A stretch of 64,000 bases of DNA from Collinsella phocaeensis (lineage in GTDB: Bacteria > Actinomycetota > Coriobacteriia > Coriobacteriales > Coriobacteriaceae), in contig NZ_FQLR01000004.1 in assembly GCF_900119895.1 (NCBI RefSeq), forward strand, positions 62,001-126,000. Reading direction: 5' to 3'. Both the position numbers and the translations under genes were made by a program. This document shows positions 1-64,000 of this stretch, one piece after another. Below the pieces are notes generated by a model. The model had not been told where the DNA came from, made no database searches, and worked only from the letters and a program-made list of their open reading frames with translations. Positions within the stretch are counted from its first letter, which is position 1. Every line of letters begins with the position of its first letter.

Positions 1-979
1 TGCGAATGGTGGTTTCAACGCCATGCATGGTGAGCCTTCTCTGGAGCGTCTCGATTTTGTGGACAGGAGACGGCTTGAGAAGCGAGCCGGGAGTATCGTT
101 AAGCTGGATGAGGTTGACGTGGCAAAGTGTGCCAGCGCAGAAGTCGATAAGGGCATCCATCTCGGGGGTCGTGTCGTTGATGCCATCGATCATGGCGAAC
201 TCGTAGCTCGGACGACGGCCGGTCTTTTCCACGTAGGTCTGCAGGGTCTCATGGAGACGTTGAAGGGTGTACTTTCTAACACCCGGCATAAGTTTGTTGC
301 GCGTTGACTGAATGGCAGAATGCAGGGAAATTGCAAGCGTGAATTGTTCGGGAAGCTCCGCAAAACGCTTGATGCCAGGGATAACACCGCAGGTTGAGAC
401 CGTAAGGTGGCGCGCACCAATATTGACACCCTCTGGATCGTTGAGCATGCGAAGAGCGGTCACCGTGTTATCGAAGTTGGCGAACGGCTCTCCTTGACCC
501 ATGAAGACGACGCTTGTGACGCGCTCGCCGAAATCACGCGCTACATGGTGGACCTGGTCGACGATTTCCTGTGCGCTGAGCGAACGTGCGAGGCCGTTGA
601 AACCGGTCGCACAGAAGACGCACCCCATGGCGCAGCCCGCCTGCGTCGAAACGCAGACGGAGAGTTTGTTTCGCGAGGGCATGCCGACGGTTTCGACAGA
701 GGTCCCATCGGGGAACTCCAACAGATATTTGCGCGATCCGTCGCGGGAGACCTGCTTGACGATTTCCGTAGGCACCCCGAAGGTGAAGCGCTGGGACAGT
801 TCGTCGCGAAGGGTTTTGGGCACATTGGTCATCTCGTCGAACGAACAAACGTTCTTAGAAAAGATCCATTCGTAAATCTGCTTGGCACGGAAGGCTGGCT
901 GATTGAGATCGGCGAGCACCGCTTTGATGTCGTCAAGCGTAAGCGAGCGGACATCCCTCATACGTTTTGTGTGTTCCAT
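1..979 (-). CDS. rlmN: 23S rRNA (adenine2503-C2)-methyltransferase RlmN, 3' end cut by window edge
   Basis: Radical-SAM enzyme that methylates C2 of A2503 in 23S rRNA and of A37 in some tRNAs; cytoplasmic. About 326 codons are visible and the frame is open to the left edge, so only the C-terminal tail, which carries the second catalytic cysteine of the family, is missing. The cluster ligands C116, C120 and C123 sit in AGCAMGCVFC, followed by the family motifs VVFMGQGEP and AISLHSA. The start is ATG at 979-977, preceded by AAGGGA a few bases upstream. It is divergent from ddl with a 134-base gap. Identification rests on continuous similarity to the family through the whole visible part. No frameshift was seen. 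Confidence 0.95.
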   Translation of the reverse strand, partial: MEHTKRMRDVRSLTLDDIKAVLADLNQPAFRAKQIYEWIFSKNVCSFDEMTNVPKTLRDELSQRFTFGVPTEIVKQVSRDGSRKYLLEFPDGTSVETVGMPSRNKLSVCVSTQAGCAMGCVFCATGFNGLARSLSAQEIVDQVHHVARDFGERVTSVVFMGQGEPFANFDNTVTALRMLNDPEGVNIGARHLTVSTCGVIPGIKRFAELPEQFTLAISLHSAIQSTRNKLMPGVRKYTLQRLHETLQTYVEKTGRRPSYEFAMIDGINDTTPEMDALIDFCAGTLCHVNLIQLNDTPGSLLKPSPVHKIETLQRRLTMHGVETTIR

Positions 980-1113
980 AAGCGTCCCTTCAAAGAACGG
1001 TCAAGCCATAGTTACCTATACAATAAGGGAATATGACGATCGGCGTACCTGTCTGGTCCATCCGGTCGAGGAAAGAACATCAGCACGTCGCTGGGCGAAA
1101 AGGAGCAGGTGAT

Positions 1114-2082
1114 ATGGAAAGGGTGAAGCGCGACATCAAGGTTGCGGTCCTTGCAGGAGGGACCTCATCCGAGCGCGAGATCTCGCTTAATTCCGGCAAG
1201 AACGCGCAGGCCGCGTTGTGCGAGGCGGGTTACGAGCATGTCGATCTGCTCGATCCGGCCCAGGATCGATTCCTCGATTCCATTCGCTCCGGATACGATG
1301 TGGCGTTCCTGGCCTTGCATGGCGCCGGCGGCGAGGACGGCCAGATACAGCATGTGCTCGCATACCTCGGTATCCCCTACACGGGTTCGGATGCCGCGGC
1401 GAGCGTGCTCGCTGCGGACAAGGAGCTCTCGAAGGTCATGTATGAACGAGCGGGTATTCCGGTTGCTGCAGGAGTGGCCCTGGAGCGCGACGAGGCATAC
1501 GACGTAAACGCTGTCGCGCGGGCCGTGGGCGAGCACTCGTTCGTCAAACCAGCCATCAACGGATCGAGCTATGGCGTGAGCAAGGTGGACGACCCCTCTT
1601 TGCTGGGGGCAGCTATCGAGCGCGCATTCGAGTACGGTGAGAAGGTGCTGGTCGAAGAGTGCCTCGTGGGAACCGAGATCACCGTCGGTGTCTACGAGGA
1701 TGGTGATCTGAGGGCTTTGCCGGTCGTGGAGATCAGCTGTCCCGAAGACGCAGACTTCTACAACCTGGATGTCAAGTACGTCGATCCGACGGATATCCAT
1801 CGCATCCCGGCCCAGATCGACCCGGAGGATTATGCGCGTGCCCAAGAGCTGGCGTGCGCGGCACATCGCGCGCTCGGATGTTACGGGCTGTCTCGCAGCG
1901 ACTTCATCGTGACCGATCGGGGGCCGGTCATCTTGGAGACGAACACGCTCCCGGGAATGACGGACACCTCGCTGTATCCGGACGAGATTCGCCATGAGGG
2001 CATGGTGTTTTCCGATGTGTGCGACGCCCTGATCGCCGGCGCTCTCGCCCGCGCGGGGAGGATGGACGCGGTGCAGGCTTGA
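1114..2082 (+). CDS. ddl: D-alanine--D-alanine ligase
   Basis: ATP-grasp ligase joining two D-alanines for peptidoglycan precursors; cytoplasmic. The 322-residue length is normal. Visible motifs are the N-terminal glycine-rich loop LAGGTSSEREISL, the LHGAGGEDG substrate loop, the ATP-grasp stretch FVKPAINGSSYGVSKV and the metal-binding ILETNTLPGMT near the C terminus. An in-frame ATG at 1033 exists, but the start at 1114 is preferred because AAAGGAG lies about 10 bases before it and the extra 27 residues look non-conserved. The stop overlaps the start of the downstream helicase gene (TGATG), so the two are probably cotranscribed and translationally coupled. Confidence 0.95.
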   Translation: MERVKRDIKVAVLAGGTSSEREISLNSGKNAQAALCEAGYEHVDLLDPAQDRFLDSIRSGYDVAFLALHGAGGEDGQIQHVLAYLGIPYTGSDAAASVLAADKELSKVMYERAGIPVAAGVALERDEAYDVNAVARAVGEHSFVKPAINGSSYGVSKVDDPSLLGAAIERAFEYGEKVLVEECLVGTEITVGVYEDGDLRALPVVEISCPEDADFYNLDVKYVDPTDIHRIPAQIDPEDYARAQELACAAHRALGCYGLSRSDFIVTDRGPVILETNTLPGMTDTSLYPDEIRHEGMVFSDVCDALIAGALARAGRMDAVQA

Positions 2083-4973
2083 TGCGCATGGAGGACGCGG
2101 TGTGCGCCGGCACGCCGGAAGAGATCGTAGAGCAGTACGGGACGCTCGCCGACCGCGCCCGCACGCGCACGTTCGGCTTGATCGAGGACGATGTCATCGT
2201 GCTCGATACCGAGACCACAGGACTGTCGTTTCAGGAAAGCAAGCTGATCGAGATATCCGCCGCGCGCCTGCGCGGACGGGAGGTCGTGGACCGGTTCGAC
2301 ACGTTCGTGCATCCCGGGTGTCCGATCCCCGAGGAAATCACGAAGCTCACGAGTATCACGGATGCGGATGTGGCTTCAGCCCCGTCTGCAGAGGAAGCCG
2401 TGGCAGCCTTGGCGGATTTCGTGGGCGGGTGCCCGGTGATCGCGCATAACGCGACGTTCGACCGGACGTTCATCGAATCGGTCCGCGGTGGGGTGAAGGT
2501 CAGCGATATCTGGATCGATTCGCTTGCGTTGTCGCGCATCGCGCTCCCGCGGCTGAATTCGCATAAGCTGTCCCATCTCGCCGAGCTGTTCGGCTGTTCT
2601 GAGGTGTCCCATCGTGCGAATGATGACGTGGATGCGCTTTGCGGCGTCTGGCGCATCCTGCTCACCGCCCTCGCCGATCTCCCCCGGGGCCTCGCGCGCC
2701 GCCTCGCGGATATGCATCCGGAGGTGAGCTGGAGCTATCGACCGATATTCTCCTATCTGGCGGGAGAGGATCCTGATGCCTCGTTCTCCCTCGTGGCGGC
2801 GCGGTCGGACATTCTGCGCGCCTCGGCGCCTGTCGAGCGAGCGGATGCCGACGAGCTCCCGAGGACGGATATGCCGACGGGCGATGAGGTCGCTGCGGAG
2901 TATGAGCCGGGTGGCCTGGTGAGCCGAATGTATGAAACGTACGAGCCGCGCGCGGAGCAGATTCAGATGGCCTGTGAGGTGCGCGACGCCCTCGCGACCG
3001 ATACCCACCGCGTAATCGAGGCGGGCACCGGCGTAGGGAAGTCGGTTGCCTACCTCGTCCCCCTCGCCTTCGCCGCCAAGCGAAACAACATAACCGTAGG
3101 CGTGGCGACGAAGTCCAACAACCTGGCAGACCAGCTTATGTACCACGAGCTTCCCCGTCTTGCGCGGGAGGTTCCCGGCGGCCTTTCGTTCTGCGCGCTC
3201 AAGGGCTACGACCACTATCCGTGCCTGCGAAAGCTGGAGCGTATGAGCAGGGGGACGGCGGAGATCAAGACGACGAAGGACCCTGCCGACACCCTGACGG
3301 CGATAGCCGTTATCTACGCGTATGTGTGTCAGTCGCCGTCCGGTGACCTCGACGCGCTCGGAATCCGTTGGAGAAGCGTCAACCGCGCCGACCTCACCAC
3401 ATCGTCGCGCGAGTGTGCGCGGCGCCTCTGCCCGTTTTTCCCCGACCGGTGCTTGGTGCACGGCGCCCGCCGCCGCGCCGCCCGTGCGGACATCGTGGTC
3501 ACCAACCATTCGCTCCTGTTCCGGAACGTCGCCGCAGACGGCAAGATTCTTCCCCCCATCCGCCACTGGGTGATCGACGAGGCGCATTCGGTCGAGCGCG
3601 AGGCGCGAAGGCAATGGGCGTGCACCGTTTCCGCAGATGAGTCGCGCGCGCTGTTCGAGCGCCTTGGCGGAGAGCGCGGCGGGGTCCTCGGCCAGCTGAC
3701 GACCGCCCTGGCGGGCTCGGATGCCATGACGCTCTACATGGGCCTCTCCGCGAAGGCTGCGGCATCCGCCCATCGCGCGTCGATCGCGATGGGCGGGCTG
3801 TTCGACGCCGTCCGGGACGTTTCGCGCGTGGCCCGCGGCGGGTCCTACGACAACGTCAACATGTGGATCGGCCCGGAGGTGAGGGAATCCGATATATGGC
3901 GCGATGCGTTTCTGCCCCCGGCGACGGCCGCGGTCGATGCGCTCTACGGGCTGTCTCGCAACCTTGAATTGCTCGTCGAGACCATAGCGCCAGACAAGCC
4001 GGAGATGGTCGTGGACGTGGCCGATGCTGCCCGTCGCGTGGCCGAGACGCATGCATCCCTCAAGCTCATCGTCGACGGAGCCGACGAGCGCTATGTGTAC
4101 TCGCTGCAGGTGAACCGTCGCCTGCGTGCGGGTGGAGAGGCGCTCACGGCCGAGCTGCTGGATATCGGGGAGAGCCTCGCCGCACGTTGGCTTCCCGAGA
4201 TGAAGAGCGTGATCTTCACGTCCGCGACTCTCTCGATCGCGGGGAAATTCAACCATTTCGCGCGTGCGACGGGTCTTGAGCGGCTGCCCAAGGGGGCGTA
4301 CCGGGCCCTCCATCTCGATTCGAGCTATAACTTCGACGAGAACATGGCGGTGGTCGTGGCGGGCGACGTGCCCGACCCGCGCGACCGCGATGCATACCTG
4401 GCGACGCTCGAGGAGCTGCTGGTCGACGTGCACGTCGCCATGGGGGGCTCGGCGCTCACTCTGTTCACCAACAGGCGCGACATGGAGGACCTGTACGCCC
4501 GGGTCCAGCCGCGCCTCGCCGCCGCCGGCCTCGAGCTTGCATGTCAGCAGCGCAACGCCTCGGCACGTCAGCTGCGCGACCGCTTCATCTCCGAGCGATC
4601 GAGTTCCCTGTTCGCCCTCAAGGCGTTCTGGGAGGGGTTCGATGCATCGGGCGAGACGTTGCGCTGCGTGGTGATTCCCAAACTGCCGTTTTCGAGTCCG
4701 ACCGATCCGCTCTCCTGCGAGCGCGGCCTGCGCGAAGAGCGGGCGTGGGCCCAGTATGCGCTGCCTGAGGCCGTGCTCGAGGTGAAGCAGGCCGCGGGCC
4801 GGCTCATCCGCACCTCGACCGATGTCGGCGTCTTGGTGCTCGCCGATTCCCGTCTGGTGACCAAGGGATATGGAAAGAAGTTCCTCAACTCACTGCCCAC
4901 GTCGGGGTATCAGCGCATCGAGAGCGATCGGGTCGGAGCGTATCTCGAGCTGTGGCGCCGATCCCACGGATGA
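2082..4973 (+). CDS. DinG-family DNA helicase with N-terminal DEDDh exonuclease domain
   Basis: Probable superfamily 2 DNA helicase for repair or resolution of replication problems, fused to a DnaQ-like 3'-5' exonuclease; 963 residues from ATG 2082. Residues about 38-200 carry exonuclease motifs VLDTETTGL (D42), HNATFDRTFI and HRANDDVDAL. The helicase part shows Walker A EAGTGVGKS, VIDEAHSVERE (DEAH box) and IFTSATLS. Four cysteines, C381, C445, C450 and C457, are spaced much like the iron-sulfur ligands of Escherichia coli DinG. Firmicute DinG proteins with an exonuclease domain are known to lack the cluster, so having both is notable. The ATG overlaps the ddl stop; TTG 2079 and ATG 2088 are possible alternatives. 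The gene ends 13 bases from the convergent WYL gene. Confidence 0.88.
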   Translation: MRMEDAVCAGTPEEIVEQYGTLADRARTRTFGLIEDDVIVLDTETTGLSFQESKLIEISAARLRGREVVDRFDTFVHPGCPIPEEITKLTSITDADVASAPSAEEAVAALADFVGGCPVIAHNATFDRTFIESVRGGVKVSDIWIDSLALSRIALPRLNSHKLSHLAELFGCSEVSHRANDDVDALCGVWRILLTALADLPRGLARRLADMHPEVSWSYRPIFSYLAGEDPDASFSLVAARSDILRASAPVERADADELPRTDMPTGDEVAAEYEPGGLVSRMYETYEPRAEQIQMACEVRDALATDTHRVIEAGTGVGKSVAYLVPLAFAAKRNNITVGVATKSNNLADQLMYHELPRLAREVPGGLSFCALKGYDHYPCLRKLERMSRGTAEIKTTKDPADTLTAIAVIYAYVCQSPSGDLDALGIRWRSVNRADLTTSSRECARRLCPFFPDRCLVHGARRRAARADIVVTNHSLLFRNVAADGKILPPIRHWVIDEAHSVEREARRQWACTVSADESRALFERLGGERGGVLGQLTTALAGSDAMTLYMGLSAKAAASAHRASIAMGGLFDAVRDVSRVARGGSYDNVNMWIGPEVRESDIWRDAFLPPATAAVDALYGLSRNLELLVETIAPDKPEMVVDVADAARRVAETHASLKLIVDGADERYVYSLQVNRRLRAGGEALTAELLDIGESLAARWLPEMKSVIFTSATLSIAGKFNHFARATGLERLPKGAYRALHLDSSYNFDENMAVVVAGDVPDPRDRDAYLATLEELLVDVHVAMGGSALTLFTNRRDMEDLYARVQPRLAAAGLELACQQRNASARQLRDRFISERSSSLFALKAFWEGFDASGETLRCVVIPKLPFSSPTDPLSCERGLREERAWAQYALPEAVLEVKQAAGRLIRTSTDVGVLVLADSRLVTKGYGKKFLNSLPTSGYQRIESDRVGAYLELWRRSHG

Positions 4974-4986
4974 TATTCGCCTGTGC

Positions 4987-5913
4987 CTAGGGGATGAGCA
5001 GGTCCCGTGCATAGGCTGCAAACGCGCGCTTCGTCTCGCTCGGGCCCACGAGCTCGATGCGGGGCGAGGCCGCAAGCAGCTGGTCGAAGAGCCAGCGATC
5101 CGAGGTGAACGACAGGGATGCCTCGACCGCGCCTTCCACCTCGTGGAGATCGAACAATCCGGCCCATCCCGGAAGGAGCAGCTCCGCGGCGCTCTGCGCC
5201 CGTACCGTCGCGATGGACCCGTGGGCCCGTATGCTTTCGGCTACCGCGAGTCCCTCCTCCGCATGCCGCTCCACGGAATCATCCGTGTGGATGACTTCGG
5301 CGATCCGGTCCAGTCGGTAGCGGCGCACGCCGTCCTTGTCGATGTCCCAGGCGATCAGATAGGCGTGCTGCCCCGCGCGCTCGATTCGGATCGGGTCGAC
5401 CGTCCGCGGGACAGCGACGGGGTCGTCTTGGGATCGATACGAGATGCGGCAGCGGATGCCGTAGCCGATGGCCTCCGTAATGGGCAGCAGAAAGTCGCCG
5501 TGCTCCCCGCTTTCGGCAAAGGGGGAGGCATCCAGCGCGATTTCGTCGACGGGGCCGAGCGCGGCCTGCACGCGCGCACGCACGTCCTCGGGGACCGAGA
5601 GGCTGTCGAGGACGCACGCCAGCGCAAGGGATTCGTTGAGGTCGAGGCGGCGGGGAGCCAGCAGCGAGGCATCGCCGACCAAGACGATGTCGCCGTGCTC
5701 GATATAGACGCCGGACCGCGTTCCGGTGCTGAGGTTGGAGAGGGATCCGACGCAATCGACCACATAGGACACCTGCCGCGGGTTGATGCCGAGCGCAGCG
5801 CCCGCCTCGTCGAGCGTCATGCGGTGCCCGGGTGCGGCCGTGAGGTCTTCGAGCAGGCGAAGGCTGCAGCGCAGCAGCTCGTCCTGTTTGAGCGTGTCGG
5901 ATGGTTTAGCCAT
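4987..5913 (-). CDS. WYL-domain transcriptional regulator, PafC-like
   Basis: 308-residue regulator with an N-terminal winged-helix-like region (about 10-80) and a central WYL-type domain; the HAYLIAWDIDKDG and RRYRLDRIAEV segments at about 190-215 correspond to the WYL core, although the literal W-Y-L triad is changed to Y-L-I. In actinobacteria PafB and PafC are paired WYL proteins encoded side by side that activate DNA-damage genes when bound by single-stranded DNA; this is the downstream member of such a pair. Its start overlaps the end of the upstream WYL gene by 8 bases, indicating translational coupling. The proteasome genes that accompany pafBC in mycobacteria are absent here. Family call is firm; the DNA-damage role is inferred from the pairing. 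Confidence 0.82.
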   Translation of the reverse strand: MAKPSDTLKQDELLRCSLRLLEDLTAAPGHRMTLDEAGAALGINPRQVSYVVDCVGSLSNLSTGTRSGVYIEHGDIVLVGDASLLAPRRLDLNESLALACVLDSLSVPEDVRARVQAALGPVDEIALDASPFAESGEHGDFLLPITEAIGYGIRCRISYRSQDDPVAVPRTVDPIRIERAGQHAYLIAWDIDKDGVRRYRLDRIAEVIHTDDSVERHAEEGLAVAESIRAHGSIATVRAQSAAELLLPGWAGLFDLHEVEGAVEASLSFTSDRWLFDQLLAASPRIELVGPSETKRAFAAYARDLLIP

Positions 5914-6907
5914 AGGTCTCGACGACTCCCTTCAGGATATCGTTCCACGCATCGACGAGGGCGCTGGGCGATGCGGGCCTCATGCCCGCGGAGGCGTGGG
6001 CGAGTGCGAACCGCGCCGCCGCGTCGATGCTGCGCACGGATATGTTCCACGTGAAAACATCGTGAGGACCGTCAACGATCGTGCCGCGTCCATGCGTGAT
6101 GTCCTCGATTTCCGCTGCTCCGAGCGTGCGGGGGAAGGAGAACGACACGTTCACCAGCCCCGCGCCGGAGAAGTCGAAGGGGAGGAATCGGTAGTCACGA
6201 ATGGAGAACCCCTGTGGGATGTCATAGGCTCCCGTCGGCTTGCGCGCCGCGCGCACCCGGTCGCAGCGAAACGTCTTGATGGCGTTGTCCTCGACGTCGC
6301 GGCCGACGAAATAGCCGTGACCGGCCTGCGAAAACAGTCCGTAGATCTCGACGGAGTGAGGGCGGGACTCTCCCTTCGAGTCCGTATAGTCGAAGGGCAG
6401 GGCCCGGCGCAGGCACCACGCGTTCCATATGGCCTCCAGGCGCGGGTCTATGGAACGCGCGGCGTCTTGCTGCGGAGCGACGTCCATTCGACCCCGTAGG
6501 CGCGCCCGGATGGACGATAAGGCCGGCATGAGGGGGCTCGTTCCCCCTTCGGTGGCGGCATCGACTGCGTGGGCGAGAATCTCTGCATCCGAGGCGGATA
6601 TGAGGCCGAGCTCGGCATGCGTCCTCATCCGGTCCACGGTCCACGTGCTCTGCTCGTTCTGCCTGCCTCCGGCGCCCGTGATCTCGACGATATGGAATCC
6701 CTGCTGGGCGAGCTTGTCGCGGTCCCTCTTGAATTTCTTGAGGTCGGAATCGCGAGAACCTGATCCATAGCCCAGGTCTGAGTCGCCGATGATCTCGTCG
6801 GTCGTCGGCGGCTCGACGCTCGTGTTGAGGATGAAGAGCAGGTTGAGCAGCCTGCGTGGATAACCGTGCTCCAGGGAGCTCGGAAAAGCTCCGTCCCTAT
6901 CCTCCAT
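5906..6907 (-). CDS. WYL-domain transcriptional regulator, PafB-like
   Basis: 333-residue partner of the downstream WYL protein. The N-terminal 90 residues look like a DNA-binding helix-turn-helix module (RRLLNLLFILNTS, then a basic DLKKFKRDRDKL helix). The central portion holds a degenerate WYL domain (GYFVGRDVEDNAIKTFRCDRV). GTG 6913 is in frame, but AAAGGGG abuts it, so ATG 6907 with normal spacing is chosen. It is transcribed divergently from the large M28-like gene across about 205 bases. Paired, overlapping WYL genes of about 310-335 residues match the actinobacterial PafB/PafC arrangement, and the two proteins probably work as a heterodimer or tandem regulator. Confidence 0.8.
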   Translation of the reverse strand: MEDRDGAFPSSLEHGYPRRLLNLLFILNTSVEPPTTDEIIGDSDLGYGSGSRDSDLKKFKRDRDKLAQQGFHIVEITGAGGRQNEQSTWTVDRMRTHAELGLISASDAEILAHAVDAATEGGTSPLMPALSSIRARLRGRMDVAPQQDAARSIDPRLEAIWNAWCLRRALPFDYTDSKGESRPHSVEIYGLFSQAGHGYFVGRDVEDNAIKTFRCDRVRAARKPTGAYDIPQGFSIRDYRFLPFDFSGAGLVNVSFSFPRTLGAAEIEDITHGRGTIVDGPHDVFTWNISVRSIDAAARFALAHASAGMRPASPSALVDAWNDILKGVVETYG

Positions 6908-7112
6908 GCGCACCCCTTTCGCGTGGACGAGAAGATACGAACATTCATTCTACGCGATATGGAGATAGAGGGATGAAACGGTCCGATGCCCGGGTTGGTT
7001 GGACCTCGAGCGGCCCCGCGCACCGCGCACCGCGCTATACTCTCGACTATATACGGTCAAAATGCGGGACAGCTATGCCCGCGGTACACGATAGATATGA
7101 TGCGGAGCCCTC

Positions 7113-10100
7113 ATGGCGAACACTCAGAAATATTTGAACCATCTGCTGCAGAACGTCGGCATCACCCCCGCCTGCAGCGAGGAGGAGCGTGCGGCGGCCG
7201 ACACGATCGCGCGCATCTTTTCGAACCACGGGTTCGAGCCCGAGGTCCAGGAGTTCACGGCGAGCGCTTCGCGCAAGGTGGCTTCGGCCGCGCTGGGTAT
7301 CGCGATGTTCGTGTCCTGCGTGCTCATGGGGCTCGGCGGCGCGCTCGGTGTCGTGGGCGCGCTCCTGGTCATCGCCTGTTGCGCCGTCTACTTCCTCGAG
7401 CGCACCGGGCGCATGAGCTTTCCGCAGATCGGGGGCGGCGGCCTGTCCCAGAACGTGATTGCCTGCCATCGCGCCTCCGGCCCGCTGGCCTCGCCGCGCA
7501 ACCGCCCGGTCGTCGTGGTCGCCCACTACGACTCCCCGCGTGCCGACCTGTTGAGCCGTCAGCCCTACGCCGGCTACCGCCCGTTCCTCGCGCGCCTGCA
7601 GCCGGTCGCCATGGCGGTGCCTGCCGCCGTGGCGGTTCTCGGCCTGTTTCCGTTGCCCGGCGCGGCGAAGGCCGTCCTGTGGATCGCCGCGACCCTGCTG
7701 GCCCTCGTCCCGCTCGTTCAGGGTGTGTCCGTCATGCTCAACCGCTTCGTGCTCCCCTACACCTCGGGTGCCGTGTGCAACAAGTCTTCCGTCGCCGCCA
7801 TGCTCGGCGTCATGGATGCCGTCTCGCCTTCCCGCGCCGCCGTGGAGTTCCCCGACGACCGCCCCTTCGACGAGTACATGGACGAGCAGCGCCGGCTCGT
7901 CCACGAGGCAGCGCTCCATGATGAGGATCTTGCCGAGGAAGATGGCAGCGTCGAGGATGAGTGCGAGCCCGTCGTCGAAGTGGCCGCGCGTCCCATGTCC
8001 GGAGTCCCTGCCCTCACTGCCCCAGATGACTCGGAGTCCGCGTACGCCGAGGGTGAGCCGCTCGAGGCCCGTTTTGCGTCTACGCCGGCCGACGATACCC
8101 CGCTCGCCGAAGACGACATCCCCGCCGAGCCCGGCGCCACGGTCCAGATGGAAGCTCTCCCGGTCGAGGAGGATGGGCTTCCCGTCACGGATTCCATCGA
8201 GGAAGATGAGCCCGCGGCTGAGGAAGGGCCCGCACTCGAGGGCCAGTCCAACCCGGAGACCTTCGAGGAGGATTCCCCGGCGCTTCCCGTGAACGCTCAG
8301 GGCAACCTCCGTTTCGGCGCCGATGCGATCCGTGCGCTCGGCATGGTTTCCGATACCTGCTCGATCGAGTACGACGAATCGCAGTTCGCATACGATTCCG
8401 CCGCTCCCGCAGCCGTTGTCGATGAGGCTTGCGACGACGCGTCGGTTGCCGTCGATGAGAGTCCCGTGGACCTTGGCTTTGAGCCCGCGCTCGATCTCGA
8501 GGGCGATTCCGCCCTCGCAGAGCGCCTCGAAGATGGGGACGATTGCGAGAACGCCGTCGAGGATGAGTATCTCGAGGCGGATTTCGAGTCAGCCGACGAG
8601 CAGGACGAAGAGCTCTACGCCGAGGACGAAGGCGTTCAGGGCGATGAGGGCGACGCAGATGCATACGATGAGTATTCCGACGACGGGTACCTCGATGAAG
8701 AGTATGACGACGGGGAATACGCCGAGGGCGAGTACGCCGAGGATGAGATGACGCTCGGCGAAGACGATATCGAGCAGGCGGAGGAAACTCCCGAAGAGGA
8801 CTTTGTCGATTGGGGCGTCCTTCCCATGGAAGAGCAGCCCGATGAGGACGACGTCGACATCATGGCAGCTATCTGGGAGCCCATTGAGGATGAAGAGGAT
8901 GACCAGATTTCCGATGACGTCGATGCCGAGGAGGATATCGAGGGCACGGTGGTCTTCGATGCCGGTCAGCTCGAGCGCACCGTTGAGGCTCCGGTAACCG
9001 AGTCGACCGTACAGGTTCCTGCGCTATCGAGTGATGACGAGGTCGCCTACGACGAGGCGGATTCAGATGAAGTCGGCAGCGCCGACGAGGGATCCGAGGC
9101 CGTGCTCGAACCCGTTGAGGTTTCCAACACGCTCTTCGACCTCGAGCCTATCGCTCAGGTCGACGAAGAGCCCGCGCCTGCGGATCTCGCCGAAGGCATG
9201 TCGGAGGACGGCGGCGAGCAGCCTTGCGCGCCCGAGGCCGAGCGGAAAGCTCCTGCCGATTCGACCATCGCCGCGACCGCGGCGTTCGCGGCTGCGTCTC
9301 AGCCGCAGGGAACCCAGGAGTCCAATCCGGTGCTGCAGGGGACGCAGGCCATGCCCGCACAACCCGAGCGGACTGTGGATACCGTGGATGCGCTCATGGC
9401 GCAGATCAACGGCGACGTCGCTCCTCAGCGCCCGCTGCGCAAGATAAACGTGCCCTCCGTGAAGGGGCCTGCGGGTATCGATGTGCCCGATCCCGCCGCC
9501 CCGGCAAGCCGTGCATCCCTTCTCGACCTGCCGGATCCTGCGAGCGGCGTGACGGACCCCTTCGGTGCCCCGGTGTCCCGTACCGCCGCATCCCGTCCCG
9601 CTGCGCCGTCGAAGCCCGCTTCGCCGTCCACCACGCAGTTCACGGTGATCAGCGGCAACACCGGCATGCAGGCTCCCGCGGCCGAGCCGATCGAGACCAT
9701 CTCGGCGCCCACCCCGGCCCCTGTCAAGAAGAAGCGTGGTTTCGGCGGCCTGTTCGGACGCAAGAAGAAGCAGCGCGAGGACAGCATGAGCGACTGGCTC
9801 GGCGTGGAAGACGACTTCGACGCCAAGCGCTCCGGTCGCGATATCGGTTCGTGGGACAACTTCGACGGTGACGATGGCTGGAAGGGCGGTGCGACCTCTT
9901 CGGTGGATATGACCGAAGATGAGCTGCGCGATGCCGTGACCTCGATGGGCGACGACGAGCTGCTCGGTCATGACATCTGGTTCGTGGCAGCGGGTGCTTC
10001 CGAAAGCGGTAATGCCGGCATCCAGGCGTTCCTCAACACCCATCGAGATCGCTTGCGCGGCGTGTTCCTCATCAACCTGGAGTGCGTCGGCGCCGGTCAT

Positions 10101-10400
10101 CTGGCCATGGTCTCCACCGAGGGCGAGCGTCGCGTGCTCAAGGGCGATAAGCGCATCAAGGGCCTGCTCTCGCGCGTCTCCGCCGATTTCCACCATGAGA
10201 TCGGTTCGGTTGACATGCCGTACCTCGATACGGACGCCCATGTGGCCATGGAGATGAGCCTGCGCTCCTGCACGCTGGCGGGCGTCGAGGGGACGTCGTT
10301 CGCGTTCTCGCACTCCGAGGAGGATATCCCGGCGAACGTGAACGCCGACAATGTCGCGCTTGCCGCCGACATCGTTACCGAGGTCATTCGCCGGTCGTAG
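7113..10400 (+). CDS. Membrane M28-like metallopeptidase homologue with a ~700-residue acidic insertion
   Basis: 1095-residue protein built from an M28 (aminopeptidase Y/S type) fold split in two. Residues 1-50 are cytoplasmic-like; four hydrophobic segments lie at about 52-75, 76-95, 168-190 and 192-212. The first metal-site half is around H138 (VVAHYDSPR). Residues about 245-950 are a low-complexity stretch packed with Asp, Glu, Ala and Pro, ending in a basic KKKRGFGGLFGRKKK patch. The second half follows at about 952-1095 with SES at 963-965, E990 and H1067. The usual zinc-bridging Asp is N223 and the usual catalytic Glu aligns with S963, so activity is doubtful. Start ATG 7113 has GGAG upstream; a TATACT -10 box lies at 7036-7041. 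Family call is moderate; function is unknown. Confidence 0.7.
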   Translation: MANTQKYLNHLLQNVGITPACSEEERAAADTIARIFSNHGFEPEVQEFTASASRKVASAALGIAMFVSCVLMGLGGALGVVGALLVIACCAVYFLERTGRMSFPQIGGGGLSQNVIACHRASGPLASPRNRPVVVVAHYDSPRADLLSRQPYAGYRPFLARLQPVAMAVPAAVAVLGLFPLPGAAKAVLWIAATLLALVPLVQGVSVMLNRFVLPYTSGAVCNKSSVAAMLGVMDAVSPSRAAVEFPDDRPFDEYMDEQRRLVHEAALHDEDLAEEDGSVEDECEPVVEVAARPMSGVPALTAPDDSESAYAEGEPLEARFASTPADDTPLAEDDIPAEPGATVQMEALPVEEDGLPVTDSIEEDEPAAEEGPALEGQSNPETFEEDSPALPVNAQGNLRFGADAIRALGMVSDTCSIEYDESQFAYDSAAPAAVVDEACDDASVAVDESPVDLGFEPALDLEGDSALAERLEDGDDCENAVEDEYLEADFESADEQDEELYAEDEGVQGDEGDADAYDEYSDDGYLDEEYDDGEYAEGEYAEDEMTLGEDDIEQAEETPEEDFVDWGVLPMEEQPDEDDVDIMAAIWEPIEDEEDDQISDDVDAEEDIEGTVVFDAGQLERTVEAPVTESTVQVPALSSDDEVAYDEADSDEVGSADEGSEAVLEPVEVSNTLFDLEPIAQVDEEPAPADLAEGMSEDGGEQPCAPEAERKAPADSTIAATAAFAAASQPQGTQESNPVLQGTQAMPAQPERTVDTVDALMAQINGDVAPQRPLRKINVPSVKGPAGIDVPDPAAPASRASLLDLPDPASGVTDPFGAPVSRTAASRPAAPSKPASPSTTQFTVISGNTGMQAPAAEPIETISAPTPAPVKKKRGFGGLFGRKKKQREDSMSDWLGVEDDFDAKRSGRDIGSWDNFDGDDGWKGGATSSVDMTEDELRDAVTSMGDDELLGHDIWFVAAGASESGNAGIQAFLNTHRDRLRGVFLINLECVGAGHLAMVSTEGERRVLKGDKRIKGLLSRVSADFHHEIGSVDMPYLDTDAHVAMEMSLRSCTLAGVEGTSFAFSHSEEDIPANVNADNVALAADIVTEVIRRS

Positions 10401-10419
10401 GCGAGGGATGTTGAGCATA

Positions 10420-10455
10420 ACAAGAGATCCTATCCACAAGGATGGGACCTCTTGT
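10420..10455. terminator. Hairpin between convergent genes
   Basis: ACAAGAG-A-TCC-T-ATCC pairs with GGAT-G-GGA-C-CTCTTGT around an ACAA loop, giving a long stem with two mismatched positions. It lies between the convergent M28-like gene and the glutaredoxin gene and could terminate both. The T-run is short on either strand, so efficiency is uncertain. Confidence 0.6.
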
Positions 10456-10489
10456 CTTAACGTGCGGTCAAGGCCGATGGGACGGTCTC

Positions 10490-10729
10490 TTAGAGCGGGT
10501 TGCGTCCCATGTACGCGATGATGTCCGCGGACTCGTATAGGGCCTTGCCGTCGATCACGAGGCAGGGAACCTGTCCCTTGCCGCCGATGGAGATGAGCTC
10601 ATCGCGCGCGCCGGGCTCGGTGAGAATGTCCTTGCGGGGCAGATCGATCCCGTGCTGCTTCATAAAGGACTCGACGCGACGGCAGAACGGGCACGTGCTC
10701 ATGGTGTAGAGGGTGTAGCTGTGGGACAT
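10490..10729 (-). CDS. Glutaredoxin-family thiol-disulfide protein
   Basis: 79-residue single-domain glutaredoxin, the usual length for NrdH/GrxC-like proteins. The dithiol active site CPFC is at about residues 13-16, and the cis-proline loop GQVPCLVIDG and a GKALYESADIIAYM C-terminal helix complete the thioredoxin fold. An extra cysteine stands in the VPC loop. It probably reduces protein disulfides or mixed disulfides in the cytoplasm; which low-molecular-weight thiol it uses cannot be read from sequence. AAAGGAACACC precedes the ATG. It ends against a shared hairpin with the convergent M28-like gene and is divergent from the small membrane protein gene. Confidence 0.92.
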   Translation of the reverse strand: MSHSYTLYTMSTCPFCRRVESFMKQHGIDLPRKDILTEPGARDELISIGGKGQVPCLVIDGKALYESADIIAYMGRNPL

Positions 10730-10865
10730 GGTGTTCCTTTCAAAGGCAACTCATTTTATACCAGATACCCGCCCCGCACCGTTTCATAATCAATGTACTT
10801 CCGCTGCGGCTGCGAGCGTGCAAAGCTGTTAGCATACGGGAAGGTATCCGTCCGGGAGGTTTCTC

Positions 10866-11102
10866 GTGTTTTCGTTCATGAAGCGTCATAAGGTGGCCTA
10901 TGCCATCGCCATTGTCCTCGCGCTCGCACTCGGTTTCGGCCTCGCATATGTCGTGGGTGTAAAGGGTTCGACCCCCGAGGCGGAGAGAAGCGAGCATATC
11001 TCTCAGGAGCAGCAGGATGTCGACACGAATGACGAGATTGCCGGTACCGTCGATCAAGGCGATGGGACAGAAGACGCCGCCGTCGCATCCGAGTCGGAGT
11101 AG
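10866..11102 (+). CDS. Small single-pass membrane protein of unknown function
   Basis: 78 residues starting at GTG 10866, which has a good GGGAGG ribosome binding site 6 bases upstream. A short basic N terminus (MFSFMKRHK) is followed by one hydrophobic helix (about 11-31) and a hydrophilic acidic tail rich in Glu, Asp, Gln and Ser. The topology suggests a type II-like membrane protein with an extracytoplasmic acidic tail. I do not recognise a family. It is divergent from the glutaredoxin gene and convergent with the sortase operon. Confidence 0.6.
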   Translation: MFSFMKRHKVAYAIAIVLALALGFGLAYVVGVKGSTPEAERSEHISQEQQDVDTNDEIAGTVDQGDGTEDAAVASESE

Positions 11103-11240
11103 GGCCGTCGCGTCTGCCGCGGCGGTGTTTGCGCGCGATTCGTCTACCGCCTCACTTTGCGTCGGCATGCATCATGAACAGGGCGTCGCTGCAGCCCGCT
11201 CGACGCTCCGACGGAACCTCCGCTCAACCCAGCTACCCAG

Positions 11241-11990
11241 CTAGGATGCGAAGATCACCAGTGTGCGCCAGGGTAGCCCAGCCTGTTCGCTCGAGCAGGT
11301 AACCAAGGTGAGAATGTGGGTGGCTTTCGCCATAAGGGTTTCGGCGTCGTGTGACCGGGCGGTCGCGTTGCTTACGATGGTCCGGATCCACGAGCGCAGG
11401 CCGGCGACCGATATAGTGCCCTGCTCCTGGATGGCCTGGTAGGAAGCGTCGCATCGGAGCGCCGCCAGGGGCCGGTAGGTACGAATCCTACCGGACGGCA
11501 GCGCCCACGACGCATCGCCCACGGCGTCGAACGCATCCTGCTCGTAGGCGTCGGACAGTTCGCTAAACATCAGCGTGCTGTCCTGAAGGTGATGTCCGAA
11601 CACGAGCATGCGGCGGCCGTTTGCCCGCGACCGAGTCCCGAGGTACGGGCAACCGAGGGGATTGGGCTGGTCGAAGATGTCGTGTGTGAGATACCAGCTT
11701 TCCTGATCTCTACCGGGTGCCTGGACGACAGGGGAGTCGATGTGCGTGCCCTCGACGGTGAGCCAACCTTTGACATTGGGGTTGATGGACATGATTGCGC
11801 TCCAATCGTTTTGAGGTACGTCGGATGGGTTGTGCGATACGGGCGATATCTGGGAAAGATGCGCGCTATGAAGCCCTGCAAGGTCGATGAGGGACGCGTG
11901 TACGGCGGAAGCCATGCAGAGCGTGGCCGAGAGCATTGCGGCTGCGCCCGCAAAGGCGCGTCTCGGAGCCGTCCCTCCTCCGACGCTCAT
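11241..11990 (-). CDS. Class B sortase
   Basis: 249-residue transpeptidase that cleaves a sorting signal and attaches the substrate to peptidoglycan or to another subunit. An N-terminal hydrophobic helix (about 10-35) anchors it outside the membrane. The class B pattern is visible: NPNVKGWLTVEGTHIDSPVV, catalytic His in LVFGHHLQDSTLMF, catalytic Cys in LTLVTCSSE and Arg in GLPWRTLVIF. The chosen ATG at 11990 overlaps the TGA of the upstream CnaB-repeat gene (ATGA), so the two are translationally coupled; TTG 11999 is an alternative. This adjacency makes the CnaB protein its probable dedicated substrate. Confidence 0.88.
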   Translation of the reverse strand: MSVGGGTAPRRAFAGAAAMLSATLCMASAVHASLIDLAGLHSAHLSQISPVSHNPSDVPQNDWSAIMSINPNVKGWLTVEGTHIDSPVVQAPGRDQESWYLTHDIFDQPNPLGCPYLGTRSRANGRRMLVFGHHLQDSTLMFSELSDAYEQDAFDAVGDASWALPSGRIRTYRPLAALRCDASYQAIQEQGTISVAGLRSWIRTIVSNATARSHDAETLMAKATHILTLVTCSSEQAGLPWRTLVIFAS

Positions 11991-14900
11991 CGTTTCCAAG
12001 CGGCGATGGCAAGGGCACCGGCGACCGCGGCTCCGGTGACGAGTGCGATGATGAGCGGTTTGACCCCGGTTTGGTCCAAGACCCCGTATGCGGTCTTGGG
12101 AGTCTGGACCACGTTGTCGGAATCGTGGTCTTCGAGTCCCTGCCCTCCTCCGTTGCGGAACATATCGAGCCGCGCGCCGTTCTCCAAAGGGGCTCCGTCG
12201 CGATATCGGTCGGTGAGCCTCATGTGGAGCAATGCCGGTGCGAGGTCTTTCTCGCCCTGGGCGGTATCGCCCTGGCTCTCATCAAGATGCTCCGCGTCAT
12301 CGTGGGGATGCTTAAGGTCTTCGCGGTCCCAGCAACCCTCGCGCGTGGTGAAGCCGGCATCGACGCGGCCGTATTCAAGACGGATGGCCGAGACCGTAAG
12401 GCCGGGTTCGAGACCGAGGTCCGATACGGAAAGATGGGTCGCAACGGTGCTGTCGATTCCCTTCGCCCAGAGGTGCCAGCCGGAATAGTCGAGCGCCCGT
12501 CGGTCATCCCCCAGACCGTTGAGCACCGTCGAATCGTCGAGCCATGGGTTGACGTGTCCGTCATCGGTCGTCGCGTTCGCCGCCGTGTGCTCCACGGTCT
12601 CCCCGATAGGCTCCGTCTTGTACCAGACGTTCAGGAGTCCGTCGAAGTCCCCTGTCGCCTGCGGGGTGGTGATGCCCTCAAGAATCACCAGTCCTCCGAT
12701 GACCCCATCAAGCTCGTCGGTTACCGTGAACTCATCGACCCATGTCTCGCTCTCGTTGCGTGCATCGATCGCGTAATCGAACATGCCCTCTTCCGAGGCG
12801 GTGACCTCAGCCCTGTTCTTCCCGTCCCCGTTTTCCGTCGTGTCCTCGGCTACCGGGTCGCCGATTTCCTGACGCTTGTCTATGCTGCCGGAGATTTCCA
12901 GGGGTCGGTCGTACATGGTCACGTGCTGGATGGCCCCGGTTTCCTCTACGGTGAAGGCCACGCTGGAGGCCTTGTCGTACGTACGCGGTTCGAGCTCCTC
13001 GACAAGGGTGTAGGAACCCGGAGCGAGGCGCTCGATGGGGTGGGGCTCTGTGGTTGAGACCCAGTGCTCGACCACGTTCCCGTCTTCATCGAGGACGGTG
13101 AGCCGAGCTCCCTCCAGCTCCTGCTCGTCGGTGATGTCGCGCTTCGATATCATGACGCGCGTGAAATCGTCGTCGACCTCAACCGAGAAGGAGCCTGTTC
13201 CCTGAATCGTGCCGTCGTCGGCAACCTCGAACTCGAGGGTATCGGGGGAGACGAGGTATCCCGCCGGTGCGGCGGTCTCGCGAAGTTTCCAAGTTCCCGG
13301 TTCAAGATGCGAGTACCGAGCGATACCGGAATCGTCGGTGACGAGCTGCACGGCCTTGCAACCCTCCTTGAGATCGGGTGCCCCCTCACTCGTCTCCGCG
13401 TTCTCATCCTCAGCGCGCCAGAGGTGGAACGTGGCGTTGCCCAAGGGGCTGTCGGTGCCCTTGATGGCCTTCTGGATGACGATCTCATTCGGGGTATCGA
13501 CGCACGTTGCCTGTGCGAAAACGACGGCGCAGGATGAATCTTTGTACGCGAGCGTAAAGGGGATGATTTCCGCATTCAGGGTGTGCCCGGCAGGGGGACG
13601 CGTCTCCCTGAAGGCGTAGTGCGCCGTCCCTCCGCCCAAGGGCAGCTCGCGCGTGGTCGCGCGGCCGTCATCATCGGTTTCGACGGTGTCGACGATCTCC
13701 CCGGCGTGCGCCTCGACGGATCCGTTCGGGGCCACGATGTCCTCAAGGGCGATGACGTCGAACATGGCGCCCGCAAGGTCGTCACATCCCGCTTCGCAGC
13801 GCTTCTCGATGCGGGCGCGTCCCCGCGCTCGCTCGTCTGAGGCCTTTAGGGTCACAAGCGTCTCGTCGTCCTTCGAGGTGACCTCGAACGGCAAATCCTT
13901 CGTATTCAAGAGGTAGGGCGCGCTCGCCGCAACTTCCCGCAGGAAGTAGGATCCGGTCTTCAGCCGGTCGGGAAGGATGACGGACCCCGAATCATCTGTT
14001 GTGAACGTATCGCTTCCCGACCAGCCGTTCGCCCAGGCGTCGGGGCTCAAGGGCTGCTTGTCCTTATCGAGGATCTGGAACGCGAAGCCTGCGAGCTTGA
14101 CGGGCTCCTGGCTGGCGGTATCGATTTTCACGATCTGGACGCGCGCCCGCGCTCGATGGTTGTCCACCATGTAGCGAAGGCATGAGCCGTCGGCGATCTG
14201 GTCTGCAGAAATGGTCCATGGATCAACGGCTTTGAATCCGTCGGGTACGGTGCTCTCGACCTCGCGCACGGTGTACCCCTTGCGGTCGAAGGGGATGGAG
14301 CCCGAGGCGCCTGAGGGGCGAGATCCGCTCCCGAACCAGGAGCCGTCCGTCGACGCGTACCCGTCCTTTCCGGTCGTGATGGTCCCGACAACGTTGCCGG
14401 TGGTGTTGGACACGATATCGAAGGATATTCCGGCCAGCGGCTTCTCGGTGCTCTGGTTTCCGGCGGCCCCGCCCTCAAACTTCATGATCTCGATATCGAA
14501 GCACACGGGGACCTCCTTGAAATCTTCCGTAGGGGTAAGGGTGATATGGGCTTTTCCGCCCAGCTCATCTGCCGTCACGGTGAAGGAATGGGTCGATGCG
14601 TCGAGCACATATCCTTGCGGCGCCTTCGTCTCGGTGACGGCGACGGTTCCAAGAGGGATGTCCGTAAACGTGAGCGTTCCATTTTTGTCGGTCGATCCCG
14701 TAGTGGAGAAACCCGGCTTGGATGTGGATATCAGCTTGTATTCGGCTCCCTCAAGAGATGACCCGGGTTGCGCCGGTCCGTTGGTCGCCGCGTCCTTCTT
14801 GACGATGGAGAGACGAAACGTCCCGGGCTGATCCTCAAGGGTCACCTCGGTGCCGCCTTGCCCCGTCTTGAATTCGACGCGCTCGTCGTTGAGGAGGTAG

Positions 14901-15808
14901 CCCGCCGGCGCTTTCGTCTCGACTGCGTAATAATCCGTGTTGGGCGCAAGCGCCACCTGGGCGCTGCCGTTCTCATCGGTTTCGATCGATGCGACCTTGG
15001 CCCCATCGTCGCGGCGGAATATGTCGTATCGTGCGCCCTGCGGCGAGTAGGAGGGATTGTCCGCGGTGAGCTCGATCTGGGCGGAGATCTTGGTGAAGCG
15101 AACGGTCACCCTCTTCTCGACGGTCACAAGGTCCTGGTAGTCGAAGGTCTGGTTCGATCCGAACGGGGTCTCATTTTTCCACAGGATGGCGCAGCCCTCC
15201 TCGATGCCTCCCCCGCCCGCCTGCTTATAGGCGAGTCCTTCTTGGTAGAGCTTCCATCCGGCTTCCTTCGCCTGGGCGTCCCGTGCGTTTTGCCAGCGCT
15301 CGAGGTAACCCTTGTTGCCGTGGTAGGTTCCCTCATCGGGGGAGGTGTACGAGAGTACGTCTTCGCGCTGGTCCGCGATGGAAAGCCACGCGGCGTAGGT
15401 CGTGGCCGCCTCCGACCGCGTCTCGTTGAGCCCGTATATCGAGGTGACGGTCTTGCCGTCGTAGCCGTGGTAGAGCACGTAATCGAGCTCGGGGATTCCA
15501 AGCGCTCCGTATCTCGTGAGCGATTGGCCGACCTTGGGCGTGACAAGCCAGCCCTGGGCGCAGTAGGCGACGGGGGAGGTCGCGCCGTCGACGCGGATGA
15601 AGCGGCCCGTGGAGGCGATAGAATGAGGGTTTACCACCAGTTCGCTTACCGTCAGGCGCCCCTCCGCCCCGCCCGCCGCAAGCGGTGCCGTTCCCAATGC
15701 GACTGCACAGGCTATGGCCGATATGAGCACGCTCGTCCAACGCGCTCGCCGTGGTGCCGGCAGCCTCCCGAGTACGTTTCGCAGCAGCTGTCTCGCTCGA
15801 CGCATCAT
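11987..15808 (-). CDS. Large surface adhesin with thioester-like head and about seven CnaB/SpaA repeats
   Basis: 1273-residue secreted protein. Signal peptide about 1-45. Residues about 50-230 resemble a thioester domain (PVAYCAQGW with C83; ATTYAAW at 135-141), but the position normally holding thioester Gln is T137. CnaB/SpaA-type repeats begin near residues 232, 330, 433, 557, 665, 774 and 884, each opening with a beta strand carrying a Lys (for example SIVKKDA, VQIVKID, VMISKRD) and ending with EThxPxGY-like motifs. A different beta-rich region spans about 968-1230. The C terminus has LDQTG, a hydrophobic helix and WKR, a non-canonical sorting signal. Start ATG 15808 follows AAGGAGG by 5 bases; the longer frame upstream to 16177 crosses the tRNA and is rejected. 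Likely a covalently stabilised stalk for host or bacterial binding. Confidence 0.85.
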   Translation of the reverse strand: MMRRARQLLRNVLGRLPAPRRARWTSVLISAIACAVALGTAPLAAGGAEGRLTVSELVVNPHSIASTGRFIRVDGATSPVAYCAQGWLVTPKVGQSLTRYGALGIPELDYVLYHGYDGKTVTSIYGLNETRSEAATTYAAWLSIADQREDVLSYTSPDEGTYHGNKGYLERWQNARDAQAKEAGWKLYQEGLAYKQAGGGGIEEGCAILWKNETPFGSNQTFDYQDLVTVEKRVTVRFTKISAQIELTADNPSYSPQGARYDIFRRDDGAKVASIETDENGSAQVALAPNTDYYAVETKAPAGYLLNDERVEFKTGQGGTEVTLEDQPGTFRLSIVKKDAATNGPAQPGSSLEGAEYKLISTSKPGFSTTGSTDKNGTLTFTDIPLGTVAVTETKAPQGYVLDASTHSFTVTADELGGKAHITLTPTEDFKEVPVCFDIEIMKFEGGAAGNQSTEKPLAGISFDIVSNTTGNVVGTITTGKDGYASTDGSWFGSGSRPSGASGSIPFDRKGYTVREVESTVPDGFKAVDPWTISADQIADGSCLRYMVDNHRARARVQIVKIDTASQEPVKLAGFAFQILDKDKQPLSPDAWANGWSGSDTFTTDDSGSVILPDRLKTGSYFLREVAASAPYLLNTKDLPFEVTSKDDETLVTLKASDERARGRARIEKRCEAGCDDLAGAMFDVIALEDIVAPNGSVEAHAGEIVDTVETDDDGRATTRELPLGGGTAHYAFRETRPPAGHTLNAEIIPFTLAYKDSSCAVVFAQATCVDTPNEIVIQKAIKGTDSPLGNATFHLWRAEDENAETSEGAPDLKEGCKAVQLVTDDSGIARYSHLEPGTWKLRETAAPAGYLVSPDTLEFEVADDGTIQGTGSFSVEVDDDFTRVMISKRDITDEQELEGARLTVLDEDGNVVEHWVSTTEPHPIERLAPGSYTLVEELEPRTYDKASSVAFTVEETGAIQHVTMYDRPLEISGSIDKRQEIGDPVAEDTTENGDGKNRAEVTASEEGMFDYAIDARNESETWVDEFTVTDELDGVIGGLVILEGITTPQATGDFDGLLNVWYKTEPIGETVEHTAANATTDDGHVNPWLDDSTVLNGLGDDRRALDYSGWHLWAKGIDSTVATHLSVSDLGLEPGLTVSAIRLEYGRVDAGFTTREGCWDREDLKHPHDDAEHLDESQGDTAQGEKDLAPALLHMRLTDRYRDGAPLENGARLDMFRNGGGQGLEDHDSDNVVQTPKTAYGVLDQTGVKPLIIALVTGAAVAGALAIAAWKR

Positions 15809-16132
15809 CGCGACCTCCTTCGAATGTGATGGGGTAGCGAGCGTACGTCGCGTGTTGTTACAGGGATGTCGGTGGATCGAACGGGCAGGAGCGATGCGCT
15901 GCCGCAGAGTCTCGCCCGCATCGAACAACTGCTGGTCGCTGGCGGACGACCGCTTCGCCTGAGTGGAGGGCCGGTGCGCAGCGCGCCTACAGCGAGGTGG
16001 GGTGACCACGAACAAAGCAAAAACCTCTGCCCGGACATCGCCCCGCGTGTCATCAGGGTGCGCCCTTTGGCACGTAGGGCATCGTAAAGAGAGAGTTGCC
16101 GTCTCGCGTGTGTGCGCTATACTAGACCCCAC
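15809..16132. other. Intergenic leader between adhesin operon and tRNA-Gly
   Basis: About 320 bases that must hold the promoter of the leftward adhesin-sortase operon and, at the right end, that of tRNA-Gly. Apart from the AAGGAGG at 15814-15820 (minus strand) and the tRNA promoter I see no hairpin, riboswitch or reading frame worth calling. Confidence 0.5.
16096..16123 (+). promoter_or_regulatory. Probable promoter of tRNA-Gly
   Basis: TTGCCG at 16096-16101 and TATACT at 16118-16123 are 16 bases apart and end 9 bases before the tRNA, a good sigma-70-type match. Confidence 0.65.
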
Positions 16133-16207
16133 GCGGGTATCGCCAAGTGGTAAGGCATCAGCTTCCCAAGCTGACATTCGCGGGTTCGAGTCCCGTTACC
16201 CGCTCCA
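16133..16207 (+). tRNA. tRNA-Gly (anticodon CCC)
   Basis: Acceptor stem GCGGGTA pairs with TACCCGC; the anticodon stem TCAGC/GCTGA encloses the loop TTCCCAA, so the anticodon is CCC. The T arm GCGGGTTCGAGTCCCGT is normal and CCA is encoded at 16205-16207. A terminator hairpin follows within 12 bases. Confidence 0.96.
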
Positions 16208-16259
16208 GTGAGAGCCAGGAGCCCGGCGCCATCGCGGTGCCGGGCTCTTTCCGTATATG
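16199..16259 (+). repeat. Direct repeat copy 1: tRNA-Gly 3' end plus terminator
   Basis: 61-base unit beginning with the last nine bases of the tRNA (CCCGCTCCA). Copy 2 at 16386-16446 matches it at 58 of 61 positions. The hairpin (16219-16250: GAGCCCGG-CGCC / GGTG-CCGGGCTC then TTT) is the tRNA terminator. Confidence 0.9.
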
Positions 16260-16295
16260 TGCCGGGGCTCGAACCCGTTGGGGTCGCGAGGCTGA

Positions 16296-16317
16296 GGAAA
16301 CGGCGCGAGCCGTTTCC
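16296..16317. repeat. Perfect 9-bp palindrome with GCGA loop between the direct repeats
   Basis: GGAAACGGC, loop GCGA, GCCGTTTCC; the stem extends outward (GCT/AGC) past a small bulge. The loop fits a GNRA tetraloop. It lies in the 126-base spacer between the two tRNA-tail copies and may be part of a dispersed palindromic repeat. Confidence 0.6.
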
Positions 16318-16385
16318 CAGCGAGCGTGCGAGGGCGCGGAGCGCCCGAAGCTGCGGTCGCCGGAGGCGAACGCGAGTCCCTCATG

Positions 16386-16446
16386 CCCGCTCCAATGAGA
16401 GCCAGGAGCCCGGTGCCATCGCGGTACCGGGCTCTTTCCGTATATG
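16386..16446 (+). repeat. Direct repeat copy 2: orphan tRNA-Gly 3' end plus terminator
   Basis: Second copy of the tRNA-tail/terminator unit. It starts with CCCGCTCCA and is preceded by GCGAGTCCCTCATG, which resembles a decayed T arm. The hairpin at 16406-16437 differs from copy 1 by C to T on one side and G to A on the other; the two changes restore pairing. It may act as a second terminator insulating purB. Confidence 0.85.
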
Positions 16447-16600
16447 CGGGACGAGGCGCCCGCTCTTCATCATCTGCGCCTCGCTCCACCGCGTAAATGC
16501 TGCGATACGGTGACAGCACACGTCCGGCGCTCCCCTGCGGGGCGCGTCCAAGTACAATAACGGTGTACCGTCGCGCGCGAACACACACAAAGGAGCCGCT

Positions 16601-17950
16601 ATGATCGATCGCTACACGCGCCCCGAGATGGGCCATATCTTCTCGCTGGAGAACAAGTACGCCATCTGGCAGGAGATCGAGGTCCTGGCTTGCGAGGCCC
16701 AGGCGGAGCTCGGCAAGTGCGGCATCACCAAGGAGGAGGCCGCCTGGATCCGCGAGCACGCCGCGTTCGATCGCGCCGAGGTCGATGCCATCGAGGCCGT
16801 GACCAACCACGACGTCATCGCGTTCCTCACCAACATGGGCGAGCATATCGACGCCGACGTGCCCGAGGGGGACCCCAAGCCCAGCCGCTGGGTTCACTAC
16901 GGCATGACCAGCTCCGACCTGGGTGACACCGCCCTGTGCTACCAGCTCGTCCAGGCGACCGACATCATCATCGAGGACGTGCGCAAGCTCGGCGAGATCT
17001 GCCGCCGCCGCGCGTTCGAGGAGCGCAACACGCTCTGCGTCGGCCGCACCCATGGCATCCACGCCGAACCCATGACCTTCGGTATGAAGTTCGGCAGCTG
17101 GGCTTGGGAGCTCAAGCGCGACCTCGACCGCCTGGTGGACGCCCGCAAGAACGTCGCCTTTGGAGCCATCTCCGGTGCGGTGGGCACGTACAGCTCCATC
17201 GATCCGTTTGTCGAGGAGTATGTCTGCAAGCACCTCGGTCTCGTTCACGATCCGCTGTCAACGCAGGTCATCTCGCGCGACCACCACGCGTACCTCGCCG
17301 GCGTGCTGGCCACCACCGCGGCGACCTGCGACCGCATCGCGACCGAGATCCGCAACCTGCAGAAGACCGACACCCTCGAGGCGGAAGAGCCGTTCCGCAA
17401 GGGGCAGAAGGGCAGCTCAGCCATGCCCCACAAGCGCAACCCCATCACGTTGGAGAAGGTCTGCGGCCTCTCTCGCGTCGTGAAGGCCAACGCCCAGGTC
17501 GCGTTCGACAACGTCGCGCTGTGGCATGAGCGTGACATCTCGCACAGCTCCGCTGAACGCGTGGCGCAGGCGGATAGTTTCATCGCGCTGGACCACATGC
17601 TCACGTGCCTCATCCGCATCGTTGACGGCCTCATCCTGTACCCGGCGCGCATGCAGGCGAACCTCGACCTCACCCGTGGGCTCATCTTCTCGTCCAAGGT
17701 GCTGCTCGCCCTGGTGGACACCGGCATCACGCGCGAGGACGCCTACAAGATCGTCCAGCGCAACTCCATGGCGGTGTGGGACGACGTGCACAACGCCGTC
17801 GACGGTCCCAACCTGCGCGAGCGCCTGGAGGCCGATCCCGAGTGCACGGTGAGCGCCGAGAAGCTCGACGAGATCTTCGATCCTTGGGACTTCCTCACCC
17901 GCATCGACAGCGTCTTCGACCGTCTGGAGCGTCTCTCCTTCGCGGAGTAG
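16601..17950 (+). CDS. purB: Adenylosuccinate lyase
   Basis: Catalyses two fumarate-releasing steps: SAICAR to AICAR in the common purine pathway, and adenylosuccinate to AMP. The 449-residue length is normal for the short bacterial form. The fumarase/aspartase superfamily signature GSSAMPHKRNP is at about 267-277, and the catalytic His region GRTHGIHAEP is at about 148-157. A strong AAAGGAG lies 6 bases before the ATG. It is a single-gene unit: tRNA-Gly terminators precede it and its own terminator follows. Confidence 0.97.
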   Translation: MIDRYTRPEMGHIFSLENKYAIWQEIEVLACEAQAELGKCGITKEEAAWIREHAAFDRAEVDAIEAVTNHDVIAFLTNMGEHIDADVPEGDPKPSRWVHYGMTSSDLGDTALCYQLVQATDIIIEDVRKLGEICRRRAFEERNTLCVGRTHGIHAEPMTFGMKFGSWAWELKRDLDRLVDARKNVAFGAISGAVGTYSSIDPFVEEYVCKHLGLVHDPLSTQVISRDHHAYLAGVLATTAATCDRIATEIRNLQKTDTLEAEEPFRKGQKGSSAMPHKRNPITLEKVCGLSRVVKANAQVAFDNVALWHERDISHSSAERVAQADSFIALDHMLTCLIRIVDGLILYPARMQANLDLTRGLIFSSKVLLALVDTGITREDAYKIVQRNSMAVWDDVHNAVDGPNLRERLEADPECTVSAEKLDEIFDPWDFLTRIDSVFDRLERLSFAE

Positions 17951-17982
17951 GCGCGCCCGCGCATCACCCATACGCGCGAGAT

Positions 17983-18020
17983 GGCGCCCGCCCGTCCGCT
18001 TGCGACGGGCGGGCGCCGTT
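17983..18020 (+). terminator. Terminator of purB
   Basis: Perfect 14-bp stem GGCGCCCGCCCGTC / GACGGGCGGGCGCC with loop CGCTTGC, 33 bases after the purB stop. The following T-run is short (GTT). Confidence 0.7.
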
Positions 18021-18049
18021 GCGCCGCCCCGCTTCACCGTGGGTATAAT
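18019..18049 (+). promoter_or_regulatory. Probable promoter of the TSCPD-lipoprotein pair
   Basis: A consensus -10 box TATAAT is at 18044-18049; TTGCGC at 18019-18024 is a weak -35 with 19-base spacing. It lies just after the purB terminator and 74 bases before the TSCPD start. Confidence 0.5.
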
Positions 18050-18123
18050 GGCGCACGACGCGAACGATAGGAGGCGTCGGCCGCTGCGTCCCCATGCAGC
18101 GGCTTCGTCTTGGGAGGAGAGCC

Positions 18124-18390
18124 ATGCTCACGAACGATTTCAAGCCGCGCGGCGTCTGCTCGCGCAACATCCATGTCGAGCTGTCCGACGACGGCCGCAC
18201 GATCGAGGCGGTCTCCTTCACGGGGGGCTGCGACGGCAACCTCAAGGCCATCTCGAAGCTCGTCTCCGGCATGGAGGTCGACGACGTCGTGCGTCTGCTG
18301 CAGGGCAACACCTGCGGCCCGCGCAAGACCTCGTGCGCAGATCAGCTGACCCGCGCCCTCCTCGAGACCGTTCAGATGGCCGCGCGATGA
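18124..18390 (+). CDS. TSCPD-domain protein (TIGR03905-like)
   Basis: 88-residue protein matching the small TSCPD family (TIGR03905 type), with the defining motif as TSCADQL rather than TSCPDQL near residue 72. The domain also occurs at the C terminus of some class II ribonucleotide reductases, where it is thought to bind metal or nucleic acid. Cysteines C12, C38, C62 and C68 could form a metal site. ATG 18124 follows GGAGGAG; an upstream in-frame ATG at 18094 is not supported. Its stop overlaps the lipoprotein start (ATGA). Cellular role unknown. Confidence 0.85.
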   Translation: MLTNDFKPRGVCSRNIHVELSDDGRTIEAVSFTGGCDGNLKAISKLVSGMEVDDVVRLLQGNTCGPRKTSCADQLTRALLETVQMAAR

Positions 18391-19604
18391 GGCTTTTCGG
18401 CCGCGACGGCATTTCTCGTCGGAGGTTTCTTGCCGGGTCTGCAGCCGCGACGGCGGTGACGGCGGCCTCGCTCGCCCTATCGGGATGCGGCGAGGGCAAG
18501 GAGGTCAAGGACACGTCGGGTCAGCCCCAGGTGGTGGATGACGCGTCCCAGATCATCGATGTGCTCGATGAGTACAAAGACGCGGACCTCTCTATCGCCC
18601 AGTCGGGCGAGTGGTCCTTGCCCCTCGGTACGCTTCTGTTCCACTGCGAGGGGTCGTGGTCGGCGGCCATGATGACGCCGGAGTCGGCGGCCTCTCCGAA
18701 CAGCATCGGCGTCCTTTCGCTCGCGAACGGCAGGCTTCTGACGCTGATCGGCTCTCCGACGCTCGGCCGCGCGTACAGCTTCTTCGACGTGCGCTCCGCC
18801 TCCGGCGTGTTCTCATGGGTCGAGATCGAGTACGCGACCCTGTCGTGGACCCTGCTCGCCCGCAGCTTCGCAGACGGCTCGCTTTCCGGCGACGCGGTCG
18901 AGCTCGACCACGGTGACTCCGATTGGGAGCCTCCGTGCTTCACCTGCACGGGCTCCTCGGTAATTTGGCAGAAGATGCCCAGCACGTCGGGCTCGAAGAC
19001 CTCGGAGAAAAGTCACTGCTACCGTTGGAGCGTCGGCGACGGTTCATCGAGTGAGGAGATATGGGAATCCCTGGGGCGCTTCGCGACCTCGCCGCGCGTT
19101 TCCGAAGGGGTCCTCACCATCGTGCCCCGCGTGCTGAACGACGAGGGGACCTACTACGGTATGACTGCCGTGGATCTGTCGAGCCCCAAGTTCACGAAGC
19201 TCGACCAGCTCGTGCTGCCTGCGGGCGTGCGTCCGTTCGAGGCGGTGTACATGGGGGATTCCTTCGCCTTCTCGATCGAGGCGAGCTATGACGGTGTGGG
19301 GAGCCTGGGGAACATGGGCACCTTCATCGGTCGAGAGGGAGGGCCGTATGCCTACCTCTCGCGCGAACCCGCCGCCTGCGTGGCGGGTAAGGGCACGCGC
19401 TACCTCATGAAGACCCGGGCGTCCCACTGCCTCATCGATACGGCCGAGCAGACGTATGCGCTGCTGGCCTGTCCCGATCGCGCGCTCGACTACGGCGACT
19501 ACCCTGCGAGCGAGGGCGTGACCGACACGTTCGTGACCTACGCCGCGGTCAAAGACGACCAGGGTGTCCCGGCGAGCGTGACGGCTCGCGCCTTCACGCT
19601 CTAG
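18387..19604 (+). CDS. Tat-type secreted lipoprotein of unknown function
   Basis: 405 residues. The N terminus combines a twin-arginine motif (SRRRFLAGS at about 10-18) with a lipobox (LALSGC, Cys about 34), so the protein is probably exported folded and lipid-anchored outside. The remainder is soluble, rich in beta-strand-like segments with repeated aromatic and Gly/Ser turns, compatible with a propeller, but I see no named domain. The start is ATG 18387 inside the TSCPD stop (ATGA); a longer frame from 18000 would cross the terminator and promoter and is rejected. The coupling suggests the pair are expressed together, although one is cytoplasmic and the other external. Confidence 0.75.
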   Translation: MRLFGRDGISRRRFLAGSAAATAVTAASLALSGCGEGKEVKDTSGQPQVVDDASQIIDVLDEYKDADLSIAQSGEWSLPLGTLLFHCEGSWSAAMMTPESAASPNSIGVLSLANGRLLTLIGSPTLGRAYSFFDVRSASGVFSWVEIEYATLSWTLLARSFADGSLSGDAVELDHGDSDWEPPCFTCTGSSVIWQKMPSTSGSKTSEKSHCYRWSVGDGSSSEEIWESLGRFATSPRVSEGVLTIVPRVLNDEGTYYGMTAVDLSSPKFTKLDQLVLPAGVRPFEAVYMGDSFAFSIEASYDGVGSLGNMGTFIGREGGPYAYLSREPAACVAGKGTRYLMKTRASHCLIDTAEQTYALLACPDRALDYGDYPASEGVTDTFVTYAAVKDDQGVPASVTARAFTL

Positions 19605-19699
19605 ACGTCCCGGTTGCCGCAGGGGAAGGGTCGGAATCCGAGCGCGGTCTGCGCATCGGCCCCTCGACCTTTCGTGCGGGCGGTGGTGCCGCTCGCGTC

Positions 19700-20251
19700 C
19701 TATTCGCAGCTTGGGGAGAGTTGGACGAGGGGTTGCGGCTCCGCATCGCCCGGCGTGATGCGCTTTTCCATCCACGTGATATCGAGCCAGCTGCCGAGTT
19801 TGTAGCCACAGGCGGCATGGGTGCCGCAGACGCGGTACCCATGCTTCTCGTGAAACGCGATGGACCCTTTGTTGCTCGAGGTGATGCACGCGATGCTCGT
19901 GCGGACGCCTTGAGCCTTCATGCACGCCTCGAGCGTGCCGAGAAGCGTCCCGCCCAGGCCGTTGCCCCGATGCTCCGCTGCGAGGTAGATCGATAGCTCG
20001 ACAGACCAGGCATATGCCGGGCGCGAGCGGAACGGCCCATAGTACGCGTACCCCGCGATCGATCCGGTCTGCTCGTCGACGGCGACGAGGTAGGCGAACG
20101 AGGAGAGGCCCCGCTCGATGCGCGCGCGGAACTCCTCCACGCTGGGGACCTCCGTCTCGAAGCTCACCGTGGTGTCGGTGACGAAGGGTGCATAGATGGC
20201 GAGCAGTTCGCCGGCGTCATCGACCCGTGCGGGGCGGATCAGGTAGGGCAT
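19700..20251 (-). CDS. GNAT-family N-acetyltransferase, phosphinothricin acetyltransferase-like
   Basis: 183-residue acetyl-CoA-dependent acetyltransferase. The acetyl-CoA loop appears as AAEHRGNGLGGTLL at about 96-109, and IRPARVDDAGELLAIYAPFV, TVSFET and AWSVELSIYL match the PAT/Bar subgroup that acetylates the amino group of phosphinothricin-like or methionine-derivative substrates. The true substrate is not evident. The extended C-terminal tail (about 20 residues) is unlike the family. AGGAGAG lies 5 bases before the ATG. Divergent from the response regulator gene. Confidence 0.85.
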   Translation of the reverse strand: MPYLIRPARVDDAGELLAIYAPFVTDTTVSFETEVPSVEEFRARIERGLSSFAYLVAVDEQTGSIAGYAYYGPFRSRPAYAWSVELSIYLAAEHRGNGLGGTLLGTLEACMKAQGVRTSIACITSSNKGSIAFHEKHGYRVCGTHAACGYKLGSWLDITWMEKRITPGDAEPQPLVQLSPSCE

Positions 20252-20407
20252 GGCATCTCTCCTACTAGAAATCGGCAGATATGGGAATAAGATATCGCAC
20301 TCGTGCGCAACGGGGCGCCCCGTCCGGCGATGGTTACATTCCCCGGCGCGTCTCGTGCGCTAAAATGAACGGATAGAGCATTTACTCAGGAGATAGGGAG
20401 GCCGCCC

Positions 20408-21136
20408 ATGGCTTCGGATGCAAGAAAGATCCTGCTGGTTGAGGATGAGAAGGCGATTCGCGATGCCGTGGCAGCCTACCTGGAGCGCGAGGGCTACTGG
20501 GTCGTCGGCGTGGGCGACGGCCAGTCGGCTGTCGAGGAGTTCGAGAAGCACCAGTTCGATCTGATCGTTCTGGACCTCATGCTTCCGAAGCTTTCCGGCG
20601 AGCGCGTGTGCCGCGCCATCCGCGACACCTCCGACGTGCCCATCATCATGCTTACCGCGAAGGGAGAGGTCGAGGATCGCATCATCGGTCTCGAGCTCGG
20701 TGCGGACGACTACCTGATCAAGCCGTTCTCCCCCCGCGAGCTGGTGGCCCGCGTGCGCGCCCTGTTCCGTCGCACTCACCTGGCCGACGAGCCGCAGGTC
20801 GAGGTGCTGGACTTCGGCGACCTGGTGATCGACATCTCCGGTCATAAGATCCTCGTGGAGGGCAAGGAAGTCGACCTGACCGCCTCCGAGTTCAAGCTCC
20901 TCACCACGCTCGCCCGTCATCCGGGCCGCGTGTACAACCGCATGGAGCTTGTGGAGAAAGTGCTCGGTTACGATTTCGAGGGCTATGAGCGCACGATCGA
21001 CAGCCACGTGAAGAACCTGCGCGCCAAGCTCGGCGACGACCCGAAGAAGCCCAAGTGGCTGTACACGGTCCACGGCGTGGGATACCGCTTCGAGGCGCCC
21101 GCCGCGCCCGCGGCCGACGGGGGAAGCGCCCAGTAA
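20408..21136 (+). CDS. OmpR-family response regulator
   Basis: 242-residue two-component regulator: receiver domain at about 5-120 with phosphorylation site D56 (DLIVLDLMLP), acidic pocket residues in LLVEDEKA and the Lys of YLIKPFSP; winged-helix effector at about 140-232 (SEFKLLTTLARHPGRV, TIDSHVKNLRAKLGDD, VHGVGYRF). The next gene, a sensor kinase, starts inside its stop codon (TAATG), so they form a cognate pair. The signal and regulon cannot be read here. GGGAGG precedes the ATG. Confidence 0.95.
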   Translation: MASDARKILLVEDEKAIRDAVAAYLEREGYWVVGVGDGQSAVEEFEKHQFDLIVLDLMLPKLSGERVCRAIRDTSDVPIIMLTAKGEVEDRIIGLELGADDYLIKPFSPRELVARVRALFRRTHLADEPQVEVLDFGDLVIDISGHKILVEGKEVDLTASEFKLLTTLARHPGRVYNRMELVEKVLGYDFEGYERTIDSHVKNLRAKLGDDPKKPKWLYTVHGVGYRFEAPAAPAADGGSAQ

Positions 21137-22725
21137 TGCTTCCCGCTCGGTTGGTCATCGATCAGAAGAACAAGCAGCAGAACGAGGCGAGTTCCCGCGC
21201 AAGCTGGAACACGCCTCGTTCCGATTCGCGGTCGGGCATGAGCTACGGCTCGCGCATGGCCGTCTCCTTTGCGCTGACGTCCCTCATGACGGTGCTGATT
21301 CTCGTATGCGTCGTGTCGGTCGTGTGGGGCAATGCGTTTTCCGACTACACGCGCGCCAACGTGACCGAGATCGCCCACATGGCGGCTTCCCAGCTCGCGG
21401 ATGGGTACGAGCACGACGGTGGGACCTGGGACCTTGCGACCATCGCCGACCTCGCGGAGTCCGGCCTGGTCTCCGACGACATCGGGATCCAGGTTCTGGA
21501 TGCATCGGGCAAGGTGGTGTACGACGACACCTGGCCCGCCGCAGCCCTTGCCGCCCAGATCAAGAAAAACGAAGAGCCATCGGGGAGCGAGGAATCCGAA
21601 TCGGCGTCGGCCGAGGACGTCGCTCCCTCGCACTCGCTGATATCCAGCGCGCCGACCGATAAGGACGGTGCGGTGTCGGCCCCCATCAAGGATTCCTCCG
21701 ACAGGACGGTCGGTTCGGTCCGGCTATGGATCTTGGGAAGCGATGCACTGCTCACCAAGGCGGATACGGTGTTCAAGGAGAAAACCTTCAACGCCATGTG
21801 GTTCGCCTCCGTGGCGGCCGTGTGCATCTCGCTGGTCATCGGCCTGGTGGTGTCCCGTCAGCTGGTTAAGCCTATCCGGCGCATCACGGGCACGGCGAAG
21901 CAGATCCGCGACGGCGACCTGTCGGCACGCACGGGCATGCGCGGCGACGACGAGATAGACCAGCTCGGAGAGACGTTCGACGAGATGGCGACCTCTCTTG
22001 AGAAGGATATGAAGCACGAGAAGCGGCTTACGTCCGATGTCGCCCATGAGCTCCGCACGCCGCTTATGGCCATGCTGGCGACGGTCGAGGCGATGCAGGA
22101 CGGTGTGTACCCGACCGATGAGGAGCATCTCGAGACCGTCGCATCCGAGACGCGTCGCCTGGCGCGTCTGGTGCAGCAGATGCTCGACCTTTCGCGTATG
22201 GAGAATCGGGCGGCCCCCCTCAACCTCGAGCAGGTGGATATCTGCTCGCTCGTGCGCACGGTGGTCAACGCGCAGGAGCAGCTGTTCTGCCAGCGCGACC
22301 TAAGGCTCAGGTTCGCCGATGAGACCCAGGGGCGCAGCGCCGTCCTCGAAGTCGATCCCGATATGATCACGCAGGCGGTCATCAATCTCATGAGCAACGC
22401 CATGCGCTACACCCCTGAGGGAGGATGGGTCGTGGTCTCGGTCGCACAGGACCGCAAGCATGTGACGATCTCCGTTTCCGACACGGGGATCGGCATCGCG
22501 AAGGAGGACCTGTCGCGCATTTTCGGGCGCTTCTGGCGCGCTGATGCGAGTCGCGCCCGCGAGGCGGGCGGCCTCGGCGTCGGCCTCGCGGTGACGAAGC
22601 AGATCGTCGAGCGCCATCATGGATTCATATCAGTCGAGTCCGAGTTGGGCAAGGGAACTAATTTTTCGATACATCTTCCGCGCGAGCGGGTGGGCGAGTC
22701 GGTTTCTCCTACAATCAAGCACTAG
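21136..22725 (+). CDS. Membrane sensor histidine kinase
   Basis: 529-residue kinase, partner of the preceding regulator. An unusual hydrophilic N-terminal 38 residues precedes TM1 (about 42-65); an extracytoplasmic domain of about 150 residues includes a Ser/Glu-rich stretch; TM2 is at about 217-240, then HAMP (about 240-292) and HisKA with H304 in VAHELRTPLM. The ATP-binding domain shows the N box NLMSNAMRYTPEGG, the G1 box DTGIGIAKED and G2 GGLGVGLAV. The start is ATG 21136 inside the upstream stop; the longer frame from 21055 overlaps the regulator and is not needed. Ligand unknown. Confidence 0.93.
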   Translation: MLPARLVIDQKNKQQNEASSRASWNTPRSDSRSGMSYGSRMAVSFALTSLMTVLILVCVVSVVWGNAFSDYTRANVTEIAHMAASQLADGYEHDGGTWDLATIADLAESGLVSDDIGIQVLDASGKVVYDDTWPAAALAAQIKKNEEPSGSEESESASAEDVAPSHSLISSAPTDKDGAVSAPIKDSSDRTVGSVRLWILGSDALLTKADTVFKEKTFNAMWFASVAAVCISLVIGLVVSRQLVKPIRRITGTAKQIRDGDLSARTGMRGDDEIDQLGETFDEMATSLEKDMKHEKRLTSDVAHELRTPLMAMLATVEAMQDGVYPTDEEHLETVASETRRLARLVQQMLDLSRMENRAAPLNLEQVDICSLVRTVVNAQEQLFCQRDLRLRFADETQGRSAVLEVDPDMITQAVINLMSNAMRYTPEGGWVVVSVAQDRKHVTISVSDTGIGIAKEDLSRIFGRFWRADASRAREAGGLGVGLAVTKQIVERHHGFISVESELGKGTNFSIHLPRERVGESVSPTIKH

Positions 22726-22848
22726 CCGAAACGGCTGAAGACGACGGCGAAGGTGGCGGGACCTGGTGTCTCGCCGCCGCTCCGTCGGAAGGTGCTGCTC
22801 GAGGAGAGACGAGGCAGCGCGTCATCGCGATGTGAGGAGTTGAGCAAG

Positions 22849-23736
22849 ATGGACATGATGGAACGGCGCCCGGATTCTCAGGGCAAGGTGCGCGATATAT
22901 ATGACGCCGGAGACAACCTGCTGATGGTCGCTTCGGATCGTATCTCCGCGTTCGACTACATCCTTCCGAACGAGATCGCGTACAAAGGCGAGGTGCTGAA
23001 CCGCATTTCTGCATTCTGGTTCGACAAGTTCGCGGACCTGTGCCCGAACCACATGGTCTCCATCGATCCGGATCAGTTCCCGGAGGAGTTCTCCGAGTAT
23101 CGCGATTACCTGGCCGGCCGCGCGATGCTCGTCCGCAAGGCGGAGCCTATTTTGATCGAGTGCATCGTGCGCGGCTACCTTACCGGCTCGAGTGAGAAGA
23201 ACTACGAGGAGAGCGGAACCGTGTTCGGCATCAAGCTGCCGGAAGGCCTGCAGGAGGCCTCCAAGCTTCCCGAGCCGCTGTTCACGCCGACCACCAAGGC
23301 CGCCCTCGGCGGACACGACGAGAGCATCTCCTATGCCGAGTGCGAGAACCTGGTGGGTAGCGATATCGCGTCCCAGATTCGCGACCTGTCCATCAAGATT
23401 TACACCGCCGGCGCGGAGTACGCGGCCTCGCGAGGCATCATCATCGCCGATACGAAGTTTGAATTCGGGCTCATCGATGGTAAGGTGACCCTTATCGACG
23501 AGTGCATGACTCCCGATTCCAGCCGCTTCTGGCCCGCCGCCGAGTACGAGGTGGGCAAGACCCAGAATAGCTACGACAAGCAGTTCGTGCGAAACTGGCT
23601 GCTGGACCATTGGGACTTCGAGGGTGACGCCCCGGAGCTCCCGGCCGAGGTGCTCGACGGCACGTCGGCGCGATACCGTGAGGCTTTCGAGCTGATCTCA
23701 GGTGAGAAGTTCGTGTCCATGAAGGAGATTGAGTAA
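22849..23736 (+). CDS. purC: Phosphoribosylaminoimidazole-succinocarboxamide synthase
   Basis: Ligates aspartate to CAIR using ATP to give SAICAR in de novo purine synthesis. The 295-residue length fits the longer (eukaryote/actinobacteria-like) SAICAR synthetase form. Visible motifs are QGKVRDIY, SDRISAFDYILP, ECIVRGYLTGS, IADTKFEFG and DECMTPDSSRFW. The start is ATG 22849 (GAGGAG 10 bases upstream); the frame is open from 22753 but the extra residues look non-conserved. A GC-rich hairpin-forming leader lies at about 22752-22790. The next gene begins immediately at the stop. Confidence 0.96.
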   Translation: MDMMERRPDSQGKVRDIYDAGDNLLMVASDRISAFDYILPNEIAYKGEVLNRISAFWFDKFADLCPNHMVSIDPDQFPEEFSEYRDYLAGRAMLVRKAEPILIECIVRGYLTGSSEKNYEESGTVFGIKLPEGLQEASKLPEPLFTPTTKAALGGHDESISYAECENLVGSDIASQIRDLSIKIYTAGAEYAASRGIIIADTKFEFGLIDGKVTLIDECMTPDSSRFWPAAEYEVGKTQNSYDKQFVRNWLLDHWDFEGDAPELPAEVLDGTSARYREAFELISGEKFVSMKEIE

Positions 23737-24306
23737 GTGAGTACCCGCAGTCCGATGAACAAGCGCACCCAGGCCGTCCAGGCAGGGGAGGTCGCCGGCT
23801 ACAAGCGTAAGTCCGCCGGTTCGGTGAAACCTGCCCGCCAGGCCGCTGCATCCGTTCGCGTGGTCCCCGCTTCCGCGAAGGCGAAGCGAGAGCAGATCGA
23901 GCGCGGCGAGTCCCTTGAGGGCCTGACCCGCGAGGAGAAGCGCGCCCGCAAGCGCGAGCGTCGCATGCTCGAGGATAGGCTGTATGCCGCCTCGGGCGAG
24001 CTGCTGAAGGACGATCCGGATTACAAGCCCCGCCGTCGCTTCTTCTGGGTGCTGCTGGGCATCGGTCTGTTCGCGACCATCGCCGTTTGGGTCATGCTGT
24101 TCGTGGGCGATGCGAAGCAGGCCGGCGTTCCCGAGTATGTTCTGCTGGGCGTCGCGTACGCGGCGATCATCGCCTCGTTCATCTACGATCTGGTCCGCAT
24201 TCGCCCGCTGCGCAACGATGCGCGCGCCCGTGCCGAGGGCATGTCCGACAAGAAGCTGGACGAGCTGCTCGAGGCCGCTGCCGCGAAGAGCGTGAAGAAG
24301 AAGTAG
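23737..24306 (+). CDS. Two-TM membrane protein with basic coiled N-terminal half
   Basis: 189 residues from GTG 23737, which directly follows the purC stop and has AAGGAG 9 bases upstream. Residues 1-100 are strongly basic and probably helical or coiled (KAKREQIERGES, TREEKRARKRERRML); hydrophobic segments at about 108-127 and 132-152 are followed by a basic, helical C-terminal tail ending KSVKKK. I do not recognise a named family; it looks like a conserved actinobacterial membrane protein. Probably cotranscribed with purC. Confidence 0.7.
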   Translation: MSTRSPMNKRTQAVQAGEVAGYKRKSAGSVKPARQAAASVRVVPASAKAKREQIERGESLEGLTREEKRARKRERRMLEDRLYAASGELLKDDPDYKPRRRFFWVLLGIGLFATIAVWVMLFVGDAKQAGVPEYVLLGVAYAAIIASFIYDLVRIRPLRNDARARAEGMSDKKLDELLEAAAAKSVKKK

Positions 24307-24356
24307 CGCGACGGAGCGCTTCGCGGAATGCGGACAGCTCAACATATGTGCAAGGG

Positions 24357-24393
24357 AGGGCGAGGTGCGGCTACGTGGGTCGCCCTCGCCCTT
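24357..24393 (+). terminator. Possible terminator hairpin
   Basis: AGGGCGAGG at 24357-24365 pairs with CCTCGCCCT at 24384-24392 around an 18-base loop. The T-run is poor (TTC). An alternative pairing GAGGGCGA/TCGCCCTC overlaps it, so this could be an alternative-structure leader for the aminopeptidase gene instead. Confidence 0.35.
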
Positions 24394-24451
24394 CATGTGG
24401 CAGCCCTGCCCGAAAGGGTCGGGGCGGCCGTTATTCTCGAGAGGACTGACG

Positions 24452-25732
24452 ATGATCAGAAGCGATCTGACGGTGGAGGATGCCCGCGCGGGCATGAAGG
24501 CGCTCGCTCCCTCGATCGAGGGCTATGCGCGGCTCATCGTGCGCACCGGCGCGCACGTTAAGCCCGGGCAGGAGGTCGTGGTGCAGGCTCCGGTCGAGGC
24601 CGCGCCGTTCGCGCGCACCCTCACCGCGCAGGCGTATGAGGCGGGCGCGGGCCATGTAACGGTGATTTGGGGCGACGACGCGCTGACTCGCCTGGAGTAC
24701 GAGAACGTGGAGACGGCGTATTTCGAGACCGTTCCGGAGTGGAAGCGCGTGCAGCTCGATTCCCTTGCGGAGGCGGGAGCGTGCTTCATCTTCCTCGAGG
24801 GGTCGGATCCCTCGGCGCTCGTGGGCATAGACCCCGCTAAGCCCGCGGCGGCGGGCAAGGCGCGCAACATGCAGTGCCGCAGGTTCCGCCGCGGCCTGGA
24901 CTACAATATCAATCCCTGGTGCATAGCCGGCGTTCCCACCGCCGCCTGGGCCGAGCGCGTGTTCCCCGGCATTCCCGGCGAGGTCGCGGTGTATCGCCTG
25001 TGGGGAGCCGTTCTGTCCGCCGCCCGCGCCGACGGCGAGGACCCCGAGAGCTCATGGGAGCTGCATAACGCCACGTTCGAGAAGAACCTTCGCTTCCTGA
25101 ACGAGCATCATTTCAAGGAGCTGCGCTATCGCGCCGGCAACGGCACGGACTTTTCCGTGGGCCTGACCGACCGTCATCTATGGGCGGGAGGCTGCTGCGA
25201 GACGCCTGACGGCCACTCGTTTTTCCCGAACATGCCGACCGAGGAAGTGTTCACCTCTCCGGATTGCGAGACGACCGAGGGTATCGTGTACTCGGCGATC
25301 CCTCTGATCCATCACGGCAACAAGGTGGACCGTTTCTGGATGAGGTTCGAGAAGGGGTCCGTGGTGGACTTCGGTGCCGAGCAGGGTTACGAGACGCTGA
25401 GAAGCATCCTCGACACCGATGAGGGGGCGCGCCGCCTGGGTGAGGTCGCGCTCATCTCGAAGAATACGCCGATCCGTGAGAGCGAGACCCTGTTCTACAG
25501 CACGCTGTACGACGAGAACGCGAGCTGCCACCTGGCGCTGGGAATCGGGTTCGCGGAGTGCTACGAGGGCGGCTACGACATGACCGTCGAGGAGCTGCGG
25601 GAGCACGGCGTGAACTCCTCGAGCACGCATGTTGACTTCATGATCGGCACGGACGACCTCAATATCACCGGCGTCTGCGATGACGGTATCGAGGTTCCCG
25701 TATTCGTAAACGGACAGTGGGGCTGGGAGTAG
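24452..25732 (+). CDS. M29-family aminopeptidase (AmpS/PepS-like)
   Basis: 426-residue cytosolic metallo-aminopeptidase that removes N-terminal residues from peptides. The thermophilic aminopeptidase (M29) fold is indicated by PGQEVVVQAPVEAAPF, TVIWGDDALTRLEYE, the metal-binding region FPNMPTEEVFTSPD at about 260-273, RESETLFYSTLYDENASCHLALG at about 345-367 and the terminal STHVDFMIGTDDLNITG. ATG 24452 is preferred (AGAGG upstream); the frame is open from 24365, but that extension overlaps a hairpin leader. No partner is obvious. Confidence 0.92.
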   Translation: MIRSDLTVEDARAGMKALAPSIEGYARLIVRTGAHVKPGQEVVVQAPVEAAPFARTLTAQAYEAGAGHVTVIWGDDALTRLEYENVETAYFETVPEWKRVQLDSLAEAGACFIFLEGSDPSALVGIDPAKPAAAGKARNMQCRRFRRGLDYNINPWCIAGVPTAAWAERVFPGIPGEVAVYRLWGAVLSAARADGEDPESSWELHNATFEKNLRFLNEHHFKELRYRAGNGTDFSVGLTDRHLWAGGCCETPDGHSFFPNMPTEEVFTSPDCETTEGIVYSAIPLIHHGNKVDRFWMRFEKGSVVDFGAEQGYETLRSILDTDEGARRLGEVALISKNTPIRESETLFYSTLYDENASCHLALGIGFAECYEGGYDMTVEELREHGVNSSSTHVDFMIGTDDLNITGVCDDGIEVPVFVNGQWGWE

Positions 25733-25762
25733 CCTGCGCTCTCCGCGAGCGCCCGGGCGTGG

Positions 25763-25768
25763 TACAAT
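25763..25768 (+). promoter_or_regulatory. -10 box of tRNA-Lys
   Basis: TACAAT lies 9 bases before the tRNA start. No clear -35 hexamer is seen at the expected distance. Confidence 0.5.
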
Positions 25769-25777
25769 GCCACACGC

Positions 25778-25850
25778 GGGCCGTTAGCTCAGCTGGCAGA
25801 GCAGGGGACTTTTAATCCCAAGGTCTAGGGTTCGAACCCCTAACGGCCCA
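25778..25850 (+). tRNA. tRNA-Lys (anticodon TTT)
   Basis: Acceptor GGGCCGT pairs with ACGGCCC; D arm TAGCTCAGCTGGCAGAGCA; anticodon loop CTTTTAA gives TTT; T arm AGGGTTCGAACCCCT. CCA is not fully encoded (ACCC follows). A terminator follows 16 bases later. Confidence 0.96.
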
Positions 25851-25866
25851 CCCTTTTTGGATTGAG

Positions 25867-25894
25867 ACGGCTCTCGAGGACGAGGGCCGTTTTT
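25867..25894 (+). terminator. Terminator of tRNA-Lys
   Basis: ACGGC-T-CTCG, loop AGGA, CGAG-G-GCCGT followed by five T: a standard intrinsic terminator with one internal mismatch. Confidence 0.85.
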
Positions 25895-25938
25895 CATGTA
25901 CGGGCGCCCGTTGCGCTCGCTGGGAGCGAGGAGGCCGC

Positions 25939-26511
25939 ATGACGCGGGACGAGGCTTTGAGCGTTTTTGGACTTGATGCCGGCGCGAGCGCCTTCGAGGT
26001 CTCCGCGGCGTATCGCGAACTCGCCCAGATGCTGCATCCTGACAAATACGGCGACAACAAGCGCTTGCGTGCGCGTGCGGAGCAGCACATGCGCTCGCTC
26101 AACGAGGCACGTTCCGTGCTGACGGGCGGCCGTCCGCCCGTCGCGGGGTCCTCCCGCTCACATACCCCGGCGGACACTCCCGAGCAGATCGCCCTCGAGG
26201 CCGCAGCGCGCGCACGCGCCGCGGAGACCGCGAGGCTGGCGATCGTTGTGCAGCTGCGCACCCTGCGCGAGCGGCGGCGTGGATTTATGTCCCTGCTCGT
26301 GTTCTCGGCTGCGGCGATGCTCATATGTTCCAGGCTTCGTGGTACAGTTGCCATGCTCGGGTTTTCCGTATCATCGATGCTGGTGATTTGGGGAGCGGCC
26401 GATACGATCGCGCTGGGGAACCAGATTTCCGTGCTTCGCCGGCGCTCGCTCGAGCTGATGAAGACACGTGATGCAGCGCGCGATATCGCGCGCCAGGCGC
26501 GCGACCTGTGA
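25939..26511 (+). CDS. Membrane-anchored J-domain protein
   Basis: 190 residues. Residues about 3-65 form a J domain with the HPD motif (LHPDKYGDN) needed to stimulate DnaK; helix IV is weakly conserved. An Ala/Arg-rich linker follows, then two hydrophobic segments at about 115-132 and 134-152 and a basic tail. There is no Gly/Phe region or zinc finger, so this is a type III J protein that probably recruits DnaK to the membrane. The next gene begins 34 bases downstream, so the two are likely cotranscribed. Confidence 0.75.
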   Translation: MTRDEALSVFGLDAGASAFEVSAAYRELAQMLHPDKYGDNKRLRARAEQHMRSLNEARSVLTGGRPPVAGSSRSHTPADTPEQIALEAAARARAAETARLAIVVQLRTLRERRRGFMSLLVFSAAAMLICSRLRGTVAMLGFSVSSMLVIWGAADTIALGNQISVLRRRSLELMKTRDAARDIARQARDL

Positions 26512-26545
26512 GGAACGGCGGCGCGCAGGCGAGAGGAACCGAGCC

Positions 26546-26995
26546 ATGGACGATACTATGCAGAACCCCGGCGCTGTTTCGCCCGAGCTCGATGAGATGG
26601 TCGGGCGGCTGCTCGACAACATGCTCGGATCGCTTGCGGCAGGTGAGGACCCGGGTGTCGCGATCGTCGTCGAGGATGCCGGCGCGCATGCATATGAAGC
26701 GCTCTTCTGCGACGATGGCGCCGAGCAGTGCCTTGAGGCGGCGACCGCGTTCGTCGCCGAGCACACGGGCGGCGTCCCCGACGAGGGCGTGGCGCGCGTC
26801 GAGCGTTATGCCATCGCCTATGCGGGATGTGTGCAGCTCGATGGCGTGTACGAGGACGCTGTCCTCGTGAGTTTCTGCGAGCGCTCGATGCCGTGCGGGT
26901 ATTCGGCGTTTGTCGCCTTCCACGGCATGGGCCAAGGAGACGACTTTATGTGGAGCGACCCTGAACCTGCAGGTGAGGAGCCTTCGCTCTTCTAA
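26546..26995 (+). CDS. Hypothetical acidic protein
   Basis: 149 residues from ATG 26546 with GAGAGGA 8 bases upstream; a longer frame to 26468 overlaps the J-domain gene and is not supported. The protein is acidic, without signal peptide or membrane helix, and has five cysteines. A domain-like core at about 25-125 alternates short strands and helices. I do not recognise a family. Its position after the J-domain gene suggests shared expression, but no functional link is visible. Confidence 0.6.
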   Translation: MDDTMQNPGAVSPELDEMVGRLLDNMLGSLAAGEDPGVAIVVEDAGAHAYEALFCDDGAEQCLEAATAFVAEHTGGVPDEGVARVERYAIAYAGCVQLDGVYEDAVLVSFCERSMPCGYSAFVAFHGMGQGDDFMWSDPEPAGEEPSLF

Positions 26996-27105
26996 GGTCG
27001 TTTACAATCTATGGGCGTTTTGCACCGATTACCGAATATTTGCGCGTGCCCGCCGATTCCGCGCCCGCACGTTGCCTGAGGGATACGAGAAGGACGGGAA
27101 GACCC

Positions 27106-28941
<1,836 letters not shown>

Positions 28942-28981
28942 GCCGCCTTTCGTAGAGTTCCGCCGCGAAAGCGAAGCGAGG

Positions 28982-29014
28982 CCCCATCGTCCCTGCGATG
29001 ATGGGGTCTTTTTT
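28982..29014 (+). terminator. Terminator of typA
   Basis: CCCCATCGTC pairs with GATGATGGGG (one G-T wobble) around CCTGC, followed by TCTTTTTT. Textbook intrinsic terminator 41 bases after the stop. Confidence 0.93.
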
Positions 29015-29090
29015 GCGTTGCGCGGATGGGCAAGTCCCCAGCGGGGTTAAAAGTGGGTTGGTAAACTATGCGTCGCGGTGAGGGTGGCAC

Positions 29091-29253
29091 GAAACCGCGT
29101 CGAGTCGGTATCGCAGAGGGTCTGTAAAACGCGTGTATACGCGAGGATCGGCGTGTTTGCCCTCCAGATGCCCGGAATCGTCTCGAAAAACAAGGGTTTC
29201 ATATATAGAAACCCACTATATGGCGGATGCGGATACCGACTCGACGCGATTTC
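29091..29253. repeat. Palindrome-armed element 1 (22-bp inverted arms, ~119-base core)
   Basis: Left arm 29091-29112 and right arm 29232-29253 are inverted repeats matching at 21 of 22 positions (GAAACCGCGTCGAG... against ...CTCGACGCGATTTC). The core is AT-richer than the surroundings and contains GAGGGTCTGTAAAAC (29116-29130), the palindrome CGCGTGTATACGCG and a hairpin GGGTTTC/GAAACCC (29194-29214). The core resembles that of the element at 48543-48745 although the arms differ. It could be a MITE or an invertible segment. The overlapping reading frames show no ribosome binding site or coding character. Confidence 0.75.
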
Positions 29254-29586
29254 TGACCAGCTTGGCCGCATGCCGCGCCGGCAGTTGGGCAATCGGGGCG
29301 TCATGAGTCGGATTATGTGCAGGACAGTTGCAGGAATATGCATATCGACATCCGGTGCGGGGTCCTGCGCCGTGGATGGGCATCGCGCGCGACGGGTTTT
29401 GCGGAGCGGGCGCCTCTTGCGGTGGGGACGGCCTTCTTCGCGCGTGTCGGTTTGCAACGAGACCGACTCCCTCGCCCGCTCTCTGCGGTTTTGTCCGTTG
29501 CATGGCCGTACAGAAATGTAAGCTTGCCCTCATCGGGAATTCATCTCGGGACGGTATTCTCGACAGACCGTAGAAAAGGAGTCCTG
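29254..29586. other. Non-coding leader of the lipase gene
   Basis: About 330 bases with no credible gene. A frame open across it (29317 onward) joins the lipase frame but lacks a start signal; the real start has AAAAGGAG at its 3' end. No clear promoter hexamers or riboswitch are seen. Confidence 0.5.
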
Positions 29587-30951
29587 ATGGTCGGTCCGCA
29601 CCTCATTCGAAACGCGCTGTCGGCGGTGCGCCGCGCTTCGACCGCATCGCTCGTCGCGATCGCCGTCGTGGCGGTGGCATGTGCGTTCACCCTTGCCTAT
29701 CGGTATGTTCAGGAGCGTCGCGGCGTGGGTGCGGTCGCCTCGCCGTCGCTGCCGACCGAGGTGTTCGCAGAGGAGATGCCGCCGACCGGATCGTTTACGG
29801 CCCGACTCGACTACACGTGTTTCGGGGTGCCGGGCTCGGGAGAGGTGTCATCGGACGTCTTTTGGGACGATGCCTGGTTCTTCTCCGATCCCAGCAGCTA
29901 CAATCACGGCATCGCCCGGGCGGCATCCGTTCTCTCGGCGCTCGCCTACTCCGAGTCGGAATACTACAAGGAGGGAAGCGACAGCCCCGCCTATATGGAG
30001 CATGCGCTTGCGGGCCTGGGATTCACGCAGGTGGACAGTTCGTCCTATCGCTACCGGAGCGAGGTCGTCGACGAGGTTCTCGACATGGTGACCGATGAGT
30101 CGGACGGCGTCGCCTACACGGTTGCGACCAAGAGGATCGCAGACGGGGAGGGTCGCGAGCGCACGCTCATCGCGGTGGCGGTTCGAGGGAGCTACGGCTC
30201 GGAATGGCTGAGCAACTTCGACGTGGCCGGCTCGACGGAGGGCGCCTCCGCAGAGGAGCTCGAGCTGCGCCGCTCGCAGGACCATGCGGGATACAAGCGC
30301 GCCGCCGCCGAGGTCGAGGAAGCGGTGAGGGCGCGCCTTGCCGCCGCGGAGGTGAACGGGGAGGAGGCCTCGGTGCTGCTCTGCGGCCATAGCCGCGGCG
30401 GGGCGGTCGCGGGCCTCGTCGCCGCAATGCTCGACGATGAGGCGGCGCGGGGCGATCGCTCCGTTTCCGCCGACTCGGTGTTCGCCTACACGTTCGCGTC
30501 CCCGCGCACGACGATGAGCGTCGAGAACGACCGCGCGCGCTACGGGAACATCTTCAATATCCTGAACCCCGCCGACCCCGTGACGCGCCTTCCTCTCGAG
30601 AGCTGGGGTTACGCCCGCTATGGCGTTGACCTGACGCTGCCGTCCGTGGACGATGAGGGGTTTGCTGAGCGCTACGCGGCGTTCGAGGGCCGCATCGGCA
30701 CCCTCACCGGCGAGGGGAGCCCGTACGTTCCGGAGACCAAGCGCACGCTCGATACGGTTATCGAGGAGATGTCGGCGGCGGTGGAGACTCCCGCGGAGCT
30801 GGTGACGCCATCGGGTGCGGCCAGGCTCGCGGCGACCCTGGTGACGCGCATAGACCCGCTCACCGTGCTCGGTGGACATTACCCGAGCGTCTATATCGCC
30901 TGGATGCAGGAACTCGACGCGAACGACCTGGTGTTGGCCTCCGCGGTCTAG
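29587..30951 (+). CDS. Membrane-anchored class 3 lipase-like hydrolase
   Basis: 454-residue alpha/beta hydrolase. One N-terminal membrane helix (about 20-42) leaves the catalytic part outside the cell. The lipase class 3 nucleophile elbow is LLCGHSRGGAVAG with S269. Candidate acid and base residues follow in FNILNPADPVTRLP and the C-terminal GGHYPSVY. A Ser-Tyr-rich segment (about 110-150) precedes the fold. The start at ATG 29587 has AAAAGGAG with ideal spacing. It stands alone behind a long leader with a palindromic element. Substrate unknown; could be host lipid or its own envelope. Confidence 0.82.
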   Translation: MVGPHLIRNALSAVRRASTASLVAIAVVAVACAFTLAYRYVQERRGVGAVASPSLPTEVFAEEMPPTGSFTARLDYTCFGVPGSGEVSSDVFWDDAWFFSDPSSYNHGIARAASVLSALAYSESEYYKEGSDSPAYMEHALAGLGFTQVDSSSYRYRSEVVDEVLDMVTDESDGVAYTVATKRIADGEGRERTLIAVAVRGSYGSEWLSNFDVAGSTEGASAEELELRRSQDHAGYKRAAAEVEEAVRARLAAAEVNGEEASVLLCGHSRGGAVAGLVAAMLDDEAARGDRSVSADSVFAYTFASPRTTMSVENDRARYGNIFNILNPADPVTRLPLESWGYARYGVDLTLPSVDDEGFAERYAAFEGRIGTLTGEGSPYVPETKRTLDTVIEEMSAAVETPAELVTPSGAARLAATLVTRIDPLTVLGGHYPSVYIAWMQELDANDLVLASAV

Positions 30952-31028
30952 GGGCTCCGGCCTTGCTCCTGAGCGGTGCCGCATCTTGACTGCGGGCCCC
31001 AACGATGGGCGCGTCGGGGAGGGGGGCG

Positions 31029-31055
31029 CGCCAAAAGGGTACGTCCCTTTTGGCA
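31029..31055. repeat. REP-like palindrome, GCCAAAAGGG family
   Basis: GCCAAAAGGG and CCCTTTTGGC form a perfect 10-bp stem around TACGT, between the convergent lipase and methyltransferase genes. The same word family (GTGCC-AAAAGGGACGTACCC) recurs at 39406-39545, so it is a dispersed palindrome that may also serve as a bidirectional terminator. Confidence 0.7.
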
Positions 31056-31095
31056 CGCGGGAGGGCTGTCGCGGTCCGTAGGCCTGTAGCCCCCG

Positions 31096-32490
31096 CTACC
31101 GCTCGAGCACCGCCACGGTCTCGATATGCGGGGTGTGCGGGAACATGTCGACCGGCGTGAGGCGGGTGAGCTTCCATCCGCGTCGGGCGAGATGCTCGAT
31201 ATCCCGAACCTGCGTGGAGGGCCCGCAGCTCACGTACACGATGCGCCGCGGGCCGAGGGCGCAGGCGGCTTCGAGGAACTCAGGCGTGGAGCCAGCCCGC
31301 GGCGGGTCGATGGAGAGCACGTCGATGCGCTCTCCGCGCCGGGCCGCCTCGACCATGAAGGCCGTGGCGTCCTGCGCGACGAAGCGGCAATGTTCCGAGA
31401 GGTCGTTGAGCCGGGCGTTGCGCTTCGCGTCGCGGATGCCCGCCTGGTTGCGCTCGACGCCGATGAGCTCCACGTCCGCGCCGTCAGAGCGCGCCTGCGC
31501 AGCTGCGGCGATTCCGATGGTGCCGCTGCCGCAATAGGCGTCCATGAGGACGTCGCCGTCGCGAAGCTCCATGCCGTCGATGGCGAGGCGGTAGAGCGTT
31601 TCGGTCTGCTGGGGGTTGGTCTGGTAGAACGCTCCGGGCGAGATGGCGAACGTGCATCCGAGCAGCTCGTCGACCATGTGGTCGGTGCCGTCAAGGATGC
31701 GCGTCTCGTTGCCTAGGATGGCGTTGCCGGGGCGCGGGTTGACGTTTTGGGCTATGCAGACGATGCGCGGGTCGAGCGCGCGGAGCGCCGCGACGAACTC
31801 GGCCCGGCGCGGGATCTCGCGCCGGGACGTGACGACGGTGAGCATCGCCTCGTCGCGCTTCCAGCCCATACGCAGGACGGCGTAGCGGAGGAGGCCGCGC
31901 CGCCGGTCCTCGTCGTATGCCGGGATGCCCAGGCGCTCCGCCGCCGCGGCGACCCCGTTCAAGATCGCCCGCGATCCGTCCGCCTCGACGATGCAGGACC
32001 CGACGGGAACGATGGCATGCGTTCCGCGGGAGAAGAACCCGCAGCGGACCGCGCCGCAGGCCCCGGGCGCGAAGGGCGTCGACGCCTTGTGCCGGAACGC
32101 GCGTGGAGCGGGGATGGCCCCGGTATCTCCACCGATCCCGCCCATGCCGACGATGGGGTCCACGGTCACATCCCAGCGGTTGCGTTCGATGAGCTCGGCG
32201 AAGAGGTCCTGCGACGCCTCCTGCTTGAGCGCGAGCTGCTTGCGGTAGGGCAAGCCGAGCCAGGCGCAGCCCCCGCATGCGTCCATGATGGGGCATGGGC
32301 CGTCCGTGCGCGGGCGCTTCCTCTTCCCGGGATGCGCGCCGTCCGCTCCCGGCTTCATGCGCCTGCGGTCGCCGACGCGCCTGTCGCCGCTGGCGGCGGC
32401 ATGGCGCCCGCCGCCCTTTCCGCCCGTGCCGCGGCGCTTGCGCTCCCGCGAAGGATCGGGCTGCTGGTTGCTGTTTTTCTGAGAGGCCAT
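31096..32490 (-). CDS. 23S rRNA (uracil-5-)-methyltransferase, RlmD/RumA-like
   Basis: 464-residue SAM-dependent RNA m5U methyltransferase. A basic, Gly/Arg-rich tail (about 1-65) precedes an iron-sulfur motif CPIMDACGGCAW, with a further Cys in VGSCIVE. The methyltransferase domain has LMDAYCGSGTIGI (SAM binding), DVLSIDPPRAG and the catalytic YVSCGPST. A TRAM domain is not evident, as in several Gram-positive members, so the exact target (U1939, U747 or tRNA) is uncertain. The minus-strand frame extends to 35028 but is antisense to the TPR gene; ATG 32490 is the first start giving the family N terminus, with a weak GGAG 13 bases upstream. Confidence 0.9.
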   Translation of the reverse strand: MASQKNSNQQPDPSRERKRRGTGGKGGGRHAAASGDRRVGDRRRMKPGADGAHPGKRKRPRTDGPCPIMDACGGCAWLGLPYRKQLALKQEASQDLFAELIERNRWDVTVDPIVGMGGIGGDTGAIPAPRAFRHKASTPFAPGACGAVRCGFFSRGTHAIVPVGSCIVEADGSRAILNGVAAAAERLGIPAYDEDRRRGLLRYAVLRMGWKRDEAMLTVVTSRREIPRRAEFVAALRALDPRIVCIAQNVNPRPGNAILGNETRILDGTDHMVDELLGCTFAISPGAFYQTNPQQTETLYRLAIDGMELRDGDVLMDAYCGSGTIGIAAAAQARSDGADVELIGVERNQAGIRDAKRNARLNDLSEHCRFVAQDATAFMVEAARRGERIDVLSIDPPRAGSTPEFLEAACALGPRRIVYVSCGPSTQVRDIEHLARRGWKLTRLTPVDMFPHTPHIETVAVLER

Positions 32491-32733
32491 GGGTGTTCGC
32501 GCTCCGGGGTGCCGCGCGGGCTGGCGGCGTCGTGGTTCGTGCGGGTCAAGGATACCATGCGTCCGTTCTCGCCCCGGTTTGCACATGGTGGGAACCCGCC
32601 TCTTTGGCACCTCGCAACTCCCGGCTGCCCGCATCGCCGCTTGCGCGCAAGGCCGTTTCGGTCGGCATGCTTTGATAGGATGGAACGAGTGCCGGCGGCG
32701 CGCGGCCGCGGGACGGGATGAAAGCGGTGCATC

Positions 32734-35100
32734 ATGGCAGACAACGTCGTCAAACTCCCTCTTTTCGCCAAGGTGAGGGCGCTCAAGGCCCTGCCCGGAT
32801 TCGAGCGGGGCCGCACGTTCGCTCTCACGGATGCCATAGCCCCGCAGCCGGAGGGCGGCATGGGCTACCTGGTCGAGGTCCTCGCTCCCCGGCGTGCGCG
32901 CATCATAGCCTGGCTTGCGCTCGGAGGCGCCATCTTCGCCTGCGACGAGCCCCTTGCGGCGCGGCCCGACCGAGCGGGCGACGGCGGGATCACCAGGTAC
33001 GACGATGACAAGCTCGGGTTCTACGTTCGCGATGGCGGGCGAACCTCCATCGTCGGGCGCTTCTCCCAGCGGGAGGCCGATGGGCGCTTCACCGTGACCT
33101 CGGCGCAGCGCGACATGGGGCCCTATGGTACGGGGGCCTACGATATCGACGAGATGGGCGCCGCCTGCTTCCTGGTCAACTGGGTCGCCCCGCGCGAGAA
33201 CGGGGAGGAGCTCACCACGACCACCGTCGGCGACCTGCTCGACGAGCTCCTGCAGGCGCCCTATCCGGATGCCCTGGATGTGCTGGCGTTTCGCGGACAG
33301 GGCGAGCAGGCGACCCCCTTCGAGCGGTTCGCGGCGCAGTCCTTGACCGATGCGGGCGCCGAGTACGTCCGCCCGATCGCCGCGGCGCACGAGGTGGACC
33401 TGCGGCGCCTGAGCTCGACCGGCCTGTTCTGGACCGGGTGCGACAAGAGCGACCTGGTCGACCGCGAGCTGGACACCCTGCAGGCGGTCGAGGGAGCGCT
33501 CAACCGCCTCGTGTTTCTTGAGCGCTATCTCGGCGCGGACTCGTCCCCGGCGATCTGCGGCCTCTCCATGGAGCAGTGCGAGCGCGCCGCCATGTCGGCG
33601 CTGATCGATTTCGCCGCCGTCGCCGCGGACCTGCCGAGAACCTGCGAGCGCCCGAGCGACTACACCTCCATCGCGGGCGCGACGGCGTCCCGCGGCGGCG
33701 AGTGGGACGTGCGCACCCGTTTCGCCGCGGCCGCGGAGCGCCTGCGCGCCCCCTTCGGCTTCGACTACGACTTCGACTGCGACGCCCGCGGCGGCGTGTT
33801 CTCCATCCAGGCGACGGTGCCTGTGGCCTCGGCGTTCCCCGTCGATGGGGAGGCTGCCCGCAACGATGCGCGCACCGCCTATGCGCTGCGTCTCGCCATG
33901 GTGCTCGCCGCGGCGGCGTTCGGCTCGAGCGTCGGCATCGTCCGCGCGGTCGTGACCGTGCGCGAGCGCGAGCTCGGTGGCTCCGCGATCGCATCGATCG
34001 AGTTCGGCCGGCAGCCCTTCACGATGGTGACGACGCCGCACATCCAGTCCGGCGACATCCTGGCCGCCGACGTGCCCGTCGACGGAATCATCGAGATGCT
34101 CTCGCCGCGCGCCCTGCGCCTCGAGCGCGCCGAAGACGGGTGCCTGGCGACCATCGAGCCGATATCGGTCGACCTGCCGGACCGCTCTGCCAAGATGGCC
34201 GACGACGGTCGTCCGCTCCCTGCCGCCCTCGTCGGCCCGCTGCGGGCGGACAGGGCTTCGGACCTCGATATATTCTCCGCGGCAGACGACCCGCTCCGCG
34301 ATCGCTACCACGAGGTGACGGCGCATATCGAGGACGGGGGGTCCAGCGTCGCGAGGGACGTCGCGGACATCGTGGACGCCTACGACGCCGCCGACGCGCT
34401 GCAGGATTCCGACGCGCGCCCGCTCTACTGCGTCAACATGGTCGCGCGCGTCATGGCGGGCAGGCTCGAAGGCGACGAGGCGACGAGGTACCGGAAGCTT
34501 CCCGACACGGCGTTCGATGCGCGCTCGACGCTTTGCCGCCTGCTGCGCGACCAGGGGGACGGTCAGGCCGCGCTCCGGATCGCCGAGCAGCTGGTCGAGC
34601 TCGCCCCCACATCGTTCACCGCGTATCACTCGCTCGCAATGACCTATCGGGAGCTCGACCGCGGCGAGGACGCCGTCCGCGCGCTCATCGAGGGCCTCAA
34701 GGTCGCCGTCGCGCCCACCGATATCGCGGCGGGCTACTACCGTTTGGGCTTCCTGCTTTGGCAGGCGGGCGATGCCGCCCTCGGGCTCGCGTGCTACGCG
34801 CTCGTGCCGCGCGGCACCTACTTCTACGGGGAGGCCCAGGTCGAGATGGGCGACCTCATGCGCGGGGCCCATATCTCCCATGCGCCCTCGGCGGACGATG
34901 CCCGCGGTGCGCTCCGCTCCGCGGGGATCCCGGTCGCCCCGGTGCCCGCGACCGTCGAGGCGGCCGCGTCGGCGGCCATCGGGCTGGTCGACGCCGGATT
35001 TTTCGACGCTGCGGGCGCGCTGGTGCACTTCCTCGCGACGACCGGCGTCGCGCCGAACAGCCGCGATGTCCTCCCCGCCGTCCTGCGGTCGCTCTCGTAG
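32734..35100 (+). CDS. Large TPR-repeat protein of unknown function
   Basis: 788 residues, acidic, no signal peptide or membrane helix, so probably cytoplasmic. The N-terminal 240 residues include a small beta-rich domain; the middle (about 330-480) is alpha/beta. Residues about 560-690 contain tetratricopeptide-like helices (PLYCVNMVARVMAG, AALRIAEQLVELAP, AYHSLAMTYRELDRGEDAVRALIEGLKV, GYYRLGFLLWQAGDAALGL). I do not recognise a full-length family. ATG 32734 has only a weak upstream GGGATG. It shares a divergent region with the methyltransferase gene and is followed after 165 bases by the EF-G-like gene. Confidence 0.75.
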   Translation: MADNVVKLPLFAKVRALKALPGFERGRTFALTDAIAPQPEGGMGYLVEVLAPRRARIIAWLALGGAIFACDEPLAARPDRAGDGGITRYDDDKLGFYVRDGGRTSIVGRFSQREADGRFTVTSAQRDMGPYGTGAYDIDEMGAACFLVNWVAPRENGEELTTTTVGDLLDELLQAPYPDALDVLAFRGQGEQATPFERFAAQSLTDAGAEYVRPIAAAHEVDLRRLSSTGLFWTGCDKSDLVDRELDTLQAVEGALNRLVFLERYLGADSSPAICGLSMEQCERAAMSALIDFAAVAADLPRTCERPSDYTSIAGATASRGGEWDVRTRFAAAAERLRAPFGFDYDFDCDARGGVFSIQATVPVASAFPVDGEAARNDARTAYALRLAMVLAAAAFGSSVGIVRAVVTVRERELGGSAIASIEFGRQPFTMVTTPHIQSGDILAADVPVDGIIEMLSPRALRLERAEDGCLATIEPISVDLPDRSAKMADDGRPLPAALVGPLRADRASDLDIFSAADDPLRDRYHEVTAHIEDGGSSVARDVADIVDAYDAADALQDSDARPLYCVNMVARVMAGRLEGDEATRYRKLPDTAFDARSTLCRLLRDQGDGQAALRIAEQLVELAPTSFTAYHSLAMTYRELDRGEDAVRALIEGLKVAVAPTDIAAGYYRLGFLLWQAGDAALGLACYALVPRGTYFYGEAQVEMGDLMRGAHISHAPSADDARGALRSAGIPVAPVPATVEAAASAAIGLVDAGFFDAAGALVHFLATTGVAPNSRDVLPAVLRSLS

Positions 35101-35265
35101 CCCCGCCCTTTACCGCGCGCGAGTGTGCGCTGGGCGATATGCGGCTTTGCGGCGGGCGCTCGATGGGTAGGCTCGGGGCATACGGCTGTCGTGCGGGGTT
35201 GCACAAGGCGCCCCGTCACGCGTTTTCGGCGCGCGTCGCTGCGTGCCGGGAAAGGGAGGTGTCCC

Positions 35266-37332
35266 ATGGGTGCGCCCAAGACTGGCAATGTGAGGAACGT
35301 GGTGCTCGTAGGCCAAGGCGGGGTGGGCAAGACCTCGCTCGCGGAGGCCATGCTCCACCTGTCCGGCAAGACCGCTCGCCTGGGTGGGCACGCAGGCACC
35401 AAGCCCACCCTCGATTACGACGCCGAGGAGGTCAAGCGCGAGTTCTCGATTTCGACCTCCATCGCGCCGATCGATTGGAAGGGTGCCCGCATCAACGTGC
35501 TCGATGCGCCTTGCTATCCCGATTTCATCGGCGATGCCTACGCGGCCATGAGCGTGTGCGAGACCGCGCTGTTCGTGGTGGATGCCGCCGAGGGCCCGCA
35601 GCCCACCACCGTCAAGCTGTGGTACGCCGCCGAGGACCTGCGCCTGGCGCGCGCGGTGTTCGTCAACCGCGTCGACAAGGAGAACGCCGATTACGCCATG
35701 TGCATGGAGATGCTGCGCGAGCGCTTCGGCATGCGCCTGGGTGCCGTGACCCTGCCCTGGGGCACCGGCTCCGATTTCCATGGCATCATCGACCTGGTCC
35801 GCATGAAGGCGCGCACGTGCGACGGCACGAAGCAGACCGAGTTCGACATCCCGGCCGAGCTGCTGCCCGAGGCGGAGGCCGCGCACGAGACGCTGTGCGA
35901 GCTCGTCGCCGAGGCCGACGACGCCCTCATGGAGAAGTACCTCGAGGGCGAGCCCCTCACGCAGGACGAGGTCGAGGGCCTGCTCTCGACCGCCATCGCC
36001 AAGCGCCTCTTCGTTCCCGTGTTCGCCGGCAGCTGCACGCAGGAGCAGGGCGTCAACTCGCTCATGGACGACATCGCCACCTACTTCCCGGCGCCCACCG
36101 ACTACGGCGAGATGCCGCTGATCGACGGCGACACCCTCAAGATCTCCTCCGACGACGACCGCCCAGTGGTGTTCGTCTTCAAGACCCTGAACGACCCGCA
36201 GCAGGGCCGCATTTCCTTCATCAAGGTCCTCACCGGCACGATCGAGCCGGGCATGGAGCTCGTCAACGCGCGCACCCGCCGCAGCGAGCGCCTCGCCCAT
36301 CTCAACGTGATGTGCGGCCGCGAGATGACCGAGGTCGGCCATGCGTACGCCGGCGACATCGTGGTCGTGCCCAAGCTGTCCGCCGAGACCGGCGACACCC
36401 TGTCCGTCACCGGCAAGGTCGAGGCGGCGGCGTTCAAGTTCCCCAACTCGCAGTACCGCATCGCCATCGAGGCGGAGAACCGCTCCGAGGAGGACAAGCT
36501 CTTCACCTTCATCGACAAGGCGTGCGAGGCCGACCCCACCATGAGCATCGACCGCGACGAGGAGACGGGGCAGACCGTCATCTCCGCCGTGGGCGAGGCC
36601 CAGGTCTCGGTCCTGCTCAACCGCCTGGAGGAGCGGACCAAGGTCGCCGCGCACATCGTGCCGCTTCGCATCCCGTACCGCGAGACCATCCGCCGCGTCG
36701 CCTCCGCCCAGGGCCGCCACAAGAAGCAGACCGGCGGCGCCGGCCAGTTCGGAGACTGCTTCCTGCGCGTGGAGCCGCTGCTCGACGGCACCGAGTACGA
36801 GTTCGTCGACGAGGTCGTGGGCGGCCGCATCCCGCGCGCGCTGATCCCCGCCGTGGACAAGGGCGTCCAGGAGACCATGAAGGAGGGCGTGATCGCCGGA
36901 TACCCGCTGACGGGCATCCGCGTCGCCTGCTACGACGGCTCCTACCATCCGGTCGATTCCAACGAGATGGCCTTCCGCACCGCCGCGCGCATCGGTCTCA
37001 AGAAGGCCTGCGAAGACGCCGACCCCGTGGTGCTCGAGCCCATGGAGAACATCACCGTGACGATCCCCGAGAGCTACGCCGGCGCCGTGATGGGCGACGT
37101 GTCCGGATCGCGCGGCCGCGTGACCGGCATGGACACCAACGAGCGCGGCGAGACCGTGATCATGGCGACCGTGCCCTATGCCGAGCTGGTGGATTACGCC
37201 ACGCGTCTGCGCTCGCTCACGCGTGGAACCGGCGACTTCACGATGGAGCCCGCGGGCTACGAGCAGGTCCCCTACGACGTCCAGCAGAAGCTCGTGGAGA
37301 TCTACGAGCACATGCGCGCTCAGGGCAGGTAG
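35266..37332 (+). CDS. Elongation factor G-like GTPase (FusA2-type paralogue)
   Basis: 688-residue translation-factor homologue with EF-G domain order (G domain, II, III, IV, V). The G motifs are divergent: GQGGVGKTS for G1, REFSIST in the switch I position, DAPCYPDF instead of DTPGHVDF for G3, and NRVDKE for G4. The His that activates water in canonical EF-G is Tyr here, as in mycobacterial-type EF-G2 proteins, so it is not the housekeeping factor. Domain IV keeps GGAGQFGDC. The start is ATG 35266 with AAAGGGAGG; the frame is open from 35125 without support. A strong terminator follows. Probable role: ribosome-associated, but not main translocation. Confidence 0.88.
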   Translation: MGAPKTGNVRNVVLVGQGGVGKTSLAEAMLHLSGKTARLGGHAGTKPTLDYDAEEVKREFSISTSIAPIDWKGARINVLDAPCYPDFIGDAYAAMSVCETALFVVDAAEGPQPTTVKLWYAAEDLRLARAVFVNRVDKENADYAMCMEMLRERFGMRLGAVTLPWGTGSDFHGIIDLVRMKARTCDGTKQTEFDIPAELLPEAEAAHETLCELVAEADDALMEKYLEGEPLTQDEVEGLLSTAIAKRLFVPVFAGSCTQEQGVNSLMDDIATYFPAPTDYGEMPLIDGDTLKISSDDDRPVVFVFKTLNDPQQGRISFIKVLTGTIEPGMELVNARTRRSERLAHLNVMCGREMTEVGHAYAGDIVVVPKLSAETGDTLSVTGKVEAAAFKFPNSQYRIAIEAENRSEEDKLFTFIDKACEADPTMSIDRDEETGQTVISAVGEAQVSVLLNRLEERTKVAAHIVPLRIPYRETIRRVASAQGRHKKQTGGAGQFGDCFLRVEPLLDGTEYEFVDEVVGGRIPRALIPAVDKGVQETMKEGVIAGYPLTGIRVACYDGSYHPVDSNEMAFRTAARIGLKKACEDADPVVLEPMENITVTIPESYAGAVMGDVSGSRGRVTGMDTNERGETVIMATVPYAELVDYATRLRSLTRGTGDFTMEPAGYEQVPYDVQQKLVEIYEHMRAQGR

Positions 37333-37359
37333 TCGTTTCCTGACCCGCTCGGTTCGAGG

Positions 37360-37403
37360 CGGCCCTCCGGAATGCATGGGAATGCGCTCCGGAGGGCCGT
37401 TTT
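37360..37403 (+). terminator. Terminator of the EF-G-like gene
   Basis: Perfect 12-bp stem CGGCCCTCCGGA / TCCGGAGGGCCG with a 16-base loop and a TTTT tail, 28 bases after the stop. Confidence 0.88.
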
Positions 37404-37948
37404 CTATGCGCGGCCCTCCAACCCGGACCATCTCAAATTGGTGCCTGTCCCTAAATTGAGGTGGGCGTCGCCGGTGGAAAGTGGGAGAAGAAATCCACAG
37501 GTCATCACCGTGGGGCTTGAAGGACCCGCGGCCGAGCGGCTTGAAGGCTGTATAGAGGCGCTCCTTCTGGTGTATACCTCTTTCAAGCCCGTTACCTGCG
37601 GAATGAATACAGCGCCTACTGCTACCTGCGACTTCACTAAATCTTCAAGTTAAGAAATGTAAAAATACCTGTAAACGTACGCACAAGAATGAATAACTGC
37701 AGGTAGATGCTTTCATGTGGAAAACTCACTCAGCTGATGCTGAAAAAATGTGGAAAACGTTGAAAAGCGTCATATGCCCACGCCCGCGGCGTGAGGTTTT
37801 CACCATGCCTTGTGAATGCCCGAAACAGGGAAGATAGCCCTTGACATGCCTTGCCGACATGCCTTGTCTGCCGATACCATGGAGGTCCGTCGCACGCCGC
37901 CGCCCGCGAGGGCGCCGCGTCGTGCCGAGCACACAGGCAAGGAGAGTC
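37404..37948. other. Long AT-richer non-coding region upstream of dnaB
   Basis: About 545 bases without a gene. It holds a GGTGCCTGTCCC word (about 37441), two direct copies of GGCTTGAAGG (37514, 37538), the second pairing with TTCAAGCC at 37582-37589 in a hairpin, an A/T-rich tract at 37640-37760, two identical ATGTGGAAAAC sites (37715-37725, 37748-37758) resembling DnaA boxes, and three ATGCCTTG copies (37805, 37846, 37859), the last two within GACATGCCTTG. It probably controls dnaB; a small RNA is possible. No origin-associated genes are near. Confidence 0.55.
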
Positions 37949-39346
37949 ATGGATTCTGCTTCGAGCGATTATTCCTGGTCGCCCGCCGGCGGCTCCGAGC
38001 GAGGGGCGCGCGGGGGGCTGCCCAACAACCCGGAGGCGGAGGAGAAGGTCCTCGCGGCCATGCTCCTGTCGTCGGAGGTGGTCGAGGGGGCCCTCGTGGA
38101 GCTCGTCCCCGACGACTTCTACCGCCCCGCCAACAAGACGTTGTTCTCCGCTATGCAGGAGATGTACAGCCGCACCCTGCCGATCGACGCCGTCTCGCTC
38201 ATCGACTTCCTGAAGTCGATGGAGAAGCTCGAGGTGGTCGGGGGCGAGGCGTATATCCTCGAGCTCATGGGCCAGACGCTTTCCCTGGTCAGCTGGCAGC
38301 ACCATGCCGGCATCGTCCGCCGCGACTCCATGCTGCGCGAGATCATCGGTGCCACCAACCAGATCAACGCGCTCGCCTACAGCGCCCCGACCGACACCAA
38401 GGAGGTCATCGAGCGCGCCGAGTCGATGCTGCTCTCGGTCACGTCCCGCGAGGTCAAGAGCAGCTACAAGTCGCTGACCGAGTTCATGATCGAGGCCTAC
38501 AACGAGGCCGAGGAGGTGTGCGCCGCCGGGGGAGAGGCCCACGGCGTGCCCACCGGGTACCCCAGCCTCGACCGCATGCTCATGGGCCTGCGCGAGGGCC
38601 AGCTGGTCATCATCGGCGCCCGCCCGGCGGTCGGCAAGACGTCGTTCGCCCTGAATCTCGCCCTCAACGCCGCATCCGAGGGCTACACGGTCGCCTTCTT
38701 CTCGCTCGAGATGTCGGGCAAGGAGATCGCGCAGCGCTTCATCTGCGCGCACGCCCAGATCAACATGTCCAACTTCCGCACCGGGCGCATCTCGCCGCAG
38801 GAGTGGGCCAACATCAACGAGGCGACCCAGGACCTCTCGCGCCTGGACATCCTCATCGACGACACGCCCGGCACCACGGTCACCGAGATCCGCGCCAAGG
38901 CGCGCCGCATGCTCCACAACAAGGAGAAGGCCGTCGTCATCCTGGACTACCTGCAGCTCGTGAGCCCGCCGGCGGGCCGCCGCGCGGAGAACCGCTCTGT
39001 CGAGGTCTCCGAGATGAGCCGTGCGCTCAAGATCATGGCCAAGGAGCTCGCTGTTCCCGTCATCTCGCTGTCTCAGCTTTCCCGTGCCGTCGAGTCGCGC
39101 ACGGGCAAGCGCCCGCAGCTGTCCGACCTGCGTGAATCGGGCTCCATCGAGCAGGACGCCGACATCGTCATGTTCCTGGACCGCTCGAGCAACGAGCAGG
39201 AGGCGGGCCGCGACGACCGTCCGCCCGAGGGCATCACGCGCATCATCGTCGCCAAGAACCGTTCGGGCCCGGTCGGCGACGTGGACCTCGTGTTCCTGCC
39301 CGCCTCCACCAAGTTCTACGAGCTCAACGAGCACGCCGACGAATAG
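37949..39346 (+). CDS. dnaB: Replicative DNA helicase DnaB
   Basis: 465-residue hexameric 5'-3' helicase of the replication fork. The N-terminal DnaB domain begins with LPNNPEAEEKVLAAMLLS at about 20-37; the RecA-like C-terminal domain has Walker A GARPAVGKTSF, IDDTPGTTV, Walker B VVILDYLQLV, ISLSQLSRAVE and DLRESGSIEQDADIV. No intein. ATG 37949 has AAGGAG at ideal distance. purA follows; dnaB next to purA is also the order near the Bacillus subtilis origin, so this may be an old synteny. Confidence 0.97.
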   Translation: MDSASSDYSWSPAGGSERGARGGLPNNPEAEEKVLAAMLLSSEVVEGALVELVPDDFYRPANKTLFSAMQEMYSRTLPIDAVSLIDFLKSMEKLEVVGGEAYILELMGQTLSLVSWQHHAGIVRRDSMLREIIGATNQINALAYSAPTDTKEVIERAESMLLSVTSREVKSSYKSLTEFMIEAYNEAEEVCAAGGEAHGVPTGYPSLDRMLMGLREGQLVIIGARPAVGKTSFALNLALNAASEGYTVAFFSLEMSGKEIAQRFICAHAQINMSNFRTGRISPQEWANINEATQDLSRLDILIDDTPGTTVTEIRAKARRMLHNKEKAVVILDYLQLVSPPAGRRAENRSVEVSEMSRALKIMAKELAVPVISLSQLSRAVESRTGKRPQLSDLRESGSIEQDADIVMFLDRSSNEQEAGRDDRPPEGITRIIVAKNRSGPVGDVDLVFLPASTKFYELNEHADE

Positions 39347-39405
39347 GCGCGTCCTGCACGAGCTTCGCCGGGGAAGCGCCCCGCCGGCCGCCGCGCGCCG
39401 GCCGT

Positions 39406-39545
39406 GCCAAGAGGGACGTACCCTAACGGCACGCTGAACGTTTAGCCGTGCCATTGGGGTACGTCCCTCTTGGCGAGGGCCTGTCCCTTTTGGCACGCGG
39501 CCACGCCCCGTCGGAGCTCCTGCCCGTGCCCGTGCCAAGGGGGCG
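39406..39545. repeat. Cluster of REP-like palindromes
   Basis: GCCAAGAGGGACGTACCC at 39406-39423 is exactly inverted as GGGTACGTCCCTCTTGGC at 39457-39474 (18 bp). Further related words follow: CCTGTCCCTTTTGGCACGCGG at about 39480-39500 and CGTGCCAAGGGGGCGCGTCC at about 39532-39551. They are relatives of the 31029-31055 palindrome. The array lies in the 378-base dnaB-purA gap and may end dnaB transcription. Confidence 0.75.
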
Positions 39546-39660
39546 CGTCCGCAAGGGCGCGCTGCGACCCCGGGGGCGTTTCTCTCCGGCGTTTTGTGAG
39601 CTTACGGAGCATGCTGCCGAATAGCCGTCCCGCCTGCATGGCGCGGCGCGCGCGAGCGCC

Positions 39661-39666
39661 TATAAT
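39661..39666 (+). promoter_or_regulatory. -10 box of purA
   Basis: TATAAT, 59 bases before the purA start and downstream of the palindrome cluster. No convincing -35 hexamer is seen. Confidence 0.5.
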
Positions 39667-39724
39667 ACCGATGTTTAGGCGCTTGCACGGAACAGCGCGT
39701 TCTCGAGATTTATGAGGAGAAGAC

Positions 39725-41011
39725 ATGGCGTCGACAGTGTTGGTCGGTACCCAGTGGGGCGATGAGGGCAAGGGCAAGATCTGCGACCTGATCGCCGGGG
39801 ATTTCGACTGCGTGGTCCGCTACCAGGGCGGTAACAACGCGGGGCACACCATCGTGGTGGGCGATCGCAAGTACGGCCTGCACCAGGTTCCCTCGGGCAT
39901 CATGTACCCGGACTGCGTCTCGGTGATCGGCAACGGCTGCGTCGTCAACCCGGCCGTGCTGCTCGAGGAGATCGATATGTTCGAGCGCGACGGCATCACC
40001 ACCGCCAACCTCAAGGTGTCCGGCAACGCGCATGTGATCATGCCGTACCACATCGACCTCGACGGCGCCTACGAGGAGCTGCTGGGCAAGAACAACATCG
40101 GCACCACCAAGCGCGGCATCGGCCCCTGCTATCAGGACAAGATGGCTCGCATCGGCCTGCGCATGCAGGACCTTCTCGATGAGGGGACCTTCCGCGCCAA
40201 GCTCGAGGTCGCCCTTGCCCGCGTCAACCCGCAGCTCGACCGCATCTTCGGCATGCCCACCTACACGGTGGATCAGATCTGCGAGACCTACCTCCCCATG
40301 GCCGAGCGCCTGCGTCCGTACATCTGCGAGACGGGCATCCTGCTCAACGACCTCGTGGAGGAGGGCAAGTCCATCCTGTTCGAGGGCGCGCAGGCCACGC
40401 TTCTGGACATCGACCACGGCACCTATCCGTTCGTGACCTCGTCCAACTGCACCGCCGGCGGCGCCGTGACGGGCTCGGGCGTGGGCATGAAGAACGTCGA
40501 CCGCGTGCTCGGCATCATGAAGGCCTACATCACGCGCGTCGGCTCCGGCCCGATGCCCACCGAGCTCTCCTACGAGGAGGAGGCCGGCCACACGCTTACG
40601 GAGGTCGGCGCCGAGTACGGCGTCACGACGGGTCGCCGCCGCCGCTGCGGCTGGTTCGACGGCGTCATCGCCCGCTACGCGACCCGCGTCAACGGCCTGA
40701 CGGACATCGCGCTCACCAAGCTCGACGTGCTGTCCGCCTTCGATACCATCAAGGTCTGCGTCGCCTACGAGTGCGACGGGGCTCGCTACACGAGCGTCCC
40801 CGAGCATCAGGCCGTCTTCGCGAACGCCGTCCCGGTGTACGAGGAGCTTCCCGGCTGGAAGTGCGATATCACGGGCTGCCGCACCTTCGAGGAGTTGCCC
40901 GTCGAGGCCCAGGATTACGTTCGTCGCCTCGAGGAGATCGCCGGCTGCCGCATCTCGTTCGTCGCCGTCGGCCCCGATCGCGAGCAGACCATCAACCGCT
41001 TCTGGAAGTAG
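39725..41011 (+). CDS. purA: Adenylosuccinate synthetase
   Basis: GTP-dependent ligation of aspartate to IMP, first step from IMP to AMP; cytoplasmic. The 428-residue length is standard. The signature QWGDEGKGKICDLIAGDFD begins at about residue 10, with the catalytic GGNNAGHT, then KRGIGPCYQDK and TTGRRRRCGWFD. GAGGAG lies a few bases before the ATG. degV follows after three bases, so at least purA-degV are cotranscribed, probably with purD. Confidence 0.97.
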   Translation: MASTVLVGTQWGDEGKGKICDLIAGDFDCVVRYQGGNNAGHTIVVGDRKYGLHQVPSGIMYPDCVSVIGNGCVVNPAVLLEEIDMFERDGITTANLKVSGNAHVIMPYHIDLDGAYEELLGKNNIGTTKRGIGPCYQDKMARIGLRMQDLLDEGTFRAKLEVALARVNPQLDRIFGMPTYTVDQICETYLPMAERLRPYICETGILLNDLVEEGKSILFEGAQATLLDIDHGTYPFVTSSNCTAGGAVTGSGVGMKNVDRVLGIMKAYITRVGSGPMPTELSYEEEAGHTLTEVGAEYGVTTGRRRRCGWFDGVIARYATRVNGLTDIALTKLDVLSAFDTIKVCVAYECDGARYTSVPEHQAVFANAVPVYEELPGWKCDITGCRTFEELPVEAQDYVRRLEEIAGCRISFVAVGPDREQTINRFWK

Positions 41012-41014
41012 CGC

Positions 41015-41917
41015 ATGAATCCGTTCGCCATCGTCTGCGATAGCGCTGCGGATCTGCCGGAGCTCGTGGTCCAGCACTGTGATGTCCGCGTCGTCGCCCT
41101 GGATGTTCGGGGCGGCGACGCGTCTTTGCCTGAAGAGCGCACGGAGGGCCGCGGCGCCCTGCGCGCTCCGCTGGGCGCGCCGGTGTCCTCGGCGTTTTTC
41201 AAAACCTATTCCGACCTTATCGGCGAGGGGTATCGCGAGATCCTCTCGCTGCATGTGGCCGCCGAGCTCTCGCGCACGTACCTCATGGCGAGCGCTGCCG
41301 CGCGTGCGCTCGAGTCGTCCCGCGCCCGCATCCTCGCGGTGGACACGCGGAGCGTGTCGATCGGGGAGGCGATGGCCGTCGTGGAGGCGGCCCTTGCGCG
41401 CGAGCAGGGTGCCTCGATGGATGAGGCCGCGCAACGTGCGGTGCAGGTGGGGTCCACCGGCGTGCTTCAGTTCATCCCGGCGTCGGCCGGAAGCCTGATG
41501 CGCGCGATGCCGGCCTCGCGCGCCGAGCGCCTCTCCGCTGCGATCTTCGGCGCCAACATGGTGGCCGAGGCCCGCCTCGACGGACAGGGTGCGTTTCGCG
41601 TAGAGCCCCCGCGCAAGGCATCGAGCATGAAGCACGCCTGCGCGCTGGTCGCGCGGCGGTTGGCGCGTCGGTCCCAAAACGACGGTCCGCTCGCCTTCGT
41701 GACCATGGGTTCGGACGAGATGGCCCTGCGCGCGCTGCGCAAGCCCCTGGAAACCAACGAGCTCGAGGCGACCGATGCGGGCGTGCTGCCCCTCGGCCCC
41801 TGCGCGCTCCGTTCGTTCGGCTCCGCGACGGTCGGCGTGTTCAGCTGGCCGGAAACGTATCATAATCCCAAGGTAGACACCCTGATCGCGACGCTTGCAG
41901 ACCGCATGCGCGCATAG
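41015..41917 (+). CDS. DegV-family fatty-acid-binding protein
   Basis: 300-residue DegV (EDD fold) protein. The family start IVCDSAADLPELV is present, as are VSSAFFKTYSDLIGEG and LSLHVAAELSRTY, which correspond to lipid head-group binding loops. Such proteins (FakB type) bind fatty acids for phosphorylation by a FakA kinase; no kinase gene is adjacent, so the role here is inferred. The Ser-rich binding loop is shortened relative to FakB. It starts three bases after purA, with GGAAG upstream, and ends 17 bases before purD. Confidence 0.85.
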   Translation: MNPFAIVCDSAADLPELVVQHCDVRVVALDVRGGDASLPEERTEGRGALRAPLGAPVSSAFFKTYSDLIGEGYREILSLHVAAELSRTYLMASAAARALESSRARILAVDTRSVSIGEAMAVVEAALAREQGASMDEAAQRAVQVGSTGVLQFIPASAGSLMRAMPASRAERLSAAIFGANMVAEARLDGQGAFRVEPPRKASSMKHACALVARRLARRSQNDGPLAFVTMGSDEMALRALRKPLETNELEATDAGVLPLGPCALRSFGSATVGVFSWPETYHNPKVDTLIATLADRMRA

Positions 41918-41934
41918 GTCCAAGGAGGAACCCC

Positions 41935-43239
41935 ATGAACGCTGACTCCCGCATCGATATTCTGCTGCTCGGCTCCGGCGGCCGCGAGCACGCGATCGCG
42001 AAGAAACTCTCCGAGAGCCCGCGCTGCGGCACGCTCTACGTCGCCCCGGGCAACGGCGGCACCCTCGAGGTCGGCGAGAACGTCGCCCTCGACGCCGAGG
42101 ACCCCGCCGCCGTGGCAGACTTCGCCCGCGAGACCGGTTGCGGCCTGGTCGTGATCGGCCCCGAGGCCCCGCTGGTCGTCGGCGTCGCCGACGCCGTTCG
42201 GGAGGTGGGCATCCCGTGCTTCGGCCCGGGTGCCGCCGGCGCGCAGCTCGAGGGATCCAAGCGTTTCTCCAAAGAGCTCATGGCCCGCGCGGGCATTCCC
42301 ACGGCGTCCTACGGCTCCTTCACCGACGAGGAATCCGCCCTTGCCTACGTGCGCGAGCAGGGCGCTCCCGTCGTCGTCAAGGCCGACGGCCTGGCGGCGG
42401 GCAAGGGCGTCGTGGTCGCGCTCACGCTCGACGAGGCGCTTCGGGCCGTGCACGAGTGCTTCGACGGCGCGTTCGGCTCCGCCGGCAGCACCGTCGTCAT
42501 CGAGGAGATGCTCACCGGTCCCGAGTGCACGCTGCTCGCCTTTACCGACGGGAAGACCGTTCGCCCGATGGCGACCTCGCAGGACCATAAGCGCGCGCTC
42601 GAGGGCGACCTCGGCCCCAACACCGGCGGCATGGGCGTCTACAGCCCCGTGCCGATCGTCACGGACGAGGAGCACGCCGAGATGTGCCGCATCCTCGACG
42701 AGACCATCGCCGAGGCGCAGCGCGAGGGCATCGACTTCCGCGGCTGCCTGTACGGCGGCTTCATGCTGACGCCGGCCGGCCCCAAGGTCATCGAGTACAA
42801 CGCTCGGTTCGGCGACCCGGAGACCGAGGTCTTGATGCCCCGCCTGGAGAGCGACCTGGTCGAGGTCATGCTCGCCTGCGCAGAGCAGCGCCTGGACGAG
42901 ATCGAGCTGAAATGGCGCGACGAGTGGGCCGTCTCCGTGGTGCTCACGAGCGCCGGGTATCCCGGATCCTATGAGAAGGGCAAGGCTATCAGCGGCATCG
43001 ATGACGCGGCCGCTATGGAGGGCGTCACCGTCTACCACGCCGGCACCGCCGTCAACGAGGACGGGGAGGTCGTGACCTCCGGCGGCCGCGTGCTCGACGT
43101 CACCGCGCTGGGCGACACCTTCGAGGCCGCCCGCGAGCTGGCCTACGCCGCCTGCGACAAGATCGAGTTCGAGGGCAAGACCCTTCGCCGCGACATCGGC
43201 CTGCGCGCGCTGCGCGGCCGCTCCGCCTGGGAAGCGTAG
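41935..43239 (+). CDS. purD: Phosphoribosylamine--glycine ligase
   Basis: ATP-grasp ligase forming glycinamide ribonucleotide in purine synthesis. The 434-residue length is normal. Motifs: [15 protein letters not shown] at the N terminus, [33 protein letters not shown] (ATP binding) and the GARS signature [17 protein letters not shown] at about 285-301. AAGGAGGAACCCC before the ATG is a strong ribosome binding site. It is the third gene of a purA-degV-purD unit closed by a terminator at 43335. Confidence 0.97.
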
Positions 43240-43334
43240 CGTCGACGCTTCTGGCGGTGCGGGGCCTTGGGGCTCGAAGCGCCGCATCGAGGCGTTTGGA
43301 TAGCGGACGGGATCCGTTCGCACTGTTGGATTTC

Positions 43335-43370
43335 AAGCGTGGTGACGGGATGGCCCGTCATCACGCTTTT
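43335..43370 (+). terminator. Terminator of the purA-degV-purD unit
   Basis: AGCGTGGTGACGGG pairs with CCCGTCATCACGCT (one G-T wobble) around ATGG, followed by TTTT. It excludes ATG 43350 as the start of the next gene. Confidence 0.92.
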
Positions 43371-43388
43371 GGCACGATGGGAGAGATG

Positions 43389-44048
43389 ATGGAGAACGAG
43401 GAGACATGCGGCGAGGTCACCGAGGTCGAGGCTCAGGAGACCGAGCCCATGGAGGGCGAGCAGGCGGTTGAGTCGACGCTGGTCTTGGGGGACGACGACC
43501 CGCGCGACCCCGGCCTGCGCGAGCGCGCGCTCTCCGAGGAGATCGCGTGGAAGGGCAAGATATTCGACGTGAGCACGCTTGAGGTCGAGCTGCCGAGCGG
43601 GCGACGCAGCCGTCGCGACATCGTGCGGCACCCCGGTGCGGCCGCCGTCGTCGCGCTGACCGAGTCGGGCAAGATCGCGCTCGTTCGCCAGTACCGCACC
43701 GCGCTTGACCGCGTGACGGTGGAGATCCCCGCCGGCAAGCTGGACCCGGGCGAGGATCCGCTCGATTGCGCCCGGCGCGAGCTGCACGAGGAGACGGGCT
43801 TTATCGCGCACCGCCTGCGGCACCTCACCACGATCGCGAGCTCGGTGGGGTTTTCAGACGAGCTGATCCATATCTACATGGCGACCCAGCTTGAGTTCGA
43901 TCAGGCATGTCCGGATGAGGACGAGTTCATCAATGTGGACCTGGTGCCGCTGACGGAGCTGATCGACGCGGTGCTCGACGGCAAGATCGAGGATGCGAAG
44001 ACCGTGGTCGGCGCGCTCGCGTGCGATGCGATCGCGCACCGGCTGTAG
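43389..44048 (+). CDS. Nudix hydrolase, ADP-ribose pyrophosphatase-like
   Basis: 219-residue Nudix protein that probably splits ADP-ribose or a similar nucleoside diphosphate sugar. The Nudix box GKLDPGEDPLDCARRELHEETGF fits GX5EX7REUXEEXGU exactly (about residues 117-139). EIPAGKLDPGE and SVGFSDELIHIYMA match the ADP-ribose pyrophosphatase subgroup. An extra acidic N-terminal region of about 45 residues has no known domain. The start is set at ATG 43389 (GGGAG five bases upstream) or ATG 43386, since the purD terminator lies just before; expression then needs read-through or a promoter inside that hairpin region. Confidence 0.9.
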   Translation: MENEETCGEVTEVEAQETEPMEGEQAVESTLVLGDDDPRDPGLRERALSEEIAWKGKIFDVSTLEVELPSGRRSRRDIVRHPGAAAVVALTESGKIALVRQYRTALDRVTVEIPAGKLDPGEDPLDCARRELHEETGFIAHRLRHLTTIASSVGFSDELIHIYMATQLEFDQACPDEDEFINVDLVPLTELIDAVLDGKIEDAKTVVGALACDAIAHRL

Positions 44049-44060
44049 GTGTTCATGGCG

Positions 44061-44329
44061 GGCCGGAAGGGGTATGCCCCCTGCTCAGCTTCGCTTCGCT
44101 CAGAAATCGCAGGGGGCGTACCCCTTCCGGCCCGACACGACTCCCGCCGTGCGCCCGGCTGAGGAGGGGGTTGGTGCATCCGGCGTCCGCCGGATGCGGT
44201 TTTGGAGCGGGGCTCGGCTTCGCTTCGCTCAGAAATCGCAGGGAGCGTACCCCTTCCGGCCCGACACGACTCCCGCCGTGCGCCTGGCGGCAAGGGGAGG
44301 TTGGCGCATCCGGCGGGGCCGGATGCGGT
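44061..44329. repeat. Large palindrome plus 129-bp tandem duplication
   Basis: GGGCCGGAAGGGGTA... from about 44060 is inverted as ...TACCCCTTCCGGCCC ending near 44133, forming a stem of about 24 bp around a 27-base loop. A unit starting GCTTCGCTTCGCTCAGAAATC at 44088 repeats at 44217 (offset 129), including GACACGACTCCCGCCGTGCGCC and a GCATCCGGCG...CCGGATGCGG hairpin. The second unit lacks the left arm of the palindrome. Non-coding; fills the Nudix-ABC transporter gap. Confidence 0.85.
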
Positions 44330-44391
44330 TATGAGGTGGGGGAGGTGGGGGCGCTCGGCGGCGTCTTTGGGTTGTTGGCTGTATCGGGGGA

Positions 44392-46170
44392 ATGGACGAT
44401 ATGTTTAAACGGTTTTTGTCATATTACGGCCCTGAAAAGGGCTTGTTCATAGCGGATACGCTTTGCGCGCTCACATATGCGGGCATCGATTTGGCGTTTC
44501 CCATCATCCTCCGCGCGTTGACGGGCGGGTTGTTCACGCAGGGCGCCGCGGCGATCATGGACGGGTTGCTCTTCCTGGGCGTCGGGCTCGTGGTCATGTA
44601 CCTGGTGCGCACGGCGTGCGTCTACTTCGTGTCCGCCCAGGGACACATCATGGGTGCGCGCATGGAGTCGCGGATGCGCGAGGACCTCTTCGACCAATAC
44701 GAGCGCTTCAGCTTCGGCTACTTCGATGCGCACAGCTCGGGCGACATGATGAGCCGCGTCGTGAACGACCTGTTCGATATCTGCGAGGGGGCCCATCATC
44801 TCCCCGAGTGGATCATCATCTGCGGCATCAAGATCGTGGGCGCCCTGGTCATCCTGTTCACGATCTCGTCGTCGCTCGCCGCCGCGCTCACGCTGGTGAC
44901 CGTGGTGTTCGCCGTCATCATGATCCGCCAGAACTTCCGCATGCGCGAGGTGTTCGCCGAGAACCGCACGAAGATCTCGGAGGTGAACTCCCAGCTCCAG
45001 GATTCGCTGGGCGGCATGCGCGTGGTGAAGTCGTTCGCGAACGAGGAGACCGAGCGCGCCAAGTTCCGCGCGGCAAACGACCGCTACCTCGAGTCCAAGG
45101 TGAACCAGTACCACGCGATGGGCGCCTATCAGGCGACGAGCGCCTGCATGACGGCCGTGCATTACCTGACGATCGTGCTCCTCGGCGGTTATCTGGTGGC
45201 AAACAACCAGATGACGGCGGTGGACCTGGCGACCTTCGCGCTCTACATCAGCCTGTTCACCAGCCCCATCGAGACGCTGGTCAATTCGACGGAGACGTTC
45301 CAGAAGGCCATCGCCGGCTTCCGCCGCATGGACGAGGTCCTGGCGACTCTGCCGGATGTGCAGGACGCCCCGGACGCCCGTCCCCTTGAGGTCGGATCCG
45401 GCGCCATCGCATACCGCGACGTGTGCTTCTCCTACAAGGATGTCGAGCTTGGAGGACGCGCGGAGGGCAAGCCGGTCATCGACCATCTCAACCTGACCAT
45501 CGAGCCGGGCGAGACCGTCGCGCTCGTGGGGCCGTCGGGCGGCGGCAAGTCCACGACCTGCGCGCTGCTCCCGCGGTTCTACGACATCGATGCCGGCTCC
45601 ATCGAGATCGACGGGCAGGACGTGCGCACGGTGACGCAGGAGTCCCTGCGCCAGGCCATCGGCTTGGTCCAGCAGGACGTGTACCTGTTCGACGGCACCT
45701 TGCGCGAGAACATCGCTTACGGCAGGCCGGGGGCTTCCGACGATGAGATCGTGGACGCCGCCCGTCGCGCCAACATCCATGAGTTCATCGCGTCGCTGCC
45801 GGAGGGGTACGACACCGTGGTGGGGGAGCGCGGCGGCCGCTTGTCGGGCGGTCAGAAGCAGCGCGTCGCCATCGCCCGCGTATTCCTCAAGAATCCGTCC
45901 ATCCTCATCCTCGATGAGGCGACGTCGGCACTGGATAACGAGAGCGAGGAGGCGGTGCAGGAATCTTTGGAGCGCCTCGCCGCGGACCGCACGACGATCA
46001 TCATCGCCCATCGCCTTTCGACCATCAAGAACGCCGACCGCATCGCGACGGTCGAAGATGGCCGCGTTGTGGAGCACGGGACGCACGAGGAGCTTCTCGC
46101 GCGCGGCGGCATCTACGCCCGCTACTATCGGATGCAGTTCGAGGGCGTCCGCGCGGACGCCGCACGGTAA
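44392..46170 (+). CDS. ABC exporter, fused permease and ATPase
   Basis: 592-residue half-transporter of the MsbA/LmrA type that probably dimerises. Six membrane helices fall within about residues 15-305 (type 1 ABC exporter fold, with the intracellular loop EVNSQLQDSLGGMRVVKSF). The ATPase (about 330-590) has Walker A GPSGGGKST, Q-loop GLVQQDVYLF, signature LSGGQKQRVAIARVFL, Walker B ILILDEATSALD and the H-loop IIAHRLST. Substrate unknown. ATG 44392 is used; ATG 44401 has better spacing from GGGGG and may be the true start. The next gene starts 30 bases later. Confidence 0.93.
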   Translation: MDDMFKRFLSYYGPEKGLFIADTLCALTYAGIDLAFPIILRALTGGLFTQGAAAIMDGLLFLGVGLVVMYLVRTACVYFVSAQGHIMGARMESRMREDLFDQYERFSFGYFDAHSSGDMMSRVVNDLFDICEGAHHLPEWIIICGIKIVGALVILFTISSSLAAALTLVTVVFAVIMIRQNFRMREVFAENRTKISEVNSQLQDSLGGMRVVKSFANEETERAKFRAANDRYLESKVNQYHAMGAYQATSACMTAVHYLTIVLLGGYLVANNQMTAVDLATFALYISLFTSPIETLVNSTETFQKAIAGFRRMDEVLATLPDVQDAPDARPLEVGSGAIAYRDVCFSYKDVELGGRAEGKPVIDHLNLTIEPGETVALVGPSGGGKSTTCALLPRFYDIDAGSIEIDGQDVRTVTQESLRQAIGLVQQDVYLFDGTLRENIAYGRPGASDDEIVDAARRANIHEFIASLPEGYDTVVGERGGRLSGGQKQRVAIARVFLKNPSILILDEATSALDNESEEAVQESLERLAADRTTIIIAHRLSTIKNADRIATVEDGRVVEHGTHEELLARGGIYARYYRMQFEGVRADAAR

Positions 46171-46200
46171 GCACAGCAAGACGATCGCGTAAGGTGCACG

Positions 46201-47100
46201 ATGGCTAAGAACAACCTGCTGGCGCCCGAGGAGGCGGAAAAGCTCTTTTCCGAGCTGGACGCATCGGGCGTGGTCGCGTCCGACCGCCCCGCGTCCGATC
46301 GCGCGCGGTTCGCGCGCCGCGCCCGCTCCGCGAAGGTGGACCCGCTTTCGGGCGACGACCCGTCCGGCTCGCATGTCGGCGAGACCATCTCGCGCACCGC
46401 GATCGCCTGCATCGTGCTCGTGCTCGTGCTCGTCGTCGGCATGCAGGTCGCCTACGGCGTGGTGCGCCGCCTCAACACCGCCAACCTGTCCGAGCGGGTC
46501 GACATCGAGACGGTCTCGCACGCCATGGAGAGCGGCGTCGAGTGGGGAGACGGCTTCACGCAGTTTCCCGGCGAGTTCGTCGTCGACGAGGCGGACGAGC
46601 GCGCGGGTGTGCTCGAGGTGTCCGTGACGGACGTCACCAGCAAAAACGAGCTCGAGCTCCTCTCCAACTCCCAGATCCAGGCCTCCGCGCTTTCGACGAA
46701 CGCACTGCTCAACGAGCATATCGACCGCGTCGTGTACAACGTCTTCGTGCTCGTGGACGATGCGGGCAACTTCGCGCACGATCGGTTCTTCGGGTTCGTC
46801 AAGGCGAAGGGCACGCGCCGCGCGATGCTCACCTTCGTTTGGACGAAGGACGATTCCTCGGTGAGCAACTACATCGACTGGCAGCTGAGAATCATCGGCA
46901 TGGATGACGAGACGACCGCGAAGATCCAGGAGCAGGTGAACTCGGTGTCGTCGCTTGCCGCCCCGACTGGCATTGCGCAGGGCGAGATCGAGGACAACCG
47001 CGATGAGCTCCGCCGCGAGCAGCTGTTGCACGGAACCGAGATCTTCCGCGGCGGTCCGGCGGAGAAGGATCCGAAGGATCTGACCGAGAAGGGGAAGTGA
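46201..47100 (+). CDS. Conserved single-pass membrane protein, function unknown
   Basis: 299 residues. A cytoplasmic N-terminal 65 residues (LAPEEAEKLFSELDASG, then basic) leads to one membrane helix at about 65-87, an extracytoplasmic mixed alpha/beta domain (about 95-240), and a charged C-terminal tail. I recognise no named domain. It follows the ABC exporter by 30 bases and is closed by a long hairpin, so it is probably an accessory protein of that operon; this is inferred from position only. Confidence 0.7.
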   Translation: MAKNNLLAPEEAEKLFSELDASGVVASDRPASDRARFARRARSAKVDPLSGDDPSGSHVGETISRTAIACIVLVLVLVVGMQVAYGVVRRLNTANLSERVDIETVSHAMESGVEWGDGFTQFPGEFVVDEADERAGVLEVSVTDVTSKNELELLSNSQIQASALSTNALLNEHIDRVVYNVFVLVDDAGNFAHDRFFGFVKAKGTRRAMLTFVWTKDDSSVSNYIDWQLRIIGMDDETTAKIQEQVNSVSSLAAPTGIAQGEIEDNRDELRREQLLHGTEIFRGGPAEKDPKDLTEKGK

Positions 47101-47163
47101 CGCCCGGCGCCGCGGCATGGCGCGCCTGCGCTTCCTGCTGCCCCGCCTTGGCATAACCGTTAG

Positions 47164-47207
47164 ATGCAGCGAGCCCACTTCGGCCGTTCGGAGTGGGCTC
47201 GCTGCAT
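47164..47207. terminator. Perfect 16-bp hairpin after the ABC-exporter operon
   Basis: ATGCAGCGAGCCCACT is exactly inverted as AGTGGGCTCGCTGCAT around a 12-base loop (47180-47191). No T-run follows on either strand, so it may be a Rho-independent terminator of low T content or a palindromic repeat. Confidence 0.7.
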
Positions 47208-47290
47208 AAGCGCGCCCAGCGGCCGCTGGGGTGGGGCGCATGGAACGGCCCATCGGGGGCGAAGGCGCATGGCGCGTGGATGGTTGCGGG

Positions 47291-47302
47291 CGTGTTAACA
47301 CG
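47291..47302. promoter_or_regulatory. Candidate operator upstream of the pyridoxal kinase gene
   Basis: CGTGTTAACACG is a perfect 12-bp palindrome 87 bases before the start codon, just upstream of a weak TATGGT -10-like box (about 47336). Position and symmetry suggest a dimeric repressor site; the regulator is unknown. Confidence 0.4.
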
Positions 47303-47388
47303 GTGAGATCGCTCGCGCGTTCGGACCGGACGGGGTATGGTAGGCATTGTCGCTGGTCCATAAGTCCGCGTGAGAAAGAAGGATACCC

Positions 47389-48273
47389 ATGTCTAACGGA
47401 ATCACCAGCTCCGCACCCCTCTACCATCGCGAAGGGGGCTACATTCCGCGCGTCGCGGCCGTGCACGATATGTGCGGGTACGGCAAGTGCTCGCTGGGCG
47501 TAGCCATCCCCGTGCTCTCGGCTGCCGGGTGCGACGTCTGCCCGGTGCCGACCGCGCTGTTCAGCGCTCACACCAAGTTCCCCGTCTTCTACATGCACGA
47601 CACCACTTCGATGCTCAATGAGTATCTTGACGCCTGGAAACAGGAAGGCATCGAGCTCGACGGCGTGTACTCGGGCTTTTTGGGTTCCGCCGAGCAGGTC
47701 GCCGTCATCCAGCGCCTCTACGCCGAGTACCCTTCGGCCCTGCACATCGTCGACCCGGTGATGGGCGACGGCGGCGCGAAGTACCCCACCTATACCGATG
47801 AGATGTGCGGGGCTATGGCGGCTCTCGTCGACGGGGCGGACGTCCTCACCCCCAATCTCACCGAGGCCTCCATCCTGACGGGCATCCCGTATCGCGGTCA
47901 GGACGTGGATACCGCCTTCATCCAGCAGAACGTTGATGCCCTGCTCGCCATGGGCGCACGGTCCGTGGTCATCAAGGGCGTCGTGCACGAGGGCGAGGAT
48001 GTGATCCGCAACTACGTGGCGACGGCGGCCGAGCCCGCTGCGGCCGAGATCGCGAGCGAGCTTCTGCCCTACATGCTGCACGGCACGGGCGACCTGTTCG
48101 CGAGCGGCCTCACCGCGGCGATCTTCGCGGGCCGCTCGCTGGCGGAATCCGTGGAGTTCGCCGGCACGCTCGTGCGCGACGCGATGCGCATCACGCGCGA
48201 GCAGCCCGACTTCGAGGTGCGCGGCGTATCGTTCGAAACGGTCTTGGGCGAGGTGACGGAGCTGCTCAAGTAG
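47389..48273 (+). CDS. Pyridoxal/pyridoxamine kinase, PdxY-like
   Basis: 294-residue ribokinase-fold enzyme that phosphorylates pyridoxal-type vitamers to make or salvage pyridoxal 5'-phosphate. Visible: VAAVHDMCGYGKCSLGVAIP near residues 22-41, IVDPVMGDGGAKYPTYT (ATP and metal), LTPNLTEASILTG, and the catalytic HGTGDLFASGL near 227-237. Mobile-lid details do not decide between PdxY and PdxK. AAAGAAGGA lies upstream of the ATG. It is a single-gene unit between two hairpins. Confidence 0.93.
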   Translation: MSNGITSSAPLYHREGGYIPRVAAVHDMCGYGKCSLGVAIPVLSAAGCDVCPVPTALFSAHTKFPVFYMHDTTSMLNEYLDAWKQEGIELDGVYSGFLGSAEQVAVIQRLYAEYPSALHIVDPVMGDGGAKYPTYTDEMCGAMAALVDGADVLTPNLTEASILTGIPYRGQDVDTAFIQQNVDALLAMGARSVVIKGVVHEGEDVIRNYVATAAEPAAAEIASELLPYMLHGTGDLFASGLTAAIFAGRSLAESVEFAGTLVRDAMRITREQPDFEVRGVSFETVLGEVTELLK

Positions 48274-48427
48274 CTCCTGCGCTGGGGATCCCTTCGGCCG
48301 GTGTGCCCATGGTTCGATTGGTGGAATGGCTGTGTTCCCGGTAGGGGACGACGTTCCCTCGGTTGGCGATTTACAGAGCGGCTACGTCCCCGGTTGGAAA
48401 TCGGCGGGACGCGGTCGATAGGCTTGG

Positions 48428-48462
48428 GAACCCCGGTCAAGGCTTCGCCTTGACCGGGGTTC
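48428..48462. terminator. Perfect 16-bp hairpin after the pyridoxal kinase gene
   Basis: GAACCCCGGTCAAGGC, loop TTC, GCCTTGACCGGGGTTC. It lies about 155 bases after the stop with only a weak T-rich tail (TCTCTGTC), so it may end transcription or be a dispersed palindrome. Confidence 0.65.
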
Positions 48463-48542
48463 TCTGTCACGGCTGCGTCGCGACGGGGGCAACGCGGACC
48501 GGTTATGCCGTAGTGGGGGTTGGTCAATTCGAAATAAAGAAC

Positions 48543-48745
48543 AACCCCCTGAGTTTTTGGACAAATCTGCCAGATAATGACGATGGCCTCGGACATGTTA
48601 GCGCAAAAGAGGGGTCTGTAAATAGAAAAGACGCTATACAGGGGCCATACGGAGACGTTTTGGGCAAGAGATGGCCCGGCATCATGAATAAGAAACCCTT
48701 GCATTCGTCATTTTCTGGCAGATTTGTCCAAGAACTCAGGGGGTT
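48543..48745. repeat. Palindrome-armed element 2 (41-bp inverted arms, ~121-base core)
   Basis: Left arm 48543-48583 (AACCCCCTGAGTTTTTGGAC...) and right arm 48705-48745 are inverted repeats matching at 39 of 41 positions. The core includes GAGGGGTCTGTAAATAG (48609-48625), TATACA, and a hairpin GGGCCAT/ATGGCCC. Outside the right arm, GAGGGTCTGTAAT recurs on the minus strand (about 48761-48773). It sits in AT-rich DNA upstream of carA. Small frames crossing it are artefacts of the palindrome. Candidate MITE or invertible segment; compare the element at 29091-29253. Confidence 0.82.
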
Positions 48746-48977
48746 TCTAAATATATTATAATTACAGACCCTCATTTTCAGCTATTTCTGGGGCACGGGC
48801 GCCGATCCGGGACACCGGCTCATGGGGTGGCAGGTGCCGTTTCGAATAAAACAACAAAAATACCTTTACAAGATGAATAAATCGAGTTTCAACTCTCAAA
48901 ACTGAAGGAATGCGCCTACAATACCGCACAGGCCATTGACCTTTAAGCCGGTACGGAGAGACCGAAAAGGAGAGAAC
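48746..48977 (+). promoter_or_regulatory. carA leader and probable promoter
   Basis: AT-rich leader containing TACAAT at 48917-48922 as a likely -10 box about 55 bases before the start. AGATGAATAAATCG (about 48871) resembles half of an arginine-repressor (ARG) box, but only a half site is seen. No pyrimidine attenuator with anti-terminator could be drawn. Confidence 0.4.
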
Positions 48978-50396
48978 ATGGGGCTGAAGAGCACCGCGGG
49001 CAACGCGTCCCGCAAGGCTGCTGCCAGCGATTTGGCGCAGCGCATCCTCGCATCGACAAGCAAAGGGAATAGGGGTCCGGCGATTCTCGCGCTGGAAGAC
49101 GGTACCGTCTTCTACGGGCGCGCGTGCGGCGCGTCGGGAACCGTCACGGGCGAGGCGTGCTTCAACACGTCGCTCGAGGGCTATTTCGAGGTCCTGACCG
49201 ACCCTAGCTATGCGGGACAGATCGTTACGATGACGTATCCGCAGATCGGCAACTACGGGATCGATTCCGCTGACGTCCAGAGCGCCTATCCGGGCGACGC
49301 CCGCCGCCCCGCCGCGTCGCCGGCGCTTCGCGCCCTCGTGGTGCACGACCTGTGCGCGACCCCGTCCAATTGGAGGTCGGCCCTGTCCGTTCCGGACTAT
49401 CTCGAGCAGCAGGGCGTCGTCTCGATCGAGGGCGTGGACACCCGCGCGCTCGTGCGGCACCTGCGCGACCACGGGGCCCAGAAGGCGATCGTTTCCACAG
49501 AGGTGTTCGACCTCGACGAGCTCGGGGCCCTTCTGGACAGAGCGCCGTCTTTGGTGGGGGAGAACCTCGTGCAGACGGTGAGCTGCTCGGTGCCCTATGC
49601 GTACGGTGCGGACGATGTGCCGGCATGCCGCGCCTTCGCCCGGACGCCCGCTACCCCCGCCCGCCATCGCGTCGTCGTGTACGACTGCGGAATCAAGCGG
49701 GGAATCCTCGAGGGGCTCGTCCATACCGGTTGCGAGCTCACGGTCGTGCCGTGGGACACTCGCGCCGCCGACGTGCTCGCCCTCGACCCCGACGGCGTCT
49801 TCCTCTCCAACGGCCCGGGCGACCCCGATGCGGTCGAGGGCACGTACACGCAGGTCGAGCAGCTTCTCGGCAAGGTGCCGGTGTTCGGCATCTGCCTGGG
49901 ACACCAGATGATCAGCCTCGCCGCGGGCGCTCGGATCGAAAAGCTGAAGTTCGGCCATCGCGGCGGCAACCAGCCCGTGATGAACCTTTTGACCGGGCGC
50001 GTGGAGATCACCGCGCAGAACCATGGCTTCGGCGTGGTGTTCCCGAGCCTCGGCACGCTTGTTCCGGAGCTCTCGGCCGGCATGTCCGAGCATCCCGCCG
50101 ACGGCGACCTGCGCACCTGGGTGCGCGCCGGCGTCGCGCCCGTCGTGCGCAACGAGCGGCTCGGGCGCATCCGCCTCACCCATGTCAACCTCAACGACGG
50201 GACCGCTGAGGGCATCCAGCTGCTCGACGCGCCCGCATTCAGCGTGCAGTACCACCCCGAGGCCTCGCCCGGCCCCACCGATTCGCACTATCTGTTCAGC
50301 GCGTTCTCGCGCCTCATGGACGGCGACGCGGACTACCTGAACATCGACATCGCCAAGGATCGCCTGGCGGGTTGGAATTTCGCCGAAGCCGAGTAA
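48978..50396 (+). CDS. carA: Carbamoyl-phosphate synthase small (glutaminase) subunit
   Basis: Hydrolyses glutamine and channels ammonia to CarB for carbamoyl phosphate, used in pyrimidine and arginine synthesis. At 472 residues it is longer than the usual 360-390 because of an N-terminal extension of about 35 residues and an insertion near 100-120. CarA domain: LEDGTVFYGRACG. Class I amidotransferase domain: nucleophile C306 in FGICLGHQM, and QYHPEASPGPTDS with the His-Glu pair. The start ATG 48978 has AAAGGAG; the frame is open from 48936. carB follows after a structured 154-base gap. Confidence 0.95.
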   Translation: MGLKSTAGNASRKAAASDLAQRILASTSKGNRGPAILALEDGTVFYGRACGASGTVTGEACFNTSLEGYFEVLTDPSYAGQIVTMTYPQIGNYGIDSADVQSAYPGDARRPAASPALRALVVHDLCATPSNWRSALSVPDYLEQQGVVSIEGVDTRALVRHLRDHGAQKAIVSTEVFDLDELGALLDRAPSLVGENLVQTVSCSVPYAYGADDVPACRAFARTPATPARHRVVVYDCGIKRGILEGLVHTGCELTVVPWDTRAADVLALDPDGVFLSNGPGDPDAVEGTYTQVEQLLGKVPVFGICLGHQMISLAAGARIEKLKFGHRGGNQPVMNLLTGRVEITAQNHGFGVVFPSLGTLVPELSAGMSEHPADGDLRTWVRAGVAPVVRNERLGRIRLTHVNLNDGTAEGIQLLDAPAFSVQYHPEASPGPTDSHYLFSAFSRLMDGDADYLNIDIAKDRLAGWNFAEAE

Positions 50397-50416
50397 GCCG
50401 ATAACGGAGACGGCTT

Positions 50417-50496
50417 GCCCCGGTGCCGAAGAGCGGTCTGGGGGGCGCCCGCGTGCGCCTCCCAGACGACTGAGAGCCGATCTTCGGCGCCCGGGC
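50417..50496 (+). repeat. Two-tier hairpin in the carA-carB gap
   Basis: An outer stem CCCGG-TGCCGAAGA / TCTTCGGCGCCCGGG (one gap) encloses an inner stem GTCTGGGGGGCG / CGCCTCCCAGAC. No T-run follows. Its position between two genes of one enzyme suggests transcript processing, stability or differential expression, or it may be a dispersed palindrome. Confidence 0.65.
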
Positions 50497-50550
50497 AGCC
50501 TGCAGGGATGGACGCCCATGCGGGCAGTCAACGAATAAGCGGAGGTACCC

Positions 50551-53850
<3,300 letters not shown>

Positions 53851-53877
53851 GCCGGCCGAAGAGAGGCTGCTTGGGGA

Positions 53878-53900
53878 GGGCGGGCGCGCACCCGCCCTTT
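53878..53900 (+). terminator. Terminator of carB
   Basis: GGGCGGG, loop CGCGCA, CCCGCCC followed by TTT, 27 bases after the stop. Confidence 0.85.
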
Positions 53901-53954
53901 CTCGTTTCGCGGCGGAGCCGCCGCGAGCGGGGAGCGCATGCGCGTGCCGCTCGC

Positions 53955-54047
53955 CCCCGCCGCAGAAATCATGATTGCTGGCAAAGGGAGCCCTACGGGG
54001 ACCATGCGATCGTTTGTGCGCCGGAGAGTCATGATTTGCAGGCGGGG
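53955..54047. repeat. Imperfect inverted repeat after carB
   Basis: CCCCGCCGCAGAAATCATGA (from 53955) is inverted imperfectly as TCATGATTTGCAGGCGGGG (54029-54047), with one gap and a few mismatches, around about 54 bases. Non-coding; likely a dispersed palindromic repeat. Confidence 0.55.
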
Positions 54048-54090
54048 AGGGGCGGGCTACTGCACGCTTTATTAAGCTAATGTAAAGATA

Positions 54091-54155
54091 TTTTAATACC
54101 AGTTGGTAAATCAAAAGGTATATCGAGTCAACAAGTAATCTGGTTACTACCAGTT
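54091..54155 (+). promoter_or_regulatory. AT-rich control region of the GH36-like gene
   Basis: Contains TACCAGTTGGTA at 54097-54108 (TACCA/TGGTA arms), GGTATATCGA at 54117-54126 and CTGGTTACTACCAG at 54140-54153. The last is the reverse complement of the site at 60647-60660, and GGTATATCGA is identical to 60565-60574, both upstream of the GH31 gene. These are likely binding sites of a shared regulator, 180-235 bases before the start codon. Confidence 0.65.
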
Positions 54156-54331
54156 GATGCCGTTTGTCGGAAAATCGCTACCGGTCACGGCACGCCGTCC
54201 GCCTTCTGCCGGGCTCTTCCCATATACCCACTATCCTTGGGTGGTTTGAAACGGAGGGCATATGCCGTGCGGCGCCGATCGCCGCACGGGGGATGGCTGC
54301 ATCGGCCCTCCGCGATCGAAAGGAGGTGCGG

Positions 54332-57300
54332 ATGAGAAGAGGAAGGCTCGCAGTGGCCGCGGCTGTCGCCATGGTCGGCGCGCTCGGATTCACGGCTCCC
54401 GTCTTCGCGGCGGGCTCCGGATACGGTGCGGTATCCGTGAAGCAGGACGCCGGAAGCGTCACTATCGGCAACAACGCATTGACTCGTACATTCAGCACTG
54501 CCGGGAAGAAACTGACGACGACCGAGATCAACAACGTGCTCGGCGGTTCCCGGTTCGTTCCGCAAGACGGTTCCGAGGAATTCTACATCGAGCAGCTTGT
54601 CGAGAGTTCGCGCGTGGAGCCGGGCGGCGCGCTCACCAGCGTGAGGCCCCAGGGAGCCTCCGTTGCGCCGAGTGCTACGGTTGAGGTCTCCTCCACGATG
54701 GATGAGTCCGGTAACAAGGCGGCAAACGCCATCGACGGCGACCCCTCGACGTATTGGTGCTCCGTCGACACCGCTGCCGACCAGTGGATCGTCATCGAGT
54801 TCGATGGCGAGAAGACGATCAAATCCTTCGAGTACACGCCGCGCGTGAGCAACGGCTCCTGGGACTGCACCGGTCGCATCAAGGCGTACGTCCTCGAGCG
54901 CAAGCAGGGCGACCAGTGGGTCGAGATCTCCCGGGGCGCGTTCGATCCTACCGGCACCACCGTGGTCGAGCTCAAGACCGAGGTGAAGGCCGCTGCGGTC
55001 CGTCTGCGCGCGACCGAGGCGTACCATTGGGACGCCGGAAAGGCGAACACAGCGATCAACGTCGCCGAGCTCGACGTCAAGGACGCCTCCGGCGCGAGCG
55101 TCCTTGCCTCCGCTCCTGCCGCCGGCTGGTCCATCTCGTCCACCTCCGTGCAGAACGGCGACGGCGGCGGAGCCGCCGCGCTGATCGACGGCAGCTTCGA
55201 GACCTACTTCCACTCGCGTTACAGCGAGAACGGTACGGGCAGTCAGGGCGAGATGCCCGTCGACATCACCATCGACCGCGGCGCGGGCGCCACGTCGTCC
55301 TTCCAGACGGTTGGCTACGCCGGCCGCAAGGGCAGCGCTACCTCGAACGGCAACGTCAAGAAGTTCGAGCTGTACGTGTCCAACAGCGAGGGAGACCTGT
55401 ACGAGGAGGCCAACAAGAAGGGCTCCTTCAAGGTCGACTACGTCGAGGCGTACGACGGCGCGACCCCCAAGATGATCTACTTCGGTCTCGATAAGGCGCA
55501 GACGGGCCGCTACGTGGGCTTCCGCGTCATCGAGGGGGCCAACGGTGCCTTTGCCGCCGGCTCCGAGATCGACCTCTACAAGGAGAAGTTCACCTCGGTT
55601 CCCGAGACCGACGCCAAGGGCCTCAAGGCCAGCGAGCTCGAGCTCGTCAAGACCGAGGTTTCCGACACCACCGAGCCCGCGGGCAAGATGATCACCTTCA
55701 CGTTCGCGCCCGCGCAGTTCGGCGGCGGCCAGGCCACCGTGGTGGAGAAGGTCGTCATGTACGACGGCGACCACTTCATGCGCAAGTTCTTGGAGGTCGA
55801 GCTCGAGGACAAGACCGCCCGCATCAACTTCATCGATGGCGAGCATCTCGTCACCGCGGAGGACGACACCACGTGGTCCGTGCCGAAGAAGTCCGGCGTC
55901 GTCGCCATGGACACCGCCAAGGCGACCCTCGGCCAGCCAATCTACGTGAACGGCCTGTTCGTAGGCTCCGAGTTCCCCGAGACCGACACCCAGATCGCGG
56001 ACGGCCTCGGCCGCACCCGCTACTGGACCGGCAAGAACTTCGAGGACTTCGAGCGCGATAACCAGCTCACCACCGATGGCAAGTACGTCTCCTGGCAGAC
56101 GGTCTGCGGCGCCACCCACTCCGACGGCTCCGACATGAACCTCGTCCAGAGCGACTTCTTCGCCTACATCACGAGCATCTCGAAGCCCAGCGAGTTCCGT
56201 ATCCAGTACAACTCCTGGTTCGACAACATGATGTTCATCGATGACGAGAACATCATCGAGTCCTTCCAGGCCGTGGACAAGCATCTGTCCGAGACGGGCG
56301 TGCGTCCGCTCGAGTCCTATGTTGTGGACGACGGCTGGAACCAGTATCGCAAGACCGAGAACCAGTACACCACCGGCGATGACCTGCGCCGCAACGGCTC
56401 GCTCGGCGGCGACCTGGGTATCAACACCACCGGTTTCTGGCAGTTCAACAACAAGTTCCCCAACGGCCTCACGCCGTCCTCCGAGCTGGTGAACAAGCTC
56501 GGCTCCAACTTCGGCGTGTGGATCGGCCCCCGCGGTGGTTACAACTACTACGGTAACCTCGCCTCCATCATCCAGGAAGCGGGCAAGGGCTCCTCTGCCG
56601 GCGGCTCCATCGACGTCGCCGACCAGCGCTACGTCGACAACTTCACCGACATGGCCGTGAAGTGGATGGAAGACTACGGCGTGAACTACTGGAAGTGGGA
56701 CGGCTTTGCCGACGGCGGCCAGTACGGCGACTTCGCCTCCGGCGAGGGCGTCGTGGGCTACGACGAGGACCACCAGCACATGTACGGTGGCCCCAACGGC
56801 TACTACCACGCCACCGACCTGTGGGAGAAGTGGATCGTCCTGTTCGAGCGCGTGTGGGAGACCGCCGACGCCGAGGACATCGAGGACCTCTGGATCTCGC
56901 TGACCTGCTACGTCAATCCCAGCCCCTGGTTCCTGCAGTGGTCCAACTCCGTGTGGATCCAGTGCGTCGCGGACCGCGGCGAGCGTTGGAACTCCGTCCT
57001 GAACAACAAGATGGACAACATGCTCACCTACCGCGACGGTTGCTACTACGATTTCGTCGAGCAGCATGAGTTCCAGTTCCCGCTGGCCAACCTCTACAAC
57101 CATGACCCGATCTACGGTAAAGAGGGCACCGGCATCACCTCGACGTCCATGAACGGCGAGCAGTTCCGCAACTACCTGTTCATGCAGGGCACCCGCGGCA
57201 CCGCCTTCTGGGAGCTCTACTACTCCGACTCGCTCTTCGACGAGGAGAAGTACCTCATCAACGCCGACTTCCTCGCATGGGAGGAAGAGAACTTCGACAT

Positions 57301-59758
57301 GCTTCGCAACGCGAAGATGATCGGCGGCAACCCCGATACCACCGCGACCCTTTCGGGTGGCGTGAGCCAGGCCGCCGGCACGCAGGATGCGTACGGCTTC
57401 GCCGGCTTCGACACCGACGGCACCGAGGGCATCATCTCGATGCGCAACCCGGCCGCCGAGACCAAGACCATCACCTTCAAGCTGGACGATGCCATCGGCG
57501 CTAAGGCCAAGGGCACCTGGTACAAGGCGATCGATCACTCCTACACCGCCAATGGTGACGCCATCGCCGAGTCTGACGACTCCTACGCCGCCGGTGCCGA
57601 GGTGACCGTGACCCTCAAGCCGGGCGAGGTCCAGATCTGGCACCTCACCCAGAAGGCCGACACGACCGCTCCCGAGCTGTCGAACATCTCCTTCGTGGAC
57701 GAGAGCACCGTTCGCGTCCAGACCTCCGAGCACGTCTCCGGCGCTGCCTTCGAGGTTACCGTGAACGGCGAGAAGGTCGAGCTGGGCGAGAGCGCTGTGA
57801 CCGCCTACGCCGACCTCAAGACCTTCGACATCGCGCTGCCCGAGGCTCTGGCCGACGACGCGACCGTCGAGGTCAAGGCGACCGCCGGTACCGACTCGGT
57901 GAACAACAGGCTCGCCGGTACCGTGAGCGCCCAGCACTACACCGACGGCGTTGTCGCGCAGGACGACGCCATCGCCGCGGGCACCGAGCTCTCCTCTGCC
58001 AAGCGCAGCGTCGAGGGTGCCAACGGCTTCACCGTCACCGCTACGGTTGACGGCGCCCTGAAGAACGCCACCGTTCTGTCCCAGGGCGACCAGTGGTCGC
58101 TGTCCGTGAACGCCGAGGGCAAGGCCGTCTTCACCGTTGCCGGCGTCTCCGCCGTGTCCGATGACGCGCTCGTCGAGGGCGACAACGTCATCACCGGTGT
58201 TCGCGAGAACAACGGTATGGTGAAGATCTACGTCGACGGCGAGATCGCCGGTTCCGACTATGACGCCGACACGGTTGGAAAGGCTATGGAGGCCGACGCC
58301 GTCGTGGCCGGCGTCGATGCCACCAACGTCGCCGTGTACGACAACTCGCTGGGCTACGACGAGGTTCCGGCCTCTCCGCTGGCCGAGCTCATCGCCAAGA
58401 TCGAGGCGGAGCAGGGCAACTTCACCGAGGAGTCCTGGACCGCTGCGAACATGGATGCCCTGCTCGAGGCCGGTAAGGCCGCGCTCGAGGGCGACGATGC
58501 CGCCGTGAAGCAGGAGGCTTACGACAACCTGCTCGACGCGCACGGCAAGCTGGTTCCCCGCACGGTGACCAACCTCGCCACCGGCGCGGACCTTTCCGCT
58601 GCCTGGGTCGACGGCACCACGGATACCCCGGTGACCAACAGCGGTCGCGCGCTCACCGTGGCAACCGATGGCAACATCGACACGAACAGCTACGCGATCT
58701 TCGGCAACGATGCCAAGGCCGACGGATCCTACATGCAGGTCGACCTCGGCGAGACGTGCCGCATCGACGCTGTGAACCTGTGGCGCTATTGGCAGGACGG
58801 CCGCACCTACAACGGCACCGCGCTCGTTGTGGCGAACAAGGCCGACTTCTCCGATGCCCAGGTGCTCTACTACTCTGGTGATCAGGACCTGTACGGTCTC
58901 GGTGAAAACGCGCTGACCGACGACGAGCTGTATGCCGAGTCCTCGAACGGCAAGGTCCTCTACGGCGACGCCGAGGGCGACCAGTCCGTCGCCGCGCGCT
59001 ACGTGCGTCTCTACGGTCACGGCGTGAAGAACGGCGGCAAGGAGAACCATGTCGTGGAGCTCCAGGTCATGGGCGCCCGCCTTTCCGCCGATCCGTACGA
59101 CCTGGCGGGCCTGAAGGCGCTTATCGCTCAGGCTGAGACAGCGCTGGAGAACAAGGACGACTACACAGCCGACTCCATCGAGGCGCTGAACGCCCCGCTG
59201 GCCGCTGCCAAGGAGGTCGTCGAGACCATCGAGGGCGGTGCGACCGACAAGCCCCTGAGCTACGTCATCAACGCTCGCGAGGCGCTGAAGGCCGCTATCG
59301 ACGCGCTCGAGCTCGTCGAGCCCGAGCCCCAGCCGGTCGAGTACACCGTGACGTTCGATTACGGTTACGAGGGCGCCGAGGCTGCGACTGTGAAGGTCCT
59401 CGAGGGCCAGAAGGTCGCCAAGCCCGCTGATCCCGTCCGTGATGGCTACACCTTCAAGGGCTGGATGCTCGACGGCAAGGCGTACGACTTCGATGCCGAG
59501 GTGACGGGCGACATCACCCTCATCGCGGCATGGGAGAAGGTCGTGGATCCGGATACCGATCCCGAGAATCCGGGCACCGACCCCGAGAACCCCAACAGCA
59601 AGCCTGGCGGCCAGGGCGGCAAGCCCAACGGCAAGCCCGGCTCCGACGACGCGCTCGCCAAGACCGGTGACGCCTCCATGGCGATCGCCGGCGGTGTGGC
59701 CGCGATGTCGGCGGTGTCGCTTGCCGGCGCCGCCGCCGTGCGCCGCCGCCGCAAGTAG
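54332..59758 (+). CDS. Cell-wall-anchored GH36-like glycosidase, probable alpha-N-acetylgalactosaminidase
   Basis: 1808-residue surface enzyme. Signal peptide about 1-31; first part of the GH36 N-terminal beta domain (about 35-100); two CBM32/F5-8C-type domains (about 118-250 and 263-420); rest of the N-domain (about 433-610); TIM barrel (about 623-973) with YVVDDGWNQ, NKFPNGL, GVWIGPRGGY and YWKWDG, where D790 is the likely nucleophile; C-terminal beta domain to about 1107. Then an Ig-like domain, a LamG-like domain, FIVAR (about 1350-1410), a third F5/8C (about 1414-1584), a second FIVAR, an InlB-type repeat, and the sorting signal LAKTG (1775-1779), helix and RRRRK. The barrel resembles GH36 alpha-GalNAcases from gut bacteria; alpha-galactosidase activity is the alternative. 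ATG 54332 follows AAAGGAGG. Confidence 0.85.
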   Translation: MRRGRLAVAAAVAMVGALGFTAPVFAAGSGYGAVSVKQDAGSVTIGNNALTRTFSTAGKKLTTTEINNVLGGSRFVPQDGSEEFYIEQLVESSRVEPGGALTSVRPQGASVAPSATVEVSSTMDESGNKAANAIDGDPSTYWCSVDTAADQWIVIEFDGEKTIKSFEYTPRVSNGSWDCTGRIKAYVLERKQGDQWVEISRGAFDPTGTTVVELKTEVKAAAVRLRATEAYHWDAGKANTAINVAELDVKDASGASVLASAPAAGWSISSTSVQNGDGGGAAALIDGSFETYFHSRYSENGTGSQGEMPVDITIDRGAGATSSFQTVGYAGRKGSATSNGNVKKFELYVSNSEGDLYEEANKKGSFKVDYVEAYDGATPKMIYFGLDKAQTGRYVGFRVIEGANGAFAAGSEIDLYKEKFTSVPETDAKGLKASELELVKTEVSDTTEPAGKMITFTFAPAQFGGGQATVVEKVVMYDGDHFMRKFLEVELEDKTARINFIDGEHLVTAEDDTTWSVPKKSGVVAMDTAKATLGQPIYVNGLFVGSEFPETDTQIADGLGRTRYWTGKNFEDFERDNQLTTDGKYVSWQTVCGATHSDGSDMNLVQSDFFAYITSISKPSEFRIQYNSWFDNMMFIDDENIIESFQAVDKHLSETGVRPLESYVVDDGWNQYRKTENQYTTGDDLRRNGSLGGDLGINTTGFWQFNNKFPNGLTPSSELVNKLGSNFGVWIGPRGGYNYYGNLASIIQEAGKGSSAGGSIDVADQRYVDNFTDMAVKWMEDYGVNYWKWDGFADGGQYGDFASGEGVVGYDEDHQHMYGGPNGYYHATDLWEKWIVLFERVWETADAEDIEDLWISLTCYVNPSPWFLQWSNSVWIQCVADRGERWNSVLNNKMDNMLTYRDGCYYDFVEQHEFQFPLANLYNHDPIYGKEGTGITSTSMNGEQFRNYLFMQGTRGTAFWELYYSDSLFDEEKYLINADFLAWEEENFDMLRNAKMIGGNPDTTATLSGGVSQAAGTQDAYGFAGFDTDGTEGIISMRNPAAETKTITFKLDDAIGAKAKGTWYKAIDHSYTANGDAIAESDDSYAAGAEVTVTLKPGEVQIWHLTQKADTTAPELSNISFVDESTVRVQTSEHVSGAAFEVTVNGEKVELGESAVTAYADLKTFDIALPEALADDATVEVKATAGTDSVNNRLAGTVSAQHYTDGVVAQDDAIAAGTELSSAKRSVEGANGFTVTATVDGALKNATVLSQGDQWSLSVNAEGKAVFTVAGVSAVSDDALVEGDNVITGVRENNGMVKIYVDGEIAGSDYDADTVGKAMEADAVVAGVDATNVAVYDNSLGYDEVPASPLAELIAKIEAEQGNFTEESWTAANMDALLEAGKAALEGDDAAVKQEAYDNLLDAHGKLVPRTVTNLATGADLSAAWVDGTTDTPVTNSGRALTVATDGNIDTNSYAIFGNDAKADGSYMQVDLGETCRIDAVNLWRYWQDGRTYNGTALVVANKADFSDAQVLYYSGDQDLYGLGENALTDDELYAESSNGKVLYGDAEGDQSVAARYVRLYGHGVKNGGKENHVVELQVMGARLSADPYDLAGLKALIAQAETALENKDDYTADSIEALNAPLAAAKEVVETIEGGATDKPLSYVINAREALKAAIDALELVEPEPQPVEYTVTFDYGYEGAEAATVKVLEGQKVAKPADPVRDGYTFKGWMLDGKAYDFDAEVTGDITLIAAWEKVVDPDTDPENPGTDPENPNSKPGGQGGKPNGKPGSDDALAKTGDASMAIAGGVAAMSAVSLAGAAAVRRRRK

Positions 59759-59813
59759 CGACGGAAGCTCGCGCGCGGCCGCGTGACGGTATGCGCGGTC
59801 GCGGGGCCCCGCG

Positions 59814-59837
59814 GCGGATGGGCGCTGAGCCATCCGC
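59814..59837 (+). terminator. Hairpin after the GH36-like gene
   Basis: GCGGATGG pairs with CCATCCGC around GCGCTGAG, 55 bases after the stop, without a T-run. It stands just before a second hairpin and may form a tandem terminator with it. Confidence 0.45.
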
Positions 59838-59869
59838 CCGGGATGCTCCCGGTGACAAACCGATCTGTA

Positions 59870-59900
59870 GGGAGGCGGGTGCCATGCGCTCGCCTCCCTT
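59870..59900 (+). terminator. Terminator-like hairpin
   Basis: GGGAGGCG / CGCCTCCC with a 13-base loop and a TTCGCC tail. The T-run is short. It would separate the GH36-like gene from the small membrane protein gene. Confidence 0.55.
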
Positions 59901-60125
59901 CGCCTGTTTGGCCGTCTGCGTCTGCGCCGTTCGCATGCGAATGCGCGGTTCGCGCGGCTCCGACCCCGTTGCTCGCCCGCCTGCCGCCCGCAGGCGCTCG
60001 GTCTCGGCCGGGCGCGTTTCGGCCGCCTGGCCGCCCGCGTTCGTCCCGCTGGCCGAATGGGGCGTGCGGGGCGCGCGCTTCCCGAGTAGCGTGGACGGGG
60101 TATCCATCGACCCGAAAGGCCCGAC

Positions 60126-60293
60126 ATGCCCCAAAGCACCGGTAACCCCTGGATGTTCATGATCATGATGGCCATCGCCGTCTTCCTCGGCGGAGGCGTC
60201 TACTGGCTGCGTCAGCGTCGCGAGCAGAAGCGTGCCGCGCAAGAGCGCGCCGCCTCGACCGCGCGCAAGAAGCGCCCGCACAAGAAGAAATAG
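60126..60293 (+). CDS. 55-residue membrane microprotein
   Basis: Short reading frame with a well-placed AAAGG seven bases before the ATG. The product starts MPQSTGNPWMFMIMMAIAVF, forms one hydrophobic helix (about 9-27) and has a long basic tail (REQKRAAQERAAS, ending KKRPHKKK). It therefore should insert with the tail in the cytoplasm. Codon use resembles neighbouring genes. I know no function; it could associate with a membrane complex such as the export machinery. It stands between the two glycosidase genes but has hairpins on its upstream side, so it need not belong with them. Confidence 0.65.
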   Translation: MPQSTGNPWMFMIMMAIAVFLGGGVYWLRQRREQKRAAQERAASTARKKRPHKKK

Positions 60294-60465
60294 CGAGGCC
60301 TCGGGCTCATCCCGATCGGCGTCCTCGCTGCGCGGCCGCATCGCTGCGCTCCACCCGTCGCCCTGCCCCCTGCCCGGACACGACAAGCAGACCAGTTCGC
60401 GCGATGTGAGCGCCCTGCCAGCGGCGCCTGCCGCCGACCGGCATGCAGGGCGTCACTGAAAAGTT

Positions 60466-60690
60466 GTATACCAACAATACCAGTATGAATATTGATCGAA
60501 AGGTGTAGACCAGTAAACCACCAGCTACTTGTATCAAATTGACGATACAAGTGTCTCGGTAAACGGTATATCGAAACCGTTCACCGTTTTCAGAATCTAA
60601 CCAAGCCGGTGAGCTAATAGGATTCCCCGTTCCATTGATCGGATTGCTGGTAGTAACCAGTTACATTCCGGCAATACCAGTGCGCCTGCG
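60466..60690 (+). promoter_or_regulatory. AT-rich control region of the GH31 gene
   Basis: Holds ATACCAACAATACCAG (about 60468-60483), GACCAGTAAACCACCAG (about 60508-60524), a perfect 9-bp inverted repeat ACTTGTATC/GATACAAGT (60527-60552), GGTATATCGA at 60565-60574, ACGGT/ACCGT words around it, and CTGGTAGTAACCAG at 60647-60660. The repeated ACCAG/CTGGT words and the exact GGTATATCGA are shared with the GH36-like gene's control region. Confidence 0.65.
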
Positions 60691-60729
60691 CGCACGTGCA
60701 CCAAGGGGGAAGAACCGAAAGGAGCTTGG

Positions 60730-63700
60730 ATGCATAAGAGTTCGATTCTGAGCCATCGCTGGATAGGGGGCACCGCGGTCGTGGCCGCGACGGCGCTCTC
60801 CATCGCCATCGCGGCACCGGCCGCCGCCGCCCCGCTCGCGGGCGTCGAGTCCGCCGCGGTGAACGCCGAGCGCAACTACGTCGTCGACGTGAACTTCGCC
60901 GACGGCATCAAGGGCAAGATCACGTTCCTCGAGGACGGCATCTTCCGCTACAACATCGATCCCTCCGGCGAGTTCTCCGCGTACGCCGCTCCGCGCGACG
61001 AGGCCCACACGGCCCGCATCCAGGCCCAGCCGGATGCTTCCAAGAAGTACGCCCATCCGCAGGCGAACGTGTCCGAGAAGGACGGAGCAATCGTCATCAC
61101 GGCCGGCACCACCACCATCTCCCTGGACAAGGCCACGGCGAAGATGACGGTCAAGTCCGGTGACAGCGTGGTCATGGAGGAGGCGGCCCCGGTCGATCTC
61201 TCCGACGGCTCCACCGTCCAGACGCTCGTGAAGCACGACGGCGAGGACTTCTTCGGCGGCGGCACCCAGAACGGCCGCTTCATCCACACCGGCAACTCGA
61301 TCAACATCAAGAACGAGAGCGGCTGGGTCGACGGTGGCGTCGCCTCCCCCAACCCGTTCTACTGGTCGAGCGCGGGCTACGGCGTCCTGCGCAACACGTT
61401 CGCCGACGGCGTGTACGACTTCGGCAAGACCGAGGGCGCCCAGGCGGTCGCCTCGCACGGTGAGAACGAGCTCGACGCCTACTACTTCGTCGCGGACGCC
61501 GCGAGCGGAAAGTCCACGGCGCCCATCGCCCAGGAGCTGCTGCAGGCTTACTTCAAGGTGACGGGCAATCCCGTCCTGCTGCCCGAGTACGCCTTCTACG
61601 TCGGCCACCTCAACGCGTGGAACCGCGACATGTGGTCGGCGGAGCAGAAGGACGGCTACGGCGCCTGGAACATCAAGGGCGGCACGCCTGCCGCCGAGAA
61701 CGGCGGGGAGACCAAGTACGAGAAGGGCGGCACGGGCACCTCGATGCAGGCCGGCTCGATCGTCGAGTCCCTCAACGGCCACGGCCCCACCGAGCAGACC
61801 GAGAACATCCCGGAGGGCGTGACCTTCTCCCGCGAGTTCTCCGCCCAGGACCGTCTCGACAGCTACCTCGAGAACGACATGCCGCTCGGCTACTTCCTGG
61901 CCAATGACGGCTACGGCGCCGGTTACGGGCAGAACGGCTTCGGCAAGACCGGCGGCGTGAACCCGGACGGCACGAGCTCGCCCGAGCGCCTGGCCGCGGT
62001 CGCCGCAAACGTCCAGAACCTCAAGGAGTTCACGGAGTACGCCAACAGCAAGGGCGTTGCCACGGGCCTGTGGACCCAGTCCTACCTGAGCCCCGACAGC
62101 AACCCCAACACGCAGTGGCAGCTGCTCCGCGACTTCTCCTCCGAGGTCAAGACCGGTGGCGTGACCACGCTGAAGACCGACGTCGCGTGGGTCGGCCCCG
62201 GCTACTCCATGGCGCTCGACGGCACCAAGACCGCGTACGACATCGTGACCGAGCAGGCCGGCTTCCGCCCCAACATCATCACCCTGGACGGCTGGGCGGG
62301 CACCCAGCGCTTCGGTGGCATCTGGACCGGCGACCAGACGGGCGGCAACTGGGAGTACATCCGCTTCCACATCCCCACGTTCATCGGCCAGTCGCTGTCC
62401 GGCAACCCCAACGTGGGCTCCGACAACGACGGCATCTTCGGCGGCCAGCCCGTCATCGCCACGCGCGACTACCAGTGGAAGTCCTTCGCCCCGCTCATGC
62501 TCGACATGGACGGATGGGGCAGCTACGTCAAGGCCCCGCAGACGCACGGCGACCCCTACACGGGCATCTCCCGCATGTACCTTAAGCTGAAGAGCCAGCT
62601 CATGCCGTACATCTACACCACCGCAGCCTCCGCCGCGAACATCGACACGGGCAACGGCGACGCCGGCATGCCCTTCGTCCGCGCGATCCTGCTGTCCGAC
62701 GACTCCGCGTACGCCGCCAGCACGGCAACGCAGTACGAGTACACGATGGGCGAGGACTTCCTGGTGGCCCCGATCTACCAGAACACCGACGGCGACGACG
62801 CCAACAAGGGCATCGGCGACGGCGACGACGTCCGCAACGGCATCTACCTGCCCGGCACCGAGAAGGACATCTGGATCGACTACTTCACCGGCGACCAGTA
62901 CCGTGGCGGCCAGGTCCTGAACAACTTCGAGGCTCCGCTCTGGAAGCTGCCGCTGTTCGTGCGCGCGAACGCCATCGTCCCCATGTACGAGCCCAACAAT
63001 AGTCCCGACCAGGTGGACCGCACGGTTCACAACGTCGAGTTCTTCGCCACGCAGGGCGACAACGAGTACACGCTCTACGAGGACGACGGCACCTACGTCG
63101 AGAACAAGATCGACGAGTCCGATGAGGAGTACGGCCGCGAGGCGACCATCTCCTACGGCTCCAACGTCAAGACGAAGTTCACCTCCAGCGCGAAGGGCGA
63201 TACCGCGACGTTCAAGGCGGGCAAGTCCGAAGGCGGCTACGACGGCTATGACAGCAATCGCAGCACCACCTTCGTGGTGAATGTCTCCGCGAAGCCCCAG
63301 GAGATCGTCGCGAAGAACGGCGACGAGCAGCTCAAGGTTACGACGGTGGCATCCCAGGAGGAGTTCGACGCCGCCAAGCCGGCAGCCGGCGAGGCCGTGT
63401 ACTTCTACAACGAGAAGCCGAACCTCAACTACAACGCCACGGCCGAGAGCGAGTCCGTGCGCAAGGAGGGCTTCTCCAGCACCGAGATCGTCACCAACCC
63501 CAAGGTGTACGTGAAGTTCGCCAAGGCGGACGTGAACGCCGTCGAGCAGACGCTTGAGGTCACCGGCTTCGCCAACGAGGGGGCGCTCTCGGGCACCGAG
63601 CTCGATACCAGCCTCAAGGCGCCGGCAAATCTCGCCGCGCCCGCGGACGGACTCACCCCGACGAGCATCAAGCTCACCTGGGATGCGGTCGCGGGCGCCG

Positions 63701-64000
63701 AGGGCTACGACATCGAGATCGACGGCATGCTGAACAGCATCCCGAGCGGGAAGACCGGCGAGTTCACCGTGACGGACCTCGCCTACAACTCCGAGCACGA
63801 GTTCAAGATCCGCACCCGCGGCGGTAAGGGCTACTCCGAGTGGAGCGCCCCTCTCAAGGTCAAGACCCTCGAGGACCCGTGGCGCAACGCGCCCGCGCCC
63901 GTCGACGTCGCCTGGGAGGGCGGCGAGCACTGGGGCGCGCTCAAGCTCGCGTTCGACCATGACGACAAGAGCGGCAGCGCGTTCCACTCCACCAACGGCG
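60730..64000 (+). CDS. Secreted GH31 glycosidase, probable alpha-N-acetylgalactosaminidase, 3' end cut by window edge
   Basis: 1090 residues are visible and the frame runs off the right edge. Signal peptide about 1-40 (WIGGTAVVAATALSIAIAAPAAA). GH31 N-domain with FFGGGTQNGRF, barrel from about 280 with PEYAFYVGHLNAWNRDMW, nucleophile D484 in LKTDVAWVGPGYS and acid/base D535 in WTGDQTGGNWEY, then GH31 C-terminal beta domains (DDGTYVEN) and a fibronectin type III domain (about 967-1050). The active-site surroundings resemble the GH31 branch with alpha-GalNAcase activity (as in Enterococcus faecalis) more than alpha-glucosidases. An anchor signal may lie beyond the window. ATG 60730 has AAAGGAG seven bases upstream. 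Confidence 0.88.
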   Translation, partial: MHKSSILSHRWIGGTAVVAATALSIAIAAPAAAAPLAGVESAAVNAERNYVVDVNFADGIKGKITFLEDGIFRYNIDPSGEFSAYAAPRDEAHTARIQAQPDASKKYAHPQANVSEKDGAIVITAGTTTISLDKATAKMTVKSGDSVVMEEAAPVDLSDGSTVQTLVKHDGEDFFGGGTQNGRFIHTGNSINIKNESGWVDGGVASPNPFYWSSAGYGVLRNTFADGVYDFGKTEGAQAVASHGENELDAYYFVADAASGKSTAPIAQELLQAYFKVTGNPVLLPEYAFYVGHLNAWNRDMWSAEQKDGYGAWNIKGGTPAAENGGETKYEKGGTGTSMQAGSIVESLNGHGPTEQTENIPEGVTFSREFSAQDRLDSYLENDMPLGYFLANDGYGAGYGQNGFGKTGGVNPDGTSSPERLAAVAANVQNLKEFTEYANSKGVATGLWTQSYLSPDSNPNTQWQLLRDFSSEVKTGGVTTLKTDVAWVGPGYSMALDGTKTAYDIVTEQAGFRPNIITLDGWAGTQRFGGIWTGDQTGGNWEYIRFHIPTFIGQSLSGNPNVGSDNDGIFGGQPVIATRDYQWKSFAPLMLDMDGWGSYVKAPQTHGDPYTGISRMYLKLKSQLMPYIYTTAASAANIDTGNGDAGMPFVRAILLSDDSAYAASTATQYEYTMGEDFLVAPIYQNTDGDDANKGIGDGDDVRNGIYLPGTEKDIWIDYFTGDQYRGGQVLNNFEAPLWKLPLFVRANAIVPMYEPNNSPDQVDRTVHNVEFFATQGDNEYTLYEDDGTYVENKIDESDEEYGREATISYGSNVKTKFTSSAKGDTATFKAGKSEGGYDGYDSNRSTTFVVNVSAKPQEIVAKNGDEQLKVTTVASQEEFDAAKPAAGEAVYFYNEKPNLNYNATAESESVRKEGFSSTEIVTNPKVYVKFAKADVNAVEQTLEVTGFANEGALSGTELDTSLKAPANLAAPADGLTPTSIKLTWDAVAGAEGYDIEIDGMLNSIPSGKTGEFTVTDLAYNSEHEFKIRTRGGKGYSEWSAPLKVKTLEDPWRNAPAPVDVAWEGGEHWGALKLAFDHDDKSGSAFHSTNG

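Follow-up and report, generated by a model that had tools for sequence, protein, structure and literature searches.

In Bacteroides, one invertase acts on invertible promoters at many loci, where common inverted arms, about 200 bp from each other, enclose different cores. Multi-site transposon ends, such as those of IS21, Tn7 and Mu, carry more than one binding site per end in a defined register, and the ends are synapsed; in IS21, direct repeats 23 bp apart bind IstA (PMC10122671). Prokaryotic MITEs, including the Correia elements, Chunjie and QMITE, are short, non-coding, intergenic and dispersed, with inverted ends and lengths near 200 bp, and some have ends better conserved than their interiors (PMC10969869, in which the word 'helical' does not occur). 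The IESs of Paramecium are transposon-derived, with unique, diverged interiors and weakly or well conserved ends, and show a 10-bp size periodicity, about one helical turn, that is explained by synapsis of the ends on a short loop; the same paper also treats the helical dependence of spacing between transposon ends, operators and recombination sites (PMC3464196). These elements belong to the ciliate germline, number 45,000, are mostly shorter than 150 bp and are excised by a domesticated piggyBac transposase (PMC3464196).

Here we describe a family of 20 elements in a Collinsella genome that resembles each of these systems in part. One member lies in a 64,000-nucleotide stretch of Collinsella phocaeensis DNA (the window, by which we mean the whole stretch analysed), where the initial annotation had described 41-bp near-perfect inverted arms around a 121-base core upstream of carA. 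That description was borne out: the arms (48543-48583 and 48705-48745) pair at 39 of 41 positions. The features of the element are as follows.

48513..48775, no strand: whole conserved unit with outer motifs, about 263 bp
48513..48524, plus strand: outer left motif, GGGGGT-type, lying some 29 bases beyond the arm (AGGGGGT at -28 in the family consensus)
48543..48583, plus strand: left arm, a type A half-site, with the AACCCCCT block, seven variable bases and the conserved block TGGACAAATCTGCCAGATAATGACGA
48566..48568, plus strand: left-arm positions 23-25, the sole arm stretch concerted between both arms of a locus
48584..48704, no strand: core of 121 bases; the 13 type A cores are on average at shuffled-DNA similarity
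48609..48624, plus strand: left-end inner motif (+66), GAGGGGTCTGTAAATA, containing TGTAAA
48685..48700, minus strand: right-end inner motif (+45), reading AAGGGTTTCTTATTCA on this strand
48705..48745, minus strand: right arm, an inverted copy of the left arm, identical at 39 of 41 positions
48720..48722, minus strand: right-arm positions 23-25, partner of the concerted left-arm stretch
48764..48775, minus strand: outer right motif, reading GAGGGTCTGT on this strand

The conserved unit outreaches the arms as first described by about 30 bp per side, with AGGGGGT at about -28, and a repeat search, which puts 121 nt between the arms, stretches the pair to 70 nt at 77%. From the outside inward, the arm-aligned copies share AGGGGGT at about -28, T- or A-rich DNA, AACCCCCT at positions 0-7, a variable stretch at 8-14 and a block at 15-40; an AGGGGGT-like inner motif usually lies at +45 of one end and at +66 of the other. 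The window element is flanked by a pyridoxamine-kinase-like gene (47389-48273) and by carA, which starts near 48978. Ahead of it, at 48428-48462, stands a hairpin whose 16-base arms are perfect and which probably terminates the upstream gene. Scanned with 26-base arms (at least 22 paired), the entire window holds three pairs, and the window element pairs at 25/26. When DNA of relatives was shuffled in 5-mer blocks and scanned with 22-base arms (at least 19 paired), no pairs appeared in about 480 kb of genome G048, 200 kb of G005 and 196 kb of G020. Because shuffled DNA gave none, the arm pair is not a product of chance, and the window element is real and non-random.

With the element as query, the 2.1-Mb genome that contains the window (four contigs) yielded 42 pieces at about 15 places, and a profile (R1) built from an alignment (A1) of 26 half-sites recovered 38 half-sites at E up to 0.01. 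These, with the right partners of copies L020 and L144, taken from sequence, make up 20 paired elements: 13 of type A, including the window element, with the block TGGACAAATCTGCCAGATAATGACGA, and seven of type B (L020, L022 and L140-L144), with TGGACAAATATGGCAAATATATAAGTC or similar. The weakest is L144, with 17.1 bits (E 0.006) for its left half and no ACCCCC block in its right half. Arm types are never mixed within a locus (13 A/A, 7 B/B), and none of the half-sites detected in the assembly is unpaired. The initial annotation had proposed searching the genome for further copies; the search thus finds 20 paired copies and not one alone. They are spread over three of the four contigs (C1, C2 and C3) and contain no coding region, and all 20 are intergenic by a heuristic GC3-based gene call, some short ORFs of which are doubtful. 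The same caller places them between tandem (10), convergent (7) and divergent (3) genes. Their neighbours are housekeeping genes by NCBIfam name (carA, pth, ispD/ispF, guaA, purC, tgt, coaX and an L-lactate dehydrogenase gene; the purC and pyridoxamine kinase matches fall under their curated cut-offs), and neither function nor orientation is common to the copies.

The ends of these elements are conserved and the cores are unrelated. Between type A loci, half-site identity is 86% at positions 0-7, 52% at 8-14, 90% at 15-40 and 33% at 41-59, the inner flank, and both arms are intact in all 13 copies. The type A cores, compared in the same orientation by gapped alignment, have a mean identity of 0.605, versus 0.600 for shuffled sequence; in the core alignment, three 224-bp copies have a centre like GCATCATTTGTACGTTAAC in common. 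Element lengths are nevertheless ordered. Measured between the GG of one arm and the CC of its partner, type A copies fall at 171-172 bp (n=7), 181-183 bp (n=3) and 192 bp (n=3), giving a phase concentration of R = 0.94 at 10.5 bp, a value that none of 20,000 random sets drawn over that range attained. With periods from 8 to 13 bp scanned, the best is 10.3 bp, a result equalled in 0 of 3000 random sets (p < 1/3000). Type B spans, at 179-181 bp (n=3) and 189-191 bp (n=4), are more weakly phased (R=0.86; p=0.006 at 10.5 bp, p = 0.22 with the period scanned). The steps equal one helical turn, which points to a protein that keeps both ends on one face of the duplex and not to an RNA hairpin. Because cores without similarity should also have gained indels, the whole-turn spans suggest a constraint on length, though shared descent could keep lengths alike.

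Random-similarity type A cores, helix-stepped lengths and conserved multi-motif ends of about 70-90 bp are features in which the family departs from prokaryotic MITEs, as is the fact that neither a target duplication nor a partner transposase was found in the searches below. It differs from the IESs of Paramecium in being bacterial, in having 20 copies and in its longer and far better conserved ends. The IS21 arrangement of direct repeats is replaced by the motif order AGGGGGT, inverted ACCCCCT, long block, AGGGGGT, and none of the genome's three rve hits is an IstA-sized transposase. The Bacteroides switches are matched in the many loci, in the inverted arms that these have in common at a spacing of about 200 bp and in the differing cores; they are not matched in that no invertase was found, no surface or capsule genes lie near, the orientation is mixed and polarity is mostly kept.

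Evidence that the family has spread comes from three type B copies on three contigs (L022, L141 and L142), which are 86-90% alike end to end, while their flanks are 63-72% alike by gapped alignment, near the shuffled level. Likeness in the core with unlikeness in the flanks means that copies were made in new places. Full-length relatedness is seen in these three, and the type A cores compare as shuffled DNA does. Multiple dispersed, non-coding, paired copies with terminal inverted repeats are what is expected of MITEs. Target-site duplications of MITEs may vanish with age; here, no 3-7-base k-mer at a shared offset rose above shuffled pairing. As for an autonomous partner, no half-site bounds a longer element anywhere in the assembly, and every one pairs at about 200 bp. 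A partial survey of the genome detected IS3, IS30 and IS256 elements and one fragment (the three rve hits being the IS3, the IS30 and the fragment), and the terminal repeats of the IS3 and IS30 elements, the two that were compared, differ from the family ends. The IS256 copy adjoins L018. The fragment, a transposase C-terminus (G000:C1:288230-288370, L155), lies about 3.4 kb from copy L011 and is presumably of the IS3 OrfB type. The family arms, with CCCC and then TTGGACA, recall what we take to be IS3-type ends. We rejected that identification: the terminal TG is at the expected place in few arms only, and the IS3 of this genome has other terminal repeats.

We favour, with a probability of roughly 0.55, a lineage-private, non-coding, MITE-like element derived from a transposon, with two inverted multi-site ends under a helical-phase or synapsis constraint. 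We infer that a protein and a synapsis are involved and that the family spread by transposition. One protein would recognise conserved sites that the two ends have in common and would join the ends on a single helical face, so that the intervening DNA, roughly 170-190 bp, would be bent into a small loop. Such synapsis would let only whole-turn differences in length survive while the core drifts freely. The likeliest protein would be a transposase that acts, or once acted, in trans, and the elements would hence be transposon-derived and dispersed.

By carA, the closest named relatives of the genome are Collinsella, which places it in that genus or very near. The family is absent from the relatives sampled. 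Profile R1 had no matches in 42 other genomes of the genus, and in the family (65 genomes) none of the 64 others held a pair; apart from the genome of the window (G000), there were three single weak half-matches (G207, G208 and G217), that in G217 without a partner arm. No profile match was found at 80 carA loci of relatives. The ispD-ispF spacer, about 640 bp with copy L019 in this genome, is about 200 bp and element-free in relative G020. At L061, the sole relative with a short tandem pdxK-carA arrangement, the spacer is about 170 bp (estimated from hit ends) versus about 700 bp here, a weak comparison in that most of the 17 relatives with both genes have them in divergent order. The initial annotation had suggested looking for empty sites in sister strains; among the relatives sampled, the ispD-ispF spacer of G020 and the carA loci lack the element, and the spacers are too diverged to give an empty site resolved to the base. 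A second profile (R2) run over 395 genomes of the order, scoring 14 candidates per genome and so weak as a negative, matched G207 and G208 at one place at a near-chance level. This place was rejected as a family member; it holds a paired-arm element of other sequence. Phages gave three weak 29-base hits only (E 0.9), plasmids gave none and viral contigs had no match to the arm pattern. The literature covered, which did not extend to subscription papers, held nothing relevant on Collinsella with invertible promoters, PhaseFinder, MITEs, or intergenic or palindromic repeats.

Conserved ends around randomised cores are odd for fossil insertions, because neutral copies should decay evenly; either many separate lineages were long active or the ends have been maintained in place. 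The main rival to the transposon-derived element takes the second course, with a DNA-binding protein such as a domesticated transposase or a regulator pairing two inverted operators into a small loop at about 20 intergenic sites and thereby insulating or regulating the neighbours; the copies may have come by transposition and now be kept for function. Retention of both arms in 13 of 13 type A copies despite randomised cores, strict helical phasing, arm types that never mix (13 A/A and 7 B/B) and the position of all copies between genes, by the heuristic call, speak for such looping. We still think it improbable, though a serious contender, given that the same profile matches 0 of 42 other genus genomes, that the neighbours have no common function or orientation and that no candidate protein was identified. 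A bolder proposal, which we consider doubtful, extends the IES size rule of Paramecium to bacteria: in a transposon-derived family, selection would have kept two multi-site ends and their helical register until the interior was randomised, and a protein would still pair these ends at about 20 intergenic sites, in a functioning system of DNA loops or of recombination that only this lineage has. The initial annotation had offered a MITE or an invertible promoter segment, and the former half has fared better, with 20 intergenic paired copies, the spread of type B and the element-free spacer in G020. Phase-variable promoters whose arms are recombination sites and whose cores flip under one recombinase are unlikely. 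Positions 23-25 would suit them: arms of the same type A locus agree there in 35 of 39 cells, versus a shuffled mean of 26.0 (0 of 2000 shuffles as high), while positions 8-14 show no such concert. Helical phasing also suits a recombination synapse, and inversion of Correia elements is reported in the MITE review (PMC10969869). Against these points, the 23-25 triplets are partly shared between type A loci (L014, L019 and L021 have one non-consensus triplet in common), three loci (L012, L013 and L017) are not fully matched and the two arms of type B copies often differ, as judged by eye on the alignment. The concert at 23-25 could reflect strand exchange or a matched contact in mid-arm.

Nor does the genome offer an obvious enzyme for flipping. 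Serine recombinases (PF00239) gave no hits in the 98.8% complete assembly, with controls positive in 10 of 14 genomes. Of five tyrosine recombinase hits (PF00589), four above the Pfam cut-off, none adjoins the window element and none could be recognised as a dedicated invertase; one is an integrase about 1.4 kb from L020, two others lie in apparent mobile regions, and two we take to be XerC and XerD by sequence and context. The type of the outer end goes with that of the inner motif in 10 of 13 copies, with 3 exceptions (sign test about 0.05), and since frequent flipping of the core would shuffle the two, this is mild evidence against inversion. The inconsistent downstream genes and mixed gene order speak against a promoter switch. 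The promoter-like words TATACA and TGTAAA noted at first are there, but a scan of 48250-49000 returned one weak site (9/12) against 0.5 expected, and the core of the window copy, the only one scanned, has no outward promoter beyond chance. Least probable by a wide measure is a transcribed, structured RNA whose arms form a long hairpin with compensated sequence changes, which the initial annotation had named as the outcome that would overturn its proposals. The window strand does fold far better than its shuffles (z = -10.4), as does any perfect inverted repeat. Conservation of base pairing in a transcript is rejected because variable arm positions fail to keep left-right identity: at positions 8-14, arms of a locus agree in 43 of 91 cells versus 47.6 shuffled, and over the entire arm in 444 of 533 versus 443.0, no more than chance in either case. 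The spans step with the DNA helix, and Rfam is without a match, its two hits (E 0.57 and 3.4, both to one animal microRNA model) being far under the cut-off of that model.

If the synapsis reading of the transposon-derived element holds, its copies amount to a natural helical-twist experiment in a bacterial genome, with surviving lengths that show that the ends must meet on one face. Phased lengths together with drifting cores would be a sequence signature that separates maintained paired-end systems from dead repeats, and a short inverted repeat that resembles a promoter switch can be something else. Were the function in place true, the family would be a lineage-private chromosomal looping system.

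Other repeats were seen in the window. A 77-base direct repeat (96%) with 129-base spacing at 44083-44288 lies just upstream of an ABC-transporter-like gene, beside a 32-base inverted arm at 44053-44084, and an inverted repeat at 29075-29269 has 38-base arms (79%) with 119 bases between.

Paired inverted arms are common across the sampled stretches of Collinsella that we scanned, none with the arms of the window element: G005 has 10 arm pairs in 200 kb and G020 has 4 in 196 kb, and shuffled DNA has none. Other lineages (G048 and G005) have private paired-arm sets of their own. G048 has a 166-bp family (TTTTGACAGAAACGGGCAATTTGGCA; one end has a second, tandem site) of at least 19 copies, present in 1 of 43 genus genomes and found in the sampled stretches at L199:8993-9158, L200:16234-16399, L206, L207, L209, L215, L216 and L217; a second family of about 171 bp with other arms and a similar centre, CTGCAGGTAGATGA; and a third of about 150 bp with AGTGTACG-type arms. 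Rfam gave nothing credible on the G048 elements. The ispD-ispF spacer of G005 (L254; L290:10743-10870) holds a paired-arm element of its own, with arms TGAGGTTTTTCGTATCGT. Short elements with spans of 105-134, whose perfect or near-perfect arms have a different sequence at each locus, occur at L190:13827-14263 and L191:10332-10458 (G039), at L283, L284 and L289 (G005) and at L255 (G054); in L190, L191 and L255, which were read whole, the arms enclose ACATTCCGCA, a hairpin and GAGGACGT. These locus-specific elements resemble RNA hairpins or terminators in which changes in one arm are compensated in the other. In a neighbouring genus, L158:1392-1571 (G207) carries 28-base inverted arms, CTCTGCGCAAAAAT...GCTGACCT, at one locus per genome, and the orthologous places in G202, G203, G204 and G208 make this one place in five genomes.
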